The notes under the pieces: generated by a model | Databases searched by the model: none | What the model was told of the DNA's origin: nothing | What the model saw: only the letters and a program-made list of their open reading frames with translations | In this document: positions 1-42,993 of the stretch, in pieces | Numbering within the stretch: position 1 is the stretch's first letter | How the letters are laid out: each line of letters begins with the position of its first letter | From: Propionibacteriaceae bacterium | GTDB taxonomy: Bacteria > Actinomycetota > Actinomycetes > Propionibacteriales > Propionibacteriaceae | Length of the DNA stretch: 42,993 nucleotides | Direction of reading: 5' to 3' | Assembly: GCA_025965155.1 (NCBI GenBank) | Contig: JAOPXN010000019.1 | Location: 1-42,993, forward strand | Position numbers and translations under genes: made by a program

Positions 1-62
1 CCAGTGAAGGTATAAACGCGGCCCTCGGTCGTATCTCTGGCCGGGCTATAAGGCTTCGTCAT
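1..62 (-). CDS. nuoD: NADH-quinone oxidoreductase subunit D, N-terminal fragment
   Basis: Only the first 20 codons lie in the window; the gene runs off the left edge. The peptide reads MTKPYSPARDTTEGRVYTFT, which matches the usual actinobacterial NuoD N-terminus (PARETTEGRVYTV type). NuoD is the 49-kDa subunit of complex I, in the peripheral arm next to the quinone site. The ATG at 62-60 lies 13 bases after the nuoC stop, in the order nuoA-B-C-D. A second upstream ATG at 70 meets a stop after three codons, so 62 is the only usable start. The call rests on a short match plus gene order. Confidence 0.85.
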   Translation of the reverse strand, partial: MTKPYSPARDTTEGRVYTFT

Positions 63-75
63 GATTTCATCTGGG

Positions 76-834
76 TCATCGGTAGGCCCTCCGCTCATCC
101 GGGGGTGGGATCGTGGCGCCCTTGTACTGAACCGCGATGCCGCCCAGCGGGTAGTCCTTGCGCTGCGGGTGGCCGTCCCAGTCGTCCGGCATCTCGATGC
201 GGGTGAGCGCGGGGTGGCCGTCGTAGACGATGCCGAACATGTCGAAGGACTCGCGTTCCTGCCAGTCCGTCGTCGGGTAGACGCCGGTCAGCGACGGAAT
301 GTGCGGGTCCTCGACGCTGACCGCGACCTCGAGGCGCAACCGGTAGCGGTAGGTCATCGAGGTCAGGTGCACCACGGAGTGCAGGCGGTGCGCCGAACCG
401 AGGTAGTCGACGCCGGACAGGCTTGAGCAGAGTTCGAAGCGCAGGTTCTCGTCGTCACGCAGGGCCTGGGCGACCCCGACGAGGTGCTCGCGGTTGAGGT
501 GCAGCGTCAGCTCGTTGCGGTCGACGACGACCCGGATGATCGCCTCCGCGGCCTGCGGGTAGGCGTCGTAGAGAGCGTCGACGACGTCGTCGAAGTAGCT
601 GCCGTACGGGCGCTCGGCCGTCGGCGGCGACCACGGCTCACTGACGAGTCCGCCGAAACCGGTGGTGTCCCCGCTGCCCGAGACGCCGAACATGCCGCGG
701 TGTTCGGTGGAATACGGCTTGCCGACCTGCCGGTCGATGGTCGACTCGGGGCCGGGCGTGGCGCGCTGGATCTGCGAGGCGCCCTGCTCGGGCGCCGAGT
801 CGTCCGGGACGGGACGCTCCACCGGGCCACCCAT
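76..834 (-). CDS. nuoC: NADH-quinone oxidoreductase subunit C
   Basis: A 252-residue protein of the 30-kDa complex I subunit family, part of the peripheral arm that passes electrons from NADH to menaquinone. The C-terminal half carries the family signature: a [14 protein letters not shown] stretch, then [14 protein letters not shown], then a short tail ending [10 protein letters not shown]. About 85 residues of low-complexity N-terminal extension precede the domain, as is common in actinobacterial NuoC. The start is the ATG at 834; its A is the last base of the nuoB TGA stop, so translation is probably coupled. The reading frame stays open upstream, but that part only overlaps nuoB in another frame and looks nothing like NuoC. 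Confidence 0.95.
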
Positions 835-1373
835 CAGCGGCCGTGCTTGTACGAGGAGGGGACCAGCTCGACCTTGGCGTCGGCGAGCTTCTTGGCCCGC
901 TTCGGCCCGAGGGGCTCGTTCATGATCTTGTGGTGCAGCTTGAGGATCGCGTCGATGAGCATCTCCGGGCGCGGCGGACAGCCCGGCAGGTACATGTCCA
1001 CCGGCACGATGTGGTCGACGCCCTGGACGATCGCGTAGTTGTTGAACATGCCGCCGGAGCTGTCGCAGACACCCATGGCCAGCACCCAATTGGGGTTGTG
1101 CATCTGGTCGTAGATCTGCCGCAGCACGGGCGCCATCTTCTGGCTGACCCGGCCGGCGACGATCATCAGGTCGGCCTGGCGGGGTGAGGCGCGGAAGACC
1201 TCCTGGCCCCAGCGACCGGAGTCGTAGCGCGGCGCACCATAGGTCATCATTTCGATAGCGCAGCAGGCCAGCCCGAAAGTCGCCGGCCAGAACGAGGCGC
1301 TACGCATGTAGCCGAACAGGCTCTCCACCGTGGTGAGCAGTACCCCGGTCGGCAGCTTCTCTTCTGCACCCAT
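834..1373 (-). CDS. nuoB: NADH-quinone oxidoreductase subunit B
   Basis: A 179-residue NuoB/PSST subunit that holds iron-sulfur cluster N2, the last electron carrier before quinone. The four cluster ligands are visible: the adjacent pair C37-C38 in [10 protein letters not shown]103 in GVCDSSGG and C132 in LPGCPPRPE. Length and sequence are full and ordinary for the family. It lies 42 bases after nuoA and overlaps nuoC by one base. The C-terminal tail is rich in Lys and Arg, as in other actinobacterial NuoB proteins. No defect is seen. Confidence 0.97.
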
Positions 1374-1415
1374 ATCAGTCGGTCCCTTGATCAGTCAGGC
1401 GGAGCGTTACGTGGG

Positions 1416-1775
1416 TCAGTCCCATTCCAGCCCTCCGCGACGCATCACGTAGAAGTACGCGATGAAGATGGTGGCGACGAACAAGATCATTTCCACCAGG
1501 GCGAAGGTACCCATCTGGTCGAACGCAACCGCCCATGGGTAGAGGAAGACGATCTCGATGTCGAAGACAATGAACAGCATCGCGGTGATGTAGTACTTGA
1601 CCGGGAAGCGGCCGCCGCCGACCGGCTGCGGTGTCGGCTCGATGCCGCACTCGTACGAGTCGTACTTGGCCCGGTTGTACCGGCCCGGACCGACCAGCAC
1701 GCTGGTGATCACGGTCAGCGCCACAAAACCCGACGCGATAGCCAGCATGATCACGATCGGAACGTAAGGATTCAC
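1416..1775 (-). CDS. nuoA: NADH-quinone oxidoreductase subunit A
   Basis: A 119-residue membrane subunit (ND3 type) with three predicted helices at about residues 5-27, 62-82 and 89-110. It has the conserved loop YDSYECGIEP, whose Cys is the residue that changes exposure between active and deactive complex I in well-studied systems, and the FDIEIVFLYPWAV motif of helix 2. It is the first gene of the nuo operon; nuoB follows after 42 bases. A GGAG lies 8 bases before the ATG. The promoter should lie in the 346-base region upstream, which contains a Rex-like palindrome. Confidence 0.96.
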   Translation of the reverse strand: MNPYVPIVIMLAIASGFVALTVITSVLVGPGRYNRAKYDSYECGIEPTPQPVGGGRFPVKYYITAMLFIVFDIEIVFLYPWAVAFDQMGTFALVEMILFVATIFIAYFYVMRRGGLEWD

Positions 1776-1929
1776 CGGCGAGCTCCGCTTCTGCTGTGGT
1801 CACCTAAGAGCTGTGCTGTACGCAAAGGTGCGGCCGGTGCGACGAACCAGGCCGGGGCCGGGCAGGGTTGACAATGCCCCGGGCGGGCACAGCCCTTGGC
1901 TGACATAGCCTCTCCTAGCCGGTGTCGGG

Positions 1930-1939
1930 ATGACGTCAT
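1930..1939. promoter_or_regulatory. Perfect 10-bp palindrome ATGACGTCAT in the nuo promoter region
   Basis: ATGACGTCAT is self-complementary and lies about 155 bases upstream of nuoA and 21 bases from the Rex-like palindrome. It could be an operator half of a larger site or a chance palindrome. No regulator is assigned. Confidence 0.35.
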
Positions 1940-1960
1940 TGCACAATCCTGATCTGGCGC

Positions 1961-1978
1961 TCGTGAATCTCTTCACGA
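1961..1978. promoter_or_regulatory. Rex-like operator upstream of nuoA
   Basis: TCGTGAA-N4-TTCACGA is a perfect 7-bp inverted repeat with a 4-base spacer. It differs from the published Rex consensus TTGTGAA-N4-TTCACAA only at the second base of each arm. Rex is the NADH/NAD+-sensing repressor of actinobacteria and Gram-positive bacteria, and nuo operons are among its known targets. The site is about 190 bases upstream of the nuoA ATG. No rex gene is in the window, so binding is inferred. Confidence 0.6.
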
Positions 1979-2121
1979 TCTCCAGAGGAAGTCTACGTCT
2001 TGGTTCGGGCGTGCGTCACCGGGGTTCCGGGTACTAGGAAATGCCCCATTTCCCCGCCCAGCAAAGGAAACGTCGAGCAATTACGAACACCGAGAGTTGC
2101 GTAAATTGCCGTGGTAGGCGG

Positions 2122-3375
2122 TCAGTCGCCGAGGGCGTCCCGCATCGGCACCAGCTTGGCGTTGGACTCCGCCAGCTCAGCCTCGGGGTCTGAGCCCGCG
2201 ACGATGCCGCAGCCGGCGAAGAGCCTGATCTGACGCGGGTCGGTGGGGTCGAGCTGCCCACACCGCAGTGCGATCCCCCACTCCCCGTCACCGCTGGCGT
2301 CGACCCAGCCGACCGGGCCGGCGTAGCGTTCCCGGTCGAGGTGCTCCAGCTCGGCGATGGTGGCCCGAGCCACGTCGGTCGGCGTACCGCAGACGGCGGC
2401 GCTCGGGTGCAGCGCCGCCGCCAACGCCAACGAGCTTGCGCCCGGGTCGGCGACGGCGGTCACGTCGGTGGCCAGGTGCAGAACGTTCGGCAGCGCCAGC
2501 ACGTACGGGGAGTCGGGCACATTCATTCCGGAGCAGTACGGGGCCAACGCCCGTGCCACCGAACGGACCGCATACTCGTGCTCCTCCAGGTCCTTGCTCG
2601 ACTGTGACAGCGCCCCGGCCAGGGCGAGGTCGGCCTCGTCGTTGCCGGACCGCCGGATCGTCCCGGCAAGCACTCGGGAGGTGGCCAGTCCTGCCTCCCG
2701 GCGGACCAGCATCTCCGGCGTGGCCCCGACGAGTCCGTCGACCAGGAAGGTCCAGCAGCGGTCGTACTGTCCGGCCAGCCGGGCCGCCAGCCAGCGCGGG
2801 TCGATGTCGTTGTCAGCGAAGGCCAGCAGGTCGCGGGCGAGCACCACCTTGTCTAACCGGCCAGCGGAGATCCGGCGGACCGCCTCGGCGACCACGGCCT
2901 CCCATTCGGGCCCGGTCAGTCCACCGTCGGCAAAACTGACGTTGCGCGGCGGCTCAGGCTTGGGCGAGGTGCCCGGTGCCGGCCCCACGTCGGCGGTGGT
3001 GCCGATCTGGGTCATCCAGGTCCGGCCGTTGCGCCGGCCGACCACAGTTGAGGGCACGATCAGCGTCGACTGCGCCGCGGAGTTGGCCGGGTCGAAGACG
3101 AAGGTTCCGAATGCGATCAGCCCCGAGCCGGCCGGCGGGTTGTCCAGCTCGGACTCCGCGACCACCTCCGACGCCAGCCGGGACCACCATTCCTCCGCCT
3201 CGGTGATCGTTGCGGCCTTGTGTCGAACCGCCTCACCCCAGCCCACCATGCCGTCGGACCGCCTGATCCAGGCGTAGGCGTCTTTGGGTGGCAGCAGCGA
3301 GATCAGCGTCCCCGGGTCGGGGATCTCCACGGTGCGCACATGGAGCCGCGGCGGCGTGAGATCGTCCCGGGTCAC
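2122..3375 (-). CDS. menF: Isochorismate synthase (menaquinone-type)
   Basis: A 417-residue chorismate-binding enzyme that turns chorismate into isochorismate, the entry step of the classical menaquinone pathway. The C-terminal catalytic domain shows the family blocks SAGRLDKVVLARD, TPEMLVRREAG, SRVLAGTIRR, HEYAVRSV, LHPSAAVCGTP and a final FAGCGIVAGSDPEAEL metal-binding block. The divergence from EntC or salicylate synthase is not decisive from sequence alone, but six men genes nearby favour menaquinone. I chose the GTG at 3375 because the frame upstream overlaps the divergent promoter region and lacks homology. TACCCT lies 6 bases before this GTG with no Shine-Dalgarno sequence, so the mRNA may be leaderless. 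Confidence 0.9.
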   Translation of the reverse strand: MTRDDLTPPRLHVRTVEIPDPGTLISLLPPKDAYAWIRRSDGMVGWGEAVRHKAATITEAEEWWSRLASEVVAESELDNPPAGSGLIAFGTFVFDPANSAAQSTLIVPSTVVGRRNGRTWMTQIGTTADVGPAPGTSPKPEPPRNVSFADGGLTGPEWEAVVAEAVRRISAGRLDKVVLARDLLAFADNDIDPRWLAARLAGQYDRCWTFLVDGLVGATPEMLVRREAGLATSRVLAGTIRRSGNDEADLALAGALSQSSKDLEEHEYAVRSVARALAPYCSGMNVPDSPYVLALPNVLHLATDVTAVADPGASSLALAAALHPSAAVCGTPTDVARATIAELEHLDRERYAGPVGWVDASGDGEWGIALRCGQLDPTDPRQIRLFAGCGIVAGSDPEAELAESNAKLVPMRDALGD

Positions 3376-3381
3376 GGGTTC

Positions 3382-3411
3382 AGGGTAGTCCGAACGCCTT
3401 GACCGGCCCAA
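3382..3411 (-). promoter_or_regulatory. Candidate leaderless promoter of menF
   Basis: On the minus strand TTGGGC (3411-3406), an 18-base spacer and TACCCT (3387-3382) are followed by six bases and then the GTG start. This puts the expected transcription start on the start codon. No Shine-Dalgarno sequence is present. Confidence 0.45.
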
Positions 3412-3461
3412 CCAGCGCGGGTTCGACCAATCTTTGGCCGGGCCCGCAGCGAAGCATAGAC

Positions 3462-5003
3462 ATGGAAGCACCCGTGCCCGACCTCGCCGCCCCGACCCAA
3501 CCGGGGGCCGGCTGGCGGGCGTCGGCAGGGATGGTGGCGGCGCTGGCGGCCGTGGGTGTCGGGCACGGCGTCGGCGTCCTGGTCCACCCGGTGTCCTCCC
3601 CGCTCATCGCCGTCGGATCCACCCTCATCGATGCTGCCCCGACGCCGGCCAAGGAGTTCGCCGTCAGGACCTTCGGCACCAACGACAAGCCGATCCTGAT
3701 TGGCTCCATCGGCGCGGTGCTCCTGGTGTTCGCCGCTGTGCTGGGCCTGATCGCTTGGCGGCACCGTGCCTTGTCACTCGTCGGTATCTCGTTGCTGGGG
3801 GTCGCGGGCCTGGTGGCTGCGGTCAGCCGCGGCACGGCGATCGACGGCATCCCGTCGCTGGCAGCCGGCGTAGTCGGCATCGCCGTGCTGTCGGTGTTGA
3901 CCGCAGATCGTTCGCGTCGGGAGCCGACCAAGGCGCTGCCGGACCGACGCCGGTTCCTGGTCGGTCTGGGCGGTGCTGCCGCACTGGCCGCGATCGGGGG
4001 CGTTGGCGGCATCCTGCTCGACCGCTCCCGGCAGGCCGCGTCGGCCGCCCGGCGGGCGCTCGGACTGCCCGTACCGGCCTCGAAGGCGCCGCCGCTGCCG
4101 GCCGGCGCCCAGGTCGACGGCATGACGCCGTTCATGACCTCGATCGAGGAGTTCTATCGGGTCGACATCTCGCTGGTGACGCCGCGGATCGACACCGAGG
4201 GCTGGGCCCTGACCATCGACGGCATGGTCGACCGGCCACTGACCCTGACCTACGACGAGCTGCTCCGGCTGCCCCTGATGGAGCGCACCATCACCCTGAC
4301 CTGCGTCTCCAACGAGGTCGGCGGGCCGTACGTGGGCAACGCGACCTGGATCGGGGTGCCCTTCAGCGAGATCATCAAACGGGTCGGCGTGCAGGCCGGC
4401 GTGCAGCAGGTTTTCTCCTACTCCCTCGACAGCGACTACACCTGCTCGACTCCGTACCAGGCGGTCAGCGACGGTCGGGACGCCATGATCGTGGTTGGCA
4501 TGAACGGCCAGGTGCTGCCGGACAAGAATGGCTTCCCGGCGCGGATGCTGGTCCCCGGTCTGTTCGGGTTCGTCTCCGCCACCAAGTGGCTGAAACGGAT
4601 CGAGTTCACCACCTACGCCGCACGTAGCGCCTACTGGACCGACCGGCGCTGGGCCACCGACGCCCCCATCCTGACCCAGAGCCGAATCGAGGTCCCGAAG
4701 TCCCTTGCCACCCTGCCCAAGGCCAAACCGGTGATCGCCGGCGTCGCCTGGGCCCAGCACCGCGGCATCGAGAAGGTCGAGATTCGGATCGACGGCGGTG
4801 AGTGGGCCGAGACCAAGCTTGCCGCCGACGCCGGCGTGGACATGTGGCGGCAGTGGACCTACCGCTACGACGGGCCGCCGGGGCTGCACTCCGCGCAGGT
4901 ACGGGCTACCGACCAGACCGGCGAGACTCAGCCGGAGGCACGGACGCGGGTCTTCCCGTCCGGGGCCCGTGGCTGGCACGAGATCCAGTTCACCGCCGAG
5001 TAG
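3462..5003 (+). CDS. Polytopic molybdopterin-dependent oxidoreductase (sulfite oxidase family) with internal Tat motif
   Basis: A 513-residue protein. The N-terminal part has four hydrophobic segments (about residues 25-45, 80-98, 103-121, 129-147). Then comes a twin-arginine stretch DRRRFLVGL (R162-R164) leading into a fifth segment at about 166-186. The remainder is an oxidoreductase molybdopterin-binding domain plus a Mo-co dimerisation-like beta domain. C281, in TLTCVSNEVGG, fits the conserved cysteine that ligates molybdenum in the SUOX family. The likely topology is a membrane anchor with the cofactor domain exported folded outside the membrane. The substrate is unknown. I prefer the ATG at 3462; an upstream start at 3399 is possible but has no ribosome site. 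It is divergent from menF. Confidence 0.88.
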   Translation: MEAPVPDLAAPTQPGAGWRASAGMVAALAAVGVGHGVGVLVHPVSSPLIAVGSTLIDAAPTPAKEFAVRTFGTNDKPILIGSIGAVLLVFAAVLGLIAWRHRALSLVGISLLGVAGLVAAVSRGTAIDGIPSLAAGVVGIAVLSVLTADRSRREPTKALPDRRRFLVGLGGAAALAAIGGVGGILLDRSRQAASAARRALGLPVPASKAPPLPAGAQVDGMTPFMTSIEEFYRVDISLVTPRIDTEGWALTIDGMVDRPLTLTYDELLRLPLMERTITLTCVSNEVGGPYVGNATWIGVPFSEIIKRVGVQAGVQQVFSYSLDSDYTCSTPYQAVSDGRDAMIVVGMNGQVLPDKNGFPARMLVPGLFGFVSATKWLKRIEFTTYAARSAYWTDRRWATDAPILTQSRIEVPKSLATLPKAKPVIAGVAWAQHRGIEKVEIRIDGGEWAETKLAADAGVDMWRQWTYRYDGPPGLHSAQVRATDQTGETQPEARTRVFPSGARGWHEIQFTAE

Positions 5004-5145
5004 CGCGGCTAAGACCGCTCCTGACCGAACGCTCGATCGCGGGATCCTCCGAGAAGTGCAGCACCTCACCTGGCAGCGCACGCATGGGCCGCAGCCGAGC
5101 CGCGGCGCAACTCGCCGCGGTCATCCGCGCCGCACTCCATTTTTC

Positions 5146-5211
5146 GGCCGCTCATCGTCACCGGTTCCCCGACACGCCGGGATTCGGGCACGGCCGCGAC
5201 GATGAGCGGCC
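5146..5211. terminator. Long perfect inverted repeat between convergent genes
   Basis: GGCCGCTCATCGTC (5146-5159) pairs perfectly with GACGATGAGCGGCC (5198-5211), a 14-bp stem around a 38-base loop. It lies between the ends of the oxidoreductase gene (5003) and the ABC permease gene (5249), so a bidirectional terminator is likely. No T tract follows on either strand. A small structured RNA is an alternative. The rest of 5004-5248 holds nothing else I can support. Confidence 0.5.
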
Positions 5212-5248
5212 ACTAACTGGAACCAGCGGTGGGTCCCCCCGCGGCAGG

Positions 5249-6892
5249 TCAGCGTTTGCGTTGCTTTGCGGCCTGAGCCGCTGCGTTTCGCTGCTTGCGC
5301 TGCTCGGCGAGCGCCTTCTGTTGCTCGGCCTGCTTGGCTCGCAACGACTCAGCGTCCATCGAGTTCAACAAGACCACCGCCGCAATCGCCGCGATCAGCA
5401 GCGACCAGAACGGCGACAGCCCGAGGAGCATCGGCGCGGTAATCAACAGGCAGACGTCGAAGCCGCGGAACAGGTTCGACACCAGTCCAGGCGGGAAGGC
5501 GCCCGCCTGGGTGGAGATCATCGGCGCTCCGAAGTCGACGCCCTTCGCCTGGGTCCACCGGATGGCGCCCAGCAGCCCGGCGAGTGCTGTCGCGATCGCC
5601 ATCAGCGAGGCCTCCGGCACCGTACGCTGCACCGCGCCGTCCCCGAACCCAAGGTAAGCCGCCGACGTGGCGACGGCCCAGATGGCCGCGATCCCGGCGG
5701 GTACCGCGACCGAGGCGAGCTTGATGGCAGCGGGCGAGAACGGCAGGCTGCGAGCCAGGCCACCGCTCCGAGTCAGCACCCGCAGGCCTCCCAGCGTCGG
5801 GATCAGGGCAACAAAAAGGGCTAGAGCAGCGAAGACCGGCGTCAAGCTGCTCATCCCGAGCGCGTCCGCAGCGTAGGGCACGATGATCGTCCCGGCTACG
5901 ACCAGCAGGGGCTGCGGGAACCGCATCAGCCGCTGCAGCTCGCGCCACATGATGGCCTGCAGCCCGACACCCTTGCCGCGCTTGACCTTCACATGTCCGA
6001 TCTCGGCGGCTCGCCGCTCGACCACGATGTCGCGGGCCAGCCCGATGTCCAGGGCGAAGAAAGCTCCGGAGATGCCACTCACCAGCGCACCTCCGCTGAG
6101 CAGCCGCGCGCGTCGGATCCGACCGAGCCGCCGGACCGCGCTGACCAGACTGGTGATCAGCACCAGCGACGAGAAGCCGACCAGCACCAGCCCGAGCTCG
6201 ACCCCCAGGTCGTCGGAGAGGCCCAACCGCAGCCACCCGGCCGAAATCGCGACCACCAACAGCAGGGCCGCCAGTCCGAGCAGGGTGAAAAAGGCGCCGG
6301 CGAAACGAGTCAGCCGATGCCGCTCGATTCCCTGCTGGGAGGCCGCGAAGGAGACAGCAGCGGCCGCCGACAGCCCGGTCGCAGCGGCCCACACGAGAGT
6401 GGAGGTCAGACTCGATCCGGTCAAGGCCGCCACCAGGGCGCCGATCGCGGCGCCGCCAATCAGGGCGGTCACGATCGCGGCAACCAGGCGCGCGCCCAGC
6501 AGCCGAGCCCGCTGGATCGGTGCATCGAGCAGCCAGAAACCCTCCGCCGCAGACGCCAGCACCGGCCCGAAGAGGCGGCTGACGGCCAGGGCAGCCGCCA
6601 CTGCCGCGGCGAACGCCGCCCAGGGCAGCACGGTGCGTGCCGAGACGCAGCTGGTGCTGTCGCACTGCGACACCACCCGCTGCGCCTTCAAGATCACGTT
6701 GATGATCATGGCGCCGATCATCAGCGCACCGATCAGCGCTACGTACGCGTCGTGGAAGGCCTCGGACAGGTGCTTCGTCGCCCGACCCGCCCGCCAGTCC
6801 TTGATCATCCCCTTCAGCTCTCGGGGCGTGGCCGGCGTCAGCGGTTCAGGCTCGGGAGACCGGTCGTCGATCACGTGGTCGGCTGTGCTCAT
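5249..6892 (-). CDS. ABC transporter permease, multi-helix
   Basis: A 547-residue integral membrane protein with roughly ten or more hydrophobic segments and a charged C-terminal tail rich in Gln, Lys and Arg. It shows no solute-binding domain and no close match to a named transporter that I recognise; it resembles the actinobacterial permeases (DUF6297 type) paired with a single ATPase. Its ATG at 6892 overlaps the stop of the ATPase gene (ATGA), so the two form one unit. Export of an unknown molecule is plausible but not shown by the sequence. A longer open frame upstream exists only as a shadow of the ATPase gene. Confidence 0.85.
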   Translation of the reverse strand: MSTADHVIDDRSPEPEPLTPATPRELKGMIKDWRAGRATKHLSEAFHDAYVALIGALMIGAMIINVILKAQRVVSQCDSTSCVSARTVLPWAAFAAAVAAALAVSRLFGPVLASAAEGFWLLDAPIQRARLLGARLVAAIVTALIGGAAIGALVAALTGSSLTSTLVWAAATGLSAAAAVSFAASQQGIERHRLTRFAGAFFTLLGLAALLLVVAISAGWLRLGLSDDLGVELGLVLVGFSSLVLITSLVSAVRRLGRIRRARLLSGGALVSGISGAFFALDIGLARDIVVERRAAEIGHVKVKRGKGVGLQAIMWRELQRLMRFPQPLLVVAGTIIVPYAADALGMSSLTPVFAALALFVALIPTLGGLRVLTRSGGLARSLPFSPAAIKLASVAVPAGIAAIWAVATSAAYLGFGDGAVQRTVPEASLMAIATALAGLLGAIRWTQAKGVDFGAPMISTQAGAFPPGLVSNLFRGFDVCLLITAPMLLGLSPFWSLLIAAIAAVVLLNSMDAESLRAKQAEQQKALAEQRKQRNAAAQAAKQRKR

Positions 6893-7533
6893 CCGCGCGG
6901 AGCCCCCAGCTCGACGACCCGGGTGGCAACCGTCTCGACCAGCGTCGGCTCGTGGCTGGCGAACACGATGGCCAGTCCGTTCTGCCGCTCGGTCCGCAAC
7001 CGTTCCGCCAACCAGGCCACGCCTTCGGTGTCCAGCCGCTGCTCCGGCTCGTCCAGCACCAGCAGCTTGCGTGGCCGTACGAAGGCGGTCGCCAACGCCA
7101 GCCGGCGGCGCTGGCCGGACGACAACGTGCCGGGCAGCTGACCTGACTGCGGCACCAGCTGGACCTCCTCCAACACCTCGTCCACCAGCGCATCCGGATC
7201 GGTGATGCCGTGTGCTCGGGCGAGCAGGTCGAGGTGCTCCACCACGCTCAGGTCCGGGAAGAAGTCCAGGTCGTCGATCACCGTGGCGACGTCGCGACGG
7301 ATCTGCGCCGAGGTCTCCGCCATCGGGTTGCCGCACACCTCGACGGTTCCTTCGTCGGCCCGGTCGGCCCCGATCAGGCATCGCAGCAGCGTCGACTTAC
7401 CGGCACCGTTGCGCCCGGTCAGCGCGATCGCCTCACCGCTCCGCACCTCAAGACTGAAGTTGTCGAAGATCGTGTTCGGCCCGAAAGCTCGTTTGAGCTT
7501 GGAGACCTTGAGGACGGTGCTGCGTTTTGCCAT
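6889..7533 (-). CDS. ABC transporter ATP-binding protein
   Basis: A 214-residue ABC ATPase. Walker A is TGRNGAGKST, the signature is LSSGQRRRLALATA, Walker B is LLVLDEPEQ and the H-loop is ASHEP. It is short, with no extra C-terminal domain, as in exporters and in ABC-2-type systems. The start is the ATG at 7533, preceded by a strong GGGGGGAG on the minus strand; the frame upstream lacks ABC homology. It is the first gene of a two-gene operon with the permease. It is divergent from the fasciclin gene, with 146 bases between the starts. Confidence 0.93.
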   Translation of the reverse strand: MAKRSTVLKVSKLKRAFGPNTIFDNFSLEVRSGEAIALTGRNGAGKSTLLRCLIGADRADEGTVEVCGNPMAETSAQIRRDVATVIDDLDFFPDLSVVEHLDLLARAHGITDPDALVDEVLEEVQLVPQSGQLPGTLSSGQRRRLALATAFVRPRKLLVLDEPEQRLDTEGVAWLAERLRTERQNGLAIVFASHEPTLVETVATRVVELGAPRG

Positions 7534-7600
7534 GGGCAGATTCTCCCCCCAGTTGGGCGAGATCGGCGGCGGGGTCCAACCAGGCACCCAGGTGACCAAT

Positions 7601-7606
7601 CCATCC
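7601..7606 (+). promoter_or_regulatory. CCATCC box upstream of the fasciclin gene (weak SigK-type -35)
   Basis: CCATCC matches the -35 hexamer reported for mycobacterial SigK promoters. A matching -10 (CCGAAT type) is not found at the expected 16-18 bases; the sequence there is GTACTCAC. I list it only because the downstream genes form a SigK-type module. Confidence 0.2.
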
Positions 7607-7635
7607 ACCGGGCCGCGGCGAAGTACTCACGACAG

Positions 7636-7650
7636 ACAGACACCGTCTGT
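7636..7650. promoter_or_regulatory. 15-bp palindrome ACAGAC-N3-GTCTGT before the fasciclin gene
   Basis: A perfect 6-bp inverted repeat with a 3-base spacer, about 30 bases upstream of the ATG and just before the ribosome site AAGGAG (7666-7671). It could be an operator or a small 5' leader hairpin. Confidence 0.4.
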
Positions 7651-7679
7651 ATCGAGCATCGTCACAAGGAGAACCTGAG

Positions 7680-8339
7680 ATGTCCAAGCCTTCCCGCCTC
7701 GCCAAGTGTGCTGTCCTGACCGCGGTGATTGCGTTCCCGCTGAGCCTCGCCGCCTGCGGCGGTGCTGAGACCGCCAGCCCCGCAGCCGGTACGTCCGCCT
7801 CCGCCGCCGCCCCGTCGTCGACCGCTTCCTCGCCGAGCATGTCCGCTTCGTCGGCCAGCATGGACGCTCCGTTCGGTGCTGCCTGTTCCGCAGTACCGAC
7901 CAGCGGCAAGGGCTCGTTCGACGGCATGTCCGCCGACCCGGTCGCCACCGCAGCCAGCAACAACCCGCTGCTGAGCACCTTGGTCACCGCCGTCAAGGCC
8001 GCCGGCCTGGTTGACACCCTGAACAACGCCGAGGACATCACCGTCTTCGCGCCGACCAACGACGCCTTCAAGGCGATGGACCAGGCCACTTTGAAGAAGG
8101 CGCTCGGCGACAAGGAGCTGCTGACCAGCGTGCTGACCCAGCACGTCGTCGCCGGGCGGCTCAGCCCCAGCGAGCTGGCCGGGGAGCACCAGAGCCTGAA
8201 CAAGGACCAGATGGTCACCGTTACCGGGTCCGGTGAGGATTTCACGGTCAACGGCAAGGCTGCGGTGCTCTGCGGCAACGTGCAGACCGCCAACGCCACC
8301 GTCTACATCATCGATGAGGTCCTTCTCCCAACGATGTGA
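7680..8339 (+). CDS. Fasciclin (FAS1) domain lipoprotein
   Basis: A 219-residue surface lipoprotein. The N-terminus has a signal peptide ending in the lipobox LAAC with the acylated C26, then a Ser/Ala/Thr-rich linker to about residue 65, then one FAS1 domain with the typical ITVFAPTNDAFKAM and QHVVAGRLSPSEL blocks and a final VYIIDEVLLP strand. It resembles mycobacterial MPT83/MPT70, which are controlled by SigK. Here the gene lies 25 bases before a SigK-like sigma gene, so co-transcription and control by that sigma factor are likely. AAGGAG sits 8 bases before the ATG. Its role in adhesion or envelope interaction is family knowledge, not shown. Confidence 0.93.
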   Translation: MSKPSRLAKCAVLTAVIAFPLSLAACGGAETASPAAGTSASAAAPSSTASSPSMSASSASMDAPFGAACSAVPTSGKGSFDGMSADPVATAASNNPLLSTLVTAVKAAGLVDTLNNAEDITVFAPTNDAFKAMDQATLKKALGDKELLTSVLTQHVVAGRLSPSELAGEHQSLNKDQMVTVTGSGEDFTVNGKAAVLCGNVQTANATVYIIDEVLLPTM

Positions 8340-8364
8340 CCTGACCAGGCACCGTGAGACTCTC

Positions 8365-9030
8365 ATGAACATGAACATCTCAGCCGGGTTCGGTTCGGGG
8401 GATACCCCTCGGGCCGGACACCGGACTACCCAGCTGCCATCCCAGACCGGGCAGCCGCCGCCGTCCAGAGGCCGTGACGCCGAGGCGGAGCACCTGATCG
8501 ACCTGATCACCCGCGCCTCCCGCGGTCACGAGGATGCCTTCGCCGAGCTGTACGACCTCACCTCAGCCAGAATCTACGGTTTGATAGTGCGTGTGCTCCG
8601 TTCCGCAGAGCACTCCGCGGAGGTCACCCAGGAGGTGTACGTCGAGATCTGGCGCCAGTCGGCGCGCTACGACTCGAGCAAGGGAAGTGTGCTGGCCTGG
8701 ATGACGACGATGGCGCACCGCCGCGCGGTCGACCGGGTACGGTCGGTGACCAGTGAAACAGCGCGGGACGAGAAGTACGCCCTTCGCACCGTCGACCGTG
8801 ACGTGGACCAGGTGTGGGACGGGGTGGAACAGACCCTCGACGTGGAGCGGGTGCGCAAAGGGATGGGCTCGCTGACCGCCATCCAGCGGGAGGCGCTCAC
8901 CCTGGCGTACTTCGGCGGCTATACCCAAAGCCAGGTCGCCCAGCTGCTGAAGCTGCCGCTGGGCACAGTCAAAACCAGAATTCGAGACGGCCTGATTGGC
9001 CTCAGAGACGCATTGGGGGTGGAAGCATGA
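8365..9030 (+). CDS. sigK: ECF RNA polymerase sigma factor, SigK-like
   Basis: A 221-residue ECF sigma factor. Region 2 includes DAFAELYDLTSARIYGLI and EVTQEVYVEIWRQSARYD, with the W-M-T-T-M-A-H-R-R-A-V-D-R-V-R block at its end. Region 4 includes LTAIQREALTLAYFGGYTQ and an HTH with LGTVKTRIRDGL. The 40-residue N-terminal extension is low in complexity. The gene is followed by an anti-sigma gene overlapping as ATGA and preceded by a fasciclin lipoprotein gene, the context of the SigK group. The ATG at 8365 is my choice; another at 8371 would cost two residues. The ribosome site is weak. Confidence 0.9.
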   Translation: MNMNISAGFGSGDTPRAGHRTTQLPSQTGQPPPSRGRDAEAEHLIDLITRASRGHEDAFAELYDLTSARIYGLIVRVLRSAEHSAEVTQEVYVEIWRQSARYDSSKGSVLAWMTTMAHRRAVDRVRSVTSETARDEKYALRTVDRDVDQVWDGVEQTLDVERVRKGMGSLTAIQREALTLAYFGGYTQSQVAQLLKLPLGTVKTRIRDGLIGLRDALGVEA

Positions 9031-9821
9031 GCGAGATCCACGGGGCCGTCGGCTCCTACGTAGCCAATGCCTTGGACCCCGATGAACGCCGTGAGTTCGA
9101 GAAGCACCTCGCGGTCTGTCCGACCTGCTCACGCGAGGTCGCAGAGTTCAGCGAGACGGCCGCCGAGCTGAGCAGCTTGGTCCAGGCGCCTCCCCCGCCG
9201 ATGCTGCGGTCAGCGGTGCTGTCCTCGATCCAGCAGGTTCGGCCGCTGCCGCCACTGCCTGAAGATGGCCCGGAGGCTGAGCCTCGGCGAGCGGCTGGCA
9301 TGGCCCGTACCGAGCCGGACGGTTCGTCGGCGCCCGTCGACGAGCTCGCGCTTCGGCGGCAGCGCCGGACGGCGCGGGTGCTGTCGCTGGCGGTCGCGGC
9401 CGCCATGGTGGTGGCGCTGGCCATGGGCGGCTGGGTGGTCAACCTGGTGCAGCAGCGGCAGACCCAGGCGGCCGAGGCCGCGCTGGAGACCCAGCTGCTC
9501 AGCGCGCCGGACGCGAAGGTGTACGCCTCCAAGATGCCCGACGGAACCCCGGTCTCGTTCGTGGTCTCGAAGAGTATGAGCAAGGCGATGTTCGTGGGGG
9601 CTGACATGCCCGACCCCGGCGGCGATCAGCTGTACAAGCTGTGGATGGTTCCCCCCGGCGCCGGCGCTCAGCCGGTCGGGGACAACACCTTCAGTGGTGG
9701 TGGCTCGCGGAAGGTCTGGATGCAGAGCGGGATCGCCGACGCGGCGGGCCTGGCGGTCTCGGTGGAGAAGGATGCGAACACGCCGCAGCCCACCACCACA
9801 CCGGTGGTCGTCCCGATCTAG
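9027..9821 (+). CDS. rskA: Anti-sigma-K factor, RskA-like
   Basis: A 264-residue membrane anti-sigma factor. The cytoplasmic N-terminus has the zinc-binding anti-sigma motif HxxxCxxC (H27, C31, C34) in KHLAVCPTC. A single transmembrane helix follows at about 118-138, then an extracellular RskA domain with the QLYKLWMVPPGA and GLAVSVEKD blocks. It should hold the SigK-like factor inactive until cleaved or reset. The start ATG overlaps the sigma gene stop by four bases (ATGA), which supports a fixed stoichiometry. The C-terminus is Pro/Thr/Val-rich. Confidence 0.93.
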   Translation: MSEIHGAVGSYVANALDPDERREFEKHLAVCPTCSREVAEFSETAAELSSLVQAPPPPMLRSAVLSSIQQVRPLPPLPEDGPEAEPRRAAGMARTEPDGSSAPVDELALRRQRRTARVLSLAVAAAMVVALAMGGWVVNLVQQRQTQAAEAALETQLLSAPDAKVYASKMPDGTPVSFVVSKSMSKAMFVGADMPDPGGDQLYKLWMVPPGAGAQPVGDNTFSGGGSRKVWMQSGIADAAGLAVSVEKDANTPQPTTTPVVVPI

Positions 9822-9823
9822 TG

Positions 9824-9867
9824 CCCTCAGTCGGGACGGGAGGGGCTGAGGGGGCAGTCCCTCCCGT
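9824..9867 (+). terminator. Two interleaved hairpins after rskA
   Basis: ACGGGAGGG (9836-9844) pairs with CCCTCCCGT (9859-9867), a 9-bp stem right after the rskA stop; only TT follows. CCCTCAG (9824-9830) also pairs with CTGAGGG (9846-9852). The two helices interleave, so they exclude each other or form a pseudoknot. Termination between rskA and menG is the simplest role. Confidence 0.5.
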
Positions 9868-9929
9868 TCGTACGTCCGGCGCCGGTCGCCGGAGCAGAAC
9901 TGTCCGTGGGCCGTGGCAGGCTGTCCCTC

Positions 9930-10634
9930 GTGCCCGACAGATCTGACACCCGAGCCACGCTCGCCAAGCGCCGCAGCGACGTCGCCGCCATGTTCGACGG
10001 TGTCGCCGCACGGTACGACCTCGCCAACGACGTGCTGTCGCTTGGGGCGGACCGGGCCTGGCGGCAGCTGGTGGTGGAGGCGGTGGATCCGCAGCCGGGA
10101 CAGACAATCCTCGACCTCGCCGCCGGGACGGGCACCTCCAGCGAGCCGTTCGCCGCGGCCGGCGCCGCAGTGTTCCCCACCGACCTGTCCCTCGGCATGC
10201 TCACCGTGGGCAAGCGACGCAGACCGGAGCTGAGCTTCGTGGCCGGCGACGCCCTGCAGCTTCCGTACGCCGACGACAGTTTCGACGCCGTCACCATCTC
10301 CTTCGGCCTGCGCAACGTGGAGAACACGCAGGCGGCCCTGGCGGAGATGCGTCGAGTGACCAAGCCAGGCGGGTCGCTGGTGGTGTGTGAGTTCTCCACC
10401 CCCCGGTGGCGGCCGTTCCGCGCCGTCTATGCGAACTATCTGGTTGCGGCGATCCCGAAGCTGGCCCGGCTGGTCTCCTCCAACCCGGCCGCCTACGAGT
10501 ACCTGGCGGAGTCCATCCAGGCGTGGCCCGACCAGGAACGCCTTGCCCAGACGATCGAGCAGGCCGGCTGGACCGGCGTCGAGTGGCGGAATCTGTCCGG
10601 CGGGATCGTGGCCCTGCACCGGGGTCGGGCGTGA
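9930..10634 (+). CDS. menG: Demethylmenaquinone methyltransferase
   Basis: A 234-residue class I SAM methyltransferase of the UbiE/MenG family, which methylates demethylmenaquinone in the last step of menaquinone synthesis. Family blocks are [20 protein letters not shown] at the N-terminus, the SAM motif LDLAAGTGT, then [15 protein letters not shown] and [21 protein letters not shown] chose the GTG at 9930 because the product then starts at the usual distance from the AMFDGVA block; GTG 9906 would add eight residues. Its stop overlaps the GTG start of the next gene. The window also has menF, menD, menC, menE and menA, which fits. Confidence 0.93.
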
Positions 10635-12355
10635 CCGTCCTGCTTCGGGCGTACGCCGCCCGGAGCTGCCCGGTGAAGACCCACAACGCGTTCGACCAGA
10701 CCATCGAGAAGGCGCCCTGGGAACCAGACGAGTCGCTGGCTGAGCTGTTCGACGGCGGGCTCCGGTTCGAGGCCGACGTCCTCAATGCACTGGTGGCCCG
10801 GTGCACCGGCTCGCTGGCCGACCTCCGAGGCCTCGCCGACGCTCCGAGCAGCACCCGGGCCGATGCCTGCCTGCAGGCAATGCACGACGGCGTCGACGTC
10901 ATCGTCAGCGGCTGGCTGCCGGTCGACGCCGCCGGCCACCGGACCGGCTGCCCGGACCTGCTGGTCCGCGGCGCGGACCGCCCGGACGGCACCGCGCGGT
11001 ACCACCCGGTCGAGGTCAAGTGGCACAAGGTGATCGAACGCCGCCGGGTGGGGCGTTCGTCGGCGCCGGTTGCCCCGCTGCGGTACAGCACGTTCGCACA
11101 GCCGCGCCCGACCGCGGCTGGTGAGCTGCCGGGGCACAGCATCCGGGTCGCCAGTCGGGAGGCCGACCTGATCCAGCTGGCCCACTACCAGCGGATGCTG
11201 GAATCGACCGGTTTTGGCGATCCTGACCACGCGCTGGCCGCGGTGATCGGTACCGATGACGTGCTGGAGGAACCGGTTCTGGCCTGGATCGATCTGGCCG
11301 AACCGGCCGTCCGTACCTTCTCCCGAACCCAGGCGGAGGGCTGGCGGCTGCGCAGCATCTTGGAGCGGTACGACCACGAGCACGCCTTCCGGGTCGACGT
11401 AGCCGTGATCGCGAGCCGGCTGACCGGCGATCCGGACAGCGATCCGGCGCCGCTGGTGCGCCCGATCGTGACGTCGGAATGCAGGCGCTGCCAGTGGTGG
11501 GAGCACTGCCGTCCGCAGCTGGATCCCGAGGACGTCAGCCTACGGATCGACAAGGGGCCGTTGGACATCCGCGAGATCGCCACCTTGCGCAGTCACGGGA
11601 TCTTCACCATCACCCAGCTGGCCGGAGCAGACATCGACGGGCTGCTGCCGGACTACCTGCCGGAGGTGCGGCACCGGAGCGGAGCCGAGAGCAGGCTGCG
11701 GCTGGCTGCACGCCGGGCCCGGATGCTGATCGAGGACAGCACACTGTCCCGGGAGACCACCGGCCCGATCGACCTGCCCGAGGCCGACCTGGAGATCGAC
11801 TTCGACATCGAGACGTCGGCGGACAACCGCGTCTACCTGTGGGGGTTCCTGGTCAACGATGTGGTCGACGGGACGCAGACCTACGTGGAGTTCAGCCGGT
11901 TCACCGACCTGGACTCCAACACCGAGCTGGAGCTCGCGGTGGAGGCGGTGACGTGGCTGCAGCAGCAGGTGCGCGGGTCGCGGTCCGTGCGGGTCTACCA
12001 CTACAGCGCCTTTGAGGTGTCGGCTCTGATCGGTCTGGCCGGGCGCTGCGACCATCCCGTGCTGAGCTGGGCCGTTGACTTTGCATCGACCGGCTTCGTG
12101 GACCTGCTGGAGATCATGAAGACGCACTTCTTCGGTGTCGCCGGACTGGGGTTGAAGACCGTTGCCTCCGACGGCGCCGGCTTCTCCTGGCGGGACGACG
12201 ACCCGGGCGGCTTGAACTCGCAGCGGTGGTTCGCCGAGGCGGTGCACGGCGACACCGATGCTGCGCGGGCGTTGGCCCGGCAGCGGGTGCTGGAGTACAA
12301 CGAGGACGACGTGATCGCCACCGCCCGGGTCAGAGGGTGGCTGCGAGCGCAGTGA
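10631..12355 (+). CDS. TM0106-family RecB-like nuclease fused to an RNase H-fold exonuclease
   Basis: A 574-residue protein. The first half is a RecB-type nuclease with D109 in RTGCPDLLV, the ExK motif E128-x-K130 in PVEVKWHK, and Q182-x3-Y186 in QLAHY. Four cysteines (C13 near the N-terminus and C284-x2-C287-x5-C293) match the iron-sulfur arrangement of Cas4 and AddB nucleases. A helical linker follows at about 305-370. The C-terminal half is a DEDD-like RNase H-fold domain with D392-x-E394 in FDIETS and a late EYNEDDV block. Function is uncharacterised for this family; DNA repair or processing is inferred. The GTG start overlaps the menG stop (GTGA). The 3' end overlaps menD by 26 bases on the opposite strand. 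Confidence 0.9.
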
Positions 12356-13958
12356 TCTGCGAGTTCAGCGTGCGCCGGTGCCGGCGGTCGATCACTGCCT
12401 CGACCACCTCGATCCCGATCGGCGGCTCCTGCAGCAGCTCGGCCAGCTCAGCGCCGGTGTCCGCGCGGCGGTAGCTCGCGTGATGGGCACGGGCCAGCGC
12501 TGCGATGTCGGTGCCGTGCGGGGTCCCGAAGACGCGCTCGAAAGCGCCCATGTGCGCCGGCAGTCCCTGCTCCAGGGTGGCGAAGATGCTGCCGCCGTTG
12601 TCGTTCGCGACCACGATACGAAGGTCGGGACGCGGTTCCTGCGGTCCCAGCAGCAGGCCGTTGCTGTCGTGCAGGAACGTGACGTCCCCCATCAGGGCAT
12701 GGCAGGGCCTCTCGTCGGCCAGCGCCACCCCGATCGCGGTGGACACCACCCCGTCGATGCCCGCTAGGCCCCGGTTTGCGTAGACCGTCGGCGCCTCAGC
12801 GCGTACGGCGGTCAGGTCGAGGTCCCGGATCGGGTTCGATGACCCGACGATCAACGTGTCCCGCTCCCCCAACGAAGCCCAGAGCACGGCGGCCAGCGTC
12901 TGACCGGTGAAGTCGCTCTGCTCGGCGAGCAGCTCGTCCAGCACGCCGCGGAGCCGCCGATCGGCCTCGGCCCAGCGCCGGAACCAGCTCGGGTCGGCGG
13001 CCTCCATCGAGACCGCCGCGGTGACCAGGGCCGCGTTGGTCCCCGGGTCGATCCAGTCCGGGTACGGGCTGATCATGATCAGCTCGACGTCGTCGCGCTG
13101 CAGCAGCCGGGTCACCGGCCGGGACAGGGTGGGGTGACCGAAGACGATCACCCGCTCGATCTCCTCGGCCAGGTCGGACTGCAGCAGCAGCCGGTAGGTG
13201 CCGATGGCCTGTGAGCCCGATCGGGCGTTGCTGGATGGCTCCGCAAACAGCGGAATCCCCGCGCCGGCCGCGAACTCCCTGGCCGCGGCGCCGACCTGCG
13301 GCGTGCAGTCACCGGCCAGCACCACGGTCTGCGGGCCGGCCGACAACGCCACGACCGCGGGGTCGGTGCGGACCGGGTCCACCACCAGCTCCGGCGGGGA
13401 GGCGGGTTCCAGCGGCTGGGGCGAGAGGGGCTCGGAGAAGCCGATGTTGAGATGGACCGGCCCGGGGTCGAGGCTGCGTGAGCCGGTCGCGGCGACCAGC
13501 AGCCGGGCCACCTGGAACCGCCAGCTCTTGATGGACCCGACCGAGTCTTCCAGATGGGAGGCCGCCCGGATGTGCGTGCTGAACAGCGACCGCTGGTCGG
13601 TGGTCTGGTTCGCGCCGGTGTTGATCATGGAACCGGGGCGGTCCGCCGTGATCAGGACCAGTGGCAGGTGGCTGTGCGCCGCCTCCAGTACGGCCGGATG
13701 CAGGTTGGCGACCGCGGTCCCCGAGGTAGTGATGACCGCGACCGGGGCACCGGACGCCTTGGCCAGCCCCAATCCGACGAAGCCGGCGCTGCGTTCGTCG
13801 ATCCGGACATGCAGCCGCAGCAGGCCGATCTTGTCGGCATCGAAGAGCTCGTACGCGAGTGGACCGCTGCGCGATCCCGGAGCGAGCACCACGTCCCGGA
13901 CGCCTCGGGTGAGCAGCTCCTCCACCACCACCCGGGCGCAGCGGGTTGCCTCACCCAC
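12330..13958 (-). CDS. menD: 2-succinyl-5-enolpyruvyl-6-hydroxy-3-cyclohexene-1-carboxylate synthase
   Basis: A 542-residue thiamine diphosphate enzyme that joins isochorismate and 2-oxoglutarate in menaquinone synthesis. The ThDP-activating glutamate is E55 in RIDERSAGF. The cofactor domain near the C-terminus has NRGLAGIDGVVSTA, MGDVTFLHDSNGLLL and ANDNGGSIF. Length is normal. The GTG start at 13958 overlaps the menC stop by eight bases (GTGGGTGA), which supports coupled translation menC-menD. The frame upstream of the GTG is only menC in another frame. The 3' end overlaps the neighbouring nuclease gene tail to tail. Confidence 0.95.
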   Translation of the reverse strand: MGEATRCARVVVEELLTRGVRDVVLAPGSRSGPLAYELFDADKIGLLRLHVRIDERSAGFVGLGLAKASGAPVAVITTSGTAVANLHPAVLEAAHSHLPLVLITADRPGSMINTGANQTTDQRSLFSTHIRAASHLEDSVGSIKSWRFQVARLLVAATGSRSLDPGPVHLNIGFSEPLSPQPLEPASPPELVVDPVRTDPAVVALSAGPQTVVLAGDCTPQVGAAAREFAAGAGIPLFAEPSSNARSGSQAIGTYRLLLQSDLAEEIERVIVFGHPTLSRPVTRLLQRDDVELIMISPYPDWIDPGTNAALVTAAVSMEAADPSWFRRWAEADRRLRGVLDELLAEQSDFTGQTLAAVLWASLGERDTLIVGSSNPIRDLDLTAVRAEAPTVYANRGLAGIDGVVSTAIGVALADERPCHALMGDVTFLHDSNGLLLGPQEPRPDLRIVVANDNGGSIFATLEQGLPAHMGAFERVFGTPHGTDIAALARAHHASYRRADTGAELAELLQEPPIGIEVVEAVIDRRHRRTLNSQITALAATL

Positions 13959-14928
13959 GGCCGGCTCCGGCCAGCTCAGCTGTCTGCACCCATCGAGACT
14001 CCCACGCCGCGGCACGCGTGTCGTCGGACCGGCACCGTCGCAACGCCGCGGAGTCGACGACCAGATCGGTCACCGGCAGCGCCCCAGCGACAGCGATCAG
14101 CGGCGCCCCGACCACGTCGTCGGCCAGCAGCGCGACGGTGTTCAGCCCGCAGGCGTACGGCAGCTCGGGCAGCGCGCCTGCCAGCGCCAGGCCGGCCCGG
14201 ATCCCGACCGAGGTCTCCAGCGCGCTGGAGACCACGACCGGCAGCCCGATCCGCTCGGCGATCTCCAGGCAGGCCCGGACCCCGCCCAGCGGCTGGACCT
14301 TGAGCACGGCGACGTCGGCGGCCTCCAGCTCGGCCACCCGGTACGGGTCCGCCGCCCGCCGGATGGACTCGTCCGCCGCAATCGGTACCTCGATCCCCCG
14401 TCGGGCCAGACCGGTCCGGAGTGTGGCCAGCTCCTCCACCGAGGCGCACGGCTGCTCGGCGTACTCCAGCTCGAACCGGCTCAGCTGGCGCAGCGCCTGA
14501 GTGGCCTCCTCCACGGTCCAGCCGCCGTTGGCGTCCACCCGGAGCTTCCCACCGGCGCCCAGAGCGTCGCGGACCGCTTCTACCCGGGCCAGGTCGTCGG
14601 CGACCGTCTGCCCTGGTTCGCAGACCTTGATCTTGGCGGTTCCGCAGCCCGAGGCCGCGGCGATCGCATGGGCACGTTCGGGGTCCACCGCCGGGATCGT
14701 GCAGTTGACTGGGACGCTGCGCCGTACCGGGTCGGGCCAGCCGACCTCAGCCGCCTCCTGGGCTGCGCGCCACCACGGCACCAGCTCCTCCCCCTGGTAG
14801 TCGAGGAAGGGGCTCCACTCGGCCCACCCGGCCGGCCCCTGCCAGAGCATCCCTTCGCGGACCGTGATGCCCCGGAACCGCGTGCGCATCGGGATCGAAT
14901 ACGTGTGAAAGGACGTCGGCACGCTCAC
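13951..14928 (-). CDS. menC: o-Succinylbenzoate synthase
   Basis: A 325-residue enolase-superfamily enzyme that dehydrates SHCHC to o-succinylbenzoate. The catalytic set is visible: K99-x-K101 in AKIKV, metal ligands D132 (VDANGG), E158 (YAEQP) and D186 (AADES), and K210 in AVLKVQPLGG. The length fits the short actinobacterial MenC group. I chose the GTG at 14928; a second GTG at 14922 lies two codons in and would put the GGAAG motif at 11 instead of 5 bases. A much longer upstream frame is a shadow of menE. The gene is divergent from menE with 94 bases between starts and coupled to menD. Confidence 0.93.
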   Translation of the reverse strand: MSVPTSFHTYSIPMRTRFRGITVREGMLWQGPAGWAEWSPFLDYQGEELVPWWRAAQEAAEVGWPDPVRRSVPVNCTIPAVDPERAHAIAAASGCGTAKIKVCEPGQTVADDLARVEAVRDALGAGGKLRVDANGGWTVEEATQALRQLSRFELEYAEQPCASVEELATLRTGLARRGIEVPIAADESIRRAADPYRVAELEAADVAVLKVQPLGGVRACLEIAERIGLPVVVSSALETSVGIRAGLALAGALPELPYACGLNTVALLADDVVGAPLIAVAGALPVTDLVVDSAALRRCRSDDTRAAAWESRWVQTAELAGAGRG

Positions 14929-15022
14929 AGTCTTCCGGATCGCAGTTGCGGCTCGGGTGCAGGTGCGTCGTCGCGGCGCTCCCCGTACCCGATGGCCGAC
15001 CGGCAGGCGAGAGACTTGAGGC

Positions 15023-16243
15023 ATGACCGCCCCTGCCGCCACCGTGGCGCCGAAGCTGGCGACCGCGGCGGAGATCCTGCCGGCGCTCGCGGCCGCGTTG
15101 CTGACCGACGGTCCCCCAGTCGCCCCGCTGCCACCGGATCCGGCCGAGCGCAGAAACGCCGTCGAGATGCTGCAACCCCGGGAGCCACTCCACGAGGCCG
15201 AGATCGCCGCGATTGTCGCGACCTCGGGGTCGACCGGGGAACCGAAAGGCGTGCTGCTCTCTCGGTCGGCCATCCGGGCCTCGGCTGAGGCAACTCATCG
15301 CCGGCTGGGCGGACCTGGCGACTGGGCGTTGGCGCTGCCGACCCATTACGTGGCGGGCCTGATGGTGCTGGCCCGCAGCCTGGTGGCCGGCACCAGCGCC
15401 CATCCGGTCAGCCGTGACCTGTCCGACCTGGCGGGCGTCGCGGAACGGATGAGCGGTCGCCGCTATCTCTCGGTGGTTCCGACCCAGCTGGCTCGGGCGT
15501 TGTCCTCCCAGTCGACCACCGAGGCGCTGGCCGGGTTCGACGCGGTGCTTCTCGGTGGGGCCGCAGCCGATGCTGCCTTGTTGGCACGCGCCGAAACGGC
15601 GGGCATCTCGGTGGTGACCACGTACGGGATGAGCGAGACCTGCGGCGGCTGCGTGTACGACGGCGAGCCGCTGGACTGCGCCGAGGTGGCACTCGAACCG
15701 GGAACCGACCGGATCCTGCTCCGCGGCCCGATGCTGTTCTCCGGCTACCGGCTCCGTCCGGACCTGACCGCCGCCACGCTGGCCGGCAACACCTTGCGAA
15801 CCGCAGACCGGGGGCGGCTGGAGCAGTCGAAGCAGGACGGGGGACCCGCCGATGGCAGGCTGAGGGTGCTCGGCCGGGTGGACGACGTGGTGGTCTCTGG
15901 CGGGCTCAACATCGACCTGGCCGACGTGGAACGGGCCTGCCAGCGCTGGCTCGACGGCCGCGGCGAGATCGCCGTCGTGGGAGTGCCGGACGCGGACTGG
16001 GGTACCCGGGTCGTGGCTGTCACGGACGCCGGTGGCTCACTGCCGGAGCTGCGCTCGTTCCTGCTCGCCTCGCTGCCCGGGTACGCCCACCCTCGACAGC
16101 TGGTCCGGCTGGGCTCACTGCCACGTACCTCGAGTGGCAAGATCGACCGGCAACATCTGATCAGCACCGTCGCCGACGCCGAGACATCGCCGGCTCGGCC
16201 GCCGACGGCCCGTTCGACCAAGGAGCAGCACCATGACCACTGA
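15023..16243 (+). CDS. menE: o-Succinylbenzoate-CoA ligase
   Basis: A 406-residue acyl-CoA synthetase (ANL superfamily) that activates o-succinylbenzoate. The ATP-binding loop is TSGSTGEPKG (67-76); further motifs are TYGMSETCGG (A5), LRTADRGRL (A7) and the C-terminal TSSGKIDRQ with the catalytic lysine. It is shorter than typical MenE (about 450-490), mainly at the N-terminus, as in other actinobacterial MenE proteins. It overlaps menA by 11 bases, and the menA ribosome site AAGGAG lies inside its last codons. The C-terminal 20 residues are low in complexity. Confidence 0.93.
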   Translation: MTAPAATVAPKLATAAEILPALAAALLTDGPPVAPLPPDPAERRNAVEMLQPREPLHEAEIAAIVATSGSTGEPKGVLLSRSAIRASAEATHRRLGGPGDWALALPTHYVAGLMVLARSLVAGTSAHPVSRDLSDLAGVAERMSGRRYLSVVPTQLARALSSQSTTEALAGFDAVLLGGAAADAALLARAETAGISVVTTYGMSETCGGCVYDGEPLDCAEVALEPGTDRILLRGPMLFSGYRLRPDLTAATLAGNTLRTADRGRLEQSKQDGGPADGRLRVLGRVDDVVVSGGLNIDLADVERACQRWLDGRGEIAVVGVPDADWGTRVVAVTDAGGSLPELRSFLLASLPGYAHPRQLVRLGSLPRTSSGKIDRQHLISTVADAETSPARPPTARSTKEQHHDH

Positions 16244-17138
16244 TGTGGCGCCCCGACCCACGCTGGGGCAGTGGCTCGCCGGCGCGCGCCCGCGCACTCT
16301 CCCGGCCGCCATCTCACCAGTCCTGACCGGGTCGGGTGCCGCGTTCTGGGCCGACGGGTTCTCCTGGACCCGTGCGCTGCTCGCCCTGCTGGTCAGCCTC
16401 GCGCTGCAGGTCGGGGTGAACTACGCCAACGACTACTCCGACGGCATCCGCGGTACCGATGCGGACCGGGTCGGTCCGATCCGTCTGGTGGGATCCGGCC
16501 TGGCGCGTCCCGGGGCGGTGAAGGCGGCCGCCTTCGGCTGTTTCGGGGTGGCGGCCCTGGCGGGACTGCTGCTGGTGGTGCTCAGTGGGCAGTGGTGGCT
16601 GCTGCTGGCCGGCGCTGCCAGCATCGTTGCCGCCTGGTACTACACCGGTGGACGCAGACCGTACGGGTATCTCGGCCTGGGTGAGGTGTTCGTGTTCGTC
16701 TTCTTCGGTCTGGTCGCGGTCTGCGGCACCACCTTGGTCCAGCTCGGCCGGGTGACCCTCCCGTCGCTGCTGGGCGGGATCGGGATCGGCGCTCTCGCCT
16801 GCGCCATCTTGGTGGCGAACAACCTCCGCGACATCATCGGTGACGCCGAGTCTGGCAAGCGAACCCTGGCAACCCGGGTTGGGGCGCCCACTACACGGAT
16901 CCTCTACGCCAGCCTGGTGGGGATTGCCGCGCTCGCCATTGTGCTGATCGCCGCCGTCACCAGCTGGTGGGCGCTGCTGGGGCTGCTCGGTCTGCTGCTG
17001 ATCACCCCGGCCGTACGTACGGTGCTCGGCGGCGGCACCGGACCCGCCCTGATCGGGGTACTGAAGGTGACCGGCACGTCGGAGCTGGCCGCCGCTGCCG
17101 GCCTTACCGCCGGGCTGGTCGTCGGGCGGCTCGGCTGA
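16233..17138 (+). CDS. menA: 1,4-Dihydroxy-2-naphthoate polyprenyltransferase
   Basis: A 301-residue UbiA-family membrane prenyltransferase that attaches the polyprenyl tail to DHNA. It has about eight or nine hydrophobic helices. The first Asp-rich motif is NYANDYSDGIRGTDADR (63-79) and the second is NNLRDIIGDAESGKRTLATR; both bind Mg-diphosphate. The N-terminal WLAGARPRTLPAAISPV block is typical of MenA. The ATG lies inside the end of menE and has AAGGAG upstream, so menE and menA form one operon. The protein ends soon after the last helix. Confidence 0.95.
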   Translation: MTTDVAPRPTLGQWLAGARPRTLPAAISPVLTGSGAAFWADGFSWTRALLALLVSLALQVGVNYANDYSDGIRGTDADRVGPIRLVGSGLARPGAVKAAAFGCFGVAALAGLLLVVLSGQWWLLLAGAASIVAAWYYTGGRRPYGYLGLGEVFVFVFFGLVAVCGTTLVQLGRVTLPSLLGGIGIGALACAILVANNLRDIIGDAESGKRTLATRVGAPTTRILYASLVGIAALAIVLIAAVTSWWALLGLLGLLLITPAVRTVLGGGTGPALIGVLKVTGTSELAAAAGLTAGLVVGRLG

Positions 17139-17252
17139 GCTACCCGGCACCGGTCCAACCCTCGGCGAGTAGTCGGTTCCGCCGCGACACGCCGCCACAG
17201 CCGCGGAGGAGCCGACCTGTCGGCGTTGACCAGCTTCAGCTACGGGCGCCAC

Positions 17253-17258
17253 TAGGGT
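17253..17258 (+). promoter_or_regulatory. Candidate leaderless -10 box of the glycosyltransferase gene
   Basis: TAGGGT ends 6 bases before the ATG at 17265. A TTGACC at 17226-17231 is 21 bases upstream, too far for a normal -35. The AGGG part could also serve as a ribosome site, so this case is ambiguous. Confidence 0.3.
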
Positions 17259-17264
17259 GTCAGC

Positions 17265-18134
17265 ATGCAGGAGCAGCCAAAGGTCAGCATCATCGTCTTG
17301 ACCATGGGTGACCGGCCGGTCGAGCTGGACCGCTGCCTGCGGAGCGCGCTGGCCCAGGACTACGGCTCGTTCGAGGTGTTCCTGCTGGGCCAGGGATGGC
17401 AGCCCGAGAGCGTGCCCGACGGGGTACGCACCCTCGGGCTCGAGGAGAACCTGGGCAGCCCGGGGGGCCGCAACTTCGCGGTGACCCGGACCAGCGCCGA
17501 GTACTTCATGTTCCTCGACGACGACGGCTGGATTCCCGGCAACGACTTCCTCAGCTCGGCGATGGCGATCTTCGAGGCCAGGCCCGAGCTGGCCCTGCTG
17601 GCACCACGGATCACCGACGCCGACGGAACCACGCTGCGCCGCTGGGTCCCCCGCGCCCACGTCGGGGACCCCTCCACCTCCGGTCCGGCCTTCACCTGTC
17701 CTGAGGGTGTCACGCTGTTCCGCCGGGTCGCCTGGAACGAAGTCGGCGGCTTTCCGGGCAACTTCCAGCACGGGCATGAGGGTGTCGACCTGTGCTGGCG
17801 GCTGCGCGACCGGGGCTGGGACGCCTGGTACCAGGCCGATCTGATCGTGCATCACCCAGCGCTACCCGCCACCCGGCACAGCTACTACCAACGCCTCAAC
17901 GCCCGGAACCGGGTCTGGGTGGCGCGACGGAACCTGCCGGCACCACTGATCCCGGTCTACGTCGGAGTGTGGACCGCGATCTCGCTGGCTCGGAACGGCA
18001 CCGACTGGGAGGCCACGAAGAGCTGGGTGTCCGGCTGGCGCGAAGGGTGGACCACCTCCCCCGGCCTCCGCGAACCGATGAGCTGGAAGACGATCTGGCG
18101 GCTGGCGCGACTCGGTCAGCCACCGGTCATCTGA
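17265..18134 (+). CDS. Family 2 glycosyltransferase
   Basis: A 289-residue GT-A fold glycosyltransferase. The N-terminal VSIIVLTMGDRPVELDRCL block, the NLGSPGGRNFAV block and the metal/nucleotide-binding FLDDDGWIP (DDD in place of DxD) are typical of GT2. The motif HEGVDLCWRLRDRGW (ED-like) and a basic C-terminal region follow. There are no clear transmembrane helices beyond a weak hydrophobic stretch near 225-240, so it is probably cytoplasmic or peripheral at the membrane. Substrate is unknown. It ends 20 bases from the convergent CDP-alcohol phosphatidyltransferase gene, and the two may act on the same envelope polymer or lipid. Confidence 0.9.
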   Translation: MQEQPKVSIIVLTMGDRPVELDRCLRSALAQDYGSFEVFLLGQGWQPESVPDGVRTLGLEENLGSPGGRNFAVTRTSAEYFMFLDDDGWIPGNDFLSSAMAIFEARPELALLAPRITDADGTTLRRWVPRAHVGDPSTSGPAFTCPEGVTLFRRVAWNEVGGFPGNFQHGHEGVDLCWRLRDRGWDAWYQADLIVHHPALPATRHSYYQRLNARNRVWVARRNLPAPLIPVYVGVWTAISLARNGTDWEATKSWVSGWREGWTTSPGLREPMSWKTIWRLARLGQPPVI

Positions 18135-18154
18135 GTCCGGCGCCGGCCGAAGCC

Positions 18155-19087
18155 TCAGGGCTGACGGAGCCGGCTGGACGCCAGAATCGACAGCAGGTAT
18201 CCGCCGGCCGTGGCCAGCGACAGCGGGATGGCGAGCAGCATCCAGGCACGCAGCACCGCCTCGTACGCCAGCTGGTCGCCGTTGCTGAACCAGCCCCCAC
18301 CGGGCGTCTCGGCCTCGACCCCGGCCAGCCGCAACACCGCATCTACAGTGGCCAGCACGGCCAGGATCAAGGTGAACTCGATGGCACCGAACGCGCGGAA
18401 GAAAGGGAAGAACCGGAGCAGCCCGCGCAGCGATCTCAGGCCGCCCGAGCGCGGCGCCGCCAGATCGGCGTCCTCGGCCATCTTCGGCCAGCCCGAGTAG
18501 CTGCGGGCAACGTGCACCAGGTCGCCGAAGGACTTCTTCAGCAGCACGACCACCGCGATCAGGGCGCCGACGGTGGTCCAGCCACCGATCGAGCCGGGGC
18601 CGCCGTCGAGGTGGATCCCGAGCGCGATGGGAAGCAGCGCCTCCACCACGTAGTGGCCGACCCGGTCGATATAGACGCCCGACGTGGAGGTCTGGTTGCG
18701 CCAGCGGGCGATCTCCCCGTCCGAGCAGTCGACCAGGATGTGCAGCTGGATCAGCACGGCGGCCGTGATCACTGGCCACCAACCGGGGATCATCAGCACC
18801 AACGGGGCCGCGACGCCGACCATGATCATCATCCAGGTGACCGCGTTGGCGCTGATCCCGGTCGGCAGCAGTGCTCGAGTCAGATAGATGGACCCCTTGC
18901 GCAGGTACATCCCAGCCCAGTGCTCGGAGTTACGGCGGCCGACGACGGTGTCCGGCTGGGACACCGCACGCAGCTGCGCCATGGTGGGCCGGTTGGTACG
19001 CGGGGCACCAGCCGTTGCCGGTCCCGGTGGTCCATCGGCGACCGGGCGGGCAGCATCATCATCCGGCGGGCACATGGTGGACAGCAT
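18155..19087 (-). CDS. CDP-alcohol phosphatidyltransferase family protein with an altered motif
   Basis: A 310-residue membrane protein with about six helices. The CDP-OH motif runs D120-x2-D123-G-x2-A-R128-x8-G137-x3-D141-x3-H145: the last aspartate, the proposed catalytic base, is His here. The first three metal-binding aspartates are intact. Family members move a phosphoalcohol from CDP-diacylglycerol or another CDP-linked donor to an alcohol acceptor. The unusual N-terminal 55 residues are Pro/Ala-rich and likely cytoplasmic. Start ATG 19087 has GGAGAAG upstream; ATG at residue 5 is an alternative. It is divergent from the small membrane gene and convergent with the glycosyltransferase. 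Confidence 0.85.
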   Translation of the reverse strand: MLSTMCPPDDDAARPVADGPPGPATAGAPRTNRPTMAQLRAVSQPDTVVGRRNSEHWAGMYLRKGSIYLTRALLPTGISANAVTWMMIMVGVAAPLVLMIPGWWPVITAAVLIQLHILVDCSDGEIARWRNQTSTSGVYIDRVGHYVVEALLPIALGIHLDGGPGSIGGWTTVGALIAVVVLLKKSFGDLVHVARSYSGWPKMAEDADLAAPRSGGLRSLRGLLRFFPFFRAFGAIEFTLILAVLATVDAVLRLAGVEAETPGGGWFSNGDQLAYEAVLRAWMLLAIPLSLATAGGYLLSILASSRLRQP

Positions 19088-19114
19088 AAGGTCAGGCGAT
19101 CTTCTCCCCCCGCC

Positions 19115-19142
19115 TTGCCAGCAGGGCGGATGCGCATACTCT
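19115..19142 (+). promoter_or_regulatory. Leaderless promoter of the small membrane gene
   Basis: TTGCCA (19115-19120), a 16-base spacer and TACTCT (19137-19142) are followed by six bases and the ATG at 19149. The expected transcription start coincides with the start codon. No Shine-Dalgarno sequence is present. Confidence 0.5.
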
Positions 19143-19148
19143 TACTCC

Positions 19149-19406
19149 ATGGGCAGGTATTTGCCGTTCATCATTGTGGCGCTGCTCACCATCTACTGTG
19201 TGGTGGAAGTAGCCCAGGCTCCGACGTACGCCGTCCGACGGATGCCCCGATGGTTGTGGGCGACGGCGATCATCTGCGTGCCCTTGGCCGGTGCGGTCTC
19301 CTGGTTGTTGCTCGGTCGACCGAACGCCGAGTCGCTCGGCACCCGCAAACGTCCCGGGCGACCCAAGGCACCAGACGACGACGTCGACTTCCTCCGCGGC
19401 CTGTGA
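19149..19406 (+). CDS. Small two-helix membrane protein, PLDc_N-like
   Basis: An 85-residue protein with two hydrophobic segments, FIIVALLTIYCVVEVA near the N-terminus and LWATAIICVPLAGAVSWLLL in the middle, separated by a short basic loop YAVRRMPRW. The ending is charged (GTRKRPGRPKAPDDDVDFL). The pattern matches the phospholipase-D-nuclease N-terminal (PLDc_N) family, which is common in actinobacteria and has no assigned function. The ATG at 19149 is the first good start; it follows a TACTCT box by six bases. It is followed 20 bases later by the MobA-like gene and is probably co-transcribed. Confidence 0.85.
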   Translation: MGRYLPFIIVALLTIYCVVEVAQAPTYAVRRMPRWLWATAIICVPLAGAVSWLLLGRPNAESLGTRKRPGRPKAPDDDVDFLRGL

Positions 19407-19425
19407 TCTTGCTGCCGCGCCTCTC

Positions 19426-20010
19426 GTGAGCTCCTCCCCCTGGTACGCCGTGGTGATCGCGGGGGGCTCGTCACGTCGCTTCGGCTCCGACAAGCTGACG
19501 GCTCTGCTGGAGGGTGCGACTGTGCTGGACCGCGCCGTGGCTGACCTGCCGAGGGACTGGCAGATCCTCGTCGTGGGACCGCCGCGCGACGTGGCCCGTG
19601 CGGTCACCTTCGTCAGCGAGGAGCCGGCTGGGTCGGGACCCGGGGCGGCCCTGGTAGCCGGAGCCCGGGCGGTGCTCGCTCGGGGCGCTGACCGGATGGT
19701 CTGTCTGCCAGGCGATGCGCCGGCCGGCGGCCAGGCCGCGGTGGCGTTGGCGGCAGCGCTGACCGACGGGCGCACCGCCGTGGTCGCTGTCGACGCCACC
19801 GGGCTACAGCAGCCGCTGCAGATCGCCGTCCGCGGGCCCGCTCTGGCCTCGCTGGCCGCTCATGCGCCGCAGGACGTGGTGGGGAGCAGGGCGAGGTCAC
19901 TGGTCGACCAGCTGAACCCGTACCCGGTTGCGCTGTCGGACGCCCTGACCGCGGACATCGACACTCCGGCCGACGCGGAGAACTGGGTCCGCAGCCACCA
20001 GGCCAACTAG
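19426..20010 (+). CDS. MobA-like nucleotidyltransferase
   Basis: A 194-residue NTP-transferase-fold protein. The N-terminal block VVIAGGSSRRFGSDKL is the LxGGxSxRxGxDK nucleotide-binding motif of molybdenum cofactor guanylyltransferases (MobA), and CLPGDAP matches the PCD-type metal site with altered residues. MobA adds GMP to molybdopterin; some relatives (MocA type) add CMP. The protein fits the presence of a molybdenum oxidoreductase elsewhere in the window, though SUOX-family enzymes themselves do not need the dinucleotide form. The GTG at 19426 is the first in-frame start before the domain; no clear ribosome site. Its TAG stop shares CTAG with the SDR gene stop. Confidence 0.82.
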   Translation: MSSSPWYAVVIAGGSSRRFGSDKLTALLEGATVLDRAVADLPRDWQILVVGPPRDVARAVTFVSEEPAGSGPGAALVAGARAVLARGADRMVCLPGDAPAGGQAAVALAAALTDGRTAVVAVDATGLQQPLQIAVRGPALASLAAHAPQDVVGSRARSLVDQLNPYPVALSDALTADIDTPADAENWVRSHQAN

Positions 20011-20906
20011 CCCGCCAGCAACTCGAACGGCTGCTCAGTCAGCTCCTCGGAACGCTCCCACAGCCAGGCCGCGCTCCGGCCGTCCCGGGCGTTACGGGCG
20101 GGCAGCTCCCGCACCGGCTTGCCGCGCATCAAGAAGCGCGGCCCGATCAGCTCGCCACCGTTCAAGGTGGAGTCGACGGCGGCCCGGATCTGCGGCTGGG
20201 CGCCGTGTTCGGGACTGGAGCCGATGATCGGAGTGGCGAGCCGGTTCAGCCGGGATAGGCCCGGCCTGGCATGCCGGGTGAAAAGGTCGGTGGCCGAGTA
20301 CCCGGGATGCGCGACCACCGACGTGACCCGCGCACGAGCGCGGCGAAGTCGGCGGTCCAGCTCGAAGCCGAACAACGCGCAGGCCAGCTTGGACTGGGAG
20401 TAGGCGTTCATGGCGGCGTAAGGGCCGGCAATCCCCAGACGGGGGTCGAGTGCACCGGTCAGCCGGTGCGCGATGCTGGACAGCGACACCACCCTGGCGG
20501 CCGCGGCCAGCCTCAGCGCGGGCATCAGCCGGGCGGTGAGCGCGAAGTGGCCGAGATGGTTGACGCCCATCTGCAGCTCGAAGCCGTCGACCGTCGCCTG
20601 CCGGGTCGGGATCAGCATCAGCCCGGCGTTGTTGACCAGGATGTCCAGCGGCCCGGCTGCGACCCGAGCATCTGCGAACCGCCGCACCGAATCTAGGTCC
20701 GCCAGATCCAGCTTGGCTACCTCAACTCGCGCCCCGGGGTGCGCGGACCGGATCCGGCCGGCGGCGGCGTCGCCCTTGGCGAGGTCACGGACGGCCAACA
20801 GCACCTCGGCGCCGGCACCGGCAAGGCTGCTCGCAGTGACCAAGCCGAGTCCGGCGTTGGCGCCGGTGACCACCGCGCGGCGTCCGGTCAGGTCGGGAAG
20901 TGACAT
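20007..20906 (-). CDS. Short-chain dehydrogenase/reductase
   Basis: A 299-residue SDR of the retinol-dehydrogenase/protochlorophyllide-reductase-like group. The coenzyme motif is TGANAGLG (14-21), followed by D-L-A-D-L-D-S, NNAG, the catalytic Ser in SLSSIAHR and YSQSK. The arginine in AVRD after the second strand suggests NADP. Substrate is unknown. It overlaps the MobA-like gene tail to tail by four bases (CTAG gives both stop codons). A TAGGGT lies seven bases before the ATG at 20906. Confidence 0.9.
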   Translation of the reverse strand: MSLPDLTGRRAVVTGANAGLGLVTASSLAGAGAEVLLAVRDLAKGDAAAGRIRSAHPGARVEVAKLDLADLDSVRRFADARVAAGPLDILVNNAGLMLIPTRQATVDGFELQMGVNHLGHFALTARLMPALRLAAAARVVSLSSIAHRLTGALDPRLGIAGPYAAMNAYSQSKLACALFGFELDRRLRRARARVTSVVAHPGYSATDLFTRHARPGLSRLNRLATPIIGSSPEHGAQPQIRAAVDSTLNGGELIGPRFLMRGKPVRELPARNARDGRSAAWLWERSEELTEQPFELLAG

Positions 20907-20913
20907 GCCGCCA

Positions 20914-20919
20914 ACCCTA
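20914..20919 (-). promoter_or_regulatory. Candidate leaderless -10 box of the SDR gene
   Basis: TAGGGT on the minus strand ends 7 bases before the ATG at 20906. A -35 box was not found. AGGG could also act as a weak ribosome site. Confidence 0.3.
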
Positions 20920-20951
20920 CGTGGACCTTGTAGCCCCGACCGGCGAGCGGC

Positions 20952-21521
20952 TCAGTCCGCGGCGGGGTCGCTCAGCTCCAGGGCTGCCAGCGCGCGGTCG
21001 GCGATCTCGGCCGGTGTCCCGTCGACGGTCACCACCACCCCGTCCTCGTCCGGGTCCAGCGGCTCCAGGGTGGAAAGCTGGGAGCCGAGCAGCGCGGGCG
21101 GCATGAAGTGATCGGTCCGCGCCTGGATCCGGTTCCCGATCAGGTCACGGCTGCCGTCCAGGTGCAGGAACCGCACCCGGGCATCTGCGTGGGACAAGGT
21201 GTCGCGGTACCCCCGCCGCAGCGCCGAGCAGGTCAGCACCACGTTGCCGTCCGCCGCGCTGATCCAGTCCCGGATCGACTCCAGCCACGGCTTCCGGTCG
21301 ACATCGGTCAGTGGCGTTCCAGACGCCATCTTGTCGACATTGGCTTGACTGTGGAACTCGTCAGCCTCCGCGACCTGCCAGCCCAGCCGTTTCCCGAGCA
21401 GCCGGGCGATGGTGGTCTTACCCGAGCCGGAGACGCCCATCACCACGATGGCCGTCTTCTCGGTCCGGTCCGTCCCGGTTCCATTCCGCCCGCCGGTCCC
21501 GCCGGGCTGGCCCGACATCAT
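20952..21521 (-). CDS. gntK: Gluconokinase
   Basis: A 189-residue P-loop kinase that makes 6-phosphogluconate from gluconate. Walker A is GVSGSGKTT (29-37); further family blocks are EADEFHSQANVDKMASGTPLTD, RKPWLESIRDW and CSALRRGYRDTL. The first 20 residues are Gly/Thr-rich and not conserved, so a later start is possible, but the ATG at 21521 overlaps the gnd stop (ATGA) and fits coupling. The product of this enzyme is the substrate of the neighbouring Gnd. Confidence 0.93.
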   Translation of the reverse strand: MMSGQPGGTGGRNGTGTDRTEKTAIVVMGVSGSGKTTIARLLGKRLGWQVAEADEFHSQANVDKMASGTPLTDVDRKPWLESIRDWISAADGNVVLTCSALRRGYRDTLSHADARVRFLHLDGSRDLIGNRIQARTDHFMPPALLGSQLSTLEPLDPDEDGVVVTVDGTPAEIADRALAALELSDPAAD

Positions 21522-22954
21522 GCCGGCTGCTCACTCCGATCCAGGCTCCACTCGGTGTGGAACGCGCCGTCGCCATCCACCCGCCGATAGGTGTGTGCAC
21601 CGAAGAAGTCCCGCTGACCCTGGATCAGGGCAGCCGGGAGCCGCTCGGCCCGGATTCCGTCGTAGTAGGCCAGCGACGAGGAGAACGCCGGCGTCGGGAT
21701 ACCGTTCTGTGCTGCTGCGGCCACCACCCGGCGCCACGCGGCGAGGCTGTTTCCGACGGCGTCGGCAAAGTAGTCGTCGGCCAGCAGCAGCGGCAGGTCG
21801 GCGTCCCGCTCGTAGGCTTCGGTGATCCGGTTCAGGAAACGAGCCCGGATGATGCAGCCGCCGCGCCAGATCCGGGCCATCGCGCCCCGGTCGATGTCCC
21901 AGCCGTACTCCTCGCTGGCCGCCGCGATCTGGTCGAAGCCCTGAGAGTAGGCCACGACCTTGGAGGCATAGAGGGCCTGACGGACATCCTCGACGAACTG
22001 GTCCTTGTCCTGGATGGACCACTCGCCGGTATGAGCCGCCAGCTTGCCGCGGGCGGCCTCGCGCTGTGGCGCTGAGCCGGACAGTGCGCGGGCGAAGGTG
22101 GCCTCCGCGATTCCGGTGATCGGGACGCCCAGGTCCAGCGCGTTCTGCACGGTCCAGCGGCCGGTGCCCTTCTGTTCGGCCTGGTCCTGCACGATATCCA
22201 CGAAGGCGTTACCGGTCCTGTCGTCGACGTGCGCCAGCACCTCGGCGGTGATCTCGATCAGGAAGGACTCGAGGTCCCCCTCGTTCCAGGTCCGGAAGAT
22301 CTCAGCGATCTCCGCCGCGCTCGCGCCGGTGCCCTGGCGGATCAGGTCGTACGCCTCGGCGATCAGCTGCATGTCGGCGTACTCGATGCCGTTGTGCACC
22401 ATCTTGACGAAGTGGCCGGCCCCGTCCGGCCCGACGTACGTGCAGCACGGGACACCGTCGACCTTGGCGGAGATGTCCTCGAGCATGGGGCCGAGCGTCT
22501 TGTAGGACTCACGCGATCCGCCCGGCATGATGGACGGGCCGTTCAGGGCGCCTTCCTCACCTCCGGAGACTCCGGAGCCGACGAAGTGCAGCCCGTGCTC
22601 CTTCAGCTCGGCCTCGCGGCGGATGGTGTCCGGGAAGTGCGCATTGCCGGCGTCGATGACAATGTCGCCCTCCTCGAGCAACGGGATCAGCTCCTGGATC
22701 ACGGCGTCGGTCGGGCCGCCGGCCTTGACCATGATCACCACTCGGCGCGGCCGCTCGAGCGAGGCGACGAAGTCCGCCATTGACTCTGACGGGAGGAACG
22801 TGCCGTCGGAGCCGTGGTCGCTGACCAACGACTGGGTCTTGGCGTGGCTCCGGTTGTGCACCGCCACGCGGTAGCCGTGCCGGGCGAAGTTGCGGGCCAG
22901 GTTACGGCCCATCACCGCAAGTCCGGTTACCCCGATCTGGGCGAGCTCTGCCAT
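21518..22954 (-). CDS. gnd: 6-Phosphogluconate dehydrogenase (decarboxylating, NADP type)
   Basis: A 478-residue enzyme of the long (about 470-residue) Gnd family that converts 6-phosphogluconate to ribulose 5-phosphate and CO2. The N-terminal GVTGLAVMGRNLA coenzyme fold and HNRSHAKT (N34, R35, S36, K39, T40) mark the NADP-binding form. The catalytic block VGSGVSGGEEGALNGPSIMPGG, FVKMVHNGIEYADMQ and the C-terminal RDFFGAHTYRR are all present. AAGGAG lies four bases before the ATG. It is the first gene of a gnd-gntK operon. Confidence 0.96.
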   Translation of the reverse strand: MAELAQIGVTGLAVMGRNLARNFARHGYRVAVHNRSHAKTQSLVSDHGSDGTFLPSESMADFVASLERPRRVVIMVKAGGPTDAVIQELIPLLEEGDIVIDAGNAHFPDTIRREAELKEHGLHFVGSGVSGGEEGALNGPSIMPGGSRESYKTLGPMLEDISAKVDGVPCCTYVGPDGAGHFVKMVHNGIEYADMQLIAEAYDLIRQGTGASAAEIAEIFRTWNEGDLESFLIEITAEVLAHVDDRTGNAFVDIVQDQAEQKGTGRWTVQNALDLGVPITGIAEATFARALSGSAPQREAARGKLAAHTGEWSIQDKDQFVEDVRQALYASKVVAYSQGFDQIAAASEEYGWDIDRGAMARIWRGGCIIRARFLNRITEAYERDADLPLLLADDYFADAVGNSLAAWRRVVAAAAQNGIPTPAFSSSLAYYDGIRAERLPAALIQGQRDFFGAHTYRRVDGDGAFHTEWSLDRSEQPA

Positions 22955-23104
22955 GGCGCTCCTTCACTATCTTTGTCAGTAGGACTCCTTGCGCGTTCGA
23001 GGTCAAAGCTCCCCGCCCGCCACCACGGCCAGCGTATCCGGTTCGGAAGTGACCCATCCCACTCGATAGTGTCTGCATCTCAGCACCTGGTTCAGGAGGT
23101 AGGA

Positions 23105-24070
23105 ATGCTCCAACCACTCGGCATCAGCGCCGAGGCCGAGTCGATCTACGTCGTGCTGGCGCCGATGGAGTCAGCCACGCCGGCCGAGTTGGCGGAGCTC
23201 ACCTCCAGCGATGAGGAGCGCATCGAGAAGAGGCTCGAGGAGCTCCGTGAGCTGGGCCTGGCGGCCGAGGTCGTGCAGGGCCTGTGGCAGGCGTTGCCGC
23301 TGCTCAGCGTGATCAACGCCTTGCGGGCGCAGCGGCTGACTGAGATCGAAACGGCCGCCGTAGCGGCGGAGTCGCTGCACTCGCACCTGCTGCAAGCGAC
23401 AGAGTCGCAGGCCGACACCATCAAGATCCTCGTCGGACGCGACGCGATCCTGGCGGCGCGCAAGGAGATCTGCAACTCCGCGAAACGTGAGATCTGCGCC
23501 TTCGACAAGCCTCCCTACGTTCAGGGCAGACCGAACGCCACCGCGCAGGGTCTGAGTGAGGAAGCGCCGGAATGGCAGGCCCTGGACCGCGGCATCGCCC
23601 TGCGCGGGGTCTATCACCCCGGCTTCGACTCCGACCGGCTGACCGAGCTGGCCCTCTTCGCCGCCAAGGGGGAACAGTCCAGGACTGCACCGGTGCCGAT
23701 GAAGTTGATCTTGGTCGACTCGCAGGTGGCGCTGATCCCCTCGATGCGCTCCTACAACCCCGGGCATGAGCTGCGGGCGTCGATCACCCGACACCCGATG
23801 CTGGTGGAGGCGTTGCAGTGGCTGTTCGAGTCGGTCTGGGATACCTCGGTGCCTATCATCACCGCCGGCTACGGCGACACCGATCCGCGCCGTCAGATGC
23901 TGATCTCACTGCTGATGACCGGTGCCACCGACAGCGCCATCGCGAGCCAGCTCGGTGTGAACGTCCGGTCGGTACGACGCTGGATCTCAGAGCTGATGGA
24001 TGAGCTCGGGGTTGCTACCCGGCTCCAGCTCGGTGCAGCGCTGGTCCGGGCCGACGCTTTGCGGCACTGA
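23105..24070 (+). CDS. TrmB/LuxR-type transcriptional regulator
   Basis: A 321-residue regulator. Residues about 1-75 look like a TrmB winged helix (MLQPLGISAEAESIYVVLA, then EERIEKRLEELRELGLAAEV). The middle, about 110-240, resembles a TrmB/phospholipase D-like sensor (RDAILAARKEICNSAKREICAFDKPPY). The last 65 residues form a LuxR-type HTH (RRQMLISLLMTGATDSAIASQLGVNVRSVRRWISELMDELG, in part). A strong AGGAGG (23094-23099) precedes the ATG at 23105. No ligand is known. It points toward the repeat-peptide gene, and palindromes that could be its target lie upstream of that gene. Confidence 0.85.
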   Translation: MLQPLGISAEAESIYVVLAPMESATPAELAELTSSDEERIEKRLEELRELGLAAEVVQGLWQALPLLSVINALRAQRLTEIETAAVAAESLHSHLLQATESQADTIKILVGRDAILAARKEICNSAKREICAFDKPPYVQGRPNATAQGLSEEAPEWQALDRGIALRGVYHPGFDSDRLTELALFAAKGEQSRTAPVPMKLILVDSQVALIPSMRSYNPGHELRASITRHPMLVEALQWLFESVWDTSVPIITAGYGDTDPRRQMLISLLMTGATDSAIASQLGVNVRSVRRWISELMDELGVATRLQLGAALVRADALRH

Positions 24071-24106
24071 TTCCCCGACGCGTTGCCCGGCAGCAGGCAC
24101 AGCAAC

Positions 24107-24134
24107 GCCCGCGGTCCTGGGGAGGACCGCGGGC
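24107..24134. terminator. Strong hairpin between the regulator and peptide genes
   Basis: GCCCGCGGTCCT (24107-24118) and AGGACCGCGGGC (24123-24134) form a perfect 12-bp stem with a GGGG loop, 37 bases after the regulator stop. There is no T tract, as is usual in high-GC actinobacteria. It can act in both directions. The rest of 24135-24307 holds a weak 5-bp hairpin at 24257-24270 and nothing else I can support. Confidence 0.75.
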
Positions 24135-24307
24135 ATCGCCCAGGGGGAGGTGATCCGCACAGAACCTCGGGGATAGTCCCGTACGAATGTGTTACTTTCG
24201 GCGCTGCAGACGCTCACATCATCTGCATCACCTTCCGGGAACGTCAGGTATCCCGGCTTCCTTGCGGAAGATCTTTGTTGTCGCCTGCCTGACCAGACGG
24301 GGCGCTG

Positions 24308-24604
24308 TCAGACTCCGTTGACTGTTCGAACGCCGTTGACGTCATCCCTGGTCCAGAAGTTGCGCCCGGCCCCCACACCGTTGACGCCGACTCCATTAAC
24401 CTTGACGCCGTTGACCGCGTCGCCCTTGGACTGGTACCCCACACCATTCACAGCGGCGGACTTGGTCGAGTACGAACTATTCTTGATCCCGTTGACCGCC
24501 CCTGCGGACACCGGTGTCACAAGAAGTCCTGCTGACAGTGCGCCGGCGACAGCGGCTGCCCCCAGAAGCCGCACCGCCTGACGAGTCTTGGATGCACGAA
24601 GCAT
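24308..24604 (-). CDS. Secreted peptide with seven VNG(V/I) repeats
   Basis: A 98-residue precursor. Residues 1-36 are a Sec signal peptide (basic start, hydrophobic core LLGAAAVAGALSAGLLV, AxA-type site SAGA). The predicted mature peptide (37-98, 62 residues) holds VNGI at 37 and VNGV at 52, 64, 69, 74, 89 and 95, ending exactly on the last repeat. It has no cysteine, one Trp (W84) and a net positive charge. GGAGAAGGGA (24620-24611) lies six bases before the ATG at 24604, which fixes the start. I do not recognise the family. No modifying enzyme is adjacent. It may be structural, a signal or a modified-peptide precursor; none is shown. Confidence 0.75.
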   Translation of the reverse strand: MLRASKTRQAVRLLGAAAVAGALSAGLLVTPVSAGAVNGIKNSSYSTKSAAVNGVGYQSKGDAVNGVKVNGVGVNGVGAGRNFWTRDDVNGVRTVNGV

Positions 24605-24676
24605 TGGTTTTCCCTTCTCCTGGTGCCGTTGAGGACTTCCCACGGTCCGCGACACCACCTGACGTTTCTAAGGTCA

Positions 24677-24705
24677 AACCTATGGCCTGAAAACGCCTCA
24701 GGGAA
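24677..24705 (-). promoter_or_regulatory. Candidate promoter of the repeat-peptide gene
   Basis: On the minus strand TTCCCT (24705-24700), a 17-base spacer and TAGGTT (24682-24677). The expected transcript start is near 24670. The two palindromes at 24716-24747 then sit at about -54 and -70, a common position for an activator. Confidence 0.45.
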
Positions 24706-24715
24706 TACTTTTGGC

Positions 24716-24747
24716 TGTCCAGTAGTGGACATGTCCTAAAGTGGACA
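24716..24747. promoter_or_regulatory. Two abutting 16-bp operators TGTCC(A/T)-N4-TGGACA
   Basis: 24716-24731 is TGTCCA-N4-TGGACA, a perfect inverted repeat. 24732-24747 is TGTCCT-N4-TGGACA, with one mismatch. They touch with no gap, placing the two centres 16 bases apart. They lie just upstream of the peptide promoter. A regulator binding as two dimers is likely; the nearby TrmB/LuxR protein is the obvious candidate. Confidence 0.65.
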
Positions 24748-25033
24748 ATTTCGGCTGGGTCAGCATGTCAGGGTCATACCCGGTCAGCGGGTTCGGAGAA
24801 ATCGGGACCGAACGCTCCGGGGCTCGCTCGCGCCGGGGGCGCACGAGACGGTCACGTCGTGTGCCAATAGTGACGCCTCCGCGCCGTTCCCGTCAAGCGA
24901 ACCGCCGAATTGGCTAGCCGCCCGGCTCTCACGGTCTCAGCCGGCCCTCGGGCACGGGGAGTACTGTCCAAAGTGTCGGACCGTCACGCGAACATCAGAT
25001 CACCACTGGCTGCGACGATCTTTGGAGGCCGTC
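24748..25033. other. Intergenic region upstream of the metalloprotease
   Basis: The 429-base gap between the divergent peptide and protease genes. Besides the palindromes it holds a 9-bp stem with one G-T pair (24838-24846 with 24857-24865, loop of 10), a 6-bp stem GTTCGG/CCGAAC (24791-24796, 24808-24813) and a degenerate TGTCC-N8-GGAC at 24965-24981 that resembles the operators. No gene is supported. A small RNA is possible. Confidence 0.4.
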
Positions 25034-26386
25034 ATGACTTGCCATTTCATTCCCCCCTACCTGTTGAGGCAACTTGCCACCAAGGCCGGCGACGAGCGAG
25101 TCGGGCCATCCCCGCAGAGCACGCTTGAGGTTGACGAGGCCTTCCGACTGCACCGGACAACGGCCGCCCGAGGTCTGCAGACAGCCGTAGCTCCTAGCAC
25201 GGCGGACCGGATCATCCATACCGCGAACAACACCCAGACCCTGCCGGGTGAGGTGGCCCGTACCGACGAGCAGCCACCCGTGGGTGACCTCGCGGTGGAT
25301 GAGGCGTGGGACTCATCGGCGCAGGTGTGGGACCTCTTTGACCAGATCTTCGGCCGAGCCTCGATGGACGGCCAGGGCACCACGTTGTCGGTCACTGTGC
25401 ACTACGGAGTCAACTACGACAACGCGTTCTGGGACGGCCAGCAGCTGGTCTTCGGCGACGGAGACGGGAAGATCTTCGACCGCTTCACCAAGCCGATGGA
25501 CGTGCTCGCGCATGAGTTCACCCACGGGGTTACCCAGTTCACCGCGGCGCTGGGCTACCAGGATCAGCCCGGAGCGCTGAACGAGAGCGTCTCCGATGTC
25601 TTCGCCGCAATGACCAAGCAGCGCGCCCTGGACCAGACCGCGGACCAGGCCGACTGGCTGATCGGCGAAGGGCTCTTCCTGCCCTCGGTCAAGGCAATCG
25701 CTCTGCGGTCGATGAAGGACCCAGGGACCGCCTACGACGACCCTCTGCTGGGCAAGGACCCGCAGGTGGGCTCGATGGCGGACTACGTCGACACCAATGA
25801 GGACAACGGCGGAGTCCATCTGAACTCCGGCATCCCGAACCGGGCCTTCGCCCTCGCCAGCATCGCCGTCGGCGGCCGCAGCTGGGATCAGACCGGCAAA
25901 GCCTGGTATGACGCTCTCACGGGTGGCGAGGTCAACTCGACCACCGACTTCGCCGGGTTCGCGCAGGCGACCATCAACTCCAGCACTCGGCTGTTCGGAG
26001 CCGACTCGGCGGTCACCCAGCAGATCTCCGCGGCCTGGACGGAGGTAGGCGTACTCGGCGCCCGGACCGCTCCGGCGCAGCCCGAGACCGACGGCGCAGG
26101 GGCCCCCACCGATGGCCCGCTCCCGGTGACCAAGGTCGCGGTGAAGCGCACCGGAGGCTTCGCCGGTCATACCCGGACCGGCGAGCTCGACCTACTCTCC
26201 GATCCGCAGGGGGAGGAGGTCCGGAACCTCCTGCTGAGCGTCGACCTTCAGGACCTGCTGGTCAGCCCGCCGACACCGGACCGCTTCACCTACACGGTCG
26301 AGTACGGCCAGAGCCGCCTGGTGGTGCCGGAACAGGATCTGACGCCCGAGCTCGACCGCGTGGTCCGCATGGTCCTTGGCGACTGA
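25034..26386 (+). CDS. Protealysin-like M4 metalloprotease with fused emfourin-like domain
   Basis: A 450-residue protein with no signal peptide. The N-terminus has the short protealysin-type propeptide motif CHFIPPYLL (C3). The thermolysin-fold domain follows, with zinc motif H160-E161-F-T-H164, third ligand E184 in LNESVSD, and the proton-donor H262 in GGVHLNSGIPNRAF. After a Pro/Gly/Ala linker (about 343-365), residues 366-450 resemble emfourin, the protealysin inhibitor: VAVKRTGGFAGHTRTGELDL, then FTYTVEYGQSRLVVPEQDL. Emfourin is usually a separate gene next to the protease; here it is fused. GGAGG five bases before the ATG fixes the start at 25034 over a TTG four codons upstream. Confidence 0.88.
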   Translation: MTCHFIPPYLLRQLATKAGDERVGPSPQSTLEVDEAFRLHRTTAARGLQTAVAPSTADRIIHTANNTQTLPGEVARTDEQPPVGDLAVDEAWDSSAQVWDLFDQIFGRASMDGQGTTLSVTVHYGVNYDNAFWDGQQLVFGDGDGKIFDRFTKPMDVLAHEFTHGVTQFTAALGYQDQPGALNESVSDVFAAMTKQRALDQTADQADWLIGEGLFLPSVKAIALRSMKDPGTAYDDPLLGKDPQVGSMADYVDTNEDNGGVHLNSGIPNRAFALASIAVGGRSWDQTGKAWYDALTGGEVNSTTDFAGFAQATINSSTRLFGADSAVTQQISAAWTEVGVLGARTAPAQPETDGAGAPTDGPLPVTKVAVKRTGGFAGHTRTGELDLLSDPQGEEVRNLLLSVDLQDLLVSPPTPDRFTYTVEYGQSRLVVPEQDLTPELDRVVRMVLGD

Positions 26387-26393
26387 CGACCGC

Positions 26394-26409
26394 CCGGCTG
26401 CCCAGCCGG
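26394..26409. terminator. Hairpin between convergent genes
   Basis: CCGGCT-N4-AGCCGG, a perfect 6-bp stem in the 29 bases between the metalloprotease and alcohol dehydrogenase stops. A bidirectional terminator is likely. Confidence 0.5.
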
Positions 26410-26415
26410 CCGCCC

Positions 26416-27429
26416 CTAGAGCCGCGGGTCGACGTGGATTTTGGGGCCGGGACCGGACCCGGCGGGGCGGCCGCCGGCCAGCACGTCGGCGACTTCCTCC
26501 AGGCCGACGGTCGCTGCCACCAGCGGTCGCGGATCCACCGCTTTGCTGGCGTACTGCTCGATCGCGCCATCGAGCCCGGGTGAGGCACTGAGGATGCCCA
26601 CGGCTGTCAGATCCTTCAGCGCCAGCGCCCGGGTGTCGATCAGGCTGGGTCGACCAGCCAGACCGATGTAGACCACCCGGCCGCCCGGCTCTACCAGCTC
26701 CAGCGCCAGGGCCGGCAGCTCCGCGGCGTTGGAGCAGTCGACCACGGCGTTGAACTCCGTCGGCGGCAGCTCGTCTCGACGGTGGGCATGTGAGAAGCCG
26801 AGCGACCGGGCGAATTCCAGTGACTGAGCAGTCTCCCCCATCAGCCATACCTCGGCGCCGGCGGCACGCCCGAACAGTGCAGCCAGCAGCCCAATGGTCC
26901 CCGGGCCCAGAACCAGTACCCGGTCGCCGGGCGCCAGTTGGGCCGCCCGGACCGCTCGGAGGGCGTTCCCACCGGGCTCGACCATGGCACCGGCAGTCAG
27001 GTCGACGGCATCCGGCAGCGCCCGGAGGGCGGTCGCCGGCATCAGCAGCTGCTCGGCCAGGGCGCCCGCCCAGCCGCCACGGATGCCGACCTCGTACCGG
27101 TCCCGGCAGACATGGTGGCGACCACGCAGGCAGCGGTCACAGCTGCCACAGCCCAGCATCGTGTCGCCGGTGGTCCTGGTCCCGACCAACGCTGGATCCA
27201 CCCCTTCCCCGACGGAAGCGATCGAGCCGCACCACTCGTGACCAAGCCGGATCGGGTAGGCGGCGTGCCCCTCGTGCAGATACTGCATCTCACCGCTGAA
27301 GAACTCCACGTCGGTGCCGCAGACGCCGACGCGTTCGACGTCGATCACCACCTGTCCGGCACCGGCCACCGGAGGGGCGACCTCCTCGACCTTCCCCTGA
27401 CCGGGGCCGGTCAGCACAAACGCACGCAT
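26416..27429 (-). CDS. Zinc-dependent alcohol dehydrogenase (MDR family)
   Basis: A 337-residue medium-chain dehydrogenase. Catalytic zinc ligands C37 (GVCGTD), H64 and E65 (LGHEW) are present, as are the four structural cysteines C94, C97, C100 and C108 in GCGSCDRCLRGRHHVC. The Rossmann motif is LGPGTIGLLAALFGRAAGAEV. The group includes sorbitol, threonine and galactitol-phosphate dehydrogenases; substrate cannot be read from the sequence. It is the last gene of an IclR-FAH-ADH operon, 31 bases after the FAH gene, so it probably oxidises an aldose, polyol or sugar-derived alcohol feeding the same pathway. No strong ribosome site. Confidence 0.88.
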   Translation of the reverse strand: MRAFVLTGPGQGKVEEVAPPVAGAGQVVIDVERVGVCGTDVEFFSGEMQYLHEGHAAYPIRLGHEWCGSIASVGEGVDPALVGTRTTGDTMLGCGSCDRCLRGRHHVCRDRYEVGIRGGWAGALAEQLLMPATALRALPDAVDLTAGAMVEPGGNALRAVRAAQLAPGDRVLVLGPGTIGLLAALFGRAAGAEVWLMGETAQSLEFARSLGFSHAHRRDELPPTEFNAVVDCSNAAELPALALELVEPGGRVVYIGLAGRPSLIDTRALALKDLTAVGILSASPGLDGAIEQYASKAVDPRPLVAATVGLEEVADVLAGGRPAGSGPGPKIHVDPRL

Positions 27430-27460
27430 CGCCGTCCGCGCACCGCTGTCGCGCTTGCGA

Positions 27461-28321
27461 TCACCGCGGCGGGACGACGAGCTGCTGCTGCTTGCCGAGG
27501 CCGTCGATCCCCAGCGTCATCACGTCGCCGGGCTGCAGCCAGATCGGCGGCTTGAACCCCATGCCCACACCCGGAGGGGTCCCGGTGTTGATCAGGTCAC
27601 CGGGCTCGAGCACCAGGAACTGGCTCAGGTAGTGGACGATGAAGTACGGGTCGAAAATCATGGTCGAGGTGGACCCGGTCTGCCGGCGAACGTCGTTCAC
27701 GTCGAGCCACATGTCCAGCGCGAGGACGTCGCCGACCTCATCGGGTGTGGCCAGCCACGGCCCGCAGGGGTTGAAGGTCTCGGCCGACTTTCCCTTCGAC
27801 CACTGGCCGCCGCGTTCGGTCTGGAAGGCGCGCTCGCTGACGTCGTTCACGCAGACGAACCCGGCGATGGCATGCTTCGCCTCCTCGACACTGTCGAGAT
27901 AGCTGGTCCGCCGACCGATCACGATCCCCAGCTCCACCTCCCAGTCGGTCTTGGTCGACCCGCGTGGGATCCGCACCTCGTCGTTCGGCCCAACCAGCGT
28001 GTTCGGAGACTTGGTGAACAAGATCGGCTCAGCCGGAACGGCCTGCCCCGTCTCGGCAGCGTGGTCGCTGTAGTTCAGACCGATGCAGAGAATCTGGTGC
28101 GGCCGGGCGATGGGTGATCCGATCCGCTCCCCGGCGAAGCTGGACACCGCGTCGGCCGCGACCCGGTCCTGGACCAGGCCGCGCAGGCCCTCCAGCGCGC
28201 CGGAGCCGAAGAACTGCTCGTCGAAGTCGTAGACGACGTCCGACACGTCGACGTAGGTTTCGGCGTCGAGACGGACGACCGGCTTTTCGGCTCCGGGCTC
28301 ACCGATTCGCATCAGGTACAT
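27461..28321 (-). CDS. Fumarylacetoacetate hydrolase family protein
   Basis: A 286-residue FAH-family hydrolase. Family blocks are GLNYSDHA (81-88), KSPNTLVGPND, the metal ligands E128 and E130 in DWEVELGIVIG and D160 in FVCVNDVSERAFQ, then GKSAETFNPCGPWL and TGTPPGVGMGFKPP. The sequence is close to the group that splits 2,4-diketo-3-deoxy sugar acids to pyruvate and a hydroxy acid, and to related acylpyruvate hydrolases. Cluster context (IlvD-type dehydratase, SDR) favours the sugar-acid role. It starts 18 bases after the IclR stop. The AAGGAG lies 13 bases before the ATG, a rather long spacing. Confidence 0.9.
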   Translation of the reverse strand: MYLMRIGEPGAEKPVVRLDAETYVDVSDVVYDFDEQFFGSGALEGLRGLVQDRVAADAVSSFAGERIGSPIARPHQILCIGLNYSDHAAETGQAVPAEPILFTKSPNTLVGPNDEVRIPRGSTKTDWEVELGIVIGRRTSYLDSVEEAKHAIAGFVCVNDVSERAFQTERGGQWSKGKSAETFNPCGPWLATPDEVGDVLALDMWLDVNDVRRQTGSTSTMIFDPYFIVHYLSQFLVLEPGDLINTGTPPGVGMGFKPPIWLQPGDVMTLGIDGLGKQQQLVVPPR

Positions 28322-28339
28322 GGCTACGCAGAGTCTCCT

Positions 28340-29137
28340 TCAGTGGGTGGGGTCAGGCGTCGAGATGATGGCACGGACGGTTTCAAGATCATCAAGCAGG
28401 CTCTGCACCGGGGTGCGGTAAACCAGCCCGCTGATACTGATCGCTCCGCTCGGACGGCTCGGCGAGGTCAGGAAGACCGGCAGCGCCAGGCAGTTGACGC
28501 CGGGCTCGTTCTCCTGGTTGTCGATGCTGTAGCCCTGAGCCCGAATGCGGGTCAGCTCAGCATGCAGCTGCGCCGCCGTGGTCAGCGTACGGTCGGTGAA
28601 CCGGGGCAGCGCCAGCTCCCCCACCCAGGCCTGCACCGCGGCCTGGTCGGGCAGCGCGTAGGACAGCAGCATCTTGCCCACGGCGGTGGAGTGGGCGGGC
28701 TGCCGGCCGCCCACCGTCGAAGCCAGCTTGATCGCACCGGTCGGCGGGTCGACCTTCGACCGGTAGACAACCGAATGATCATCCAGCACGGCGTAGTGCG
28801 TGGTCTCCCCGAACCGGACGGCCAAGGCCTCCAGCCGCCGCACGACCCGGCGATGGTCCGGCCGCGCTTCGTGGTGGGCGAAGGCGAGCGCCAGGAACTC
28901 ATCGCCGAGGAGGTAGTGGCCGCGGCTGTCCTGGGAGGCGAAACCCGTCTTGCGCAGAGACACCAGAGCTCGGTGCACAGTCGGTTTCGGGCTCAGTACC
29001 GAGCGGCTGAGCTCGTCCAGGCTGACGCCGTCGGGATGCTCCGCCAGCTCCTTGAGGACCGCCAGCACCCGCTCCGCCCCGACCAGACGCGGACCCGGTT
29101 CGGGTACGTCCAACGAGGTCGATCCGCTAGGCTCCAT
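28340..29137 (-). CDS. IclR-family transcriptional regulator
   Basis: A 265-residue regulator. An N-terminal winged HTH (about 20-85: LVGAERVLAVLKELAEHPDGVSLDELSRSV and the recognition helix around KPTVHRALVSL) is followed by the IclR effector domain (HYAVLDDHSVVYRSKV, HSTAVGKMLLSYAL, EPGVNCLALPVF). It is divergent from the dehydratase gene with 48 bases between the starts, and a TTCCA-N5-TGGAA palindrome lies in that gap. It heads the minus-strand operon with the FAH and ADH genes. It probably represses both arms until a sugar acid or its product binds. The ATG at 29137 is the first start before the HTH. Confidence 0.92.
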   Translation of the reverse strand: MEPSGSTSLDVPEPGPRLVGAERVLAVLKELAEHPDGVSLDELSRSVLSPKPTVHRALVSLRKTGFASQDSRGHYLLGDEFLALAFAHHEARPDHRRVVRRLEALAVRFGETTHYAVLDDHSVVYRSKVDPPTGAIKLASTVGGRQPAHSTAVGKMLLSYALPDQAAVQAWVGELALPRFTDRTLTTAAQLHAELTRIRAQGYSIDNQENEPGVNCLALPVFLTSPSRPSGAISISGLVYRTPVQSLLDDLETVRAIISTPDPTH

Positions 29138-29161
29138 GGCGTTCCAGATACTAGAGCGCAA

Positions 29162-29176
29162 TTCCAGCAATTGGAA
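29162..29176. promoter_or_regulatory. Candidate IclR operator TTCCA-N5-TGGAA
   Basis: A perfect 5-bp inverted repeat, with another TTCCA half-site at 29142-29146. It lies between the divergent regulator and dehydratase genes and touches the dehydratase ribosome site. IclR-family operators are often short inverted repeats of this kind. Confidence 0.55.
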
Positions 29177-29185
29177 GAAGGACGG

Positions 29186-30901
29186 ATGAGGGAGCAGCGC
29201 AGCTCGCAGTGGTACGCCGGCAACGACCGGAACGCCTACATCCACCGCGCCTGGATGCGACGAGGGCTGCCGCAGCACGCCTTCGACGGCAGACCCCACA
29301 TCGCCATCGCCAACACCGCCTCCGATCTGACCCCCTGCAACTCGCACCTGAACGAGGTGGCGAAGAGCGTCGAGCAGGGTGTCTACGAGGCCGGTGGCAT
29401 CCCGATGAACCTACCGGTCGTCTCCCTCGGCGAGACACTGGTACGACCGACCGCCATGCTCTGGCGCAACATGGCGGCGATGGCCACCGAGGAGATGCTG
29501 CGCGCCAACCCGATCGACGGGGTGGTGCTGCTCGGCGGCTGCGACAAGACCATTCCCTCGCTGCTGATGGCGGCCGCCTCCGTGGACCTTCCTGCGGTCG
29601 TCGTCCCCGGTGGTCCGATGCTGACCGGCACCTTCCGGGGTGTGCCTCTCGGCTGCGGTACCGACGTCTGGCGGCTGAGCGAGGAGGTCCGCGCCGGGAC
29701 GTTGTCGGAGGACCAGTTCACCCGGTCGGAGTCCTCAATGATCCGTAGCCGTGGCCACTGCAACACGATGGGCACCGCTTCCACCATGGCGCTGGTGAGT
29801 GAGGCGCTCGGCGCCATCATCCCCGGTCTCGCCGGCACCCCCGCGCCGGACTCCCGGCTGCTGGAGGGCGCGCACGCGTCCGGCCGGCTGGCGGTGGACC
29901 TGGTGGCCGCCGGTCGCCGACCGAGCGACATCTTCACTGCAGCCTCGTTCGTCAACGCCATCGTCGCGCTGGCGGCGATCGGCGGCTCCACCAACGCCGT
30001 TGTGCATCTGCTTGCGATCGCTGGCCGGCTGGGGGTGCCGCTCGCGCTGGACGACTTCGACCGGATCGGGTCGTCGGTCCCGCTGCTGGTCGACCTGCAG
30101 CCGGCCGGCCGGTTCCTGATGGAGGACTTCCACCGCGCCGGAGGTCTGCTGGCGGTCCTCCGCGAGGTCAAGGATCTGCTCGACCCGTCCGCGCTGACGG
30201 TCACCGGCCTGCCGCTGGTCGACTACCTCGACGATGCCGCGATCTGGGACCCGGAGGTGATCCGGCTCCGTCGGGAGCCGTTGCAGGACGCGGCGGGTAT
30301 CGCGGTGCTGTACGGCAACCTGGCCCCGCGTGGAGCGATCGTCAAACCGGCGGCCGCCTCACCGGAGCTGCTGGAGCACCGGGGGCGGGCGGTGGTGTTC
30401 GACAGCATTGAAGACATGCATGCCCGGATCGATGACCCGGACCTGGACGTCGACCCGACCTCAGTGCTGGTGCTCAAGGGCTGCGGCCCCAAGGGCTATC
30501 CCGGCATGCCGGAAGTGAGCAACATGCCGCTGCCGAAGAAGCTGCTGGAGCAGGGAGTGCGGGACATGGTCCGGATCTGCGACGGGCGGATGAGCGGGAC
30601 CGCCTACGGCACCGTGGTGCTGCATGTGACTCCGGAGGCTGCCGACGGCGGGCCGCTGGCGCTGGTCGAGAACGGTGACGTCATCTTCCTGGACATCGCC
30701 AACCGACGGCTGGAGCTCGAGGTCGATCCCGACGAGCTGGCGCAGCGGACGCCCAACGCGGCGACCGTGCAAGGTTTCGCGAACCCGGCTCGCGGCTGGG
30801 AGCGGCTCTACGTCGACCACGTACTGCAGGCCGACACCGGCGCGGACCTGGACTTCTTGATCGGATCGACCGGCGACCGCGTCTCGCGCGAGTCCCACTG
30901 A
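29186..30901 (+). CDS. IlvD/EDD-family dehydratase, sugar-acid type
   Basis: A 571-residue iron-sulfur dehydratase. The cluster cysteines C51 (TPCNSHL), C119 (LLGGCDKT) and C192 (SRGHCNTMGT) are present, as are GGSTNAVVHLLAIAG, ILKGCGPKGYPGMPE-like VLKGCGPKGYPGMPE and the C-terminal CDGRMSGTAYGTVVLHV. The length (about 570) and the PGMPE block match the pentonate/hexonate dehydratases (L-arabonate, D-xylonate type) rather than IlvD itself. It removes water from a sugar acid to give a 2-keto-3-deoxy acid; which sugar is unknown. GAAGGA lies five bases before the ATG. The SDR gene follows after 18 bases. Confidence 0.92.
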   Translation: MREQRSSQWYAGNDRNAYIHRAWMRRGLPQHAFDGRPHIAIANTASDLTPCNSHLNEVAKSVEQGVYEAGGIPMNLPVVSLGETLVRPTAMLWRNMAAMATEEMLRANPIDGVVLLGGCDKTIPSLLMAAASVDLPAVVVPGGPMLTGTFRGVPLGCGTDVWRLSEEVRAGTLSEDQFTRSESSMIRSRGHCNTMGTASTMALVSEALGAIIPGLAGTPAPDSRLLEGAHASGRLAVDLVAAGRRPSDIFTAASFVNAIVALAAIGGSTNAVVHLLAIAGRLGVPLALDDFDRIGSSVPLLVDLQPAGRFLMEDFHRAGGLLAVLREVKDLLDPSALTVTGLPLVDYLDDAAIWDPEVIRLRREPLQDAAGIAVLYGNLAPRGAIVKPAAASPELLEHRGRAVVFDSIEDMHARIDDPDLDVDPTSVLVLKGCGPKGYPGMPEVSNMPLPKKLLEQGVRDMVRICDGRMSGTAYGTVVLHVTPEAADGGPLALVENGDVIFLDIANRRLELEVDPDELAQRTPNAATVQGFANPARGWERLYVDHVLQADTGADLDFLIGSTGDRVSRESH

Positions 30902-30919
30902 GCAACAAAGGAGCGACAC

Positions 30920-31597
30920 ATGGCTCGTACCGCACTGATCACCGGCGGCCTCAGCGGGATCGGGGCCGCGACGGCTGCACGGTTCGCGGCCGAGGGGATC
31001 GCCGTCGTCACGATTGACCTGGCCGAGGGCGCTGACGTCGTACTGGATGTCACGGATGCGGACGCCGTCGCGGCCGCCGCGGCGTCGATAGGTCCGGTGG
31101 ACATCGTCGTCAACAGTGCCGGCGTGGTGGGGCCGAACAAGCCGTTGTGGGAGGTCGACCCGGCGGAATGGGCCCGTATCTTTGCGGTCAACGTGCATGG
31201 CACTTTCAACGTCTGCCGGAGCTTTGTGCCTGGCATGCGGGACCGCGGCTGGGGGCGGATCGTCAATATGGCCAGCATTGCCGGCAAAGAGGGCAACCCC
31301 AACATGTCGGCGTACTCGGCCAGCAAGGCAGCGGTGATCGGGCTGACGAAGTCGCTCGGCAAGGAGCTCGCGGCCAGCGGCGTCCTGGTGAACGCCATTG
31401 CACCCGCTTTGATCGAGACCCCGATGAATGCGGCAACCGCTCCCGAGATTGTCCAGCGCCTCACCGAACTCATTCCGATGCGCCGGGTGGGCCGCGCCGA
31501 TGAGGTCGCCGAGCTGATCAGCTGGCTGGCCTCGGACAAGATCAGCTTTTCCACCGGAGCGGTGTACGACATCAGCGGCGGCCGGGCCACGTACTAA
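30920..31597 (+). CDS. Short-chain dehydrogenase, probable 2-keto-3-deoxy sugar-acid dehydrogenase
   Basis: A 225-residue classical SDR. TGGLSGIGAA is the coenzyme motif; D-L-A-E-G after the second strand suggests NAD; NSAG replaces NNAG; the catalytic set is S in NMASIAG and YSASK. It lies 18 bases after the dehydratase gene behind AAAGGAG. In non-phosphorylating fucose, rhamnose and pentose pathways an SDR of this kind oxidises the C4 hydroxyl of the 2-keto-3-deoxy acid, and the FAH enzyme then cleaves the product. That role fits the cluster but is inferred. The N-terminal half is short compared with 250-residue SDRs. Confidence 0.88.
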   Translation: MARTALITGGLSGIGAATAARFAAEGIAVVTIDLAEGADVVLDVTDADAVAAAAASIGPVDIVVNSAGVVGPNKPLWEVDPAEWARIFAVNVHGTFNVCRSFVPGMRDRGWGRIVNMASIAGKEGNPNMSAYSASKAAVIGLTKSLGKELAASGVLVNAIAPALIETPMNAATAPEIVQRLTELIPMRRVGRADEVAELISWLASDKISFSTGAVYDISGGRATY

Positions 31598-31631
31598 ACC
31601 GTGCGGCTCACCAGGAGTCGCAGTGGCTACG

Positions 31632-31650
31632 CTGATGGGCTAGTCATCAG
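31632..31650. terminator. Hairpin between the SDR and CDF genes
   Basis: CTGATG (31632-31637) pairs with CATCAG (31645-31650), a 6-bp stem with a 7-base loop, between two convergent genes. A bidirectional terminator is likely. Confidence 0.45.
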
Positions 31651-31660
31651 GGCCGACCGC

Positions 31661-32626
31661 TCAGGGGTGGTGGCTGTGCTCATGCGCCTGGTGCCCGACC
31701 GGTTCCAGCTGGAACGTGCAGTGCTCCAGGTCGAAGTGCTCCCCCAGGCACTCCCCTAGCCGGTCCAGCACCTCCCCGGACCGACCTGTTTCGATACAGC
31801 GGGCGTCGACCACAACGTGTGCGGAGAGAACGGGACTGCCACTGGTGATGGTCCAGGCGTGCAGGTCGTGGACGTCAACGACGCCCTCAACCTCGCCGAT
31901 GTGCCGCCGCACCTCTGCCAGGTCGACCCCTGGTGGCGTCGCCTCGAGCAGTACGTCGACCACTTCGCGGAGCAGCGACCAGGCCCGCGGGATGATCATG
32001 GCGAAGATTGCCAGCGACGCGATGGAGTCGGCGCGGGTGTAGCCGGTCAGGATGATCACCACCGCGGCGATGATCACCACCACAGATCCGAGCAGGTCGC
32101 CGAGCACCTCGAGATAGGCCCCGCGCAGGTTCAGGCTCTCGGCTTGTCCCTTGTGCAGCAGCAGCAGCCCGGCGGTGTTGGCCAGGGCGCCGACCACAGC
32201 GACCGCCAGCATCAGGGTGCTGGAGATGTCGACCGGCGAGTTCCACCGCTCGATTGCCTGGATCAGCACCCAAACAGCGACGGCGACCAGCAGCAGGCCG
32301 TTCGCCAGCGCCGCCAGCACCTCGGCACGCTGCAGACCGTAGGTGCGCGCGGGGGTAGCTGGCCGGGCGGCGAGCAGAGTGGCGATCAGAGCGATCACCA
32401 GGCCGGTCGAGTCGGTCAGCATGTGTCCGGCGTCGGCCAGCAGCGCGAGCGAGCCGGACAGCAGGCCACCGATGACCTGGACGACGAAGACCGCGGCGGT
32501 GATGGCGATAACCAGGATCAGGCGCGACCGGTACCGGCCGGCTACCGTTCCCCCCGAAGCCGGACCATGGGAGTGGCCGGCGCCGGAGTGCCCACCCTTG
32601 TTGCTCACCAGACGATGACACCCCAT
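31661..32626 (-). CDS. Cation diffusion facilitator (zinc/cadmium-type) exporter
   Basis: A 321-residue CDF transporter of the CzcD/ZitB group with six helices and a cytoplasmic C-terminal domain. The first metal-site half is H68-x3-D72 in ADAGHMLTDS. The second is E173-x3-D177 in YLEVLGDLLGS, where CzcD-like proteins usually have His. His-rich ends (HSGAGHSHG near the N-terminus, HQAHEHSHHP at the C-terminus) may bind metal. The C-terminal domain has HDLHAWTITSGSPVLSAHVVV. The ATG at 32626 is kept; a GTG at 32608 (residue 7) is an alternative, and neither has a good ribosome site. Confidence 0.9.
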   Translation of the reverse strand: MGCHRLVSNKGGHSGAGHSHGPASGGTVAGRYRSRLILVIAITAAVFVVQVIGGLLSGSLALLADAGHMLTDSTGLVIALIATLLAARPATPARTYGLQRAEVLAALANGLLLVAVAVWVLIQAIERWNSPVDISSTLMLAVAVVGALANTAGLLLLHKGQAESLNLRGAYLEVLGDLLGSVVVIIAAVVIILTGYTRADSIASLAIFAMIIPRAWSLLREVVDVLLEATPPGVDLAEVRRHIGEVEGVVDVHDLHAWTITSGSPVLSAHVVVDARCIETGRSGEVLDRLGECLGEHFDLEHCTFQLEPVGHQAHEHSHHP

Positions 32627-32705
32627 CGGCTCCGCGCCGTCAATGTGATGCCGGCACTTCGATGTGGACCCGTTCGTGCCACGTGCGGCTCACCGGCAAA
32701 GACGC

Positions 32706-33761
32706 TCAGCCGAGCAGCCGGTCCGCCAGCAGCCGGAGGCTGTCCTCCTTGGCCGGGGTCCGATCCGCCGATGTGTCCGCGAACGCGCCGGCGGCCGGGT
32801 TGATCATGACCTCGTCCACGCCGAAGGTCCTTGCCAGCTCGTCCAGCTGCCGGGCCGCTTCATCAGCGGATCCGATCACCCAGCGTGCTTTCATGCTGTT
32901 CAGCATCGGCAGGTGCTGCGCCGGCACCTCCACCCGCTCAGCCTCCTCGACACTCAGCTGCGGGGCGAGCGGGCCGCCGGTCCTCAGGCTCAGCATGGCC
33001 AGCAGTTGCGGCAAGGCCAGCCGTTCCGCCAGCTCGGTCCGCTCAGCGACCACGGCGTTCACGGTAAGGAACGTACGCGGTTCGGCCAGCAGATCCGACG
33101 GCTGAAAGCTGGAGCGGTAGAGCTCGATGGCCTCGGCCGTGCCCTGCCCGGAGAAGTGGTGGGCAAAGACGTATGGCAGGCCCTTGGCGGCGGCAAGCCG
33201 AGCCGAGAAGTCCGACGAGCCCAGCAGCCACACCTCTGGCGTGGACTCGGCGTGCGGAGTCGCCTTCAGGCCGTAGTGCCGGCCCTGCAGGTTCAGGGCT
33301 ATGCCCTCGGCGTCCATCAGGGCGATCACGTCCGAGACGTAGTCGGGGAATCGGGTGATGTCTTCGTCGGTTCGTCCGGCGCCGCTGCGCAGAGCCCAGC
33401 TCGTGACCGGGTCGCTTCCCGGTGCGCGGCCGATGCCGAGGTCGATCCGGCCCGGGAAGGCGGCCTCCAGCAAGGAGAACTGTTCCGCAATCACCAGCGG
33501 CGCGTGGTTGGGCAGCATCACGCCGCCGGACCCGACCCGGATCCGCTCGGTCTGCGCCGCGAGCATGCCGATCAGCACGGGCGGGTTGGTGGCGGCCACC
33601 GCAGGCATGTTGTGGTGCTCGGCTACCCAGTAACGCCGGTAGCCGATCTCGTCGGCCACTTTGGCCAGGCTGGTGGTGGCACGCAGAGCGTCAGCGGTGG
33701 ACTGGCCCTCCCGTACGGTCACGAGGTCGAGGACTGACAAGGCACCGATGGAATCGCTCAT
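32706..33761 (-). CDS. LLM-class flavin-dependent oxidoreductase (luciferase-like)
   Basis: A 351-residue luciferase-like monooxygenase of the MsnO8 type. Family blocks are LSVLDLVTVREGQS at the N-terminus, YWVAEHHNMPAVAATNPPVLIG, RIRVGSGGVMLPNHAPLVIAEQFSLLEAAFPGRIDLGIGRAPGSD and WLLGSSDFSARLAAAKGLPYVFAHHF. Substrate is not predictable. The ATG at 33761 is chosen because AGAAGG lies just upstream on the minus strand; an earlier frame start at 33791 lacks one. It stands alone between the CDF gene and the PfkB operon. Confidence 0.9.
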   Translation of the reverse strand: MSDSIGALSVLDLVTVREGQSTADALRATTSLAKVADEIGYRRYWVAEHHNMPAVAATNPPVLIGMLAAQTERIRVGSGGVMLPNHAPLVIAEQFSLLEAAFPGRIDLGIGRAPGSDPVTSWALRSGAGRTDEDITRFPDYVSDVIALMDAEGIALNLQGRHYGLKATPHAESTPEVWLLGSSDFSARLAAAKGLPYVFAHHFSGQGTAEAIELYRSSFQPSDLLAEPRTFLTVNAVVAERTELAERLALPQLLAMLSLRTGGPLAPQLSVEEAERVEVPAQHLPMLNSMKARWVIGSADEAARQLDELARTFGVDEVMINPAAGAFADTSADRTPAKEDSLRLLADRLLG

Positions 33762-33828
33762 ACCTTCTGACAACACACCGGCCGCGGGCATATTCCGCCC
33801 CGCCGGTACGGAGCGTCCGGACCCCAGC

Positions 33829-34776
33829 TCAGCCGGCCGAAGTTCGGCTAGCCGAGGCGATCAGCCGGTCGGTCTCCGCCCGGGTCGGTGCGGTGGCAGG
33901 GCCGCGCCGGCTGACCGCCAAGGCTGCGGCCGCATTGGCGCGGTAGGCCGCCTTTTCCGGCGCAAGCCCGGCCGCCAGGGCGGCCACGAAAGCGCCGGTA
34001 TGAGCGTCGCCGGCGCCGTTGGTGTCGACCGCGTCGGTCGGGACGGCCGCTACCCGGCGGCCGCGCTCTCCGGCCGGCTGGACCAGGCACCCGCCCGCGC
34101 CCATCCGGACCAGGACACCGCCACCGAATCGGGCCATGACTGCCGCGGCTGCGGCTGGGTCCCGCTCCCCGCTCAGCACAGCGGCTTCGTGTTCGTTGCA
34201 GCTGATCCAGTTCGACCGCTGCAGCGCCTGCTGGAGCGCTGCCGGCTCGAGGTCGGCTACCAGCGGCCCCGGGTCGAAGATCACCAGCTGGCCGGGGTCC
34301 ACAATGGCAAGCCAGGGCTCCAGCACGGCGGCATTGGTTCGCGCCAGCAGGCCATAGCCGGAGACATGGACCGCGTCCCCGGCCCGCATTCGCAGCCCGG
34401 CCAGCTGGGCCGGGTCAAGGGTGGCTTCGGCACCGAAGGCGGTGACGAAGGTACGTTCACCGCCGCCGTCGATCATGGCGATGTCGTACCCGGTGTCGGA
34501 TCCGGGCGTCGGCTCGAGAAGCACCTCGACGCTGTCGGCTGCGAGTGCAGCGCGGACCAGGTCACCGAAGGGGCCGGTTCCGTGGGCGCCTGCATAGGCG
34601 GCGCGCAAACCCTGGCGGCGGGCGGCGACCAGCAGGTTGAAGCTGCCGCCGGGAGTGATCGCCGACTCGTCGGCCAGGACGTCGCCGCCGCGCTGGGGCA
34701 GTTGATCAAGGTGGGCGGTGATATCCACCATGACATTGCCGACACTGATCAGCCGGTCGACGTTGCCGACTCTCAT
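33829..34776 (-). CDS. PfkB-family carbohydrate kinase
   Basis: A 315-residue sugar or nucleoside kinase of the ribokinase superfamily. The N-terminal signature is SVGNVMVDITAHLDQLPQRGGDVLADE with TPGGSFNLLVAARRQG, and the C-terminal anion-hole motif DTNGAGDAHTGAF (251-263) contains the catalytic D257. The Asn in place of Thr or Gly inside DTxGAGD is tolerated in the family. It overlaps the ADP-ribosylglycohydrolase gene by four bases (ATGA). In this operon a role in phosphorylating ribose released from an imported ribosyl compound is plausible. It is the last gene of the operon. Confidence 0.88.
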   Translation of the reverse strand: MRVGNVDRLISVGNVMVDITAHLDQLPQRGGDVLADESAITPGGSFNLLVAARRQGLRAAYAGAHGTGPFGDLVRAALAADSVEVLLEPTPGSDTGYDIAMIDGGGERTFVTAFGAEATLDPAQLAGLRMRAGDAVHVSGYGLLARTNAAVLEPWLAIVDPGQLVIFDPGPLVADLEPAALQQALQRSNWISCNEHEAAVLSGERDPAAAAAVMARFGGGVLVRMGAGGCLVQPAGERGRRVAAVPTDAVDTNGAGDAHTGAFVAALAAGLAPEKAAYRANAAAALAVSRRGPATAPTRAETDRLIASASRTSAG

Positions 34777-35765
34777 CGCAGCGCCAACAGCCGCGCCGCA
34801 ACAGCGTCAAGATCAAGACCGTTGACCCTGAGCACTGTCTCGATGGCTGCCGCGGGCAGCGCCGACATGCCGCAGCAGGCGCCCGCCACAGCGCCGACCA
34901 TCGCCGCCACGGTGTCGGTGTCACCACCGAGCGATGCCGCTGCCGTCATGGCGCGCCAGGGGTCGTCGGGGAACACGGCCAGCACGCCGAAGGCGGCCGG
35001 GACCGACTCCTGGGTGGCCAGGCTGGTACCGACCAGCTGGTAGATGTCTTCCAGGCTCTGCTCCGGCCTGGCCGGGTCCACCAGCGAGATCGCCCAGCCG
35101 ATCCTCCGTGCCACGTCCGCGCCCGCGACCCAGTGGCCCCGTTCGGCACCGATCCGAGCCGCCTCGACTGCGGCCACCGACGCCTGCGCCACAGTCGACC
35201 CCTCGATGCCGGCGCTCACCGCGGCCGCCACGGCTGCGGCACCGGCCAGGGCCACGCCGGTGTGATGGGTGACCCGGCTGACCTCCACCACCCGGTCGAC
35301 CAAGGCGACGAGGTCGGTCGGCGGCATCAGCAGCCCGACCGGGGTGACCCGCATCGCTGCGCCGTTGGTGGTTCCGAAGCGGCCCGCCTCCTCAACCGCC
35401 ACACCGGCCGTCACCGCAGTCACCGCCCGCTTGGTGGAGGGGCCCAGTAGGTCGAGGGACCCCTTCGCCCGCATCCGCTCCTCCCACTGGACCAGCGCCT
35501 GGGCGAACGTTTCCGGGTCCACGTGGCCAGCACCCTGGATCAGCAGTCCGGCCAGCAGCAGCGCCTGTTCCGTGTCGTCGGTGATCGTGCCGGCCGCCAG
35601 CCCGGCCGCCAGCGGGTGATCGGGTGCCGCCGGCCGGAACCCGTCCAGGACGGCGAACGCGGCCCGGATCTGTGGCCGCGACATCATCTGGGTCGGCATG
35701 CCGAGCGCATCGCCCAAGGCGAGCCCGTGCAGTGCGGCCCGGGCACGGTCCCCGGCCGGACTCAT
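34773..35765 (-). CDS. ADP-ribosylglycohydrolase (DraG/ARH) family protein
   Basis: A 330-residue all-helical ARH/DraG-fold protein. The dimetal site is visible as ITDDTEQALLLA near the N-terminus and GGDTDTVAAMVGAVAGA near the C-terminus; the GLALGDALGMPTQ start is also typical. Enzymes of this fold remove ADP-ribose from proteins or small molecules, and some act on other N- or O-ribosyl bonds. The operon (NCS1 permease, isochorismatase-like hydrolase, PfkB kinase) suggests a small-molecule ribosyl substrate rather than a protein. The ATG at 35765 overlaps the upstream stop by one base (TGATG). Confidence 0.88.
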   Translation of the reverse strand: MSPAGDRARAALHGLALGDALGMPTQMMSRPQIRAAFAVLDGFRPAAPDHPLAAGLAAGTITDDTEQALLLAGLLIQGAGHVDPETFAQALVQWEERMRAKGSLDLLGPSTKRAVTAVTAGVAVEEAGRFGTTNGAAMRVTPVGLLMPPTDLVALVDRVVEVSRVTHHTGVALAGAAAVAAAVSAGIEGSTVAQASVAAVEAARIGAERGHWVAGADVARRIGWAISLVDPARPEQSLEDIYQLVGTSLATQESVPAAFGVLAVFPDDPWRAMTAAASLGGDTDTVAAMVGAVAGACCGMSALPAAAIETVLRVNGLDLDAVAARLLALR

Positions 35766-36316
35766 CAATCCTTCGCCAGCAGCGCTGAGGACGAGACGAT
35801 CTCGATCAGCGGCTGGTACAACGCCATCGCGTTCAGGGCGCGCTGATGGTCCTCGACGCTGACGCCGGCGCAGGCGTCGGCGACCACGGTGACTCGGACC
35901 CCGGCATCGGCCGCAGCGAGCGCGGTGGACAGCACGCAGCAGTCGGTGGACACCCCGACCAGCACCATCTCGGCCTCGCCGAGCAGTGTGGCGAGCTCGT
36001 CGTCCCACTTACCGAAGGTGGCACGGGAGATCACCGGCTGACCCTCGGTCGGCAGCTCCGGCACCAGGTCGTACAGCGGGTCGGTCTCTGGCACCAGCGC
36101 GAACGGCCACTGCTCGTAGTACGGCACCCAGGCGCCGGTAGGCCGCTTTGGAGCGACGAACCGGGTGTAAGCGACTCGGCTGCCGTAGGCGTCGATCAGC
36201 CGCTGGACCGTCGGCAGCAGGTCAGCGAAGCCGGGTGTCGCCCAGTCGCTGGCTGGGTCGGCGAAGATCACCTGCATGTCGATGACGACCAGCCAGGCCG
36301 AACGCGGATCAGTCAA
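35765..36316 (-). CDS. Isochorismatase-family cysteine hydrolase
   Basis: A 183-residue hydrolase. D13 (VVIDMQ) and C127 (STDCCV) fit the catalytic Asp and Cys of the family. The third residue, normally Lys, appears to be Arg at position 98 in VISRATF; K57 and K103 are nearby alternatives. Relatives hydrolyse nicotinamide, carbamoyl-sarcosine or ureido compounds. I chose the TTG at 36316: it overlaps the transporter stop as TTGA and has GGAGG about 10 bases upstream. An open frame extends further but would lie wholly inside the transporter gene. The operon context points to nitrogen release from a nucleobase-like compound. Confidence 0.8.
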   Translation of the reverse strand: MTDPRSAWLVVIDMQVIFADPASDWATPGFADLLPTVQRLIDAYGSRVAYTRFVAPKRPTGAWVPYYEQWPFALVPETDPLYDLVPELPTEGQPVISRATFGKWDDELATLLGEAEMVLVGVSTDCCVLSTALAAADAGVRVTVVADACAGVSVEDHQRALNAMALYQPLIEIVSSSALLAKD

Positions 36317-37800
36317 CGACGTACCGCCTCCGGCAACGGTGCCGACTCCTGAGCGCGGATGGCGCCGCGGCCGAACAGCAGATATCCGACGAACCCGATC
36401 ATCAGCGCGGCAAGCACGCCTAGGTTGGCGTAGGCCCAGCCTCCCTCGCGGCCACCGAGACCGAGTGGTCCCAGCAGGTACCCCTGCCAGCTGAGCCAGC
36501 CGGCAGAGCTGTTGGTGACCAGGCCCCAGCCAACGACAGTCGCGATCACGATCAGGCCGATCGACAGCCAGCGCACGTCGCCGTACCGTCCGGTCGCGCG
36601 GAAGAAGTCGGCCTCGGCGTAGTCCTTGCGTCGCAGGGCCAGATCGGCGATGAAGATGCCACACCAGGCGGCGACCGGGACCCCCAGTGTGATCAAGAAC
36701 CCCATGAACGGACCGAGGAAGTCGCTGGCAAAGAAGACGATGTAGACCGAGCCGATGATCATCAGAACACCATCGATGCCGGCAGCCACGTACCGCGGGA
36801 CGCGCAGCCCGGCGCTCAGCAGAGCCAGGCCCGAGGAGTAGATGTCGAGCACTGCGCCGCCCACCAGGCCGAGCACCGCCACCACCGCGAACGGGATGAG
36901 GAACCAGGTCGGCAGGATGGTGGTGAGGGCGCCGATCGGGTCCGCCGCGATGGCTGCGTTCAGCTCCTCAGAGGAGCCGGCCAGCAGCACGCCGAAGATC
37001 AGCAGGATGATCGGCGCGACGGATGAGCCAAAGGTCGTCCAGCCGACCACCGCGCCGCTTCGGACCGATCGGGGCAGATAGCGGGAGTAGTCGGCGGCCG
37101 CGTTCACCCAGCCCAGACCGAACCCGGTCATCATGAAGATCAGTCCGCCGATCACCTGCGGCAGCGAACCGCTGGGGATCGCCGCCACAGTGCCGAGGTT
37201 GATCGTGTCCAGCACCAGCCCGATATAGACCAGCGTCAGTACTCCGGTGATCACGGTGATGATCAACTGCAGTCGCATGATCAACGCGAATCCCGCGATA
37301 CCGGCGCCGATGATCAAGGCGGCGACAACCACCAGCGCCACGACCTTGGTGGTGGTTCCCCCGCTGAAGCCGAGCTCGGTGAAGACGGTGGAGGTGGCCA
37401 GGACGGCTAGTGCTGTCAGCGCCGTCTCCCACCCGACCGTGAGCAGCCAGGAGATCACCGAGGGCAGTCGGTTGCCGCGCACACCGAACGCGGCGCGGCT
37501 GAGCACCATGGTCGGCGCCGAACCGCGCTTGCCTGCCAGCGAGACGATTCCGCACAGGGCAAAGGAGATGATGATGCCGATCACCCCCACCAACACAGCC
37601 TGTCGGGCGGAGATCCCGAAGCCGAGGACGAACGAGCCGTAGCTGATGCCGAGCACCGAGACGTTCGCCCCGAACCAGGGCCAGAACAGGTTCCGCGGCC
37701 GGCCGCGGCGTTCCTCCTCCTCGATCATGTTGATGCCGTTGAGCTCGATCCCCCGCGGCGCCGCGGCGGCGTTCGCGTGAGGGTCGACTGTTGCTGTCAT
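36313..37800 (-). CDS. NCS1-family nucleobase/cytosine permease
   Basis: A 495-residue transporter of the nucleobase:cation symporter-1 family with 12 predicted helices. The N-terminal GIELNGINMIEEEERRGRPRNLFWPWFGANVSVLGISYGSF block, LCGIVSLAGKRGSAPTMVLSRAAFG and GWVNAAADYSRYLP are characteristic. Known members import cytosine, purines, allantoin or hydantoins; substrate is not readable here. The ATG at 37800 follows GGAAGGA by seven bases. It is the first gene of the four-gene operon with the isochorismatase-like, ADP-ribosylglycohydrolase-like and PfkB proteins. A duplicated 13-base element lies in its leader. Confidence 0.9.
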   Translation of the reverse strand: MTATVDPHANAAAAPRGIELNGINMIEEEERRGRPRNLFWPWFGANVSVLGISYGSFVLGFGISARQAVLVGVIGIIISFALCGIVSLAGKRGSAPTMVLSRAAFGVRGNRLPSVISWLLTVGWETALTALAVLATSTVFTELGFSGGTTTKVVALVVVAALIIGAGIAGFALIMRLQLIITVITGVLTLVYIGLVLDTINLGTVAAIPSGSLPQVIGGLIFMMTGFGLGWVNAAADYSRYLPRSVRSGAVVGWTTFGSSVAPIILLIFGVLLAGSSEELNAAIAADPIGALTTILPTWFLIPFAVVAVLGLVGGAVLDIYSSGLALLSAGLRVPRYVAAGIDGVLMIIGSVYIVFFASDFLGPFMGFLITLGVPVAAWCGIFIADLALRRKDYAEADFFRATGRYGDVRWLSIGLIVIATVVGWGLVTNSSAGWLSWQGYLLGPLGLGGREGGWAYANLGVLAALMIGFVGYLLFGRGAIRAQESAPLPEAVRR

Positions 37801-37808
37801 TGGAGGTT

Positions 37809-37838
37809 CCTTCCAGCCTGACAAGCCTTCCAGCCTGA
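37809..37838 (-). repeat. 13-bp direct repeat in the NCS1 leader
   Basis: TCAGGCTGGAAGG (minus strand) occurs at 37838-37826 and 37821-37809, with four bases between. The copy nearer the gene supplies the GGAAGG ribosome site. It may be a recent duplication of the Shine-Dalgarno region or a binding site for a regulator. The remaining leader up to 38052 shows no other feature I can support. Confidence 0.6.
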
Positions 37839-38052
37839 GAGGGCATCTGCGCCGGCCGCACCGATCCGACGGCGACTCGACGCTAGAGCGCGCTTCGGTG
37901 AGGTGTCAATGTCAGCTGCGTTGCACTCCTGGAGACTTCAACCCGCCCGGCCGTCGGCCGCAGAAGAAATCTCCAACGATCGACGTATCAGGTGCAGCAG
38001 CGGACTCTCTTGAGGCCCGGAACATCCACCACACGACAGAAGGACGCATCAC

Positions 38053-38784
38053 ATGCGCAAGCCCCTGGCAGCCATCGCCGCCTGCTCCCTCCTTGCTACC
38101 GCCTCCGCCGTCGCGGTGTCATCGCCCGCCGCCGCCGCTCCCTGTACCGCCCCTACGATCATCAGCTCCACCGCCACCCCGAAGAAGGTGGTGGTTGGCG
38201 TCTCCCAGAACAAGGGTTTCGTTCTCACGGCCAAGGTGCAGCAGAAGGGCTGCACCCCGAGCACTGTCCAGGCTGATGTCTACAGCCCGACGTTCGGCAA
38301 CACCGTCGACCTGACCCGGGTTGACCGGAGCGGCGACGTCACCACCTGGGATGTCGGACTACGCATCTCACCCAGCGGCCTGACCAACGCCGATGCCGGC
38401 ACCTGGATCTCCTACGTCTACGTCAACGGGACCGACGCCAGCGACTACGGGCCGAACATCCGGGTGGTCCGCGCAGCCCGGCTCAGCACCAACGCCAGCC
38501 CCGAGCCGGTAAAGAAGGGAGCGACCCTGGCGGTGAAGGGAACGCTGACCCGGGCCGACTGGAAGACCCTGAGCTACCGCGGGTACGCCGGTAAGGACGT
38601 CCAGCTGCAGTGGCGCAGCCCGAACGGGTCCTACTCCACCCTCAAGACGGTCACCAGCAACGCCAAGGGCGATTTGAAGACGAAGGTCAAGGCGAACCGT
38701 GACGGCTGCTACCGCTACGTGTTCGAGGGCAGCTCCACCACAGACTCGGTGAAGAGCAAGGGTGACTGCATCGACGTGAGGTAG
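38053..38784 (+). CDS. Secreted protein with beta-sandwich-like domains, unknown function
   Basis: A 243-residue secreted protein. The signal peptide is residues 1-28/29 (ends SSPAAAA, then APC). The mature part has two beta-rich segments: about 35-140 (VSQNKGFVLTAKVQQKGCTP, TWISYVYVNGTDA) and about 145-243 (KKGATLAVKGTLTRADW, GYAGKDVQLQWRSPNGSYSTLKTVTS, GCYRYVFEGSSTTDSVKS). The second segment resembles an Ig-like/beta-sandwich domain common in Streptomyces and related secreted proteins. Four cysteines in the mature part may form disulfides. GAAGGA precedes the ATG by about 9 bases. No function is assigned; it stands alone. Confidence 0.8.
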   Translation: MRKPLAAIAACSLLATASAVAVSSPAAAAPCTAPTIISSTATPKKVVVGVSQNKGFVLTAKVQQKGCTPSTVQADVYSPTFGNTVDLTRVDRSGDVTTWDVGLRISPSGLTNADAGTWISYVYVNGTDASDYGPNIRVVRAARLSTNASPEPVKKGATLAVKGTLTRADWKTLSYRGYAGKDVQLQWRSPNGSYSTLKTVTSNAKGDLKTKVKANRDGCYRYVFEGSSTTDSVKSKGDCIDVR

Positions 38785-38834
38785 GCGCGAGTCGCCACAA
38801 CCCACGGCGGCATCTGGTGGACCAGAATGAATGG

Positions 38835-39233
38835 GTGGCTGACAACAAGACGGCACCGACCGACGTTGCAGTGGATGACTTCCTGACGGGCATCCATGAC
38901 GATCGCCGCCGCGATGAGGCTGGGGCACTGGTCGCTCTGTTCGAACAGACGACCGGCACCACGGCCGTCATGTGGGGGCCTAGCATCATCGGCTTCGGCA
39001 CCGATCACTACCGGTACGCCAGCGGGCGCGAGGGGAACACGGCACGGGTCGGCTTCTCCCCTCGCAAGACCGCACTGACCTTCTACGCGCTCAAGGACCA
39101 TCCCGCTTCAGCCGAGCTGCTGCCATCGCTCGGCCCGTACACCGAGGGCAAAGGCTGTGTGTACGTCAAGCGCCTCGACCAGATCGACCAGGACGTGCTG
39201 ACCCAGCTCGTCCGGCTGGCCTGGACCCGGTGA
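38835..39233 (+). CDS. DUF1801 domain protein
   Basis: A 132-residue cytoplasmic protein of the DUF1801 (YdhG-like) family. The start MADNKTAPTDVAVDDFLTGI and the core MWGPSIIGFGTDHYRYASGREGNTARVGFSPRKTALTFYAL are characteristic. Function is unknown. GTG 38835 gives the usual N-terminus; GTG 38817 would add six residues. No clear ribosome site before either. It is convergent with the MFS gene, five bases away, and may be co-transcribed with nothing else in the window. Confidence 0.85.
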   Translation: MADNKTAPTDVAVDDFLTGIHDDRRRDEAGALVALFEQTTGTTAVMWGPSIIGFGTDHYRYASGREGNTARVGFSPRKTALTFYALKDHPASAELLPSLGPYTEGKGCVYVKRLDQIDQDVLTQLVRLAWTR

Positions 39234-39238
39234 CCTGA

Positions 39239-40573
39239 TCAGCTAGTTGTTGTCGGCTCGGTCACACGGTCCAGCACGGCTTTCGAGGCGGCTCGCCAGT
39301 GGGACTGGCTTTGGGCTGCGATTGCGGCGGCCAGACCTGCGGCGATGGCCGCACCGCCGAAGGACCAGGTGAGGCCGTGGAAGTCGATCATCAGTCCCGC
39401 CAGTGCGGTGCCGGCCGCCGCGCCGGTGGTGTTCGACGCGGACAGCAGCGCCTGCGCCTCGTTGAGGCGGTGCGAAGGCGCCAAATGGTCGAGCAGGTTC
39501 TGCTGCATGATCAACGTGGGAGCGATGGTGACTCCGGTGACGAACAGCAGCGGCATCAGGACCCACAACGAGATCCGCGGCTGACCCATCAGAACCGCCA
39601 TCACACCGAGGAACAGAGCAAACAGCCCGAGCAGGACCGGCACCCCGCGCCGTTCCTCGAAATGCCAGTGGCGGGCGCCGTACAGCAGACCGCCGACTGC
39701 ACTGCCGCCGGCGATCGCTGCGAACAGGATCCCGACCTGCGAGGTACCGCCGAGGATCTCCCCCGCGGTAGCGGCCATCGAGGTGTCCAGCTGTCCGAAG
39801 CCCACGCTCATGGCCAGCATGACGGCCAGCACCGCGGCGACTCCGGTAGCGGTCAGGGCGGAACGCGACCCGCGGGGCGCGCGACCGGTCGCATCAGCTG
39901 TCGGGGGCTGCCACTTAGCCGGCCGGCCGCGCCGAGCCGCATCGGTACGGCAGTAGGCGACGCCGCCGCCTGCCATCAGGCCGGCTGTGACCAGGAGCGG
40001 TACGACTGGCGCGGTGAACGCCAGCAGGATGGACAGCAGCAGCGGACCGCCGACGAAGATCAGCTCGACGGAGGTGGCGTCCAGAGCGAAGGCGACCCGG
40101 CGGGCCGCAGGGTCGGGGAAGATCACCCGCCAGGCCGACCGTAGCGCTGGGCTCACCGGCGGATAGCTGAGGCCGGCCAGGGCCGACAACGCGACGAGCA
40201 GCGCCGTGCTCCCGTCCCAGATCGTTGCCAGCGCGACCGCCACCAGTAACGCGGCGCTGATCAACGAGGTCGGCAACAGGATCCGGATCTGACCGAACCG
40301 GTCCATCTGCCGTCCCCACACCGGCGTACCGATTGCAGAACCCACGGCGAAGGCGCCGGTGACCAGGCCGGCGATGCTGTACGCGGTGCGCTCGTGCTGG
40401 ACCAGCAGCAGGATGCCCAGCGGAGCCATGGCCATCGGGAGCCGCGCAATGAGAGCAGAAACAAAGGGACGGGCGGCCGGACCGTAGCGGAGCAGCCGCA
40501 GGTACGCGCGCACCCCCGTTCCGAGGACCACGCCGTCGGTCTGCGGCTCGTGTAGGGAAGGATCAGTAGGCAA
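39239..40573 (-). CDS. Major facilitator superfamily transporter
   Basis: A 444-residue MFS protein with 12 predicted helices. The loop between helices 2 and 3 carries GTPVWGRQMDRFGQIRILLPTSLI, the MFS A-like motif (G-x3-D-R-x-G). The family is close to the arabinose/macrolide-efflux type, but substrate is unknown. The TTG at 40573 overlaps the Gfo/Idh gene end by 11 bases; GTG at 40531 (residue 15) is an alternative with no overlap. The overlap suggests the two genes are one operon, so the transporter may move the substrate or product of the dehydrogenase. Confidence 0.85.
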   Translation of the reverse strand: MPTDPSLHEPQTDGVVLGTGVRAYLRLLRYGPAARPFVSALIARLPMAMAPLGILLLVQHERTAYSIAGLVTGAFAVGSAIGTPVWGRQMDRFGQIRILLPTSLISAALLVAVALATIWDGSTALLVALSALAGLSYPPVSPALRSAWRVIFPDPAARRVAFALDATSVELIFVGGPLLLSILLAFTAPVVPLLVTAGLMAGGGVAYCRTDAARRGRPAKWQPPTADATGRAPRGSRSALTATGVAAVLAVMLAMSVGFGQLDTSMAATAGEILGGTSQVGILFAAIAGGSAVGGLLYGARHWHFEERRGVPVLLGLFALFLGVMAVLMGQPRISLWVLMPLLFVTGVTIAPTLIMQQNLLDHLAPSHRLNEAQALLSASNTTGAAAGTALAGLMIDFHGLTWSFGGAAIAAGLAAAIAAQSQSHWRAASKAVLDRVTEPTTTS

Positions 40574-41555
40574 GGTCGTGGGCCCGTCGGTAGTCAGCTA
40601 GCAAAGTGTCGATCACCCGGGCGGTGCGAACAGCGCTCCGCCCGGTGCTGGGCGACTCACCCCGACCGGTCAGGGCGTCAACGACCTTCTGGATCAGCGG
40701 CAACTGCACAGCCTCCGGGTACGGGGCGTCGATGAGCCGCTCCTGTTCCCCTGTGGTGATCCGCACCGGCTCAGCACCGAAGCTGGAGAACCGAACGGTT
40801 CCGGCCGTACCGATGATCTCCACCTCGTCGAGGTGTTGGGCAGCGTCGTAGTCCCACAGTCCGACGCCCTGCACGCCGGACTCGAAGCTGAAGACACCAG
40901 TCACCAGGTCCTCGGCGGGATACCGGCCGGCTCGGTTGACGGCGACGCCGCTGCAGGATCCGATCGGGCCCAGCATCCAGTCGAGGGCGTCCAAAGTGTG
41001 CGAGCCGAGGTCGACGAAGTGTCCACCGCCGGAGATCTCGGGACGAACCCGCCACGGCAGCTCGGCTCCCTCAACAGGGTCCGCCGGCCGCTGGTTGCGG
41101 ATAACCACTGACCGAACCTCGCCGATCTGGCCGCTATCGAGCAGCTTCTTGATCATTTCGAACCGCGGCATGGCGCGGCGATAGTACGCGACGAACAGCG
41201 GCACTCTGGCGCGCTCGCAGGCATCGATCATCCGCGCGCACTCCTCGGCTGTCCGCGCCATCGGCTTCTCCACGTAGACCGGCTTGCCGGCGGCCGCGGC
41301 GGCCAATGCGTAGTCGAGATGGGAGTCCGGCGGGGTGGCCACATAGACAGCGTCAACCTCGGGGTCGTTGATCAGCTGGTCGGCATCGGTGTACCACCGG
41401 GGCACTTGATGCCTGCGGGCGTAGTCGGCGGCCTTGGCGCCGTCGCGACGCATCACCGCCACCAGCTCGGACCGGTCAGCCTGCTGGAATCCCGGTCCGC
41501 TCTTGCGCTCGGTCACGTCCCCGACTCCGATGATGCCCCAGCGCACGCTTTCCAT
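40563..41555 (-). CDS. Gfo/Idh/MocA-family oxidoreductase
   Basis: A 330-residue NAD(P)-dependent sugar or inositol dehydrogenase-type protein. The N-terminal Rossmann motif is IIGVGDVTERK, the cofactor-contact motif is YVEKPMA (the EKP signature), and HFVDLGSHTLDALDWMLG lies in the C-terminal domain. Substrate is unknown. The ATG at 41555 is chosen because an upstream frame lacks homology. TAGCCT lies seven bases before this ATG and no Shine-Dalgarno sequence is seen, so it may be leaderless. The gene overlaps the MFS gene downstream. Confidence 0.9.
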   Translation of the reverse strand: MESVRWGIIGVGDVTERKSGPGFQQADRSELVAVMRRDGAKAADYARRHQVPRWYTDADQLINDPEVDAVYVATPPDSHLDYALAAAAAGKPVYVEKPMARTAEECARMIDACERARVPLFVAYYRRAMPRFEMIKKLLDSGQIGEVRSVVIRNQRPADPVEGAELPWRVRPEISGGGHFVDLGSHTLDALDWMLGPIGSCSGVAVNRAGRYPAEDLVTGVFSFESGVQGVGLWDYDAAQHLDEVEIIGTAGTVRFSSFGAEPVRITTGEQERLIDAPYPEAVQLPLIQKVVDALTGRGESPSTGRSAVRTARVIDTLLADYRRAHDLAY

Positions 41556-41562
41556 GACGCAC

Positions 41563-41568
41563 AGGCTA
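41563..41568 (-). promoter_or_regulatory. Candidate leaderless -10 box of the Gfo/Idh gene
   Basis: TAGCCT on the minus strand ends 7 bases before the ATG at 41555, with no ribosome site between. Confidence 0.4.
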
Positions 41569-41634
41569 TGGGACCGCACGGAGCCCAGGTCGGCACCCTC
41601 GCTGCGGCGGACAGCGGATTCCGCGGGATGAATG

Positions 41635-42394
41635 CTAGACGGCGCTCGGGAACCGAGCCTTCAGGAGTTGATACACCGCCTCGATCGCGGTGCCCGTCAA
41701 CGGCCCTGGGCGCCGAAGCTCTGCTACCGCCTTCCGCGGCCAGAGCACCTGAACCCAGTCGATGCTGAACGAGGCGCCGAGCAGCGGCCAGTCCGCATTG
41801 ATGAAGCAGAGCATGCCCCGCACCGGTAGGGCGAACAGCGCGCCGTCGTCCAGCACGGCCCGGACGTGCTCGACCTGCCTGTGCACTCCGTCGACCAGCC
41901 TGGTCCGGTCGCGCCTGGCCACGATCAAGGTCTCGGTGCGCGGTCTGATCAAGCCACCCTGCACCCGCCGCTCAGGCCGGCCCTGGTAATGCTTGGCGTC
42001 AATGACAAGGACGCCAGAGGGGCAGACCACGAGGTGGTCGATGTTGGTGCGGCGGCCCGGGATTCCGCGGTCGTGCAGCGGCCTAATGGTGGAGCCGGCC
42101 ACCGAGTCCAACCGTGGCGAGCAGCTCCTCACCCTCGGCACCGGTCGCCCAGGCGGAGATCTTCTGCGGCTCCGGGGCCAGCCGAAGGAGCAGGCCAGCA
42201 AAGTGCGGATGGGCGGCACGGATGCGACTCCCCCGCCTATCTCGTCGCCTCTCGTACTGACGCCGGGCCGATGCACCGGCCTGACCGGAGTCGTCACTGA
42301 CGGATGCCGACGGTTCGAACATCGAGAACGGCGGGGCAGTTCCTGGCCGCACCCCCTGCCCCTGATTCATGTCTAGGTTGGCGTCGCGGCTCAT
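41635..42394 (-). pseudogene. NERD domain protein, broken by a frameshift
   Basis: Two overlapping minus-strand frames together make one NERD (nuclease-related) protein. The first (from ATG 42394, with AGGAGAAG just upstream) reads through a basic N-terminus to AWATGAEGEELLATV and stops at 42083. The second carries on with LDSVAGSTIRPLHDRGIPGRRTNIDHLVV, VLVIDAKHYQGRPE and VRGMLCFINADWPLL to a stop at 41635. The change of frame (+1, or loss of two bases) must fall near 42106-42115. NERD proteins are predicted nucleases or nucleic-acid binders. A sequencing error, a real mutation or programmed shifting are all possible; no slippery sequence is seen. Confidence 0.85.
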
Positions 42395-42642
42395 AACTTC
42401 TCCTCGTGGGCCGTGATCACGCTCCCCGAGAGGCCAGTGGCGGCCCGTCCGGCTGCAGAGCCGGTGGACGGACCCCTAGACGACGCACTTGTTGAGTTTT
42501 TACCGTCCCGCCACCCGGCGTTGGAAACCGGTAGAAGGAGCGGAGAAGTGTGTGAGTGTCAATACAGCTGGCGGGGTCGGCACTTCCCAAAGCGGCTCAG
42601 CATCGACCGAAAATTGTCAGACGGCCCCGTTAGTGTGAACGT
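42395..42642. other. Region between the NERD and DUF222 genes
   Basis: A 248-base divergent intergenic region. It contains a 6-bp hairpin CCGGCT-N4-AGCCGG (42449-42464), the DUF222 promoter and an SOS box at its right end. No tRNA or further gene was found. Confidence 0.5.
42631..42636 (+). promoter_or_regulatory. Candidate leaderless -10 box of the DUF222 gene
   Basis: TAGTGT ends 6 bases before the ATG at 42643. A TTGTCA at 42614-42619 is only 11 bases upstream, too close for a normal -35. Confidence 0.4.
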
Positions 42643-42648
42643 ATGTTC
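42637..42648. promoter_or_regulatory. LexA (SOS) box overlapping the DUF222 start codon
   Basis: GAAC-GTAT-GTTC matches the actinobacterial LexA (Cheo) box GAAC-N4-GTTC; the right flank is GA, as in the extended TCGAAC-N4-GTTCGA, but the left flank is GT. The ATG at 42643 lies inside the site, so LexA would block a leaderless transcript directly. DUF222 (13E12-type) genes of mycobacteria are known LexA targets. Confidence 0.75.
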
Positions 42649-42993
42649 GATTTCGAGGGGTTGGCGGGGTTGTCGGGTGGTGCCGTCGCGGCGCTGGTCG
42701 CCGACAGCTACCGCGCGCAGGTGGAGGCCGAGACCGCGCTGCTGGTGCTGGCCGCGCACTGGGCCGACCTGCACATTGTCGACCTGACCGACCCGCGCTG
42801 CTCGCTGGCCGGTGTGGGTGCGGGGGTGGAGGAGTGCCGCCGGATCGGTGGGGTGGGAACGCCGGCGGTGAAGGAGTTCGCCGCCGCCGAGCTGGGCACC
42901 CTGCAACACACCAGCACCGCTGCGGCGACCAGGCAGATGGCCGACGCACTGGACCTCCGCCATCGGCTGCCGCTGCTGTGGCGGCGGGTGCTG
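42643..42993 (+). CDS. DUF222/HNH (13E12-type) protein, N-terminal part
   Basis: The first 117 codons of a gene that runs off the right edge with no stop. The product begins MFDFEGLAGLSGGAVAALVA and continues with AETALLVLAAHWADLH, ECRRIGGVGTPAVKEFAAAELGTL and a block ending RHRLPLLWRRVL. This is the DUF222 domain typical of actinobacterial HNH-endonuclease proteins of the 13E12 group; the HNH part would lie beyond the window. Such genes are often multi-copy. The ATG at 42643 sits inside a LexA box and six bases after TAGTGT, so SOS-induced, leaderless expression is likely. Confidence 0.85.
   Translation, partial: MFDFEGLAGLSGGAVAALVADSYRAQVEAETALLVLAAHWADLHIVDLTDPRCSLAGVGAGVEECRRIGGVGTPAVKEFAAAELGTLQHTSTAAATRQMADALDLRHRLPLLWRRVL

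Follow-up and report, generated by a model that had tools for sequence, protein, structure and literature searches.

The window, which is the whole stretch of 42,993 nucleotides analysed here, carries a gene for a TrmB/LuxR-type regulator and, convergent with it at a distance of 237 nt between the two stop codons, a gene for a short repeat-bearing precursor. The features of this locus and of two flanking genes are the following:

21518..22954, minus strand: gnd (6-phosphogluconate dehydrogenase), upstream of the regulator; by Pfam
23105..24070, plus strand: regulator gene, 321 aa, with an N-terminal TrmB-like winged HTH (wHTH), a PLD-fold middle domain and a C-terminal HTH (HTH_23/LuxR-like); by Pfam, AlphaFold2 and Foldseek
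24308..24604, minus strand: pheromone-precursor candidate, 98 aa, with a Sec-type signal peptide and a 62-aa repeat part containing seven VNG[VI] units; by sequence and by the same position in relatives
24497..24604, minus strand: predicted signal peptide, residues 1-36, with a putative cleavage site at its end ...VSAGA directly before the first VNGI; by sequence and rule-based scan
24311..24496, minus strand: repeat part, residues 37-98, with the last unit VNGV as C-terminus; by sequence
24677..24682, minus strand: TAGGTT, -10 hexamer of the candidate peptide promoter, 33 nt after the operator
24716..24747, no strand assigned: operator of two abutting palindromes, TGTCCN6GGACA-TGTCCN6GGACA, TGTCCAGTAGTGGACATGTCCTAAAGTGGACA, 0 mismatches to the pattern
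25034..26386, plus strand: M4 metalloprotease with a C-terminal emfourin domain, a candidate part of the system, the operator lying between it and the peptide gene; by Pfam

A first-pass annotation of this DNA had described a TrmB/LuxR-type regulator convergent with a 98-residue Sec-type precursor with a 62-residue mature part, seven VNG(V/I) units of which the last lies at the exact C-terminus, and two abutting palindromes at the peptide promoter, all of which is borne out by the coordinates given above.

Precursor, regulator and neighbouring genes

The precursor gene starts with an ATG that is preceded by a purine-rich stretch. Its seven units comprise six VNGV and one VNGI, the first beginning at residue 37, right behind an AGA (A-x-A) signal-peptidase-like site, and the last occupying residues 95-98. 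The units are encoded by seven different 12-mers with a pS of 0.754 versus a pN of 0.038, meaning that the residues are kept while the codons vary, and a DNA-level repeat, for example an iteron, was rejected for this reason. Signal peptides were judged, here and in the relatives, by a home-made hydropathy/A-x-A rule and not by SignalP. Searches of the window precursor against Pfam and NCBIfam at E 1 yielded no match. When used as query in a protein search, it matched 8 of 96 genomes, namely its own, genome G014 (E 1e-13) and six at E 0.001-0.01, and among these six the match in G007 is the true precursor of that genome. What the window precursor and its protein matches have in common is little beyond the signal peptide and the unit.

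The N-terminus of the regulator matches PF01978 (TrmB) with 22.2 bits, which is below the curated Pfam cut-off of 25.6, and its C-terminus matches PF00196 (LuxR/GerE) with 16.7 bits, likewise below the cut-off (23.5), as well as HTH_23 above it (26 versus 24.6). In alignment A1, consisting of 20 regulators (the window's own, 18 others from the genus Microlunatus with 48-84% identity to it, and the one of G024, a genome of another genus), 9 members match PF01978 and 18 match PF00196 at E 0.01; no TPR family was found among the Pfam hits of these 20 proteins. Foldseek searches with an AlphaFold2 model of the regulator (pLDDT 81.6, pTM 0.53) returned TrmBL2 (E 7e-14), TrmB (1e-8) and the TrmB sugar-binding domain (8e-7), followed by PLD-fold proteins, with the TrmB-type matches of the whole chains having low TM-scores (0.30-0.46) and a large rmsd. 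By predicted structure, the protein conforms to a TrmB-like fold with a wHTH and a PLD-fold middle domain. Mean pairwise identity is highest in the C-terminal HTH (0.77), followed by the middle domain (0.59) and the N-terminal domain (0.44), and a best-kept C-terminal HTH is what would be expected if this domain reads a conserved operator.

The neighbours of the pair in the window are gnd, a gluconate kinase, the M4 protease, an alcohol dehydrogenase and other metabolic genes, with gnd and the protease assigned by Pfam and the remainder read from the sequence. From these metabolic neighbours, the window looks chromosomal. gnd adjoins the regulator in the window and in 18 of the 19 other Microlunatus loci, the exception being G016, which has no sequence there; this vicinity is probably only synteny. 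An M4 protease follows the regulator at 0.8-2.0 kb in the window and in 12 of the 19 other loci, and in G010 at 4.2 kb. It is absent within about 4 kb in G002, G004, G009 and G019, and the loci of G005 and G014 end too early to judge. Going by its position, the protease might mature or destroy the peptide, which is a guess.

Variation of the units across Microlunatus

The Microlunatus sample of 20 genomes includes M. parietis (G009), M. flavus (G017), M. kandeliicorticis (G002), M. endophyticus (G013) and M. speluncae (G004). All 20 contain the regulator, the copy of G016 being cut by a contig end and therefore left out of alignment A1 and of the regulator tree. A convergent, unit-bearing precursor lies at the same place in 19 of the 20 genomes; 18 of these precursors are located within a contig, including the frame-broken one of G012, and that of G005 is cut by a contig end. 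In the remaining genome, G010, the regulator and operator sites are kept, and neither locus scans nor inspection of reading frames found a precursor. The units are as follows:

VNG[VI] x7: window precursor
VNGV x7 + VNGG: G014
VNSI x2 + VNGV: G009
VNSL x3: G004
AHNL x20 + DHNL: G008
GRGI x2: G018
GRGV x2: G011
GHTL x8: G001
GHSL x8: G016
ANGL: G005, cut by contig end
GNSL x12: G019
GRGY x1: G003, G015, G017
INGV x23 + INGL: G002
VNGL x16: G013
VNGF x20: G007
INGS: G012, frame-broken
LNGA x27: G006

The tetrapeptide unit thus varies from species to species and is near-uniform within one precursor even though its codons differ. Copy numbers range from 1 to 27 and precursor lengths in the relatives from 43 to 219 aa, with some exceeding 100. 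Between sister pairs of the regulator tree all copies switch together (GRGI x2/GRGV x2, VNSI/VNSL, VNGL x16/VNGF x20), and a switch from GHTL x8 to GHSL x8 separates G001 from G016, genomes that are close by DNA, G016 standing outside the tree. A strong contrast between pS and pN among the units was found for GHTL (0.585/0), GHSL (0.308/0), VNGL (0.533/0), VNGF (0.647/0) and LNGA (0.671/0.021), and further unit sets gave 0.536/0.029 (G014), 0.913/0.071 (VNSL), 0.321/0.013 (AHNL) and 0.309/0.011 (INGV). The weaker values of VNSI/VNGV (0.375/0.179) and of GNSL (0.571/0.177, with serine coded in two codon boxes) say little, and the same applies to G018, where both GRGI units are identical at the DNA level.

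In several precursors the first unit stands directly behind the A-x-A site (PAQA-AHNL, AASA-VNSI, SADA-LNGA), and many have a unit at both processed ends, that is, close after this site and at the stop codon. The rule of a unit at the exact C-terminus fails in G006, G007 and G012, since a tail follows the last unit there. Assuming cleavage at the predicted sites, the mature peptide of G003, G015 and G017 would comprise about 13 residues with one C-terminal GRGY and 2 of 9 other positions in common, and that of two species 20-odd residues with two units. A signal peptide was found by the rule-based scan in 14 of the 18 precursors, including the window's, and by eye in G012. The other three, G001, G016 and G002, have no Sec signal recognisable by scan or reading. 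The precursors of G001, G002, G005, G012 and G016 were found by repeat scans and reading frames and not by the signal-peptide scan.

An ORF with at least three copies of its own C-terminal tetrapeptide occurs near the regulator in 9 of the 20 Microlunatus loci versus none of 49 other TrmB/LuxR loci. With at least two copies, the numbers are 13 of 20 versus 4 of 49, and 12 of these 13 loci are flagged by the precursor itself and one (L059) by unrelated ORFs only.

Among the genomes searched, the pair of regulator and peptide was found only in Microlunatus and not across actinobacteria. Genome G024, whose regulator is 47-49% identical, contains no such peptide and no operator site, and Auraticoccus (regulator 47%), which was added by a scan of named genomes covering 12 loci with the Microbacterium locus L149 left out, has no precursor either. 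A class-level search for the regulator (E <= 1e-50) yielded 8 of 296 genomes, namely the own one, one congener and six others; the loci of these six (30-33% identity) contain no such precursor, a few ORFs listed for L133 and L134 being devoid of a repeated unit. The first-pass annotation would have been refuted by a lack of repeat homologues outside this genome and of a linked regulator in relatives; this test came out in its favour, since relatives have both. Observations that go beyond that annotation are the species-specificity of the unit, the confinement of the pair to Microlunatus, and the palindromes forming a conserved, apparently activator-type operator that also has other targets.

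The operator and operator-linked hairpins

Fourteen of 18 Microlunatus loci have the operator consensus TGTCCN6GGACATGTCCN6GGACA in front of the precursor gene, with no more than three mismatches. In the other four (G001, G008, G011 and G016) the operator has 4-5 mismatches, being degenerate in one half and keeping one good palindrome. In all 18 peptide promoters, the offset of a TANNNT box relative to the operator start is 65-67, which places the operator end 33-35 nt before the box in each of them; in five loci (L046, L047, L048, L058 and L062) two operator registers overlap and the one with the -10 box was counted. If transcription starts a few bases downstream of this box, the operator would extend from about -77 to -46, and this position relative to the TANNNT box suggests an activator-type operator. 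The assignment of the operator to the linked regulator, based on co-occurrence and placement, is likewise inferred.

At up to three mismatches, the operator occurs in all 20 Microlunatus genomes with one to nine sites each, 63 in total, and in 2 of 37 genomes outside the genus, there at three mismatches; the reversed pattern, used as control, occurs in 3 of 57 genomes, once each and all of them Microlunatus. The 63 sites are made up of 14 peptide promoters, seven others in regulator loci (G002, G006, G007, G012, G013 and two in G010) and 42 elsewhere, of which 40 loci were examined (C278 of G008 and C475 of G005 were left out).

At 19 of these 40 loci, a hairpin with the invariant loop AACCCCCGAG follows the operator at 90-97 nt. 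In its stem, 15 of 16 pairs change on both sides, a number reached by 17 of 500 shuffles. Of the cells, 88.5% pair, compared with 53.8% after shuffling and 42-49% after sliding, and covariation amounts to 0.828 versus 0.202, a value no shuffle reaches. Since pairing and covariation exceed the shuffled and slid controls, the hairpin is judged to be a real RNA structure. The promoters in front of it resemble those of the peptide genes, with TANNNT at offset 64-66 in 15 of 19, compared to none of 19 at 64-67 in the opposite orientation.

A covariance model built from the 19 hairpins, which match it by construction, retrieved 99 copies in 20 of 20 Microlunatus genomes. Among 196 other genomes of the class, 21 contain one weaker copy each, and 15 of these 21 belong to one genus. 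Of 22 further hairpins in 20 loci, 21 are not preceded by anything resembling the operator (at least 7 mismatches) and one is preceded by such a sequence with 5 mismatches at the usual distance, so that the hairpin family as such is not tied to the operator. The hairpins have C-rich loops and sometimes occur two in a row. Pairing of the loop with G-rich sites is conceivable, and several operators are flanked on their opposite side by CGATCGGGGGATC, which has seven bases complementary to the loop.

Searches of 11 operator loci against Rfam at E 0.1 yielded no match. The identification of the hairpin as 6C RNA found no support, the 6C model giving sub-threshold hits elsewhere only, in a search that was insensitive, as the control genomes also stayed below the threshold. 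For seven hairpin loci outside the genus, Rfam returned one chance-like sub-threshold hit (mir-4526), and a Prion_pknot hit in the window (9403-9434, 28.3 bits versus 39) was dismissed as chance.

A candidate peptide pheromone and its relation to known systems

Computation documents the linkage, the species-specific and internally uniform units, the selection on their amino acids, the conserved operator with its spacing and the covarying operator-linked hairpins. On this basis we consider it likely that the precursor gives rise to a species-specific autoinducing peptide pheromone that is sensed by the linked TrmB/PLD-fold regulator. The precursor would be exported, in most species by Sec, and cut into short peptides carrying the C-terminal tetrapeptide unit, which in the window would be VNGV, with several copies per precursor. 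The unit peptide would then be re-imported and bind the neighbouring regulator in the cytoplasm, which may sit on the double-palindrome operator by means of its conserved C-terminal HTH, some 46-77 bp ahead of the transcription start. In this position, the bound regulator would activate the peptide gene in a positive feedback and could also activate a group of small RNAs that form hairpins with C-rich loops. A wider proposal, about which we are somewhat more doubtful than confident, is that the pair represents a peptide-pheromone quorum-sensing class of Actinomycetota with a two-HTH receptor of TrmB/PLD fold unrelated to RRNPP, a tetrapeptide unit diverged by species and an output of dispersed small RNAs that have C-rich loops and share the operator. 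Several observations count against a pheromone, namely the lack of a precursor in G010, the three precursors without a recognisable Sec signal, the tails behind the last unit in G006, G007 and G012, the broken frame of G012, the four peptide operators with one degenerate half, the missing linkage around the out-of-genus regulators (G024, Auraticoccus and the six at 30-33%), and the fact that the most variable regulator domain is the N-terminal wHTH and not the PLD-fold domain, where the ligand would be expected.

Of the functions suggested in the first-pass annotation, an extracellular signal is favoured by the species-specific uniform units, the selection acting on them and the operator. Ageing or modification of Asn-Gly sites appears unlikely because Asn-Gly is not conserved among the units, being missing from GRGI, GRGV, GRGY, GHTL, GHSL, AHNL and GNSL. 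A surface or amyloid-like coat component fits poorly in view of the three species with predicted mature peptides of about 13 residues and one GRGY. More generally, a repeat protein that is secreted for a structural or surface role (matrix, amyloid-like) under control of the neighbouring regulator is unlikely: the long arrays (LNGA x27, VNGF x20, VNGL x16, AHNL x20) and the predicted secretion would suit it, low-complexity repeats being common in surface proteins, yet besides these short peptides and the two species with 20-odd residues and two units, it has to accommodate a copy number anywhere from 1 to 27 and a unit whose chemistry changes (VNGV, GRGY, GHTL) with regulator and operator retained. 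The basic residues separating the units of the GHTL and GHSL precursors are reminiscent of multi-core RiPPs; however, the neighbours in the window showed no sign of a modifying enzyme, an immunity gene or a dedicated transporter (conservation of neighbours across the genus covers gnd and the M4 protease), and we regard a multi-core precursor of a modified peptide or a bacteriocin as very improbable.

Whether the units leave the cell at all is questioned by the three of 18 precursors without a recognisable signal peptide. The repeat protein might act intracellularly, with its units, either released or as part of the whole protein, binding the regulator directly as co-activator or inhibitor without export; the signal peptides would then be secondary, and the operator would provide a simple feedback loop. 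Given the signal peptide in 15 of 18 precursors (14 by scan, G012 by eye) and the first units that start directly at a cleavage-like site, we consider this quite unlikely. Somewhat more weight, although still little, is assigned to a different, unlinked regulator reading the operator, in which case the TrmB-type neighbour would do something else and the linkage would be inherited synteny with gnd. Such an arrangement would agree with an operator-regulator pairing deduced from co-occurrence and placement, with G010, which keeps regulator and operators without a peptide, and with G024, which has a 49% identical regulator and no operator site; the latter, together with the four half-degenerate peptide operators among 18, led us to place slightly less weight on a pheromone and more on this alternative. 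Against it stand the near-restriction of the operator to the genus (20 of 20 genomes versus 2 of 37 others), which is shared by the close regulator, and the presence of the operator ahead of the precursor gene, the partner of the regulator, in 18 of 18 loci. A pheromone sensed by the linked regulator remains the preferred reading.

In agreement with the first-pass annotation, no described family combining this repeat with this regulator was found among the matches listed from the open-licence literature that formed the scope of the search. Archaeal TrmB and TrmBL2 resemble the regulator in the predicted fold of the N-terminal wHTH and the middle domain and differ in that they, going by PDB entry names and the Pfam title, are sugar-binding or chromatin proteins, whereas the Microlunatus regulator has an additional C-terminal HTH and a linked peptide gene. 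Many other actinobacterial TrmB/LuxR-type regulators (relatives of about 27-40%, mostly from genomes of the order) align with it over most of their length, but none of the 49 loci examined has an ORF bearing its own C-terminal tetrapeptide at least three times. The operator-linked hairpins are similar to 6C RNA and other C-rich-loop small RNAs, 6C RNA consisting of hairpins with C-rich loops, in their loops and occasional tandem arrangement, and differ from it in the absence of an Rfam match in the 11 operator loci.

The closest likeness in logic is to the RRNPP/RRNPPA systems of Bacillota (Rap-Phr, PlcR-PapR, NprR-NprX, AimR-AimP), in which a small Sec precursor is encoded next to a cytoplasmic receptor of 250-500 aa (PMC10075063). 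Some of their propeptides contain several pheromones (PMC11343458), and intragenic duplication and divergence of the autoinducer has been described (PMC5199041). PMC10075063 lists as criteria a propeptide of 10-100 aa, Sec secretion, a receptor of 250-500 aa with TPR repeats, and directly adjacent genes. With 98 aa, 321 aa and convergent genes 237 nt apart, the sizes of precursor and regulator and their adjacency in the window lie within these limits, but the Pfam hits include no TPR and the fold is TrmB/PLD-like, for which reason the pair is not filed as RRNPP; it appears RRNPP-like in logic and, by sequence and structural model, unrelated in its receptor. Further differences are the receptor architecture of TrmB wHTH, PLD fold and C-terminal HTH, the other phylum, the convergent orientation and the presence of up to 27 units.

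Signals of actinobacteria are, as a rule, small molecules of enzymatic origin (PMC10075063), and those named include gamma-butyrolactones and cyclic or modified peptides (PMC4748050). If our reading is true, Actinomycetota would here use a different language, namely a gene-encoded peptide that is exported by Sec, remains unmodified and is recognised by a linked intracellular receptor. The TrmB/PLD receptor fold is, to our knowledge, not described as a peptide receptor. While the kind of signalling itself is known, the pair would then be new as an intracellularly sensed peptide pheromone whose receptor is unrelated to those of RRNPP systems, which we hold to be probable as far as sensing by the linked regulator is concerned. 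Natural unit variants (VNGV, GRGY, GHTL, AHNL and others) are on hand for specificity studies and, together with the receptor fold and the small-RNA family under the same operator, make the pair directly testable.

A hairpin RNA family at the operator loci

An invariant loop, AACCCCCGAG, together with strong covariation defines a family of hairpin RNAs at the operator loci, that is, loci carrying the two abutting palindromes found upstream of the peptide gene. The hairpin RNA was found in 19 of the 40 operator loci fetched, and 99 copies were counted across 20 Microlunatus genomes; at some operator loci the hairpins are paired, with a spacing of about 43-52 nt. A scan of 11 operator loci against Rfam yielded no match for this family. 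Adjoining several of the operators is a G-rich element, CGATCGGGGGATC, which is complementary to the loop of the hairpin RNA. Its exact form occurs 24 times, in 15 of the 20 genomes of the genus, while the reversed control gave 0 occurrences.

Hairpin RNAs and G-rich elements (L, fetched loci; C, contigs)
L092-L131, range within which the hairpin RNA loci lie
L095:3048-3160, + strand, hairpin RNA
L105 near 2968, - strand, hairpin RNA
L107 near 3125, + strand, hairpin RNA
C102, C74, C84, C38, C115, C54, C81, hairpin RNA in the window's own genome
L094, L099, L101, L105, L113, L121, L123, L131, exact G-rich element beside the operator
L095, L103, near-form G-rich element beside the operator

Conserved elements and the precursor at the peptide locus

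A further conserved hairpin, GCCCGCGGTCC...GGACCGCGGGC, followed by CGCCCAGGGGGAGG, lies between the stop codons of the regulator and the peptide gene and is common to genomes G000, G014, G009, G004, G001 and G016. In G002, G006, G007 and G012, a similar element is placed beyond the peptide operator. A -10-like box immediately precedes another conserved, non-coding-looking stretch, TGCACCGCA[GA]CGCT..., which in L057-L060 sits between the peptide gene and the M4 protease gene.

Window 24105-24180, GCCCGCGGTCC...GGACCGCGGGC hairpin with CGCCCAGGGGGAGG
L057, L058, L059, L060 (behind second operator), and L112, TGCACCGCA[GA]CGCT... stretch

In the precursor gene of L059, the G012 locus, the INGS repeats further along are out of frame with the signal peptide; this gene is therefore broken or mis-assembled within the repeat array.

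Hairpin copies in other settings

One locus from the window's own genome (L208) carries a hairpin copy without the operator, and a gene located about 400 nt downstream is presumably WhiB-like. Outside Microlunatus, a hairpin with the same loop is present once per genome in a large-genome genus (15 genomes). In two of its loci (L193 and L199) it lies near position 1519, followed by a gene which we take to be dapA.
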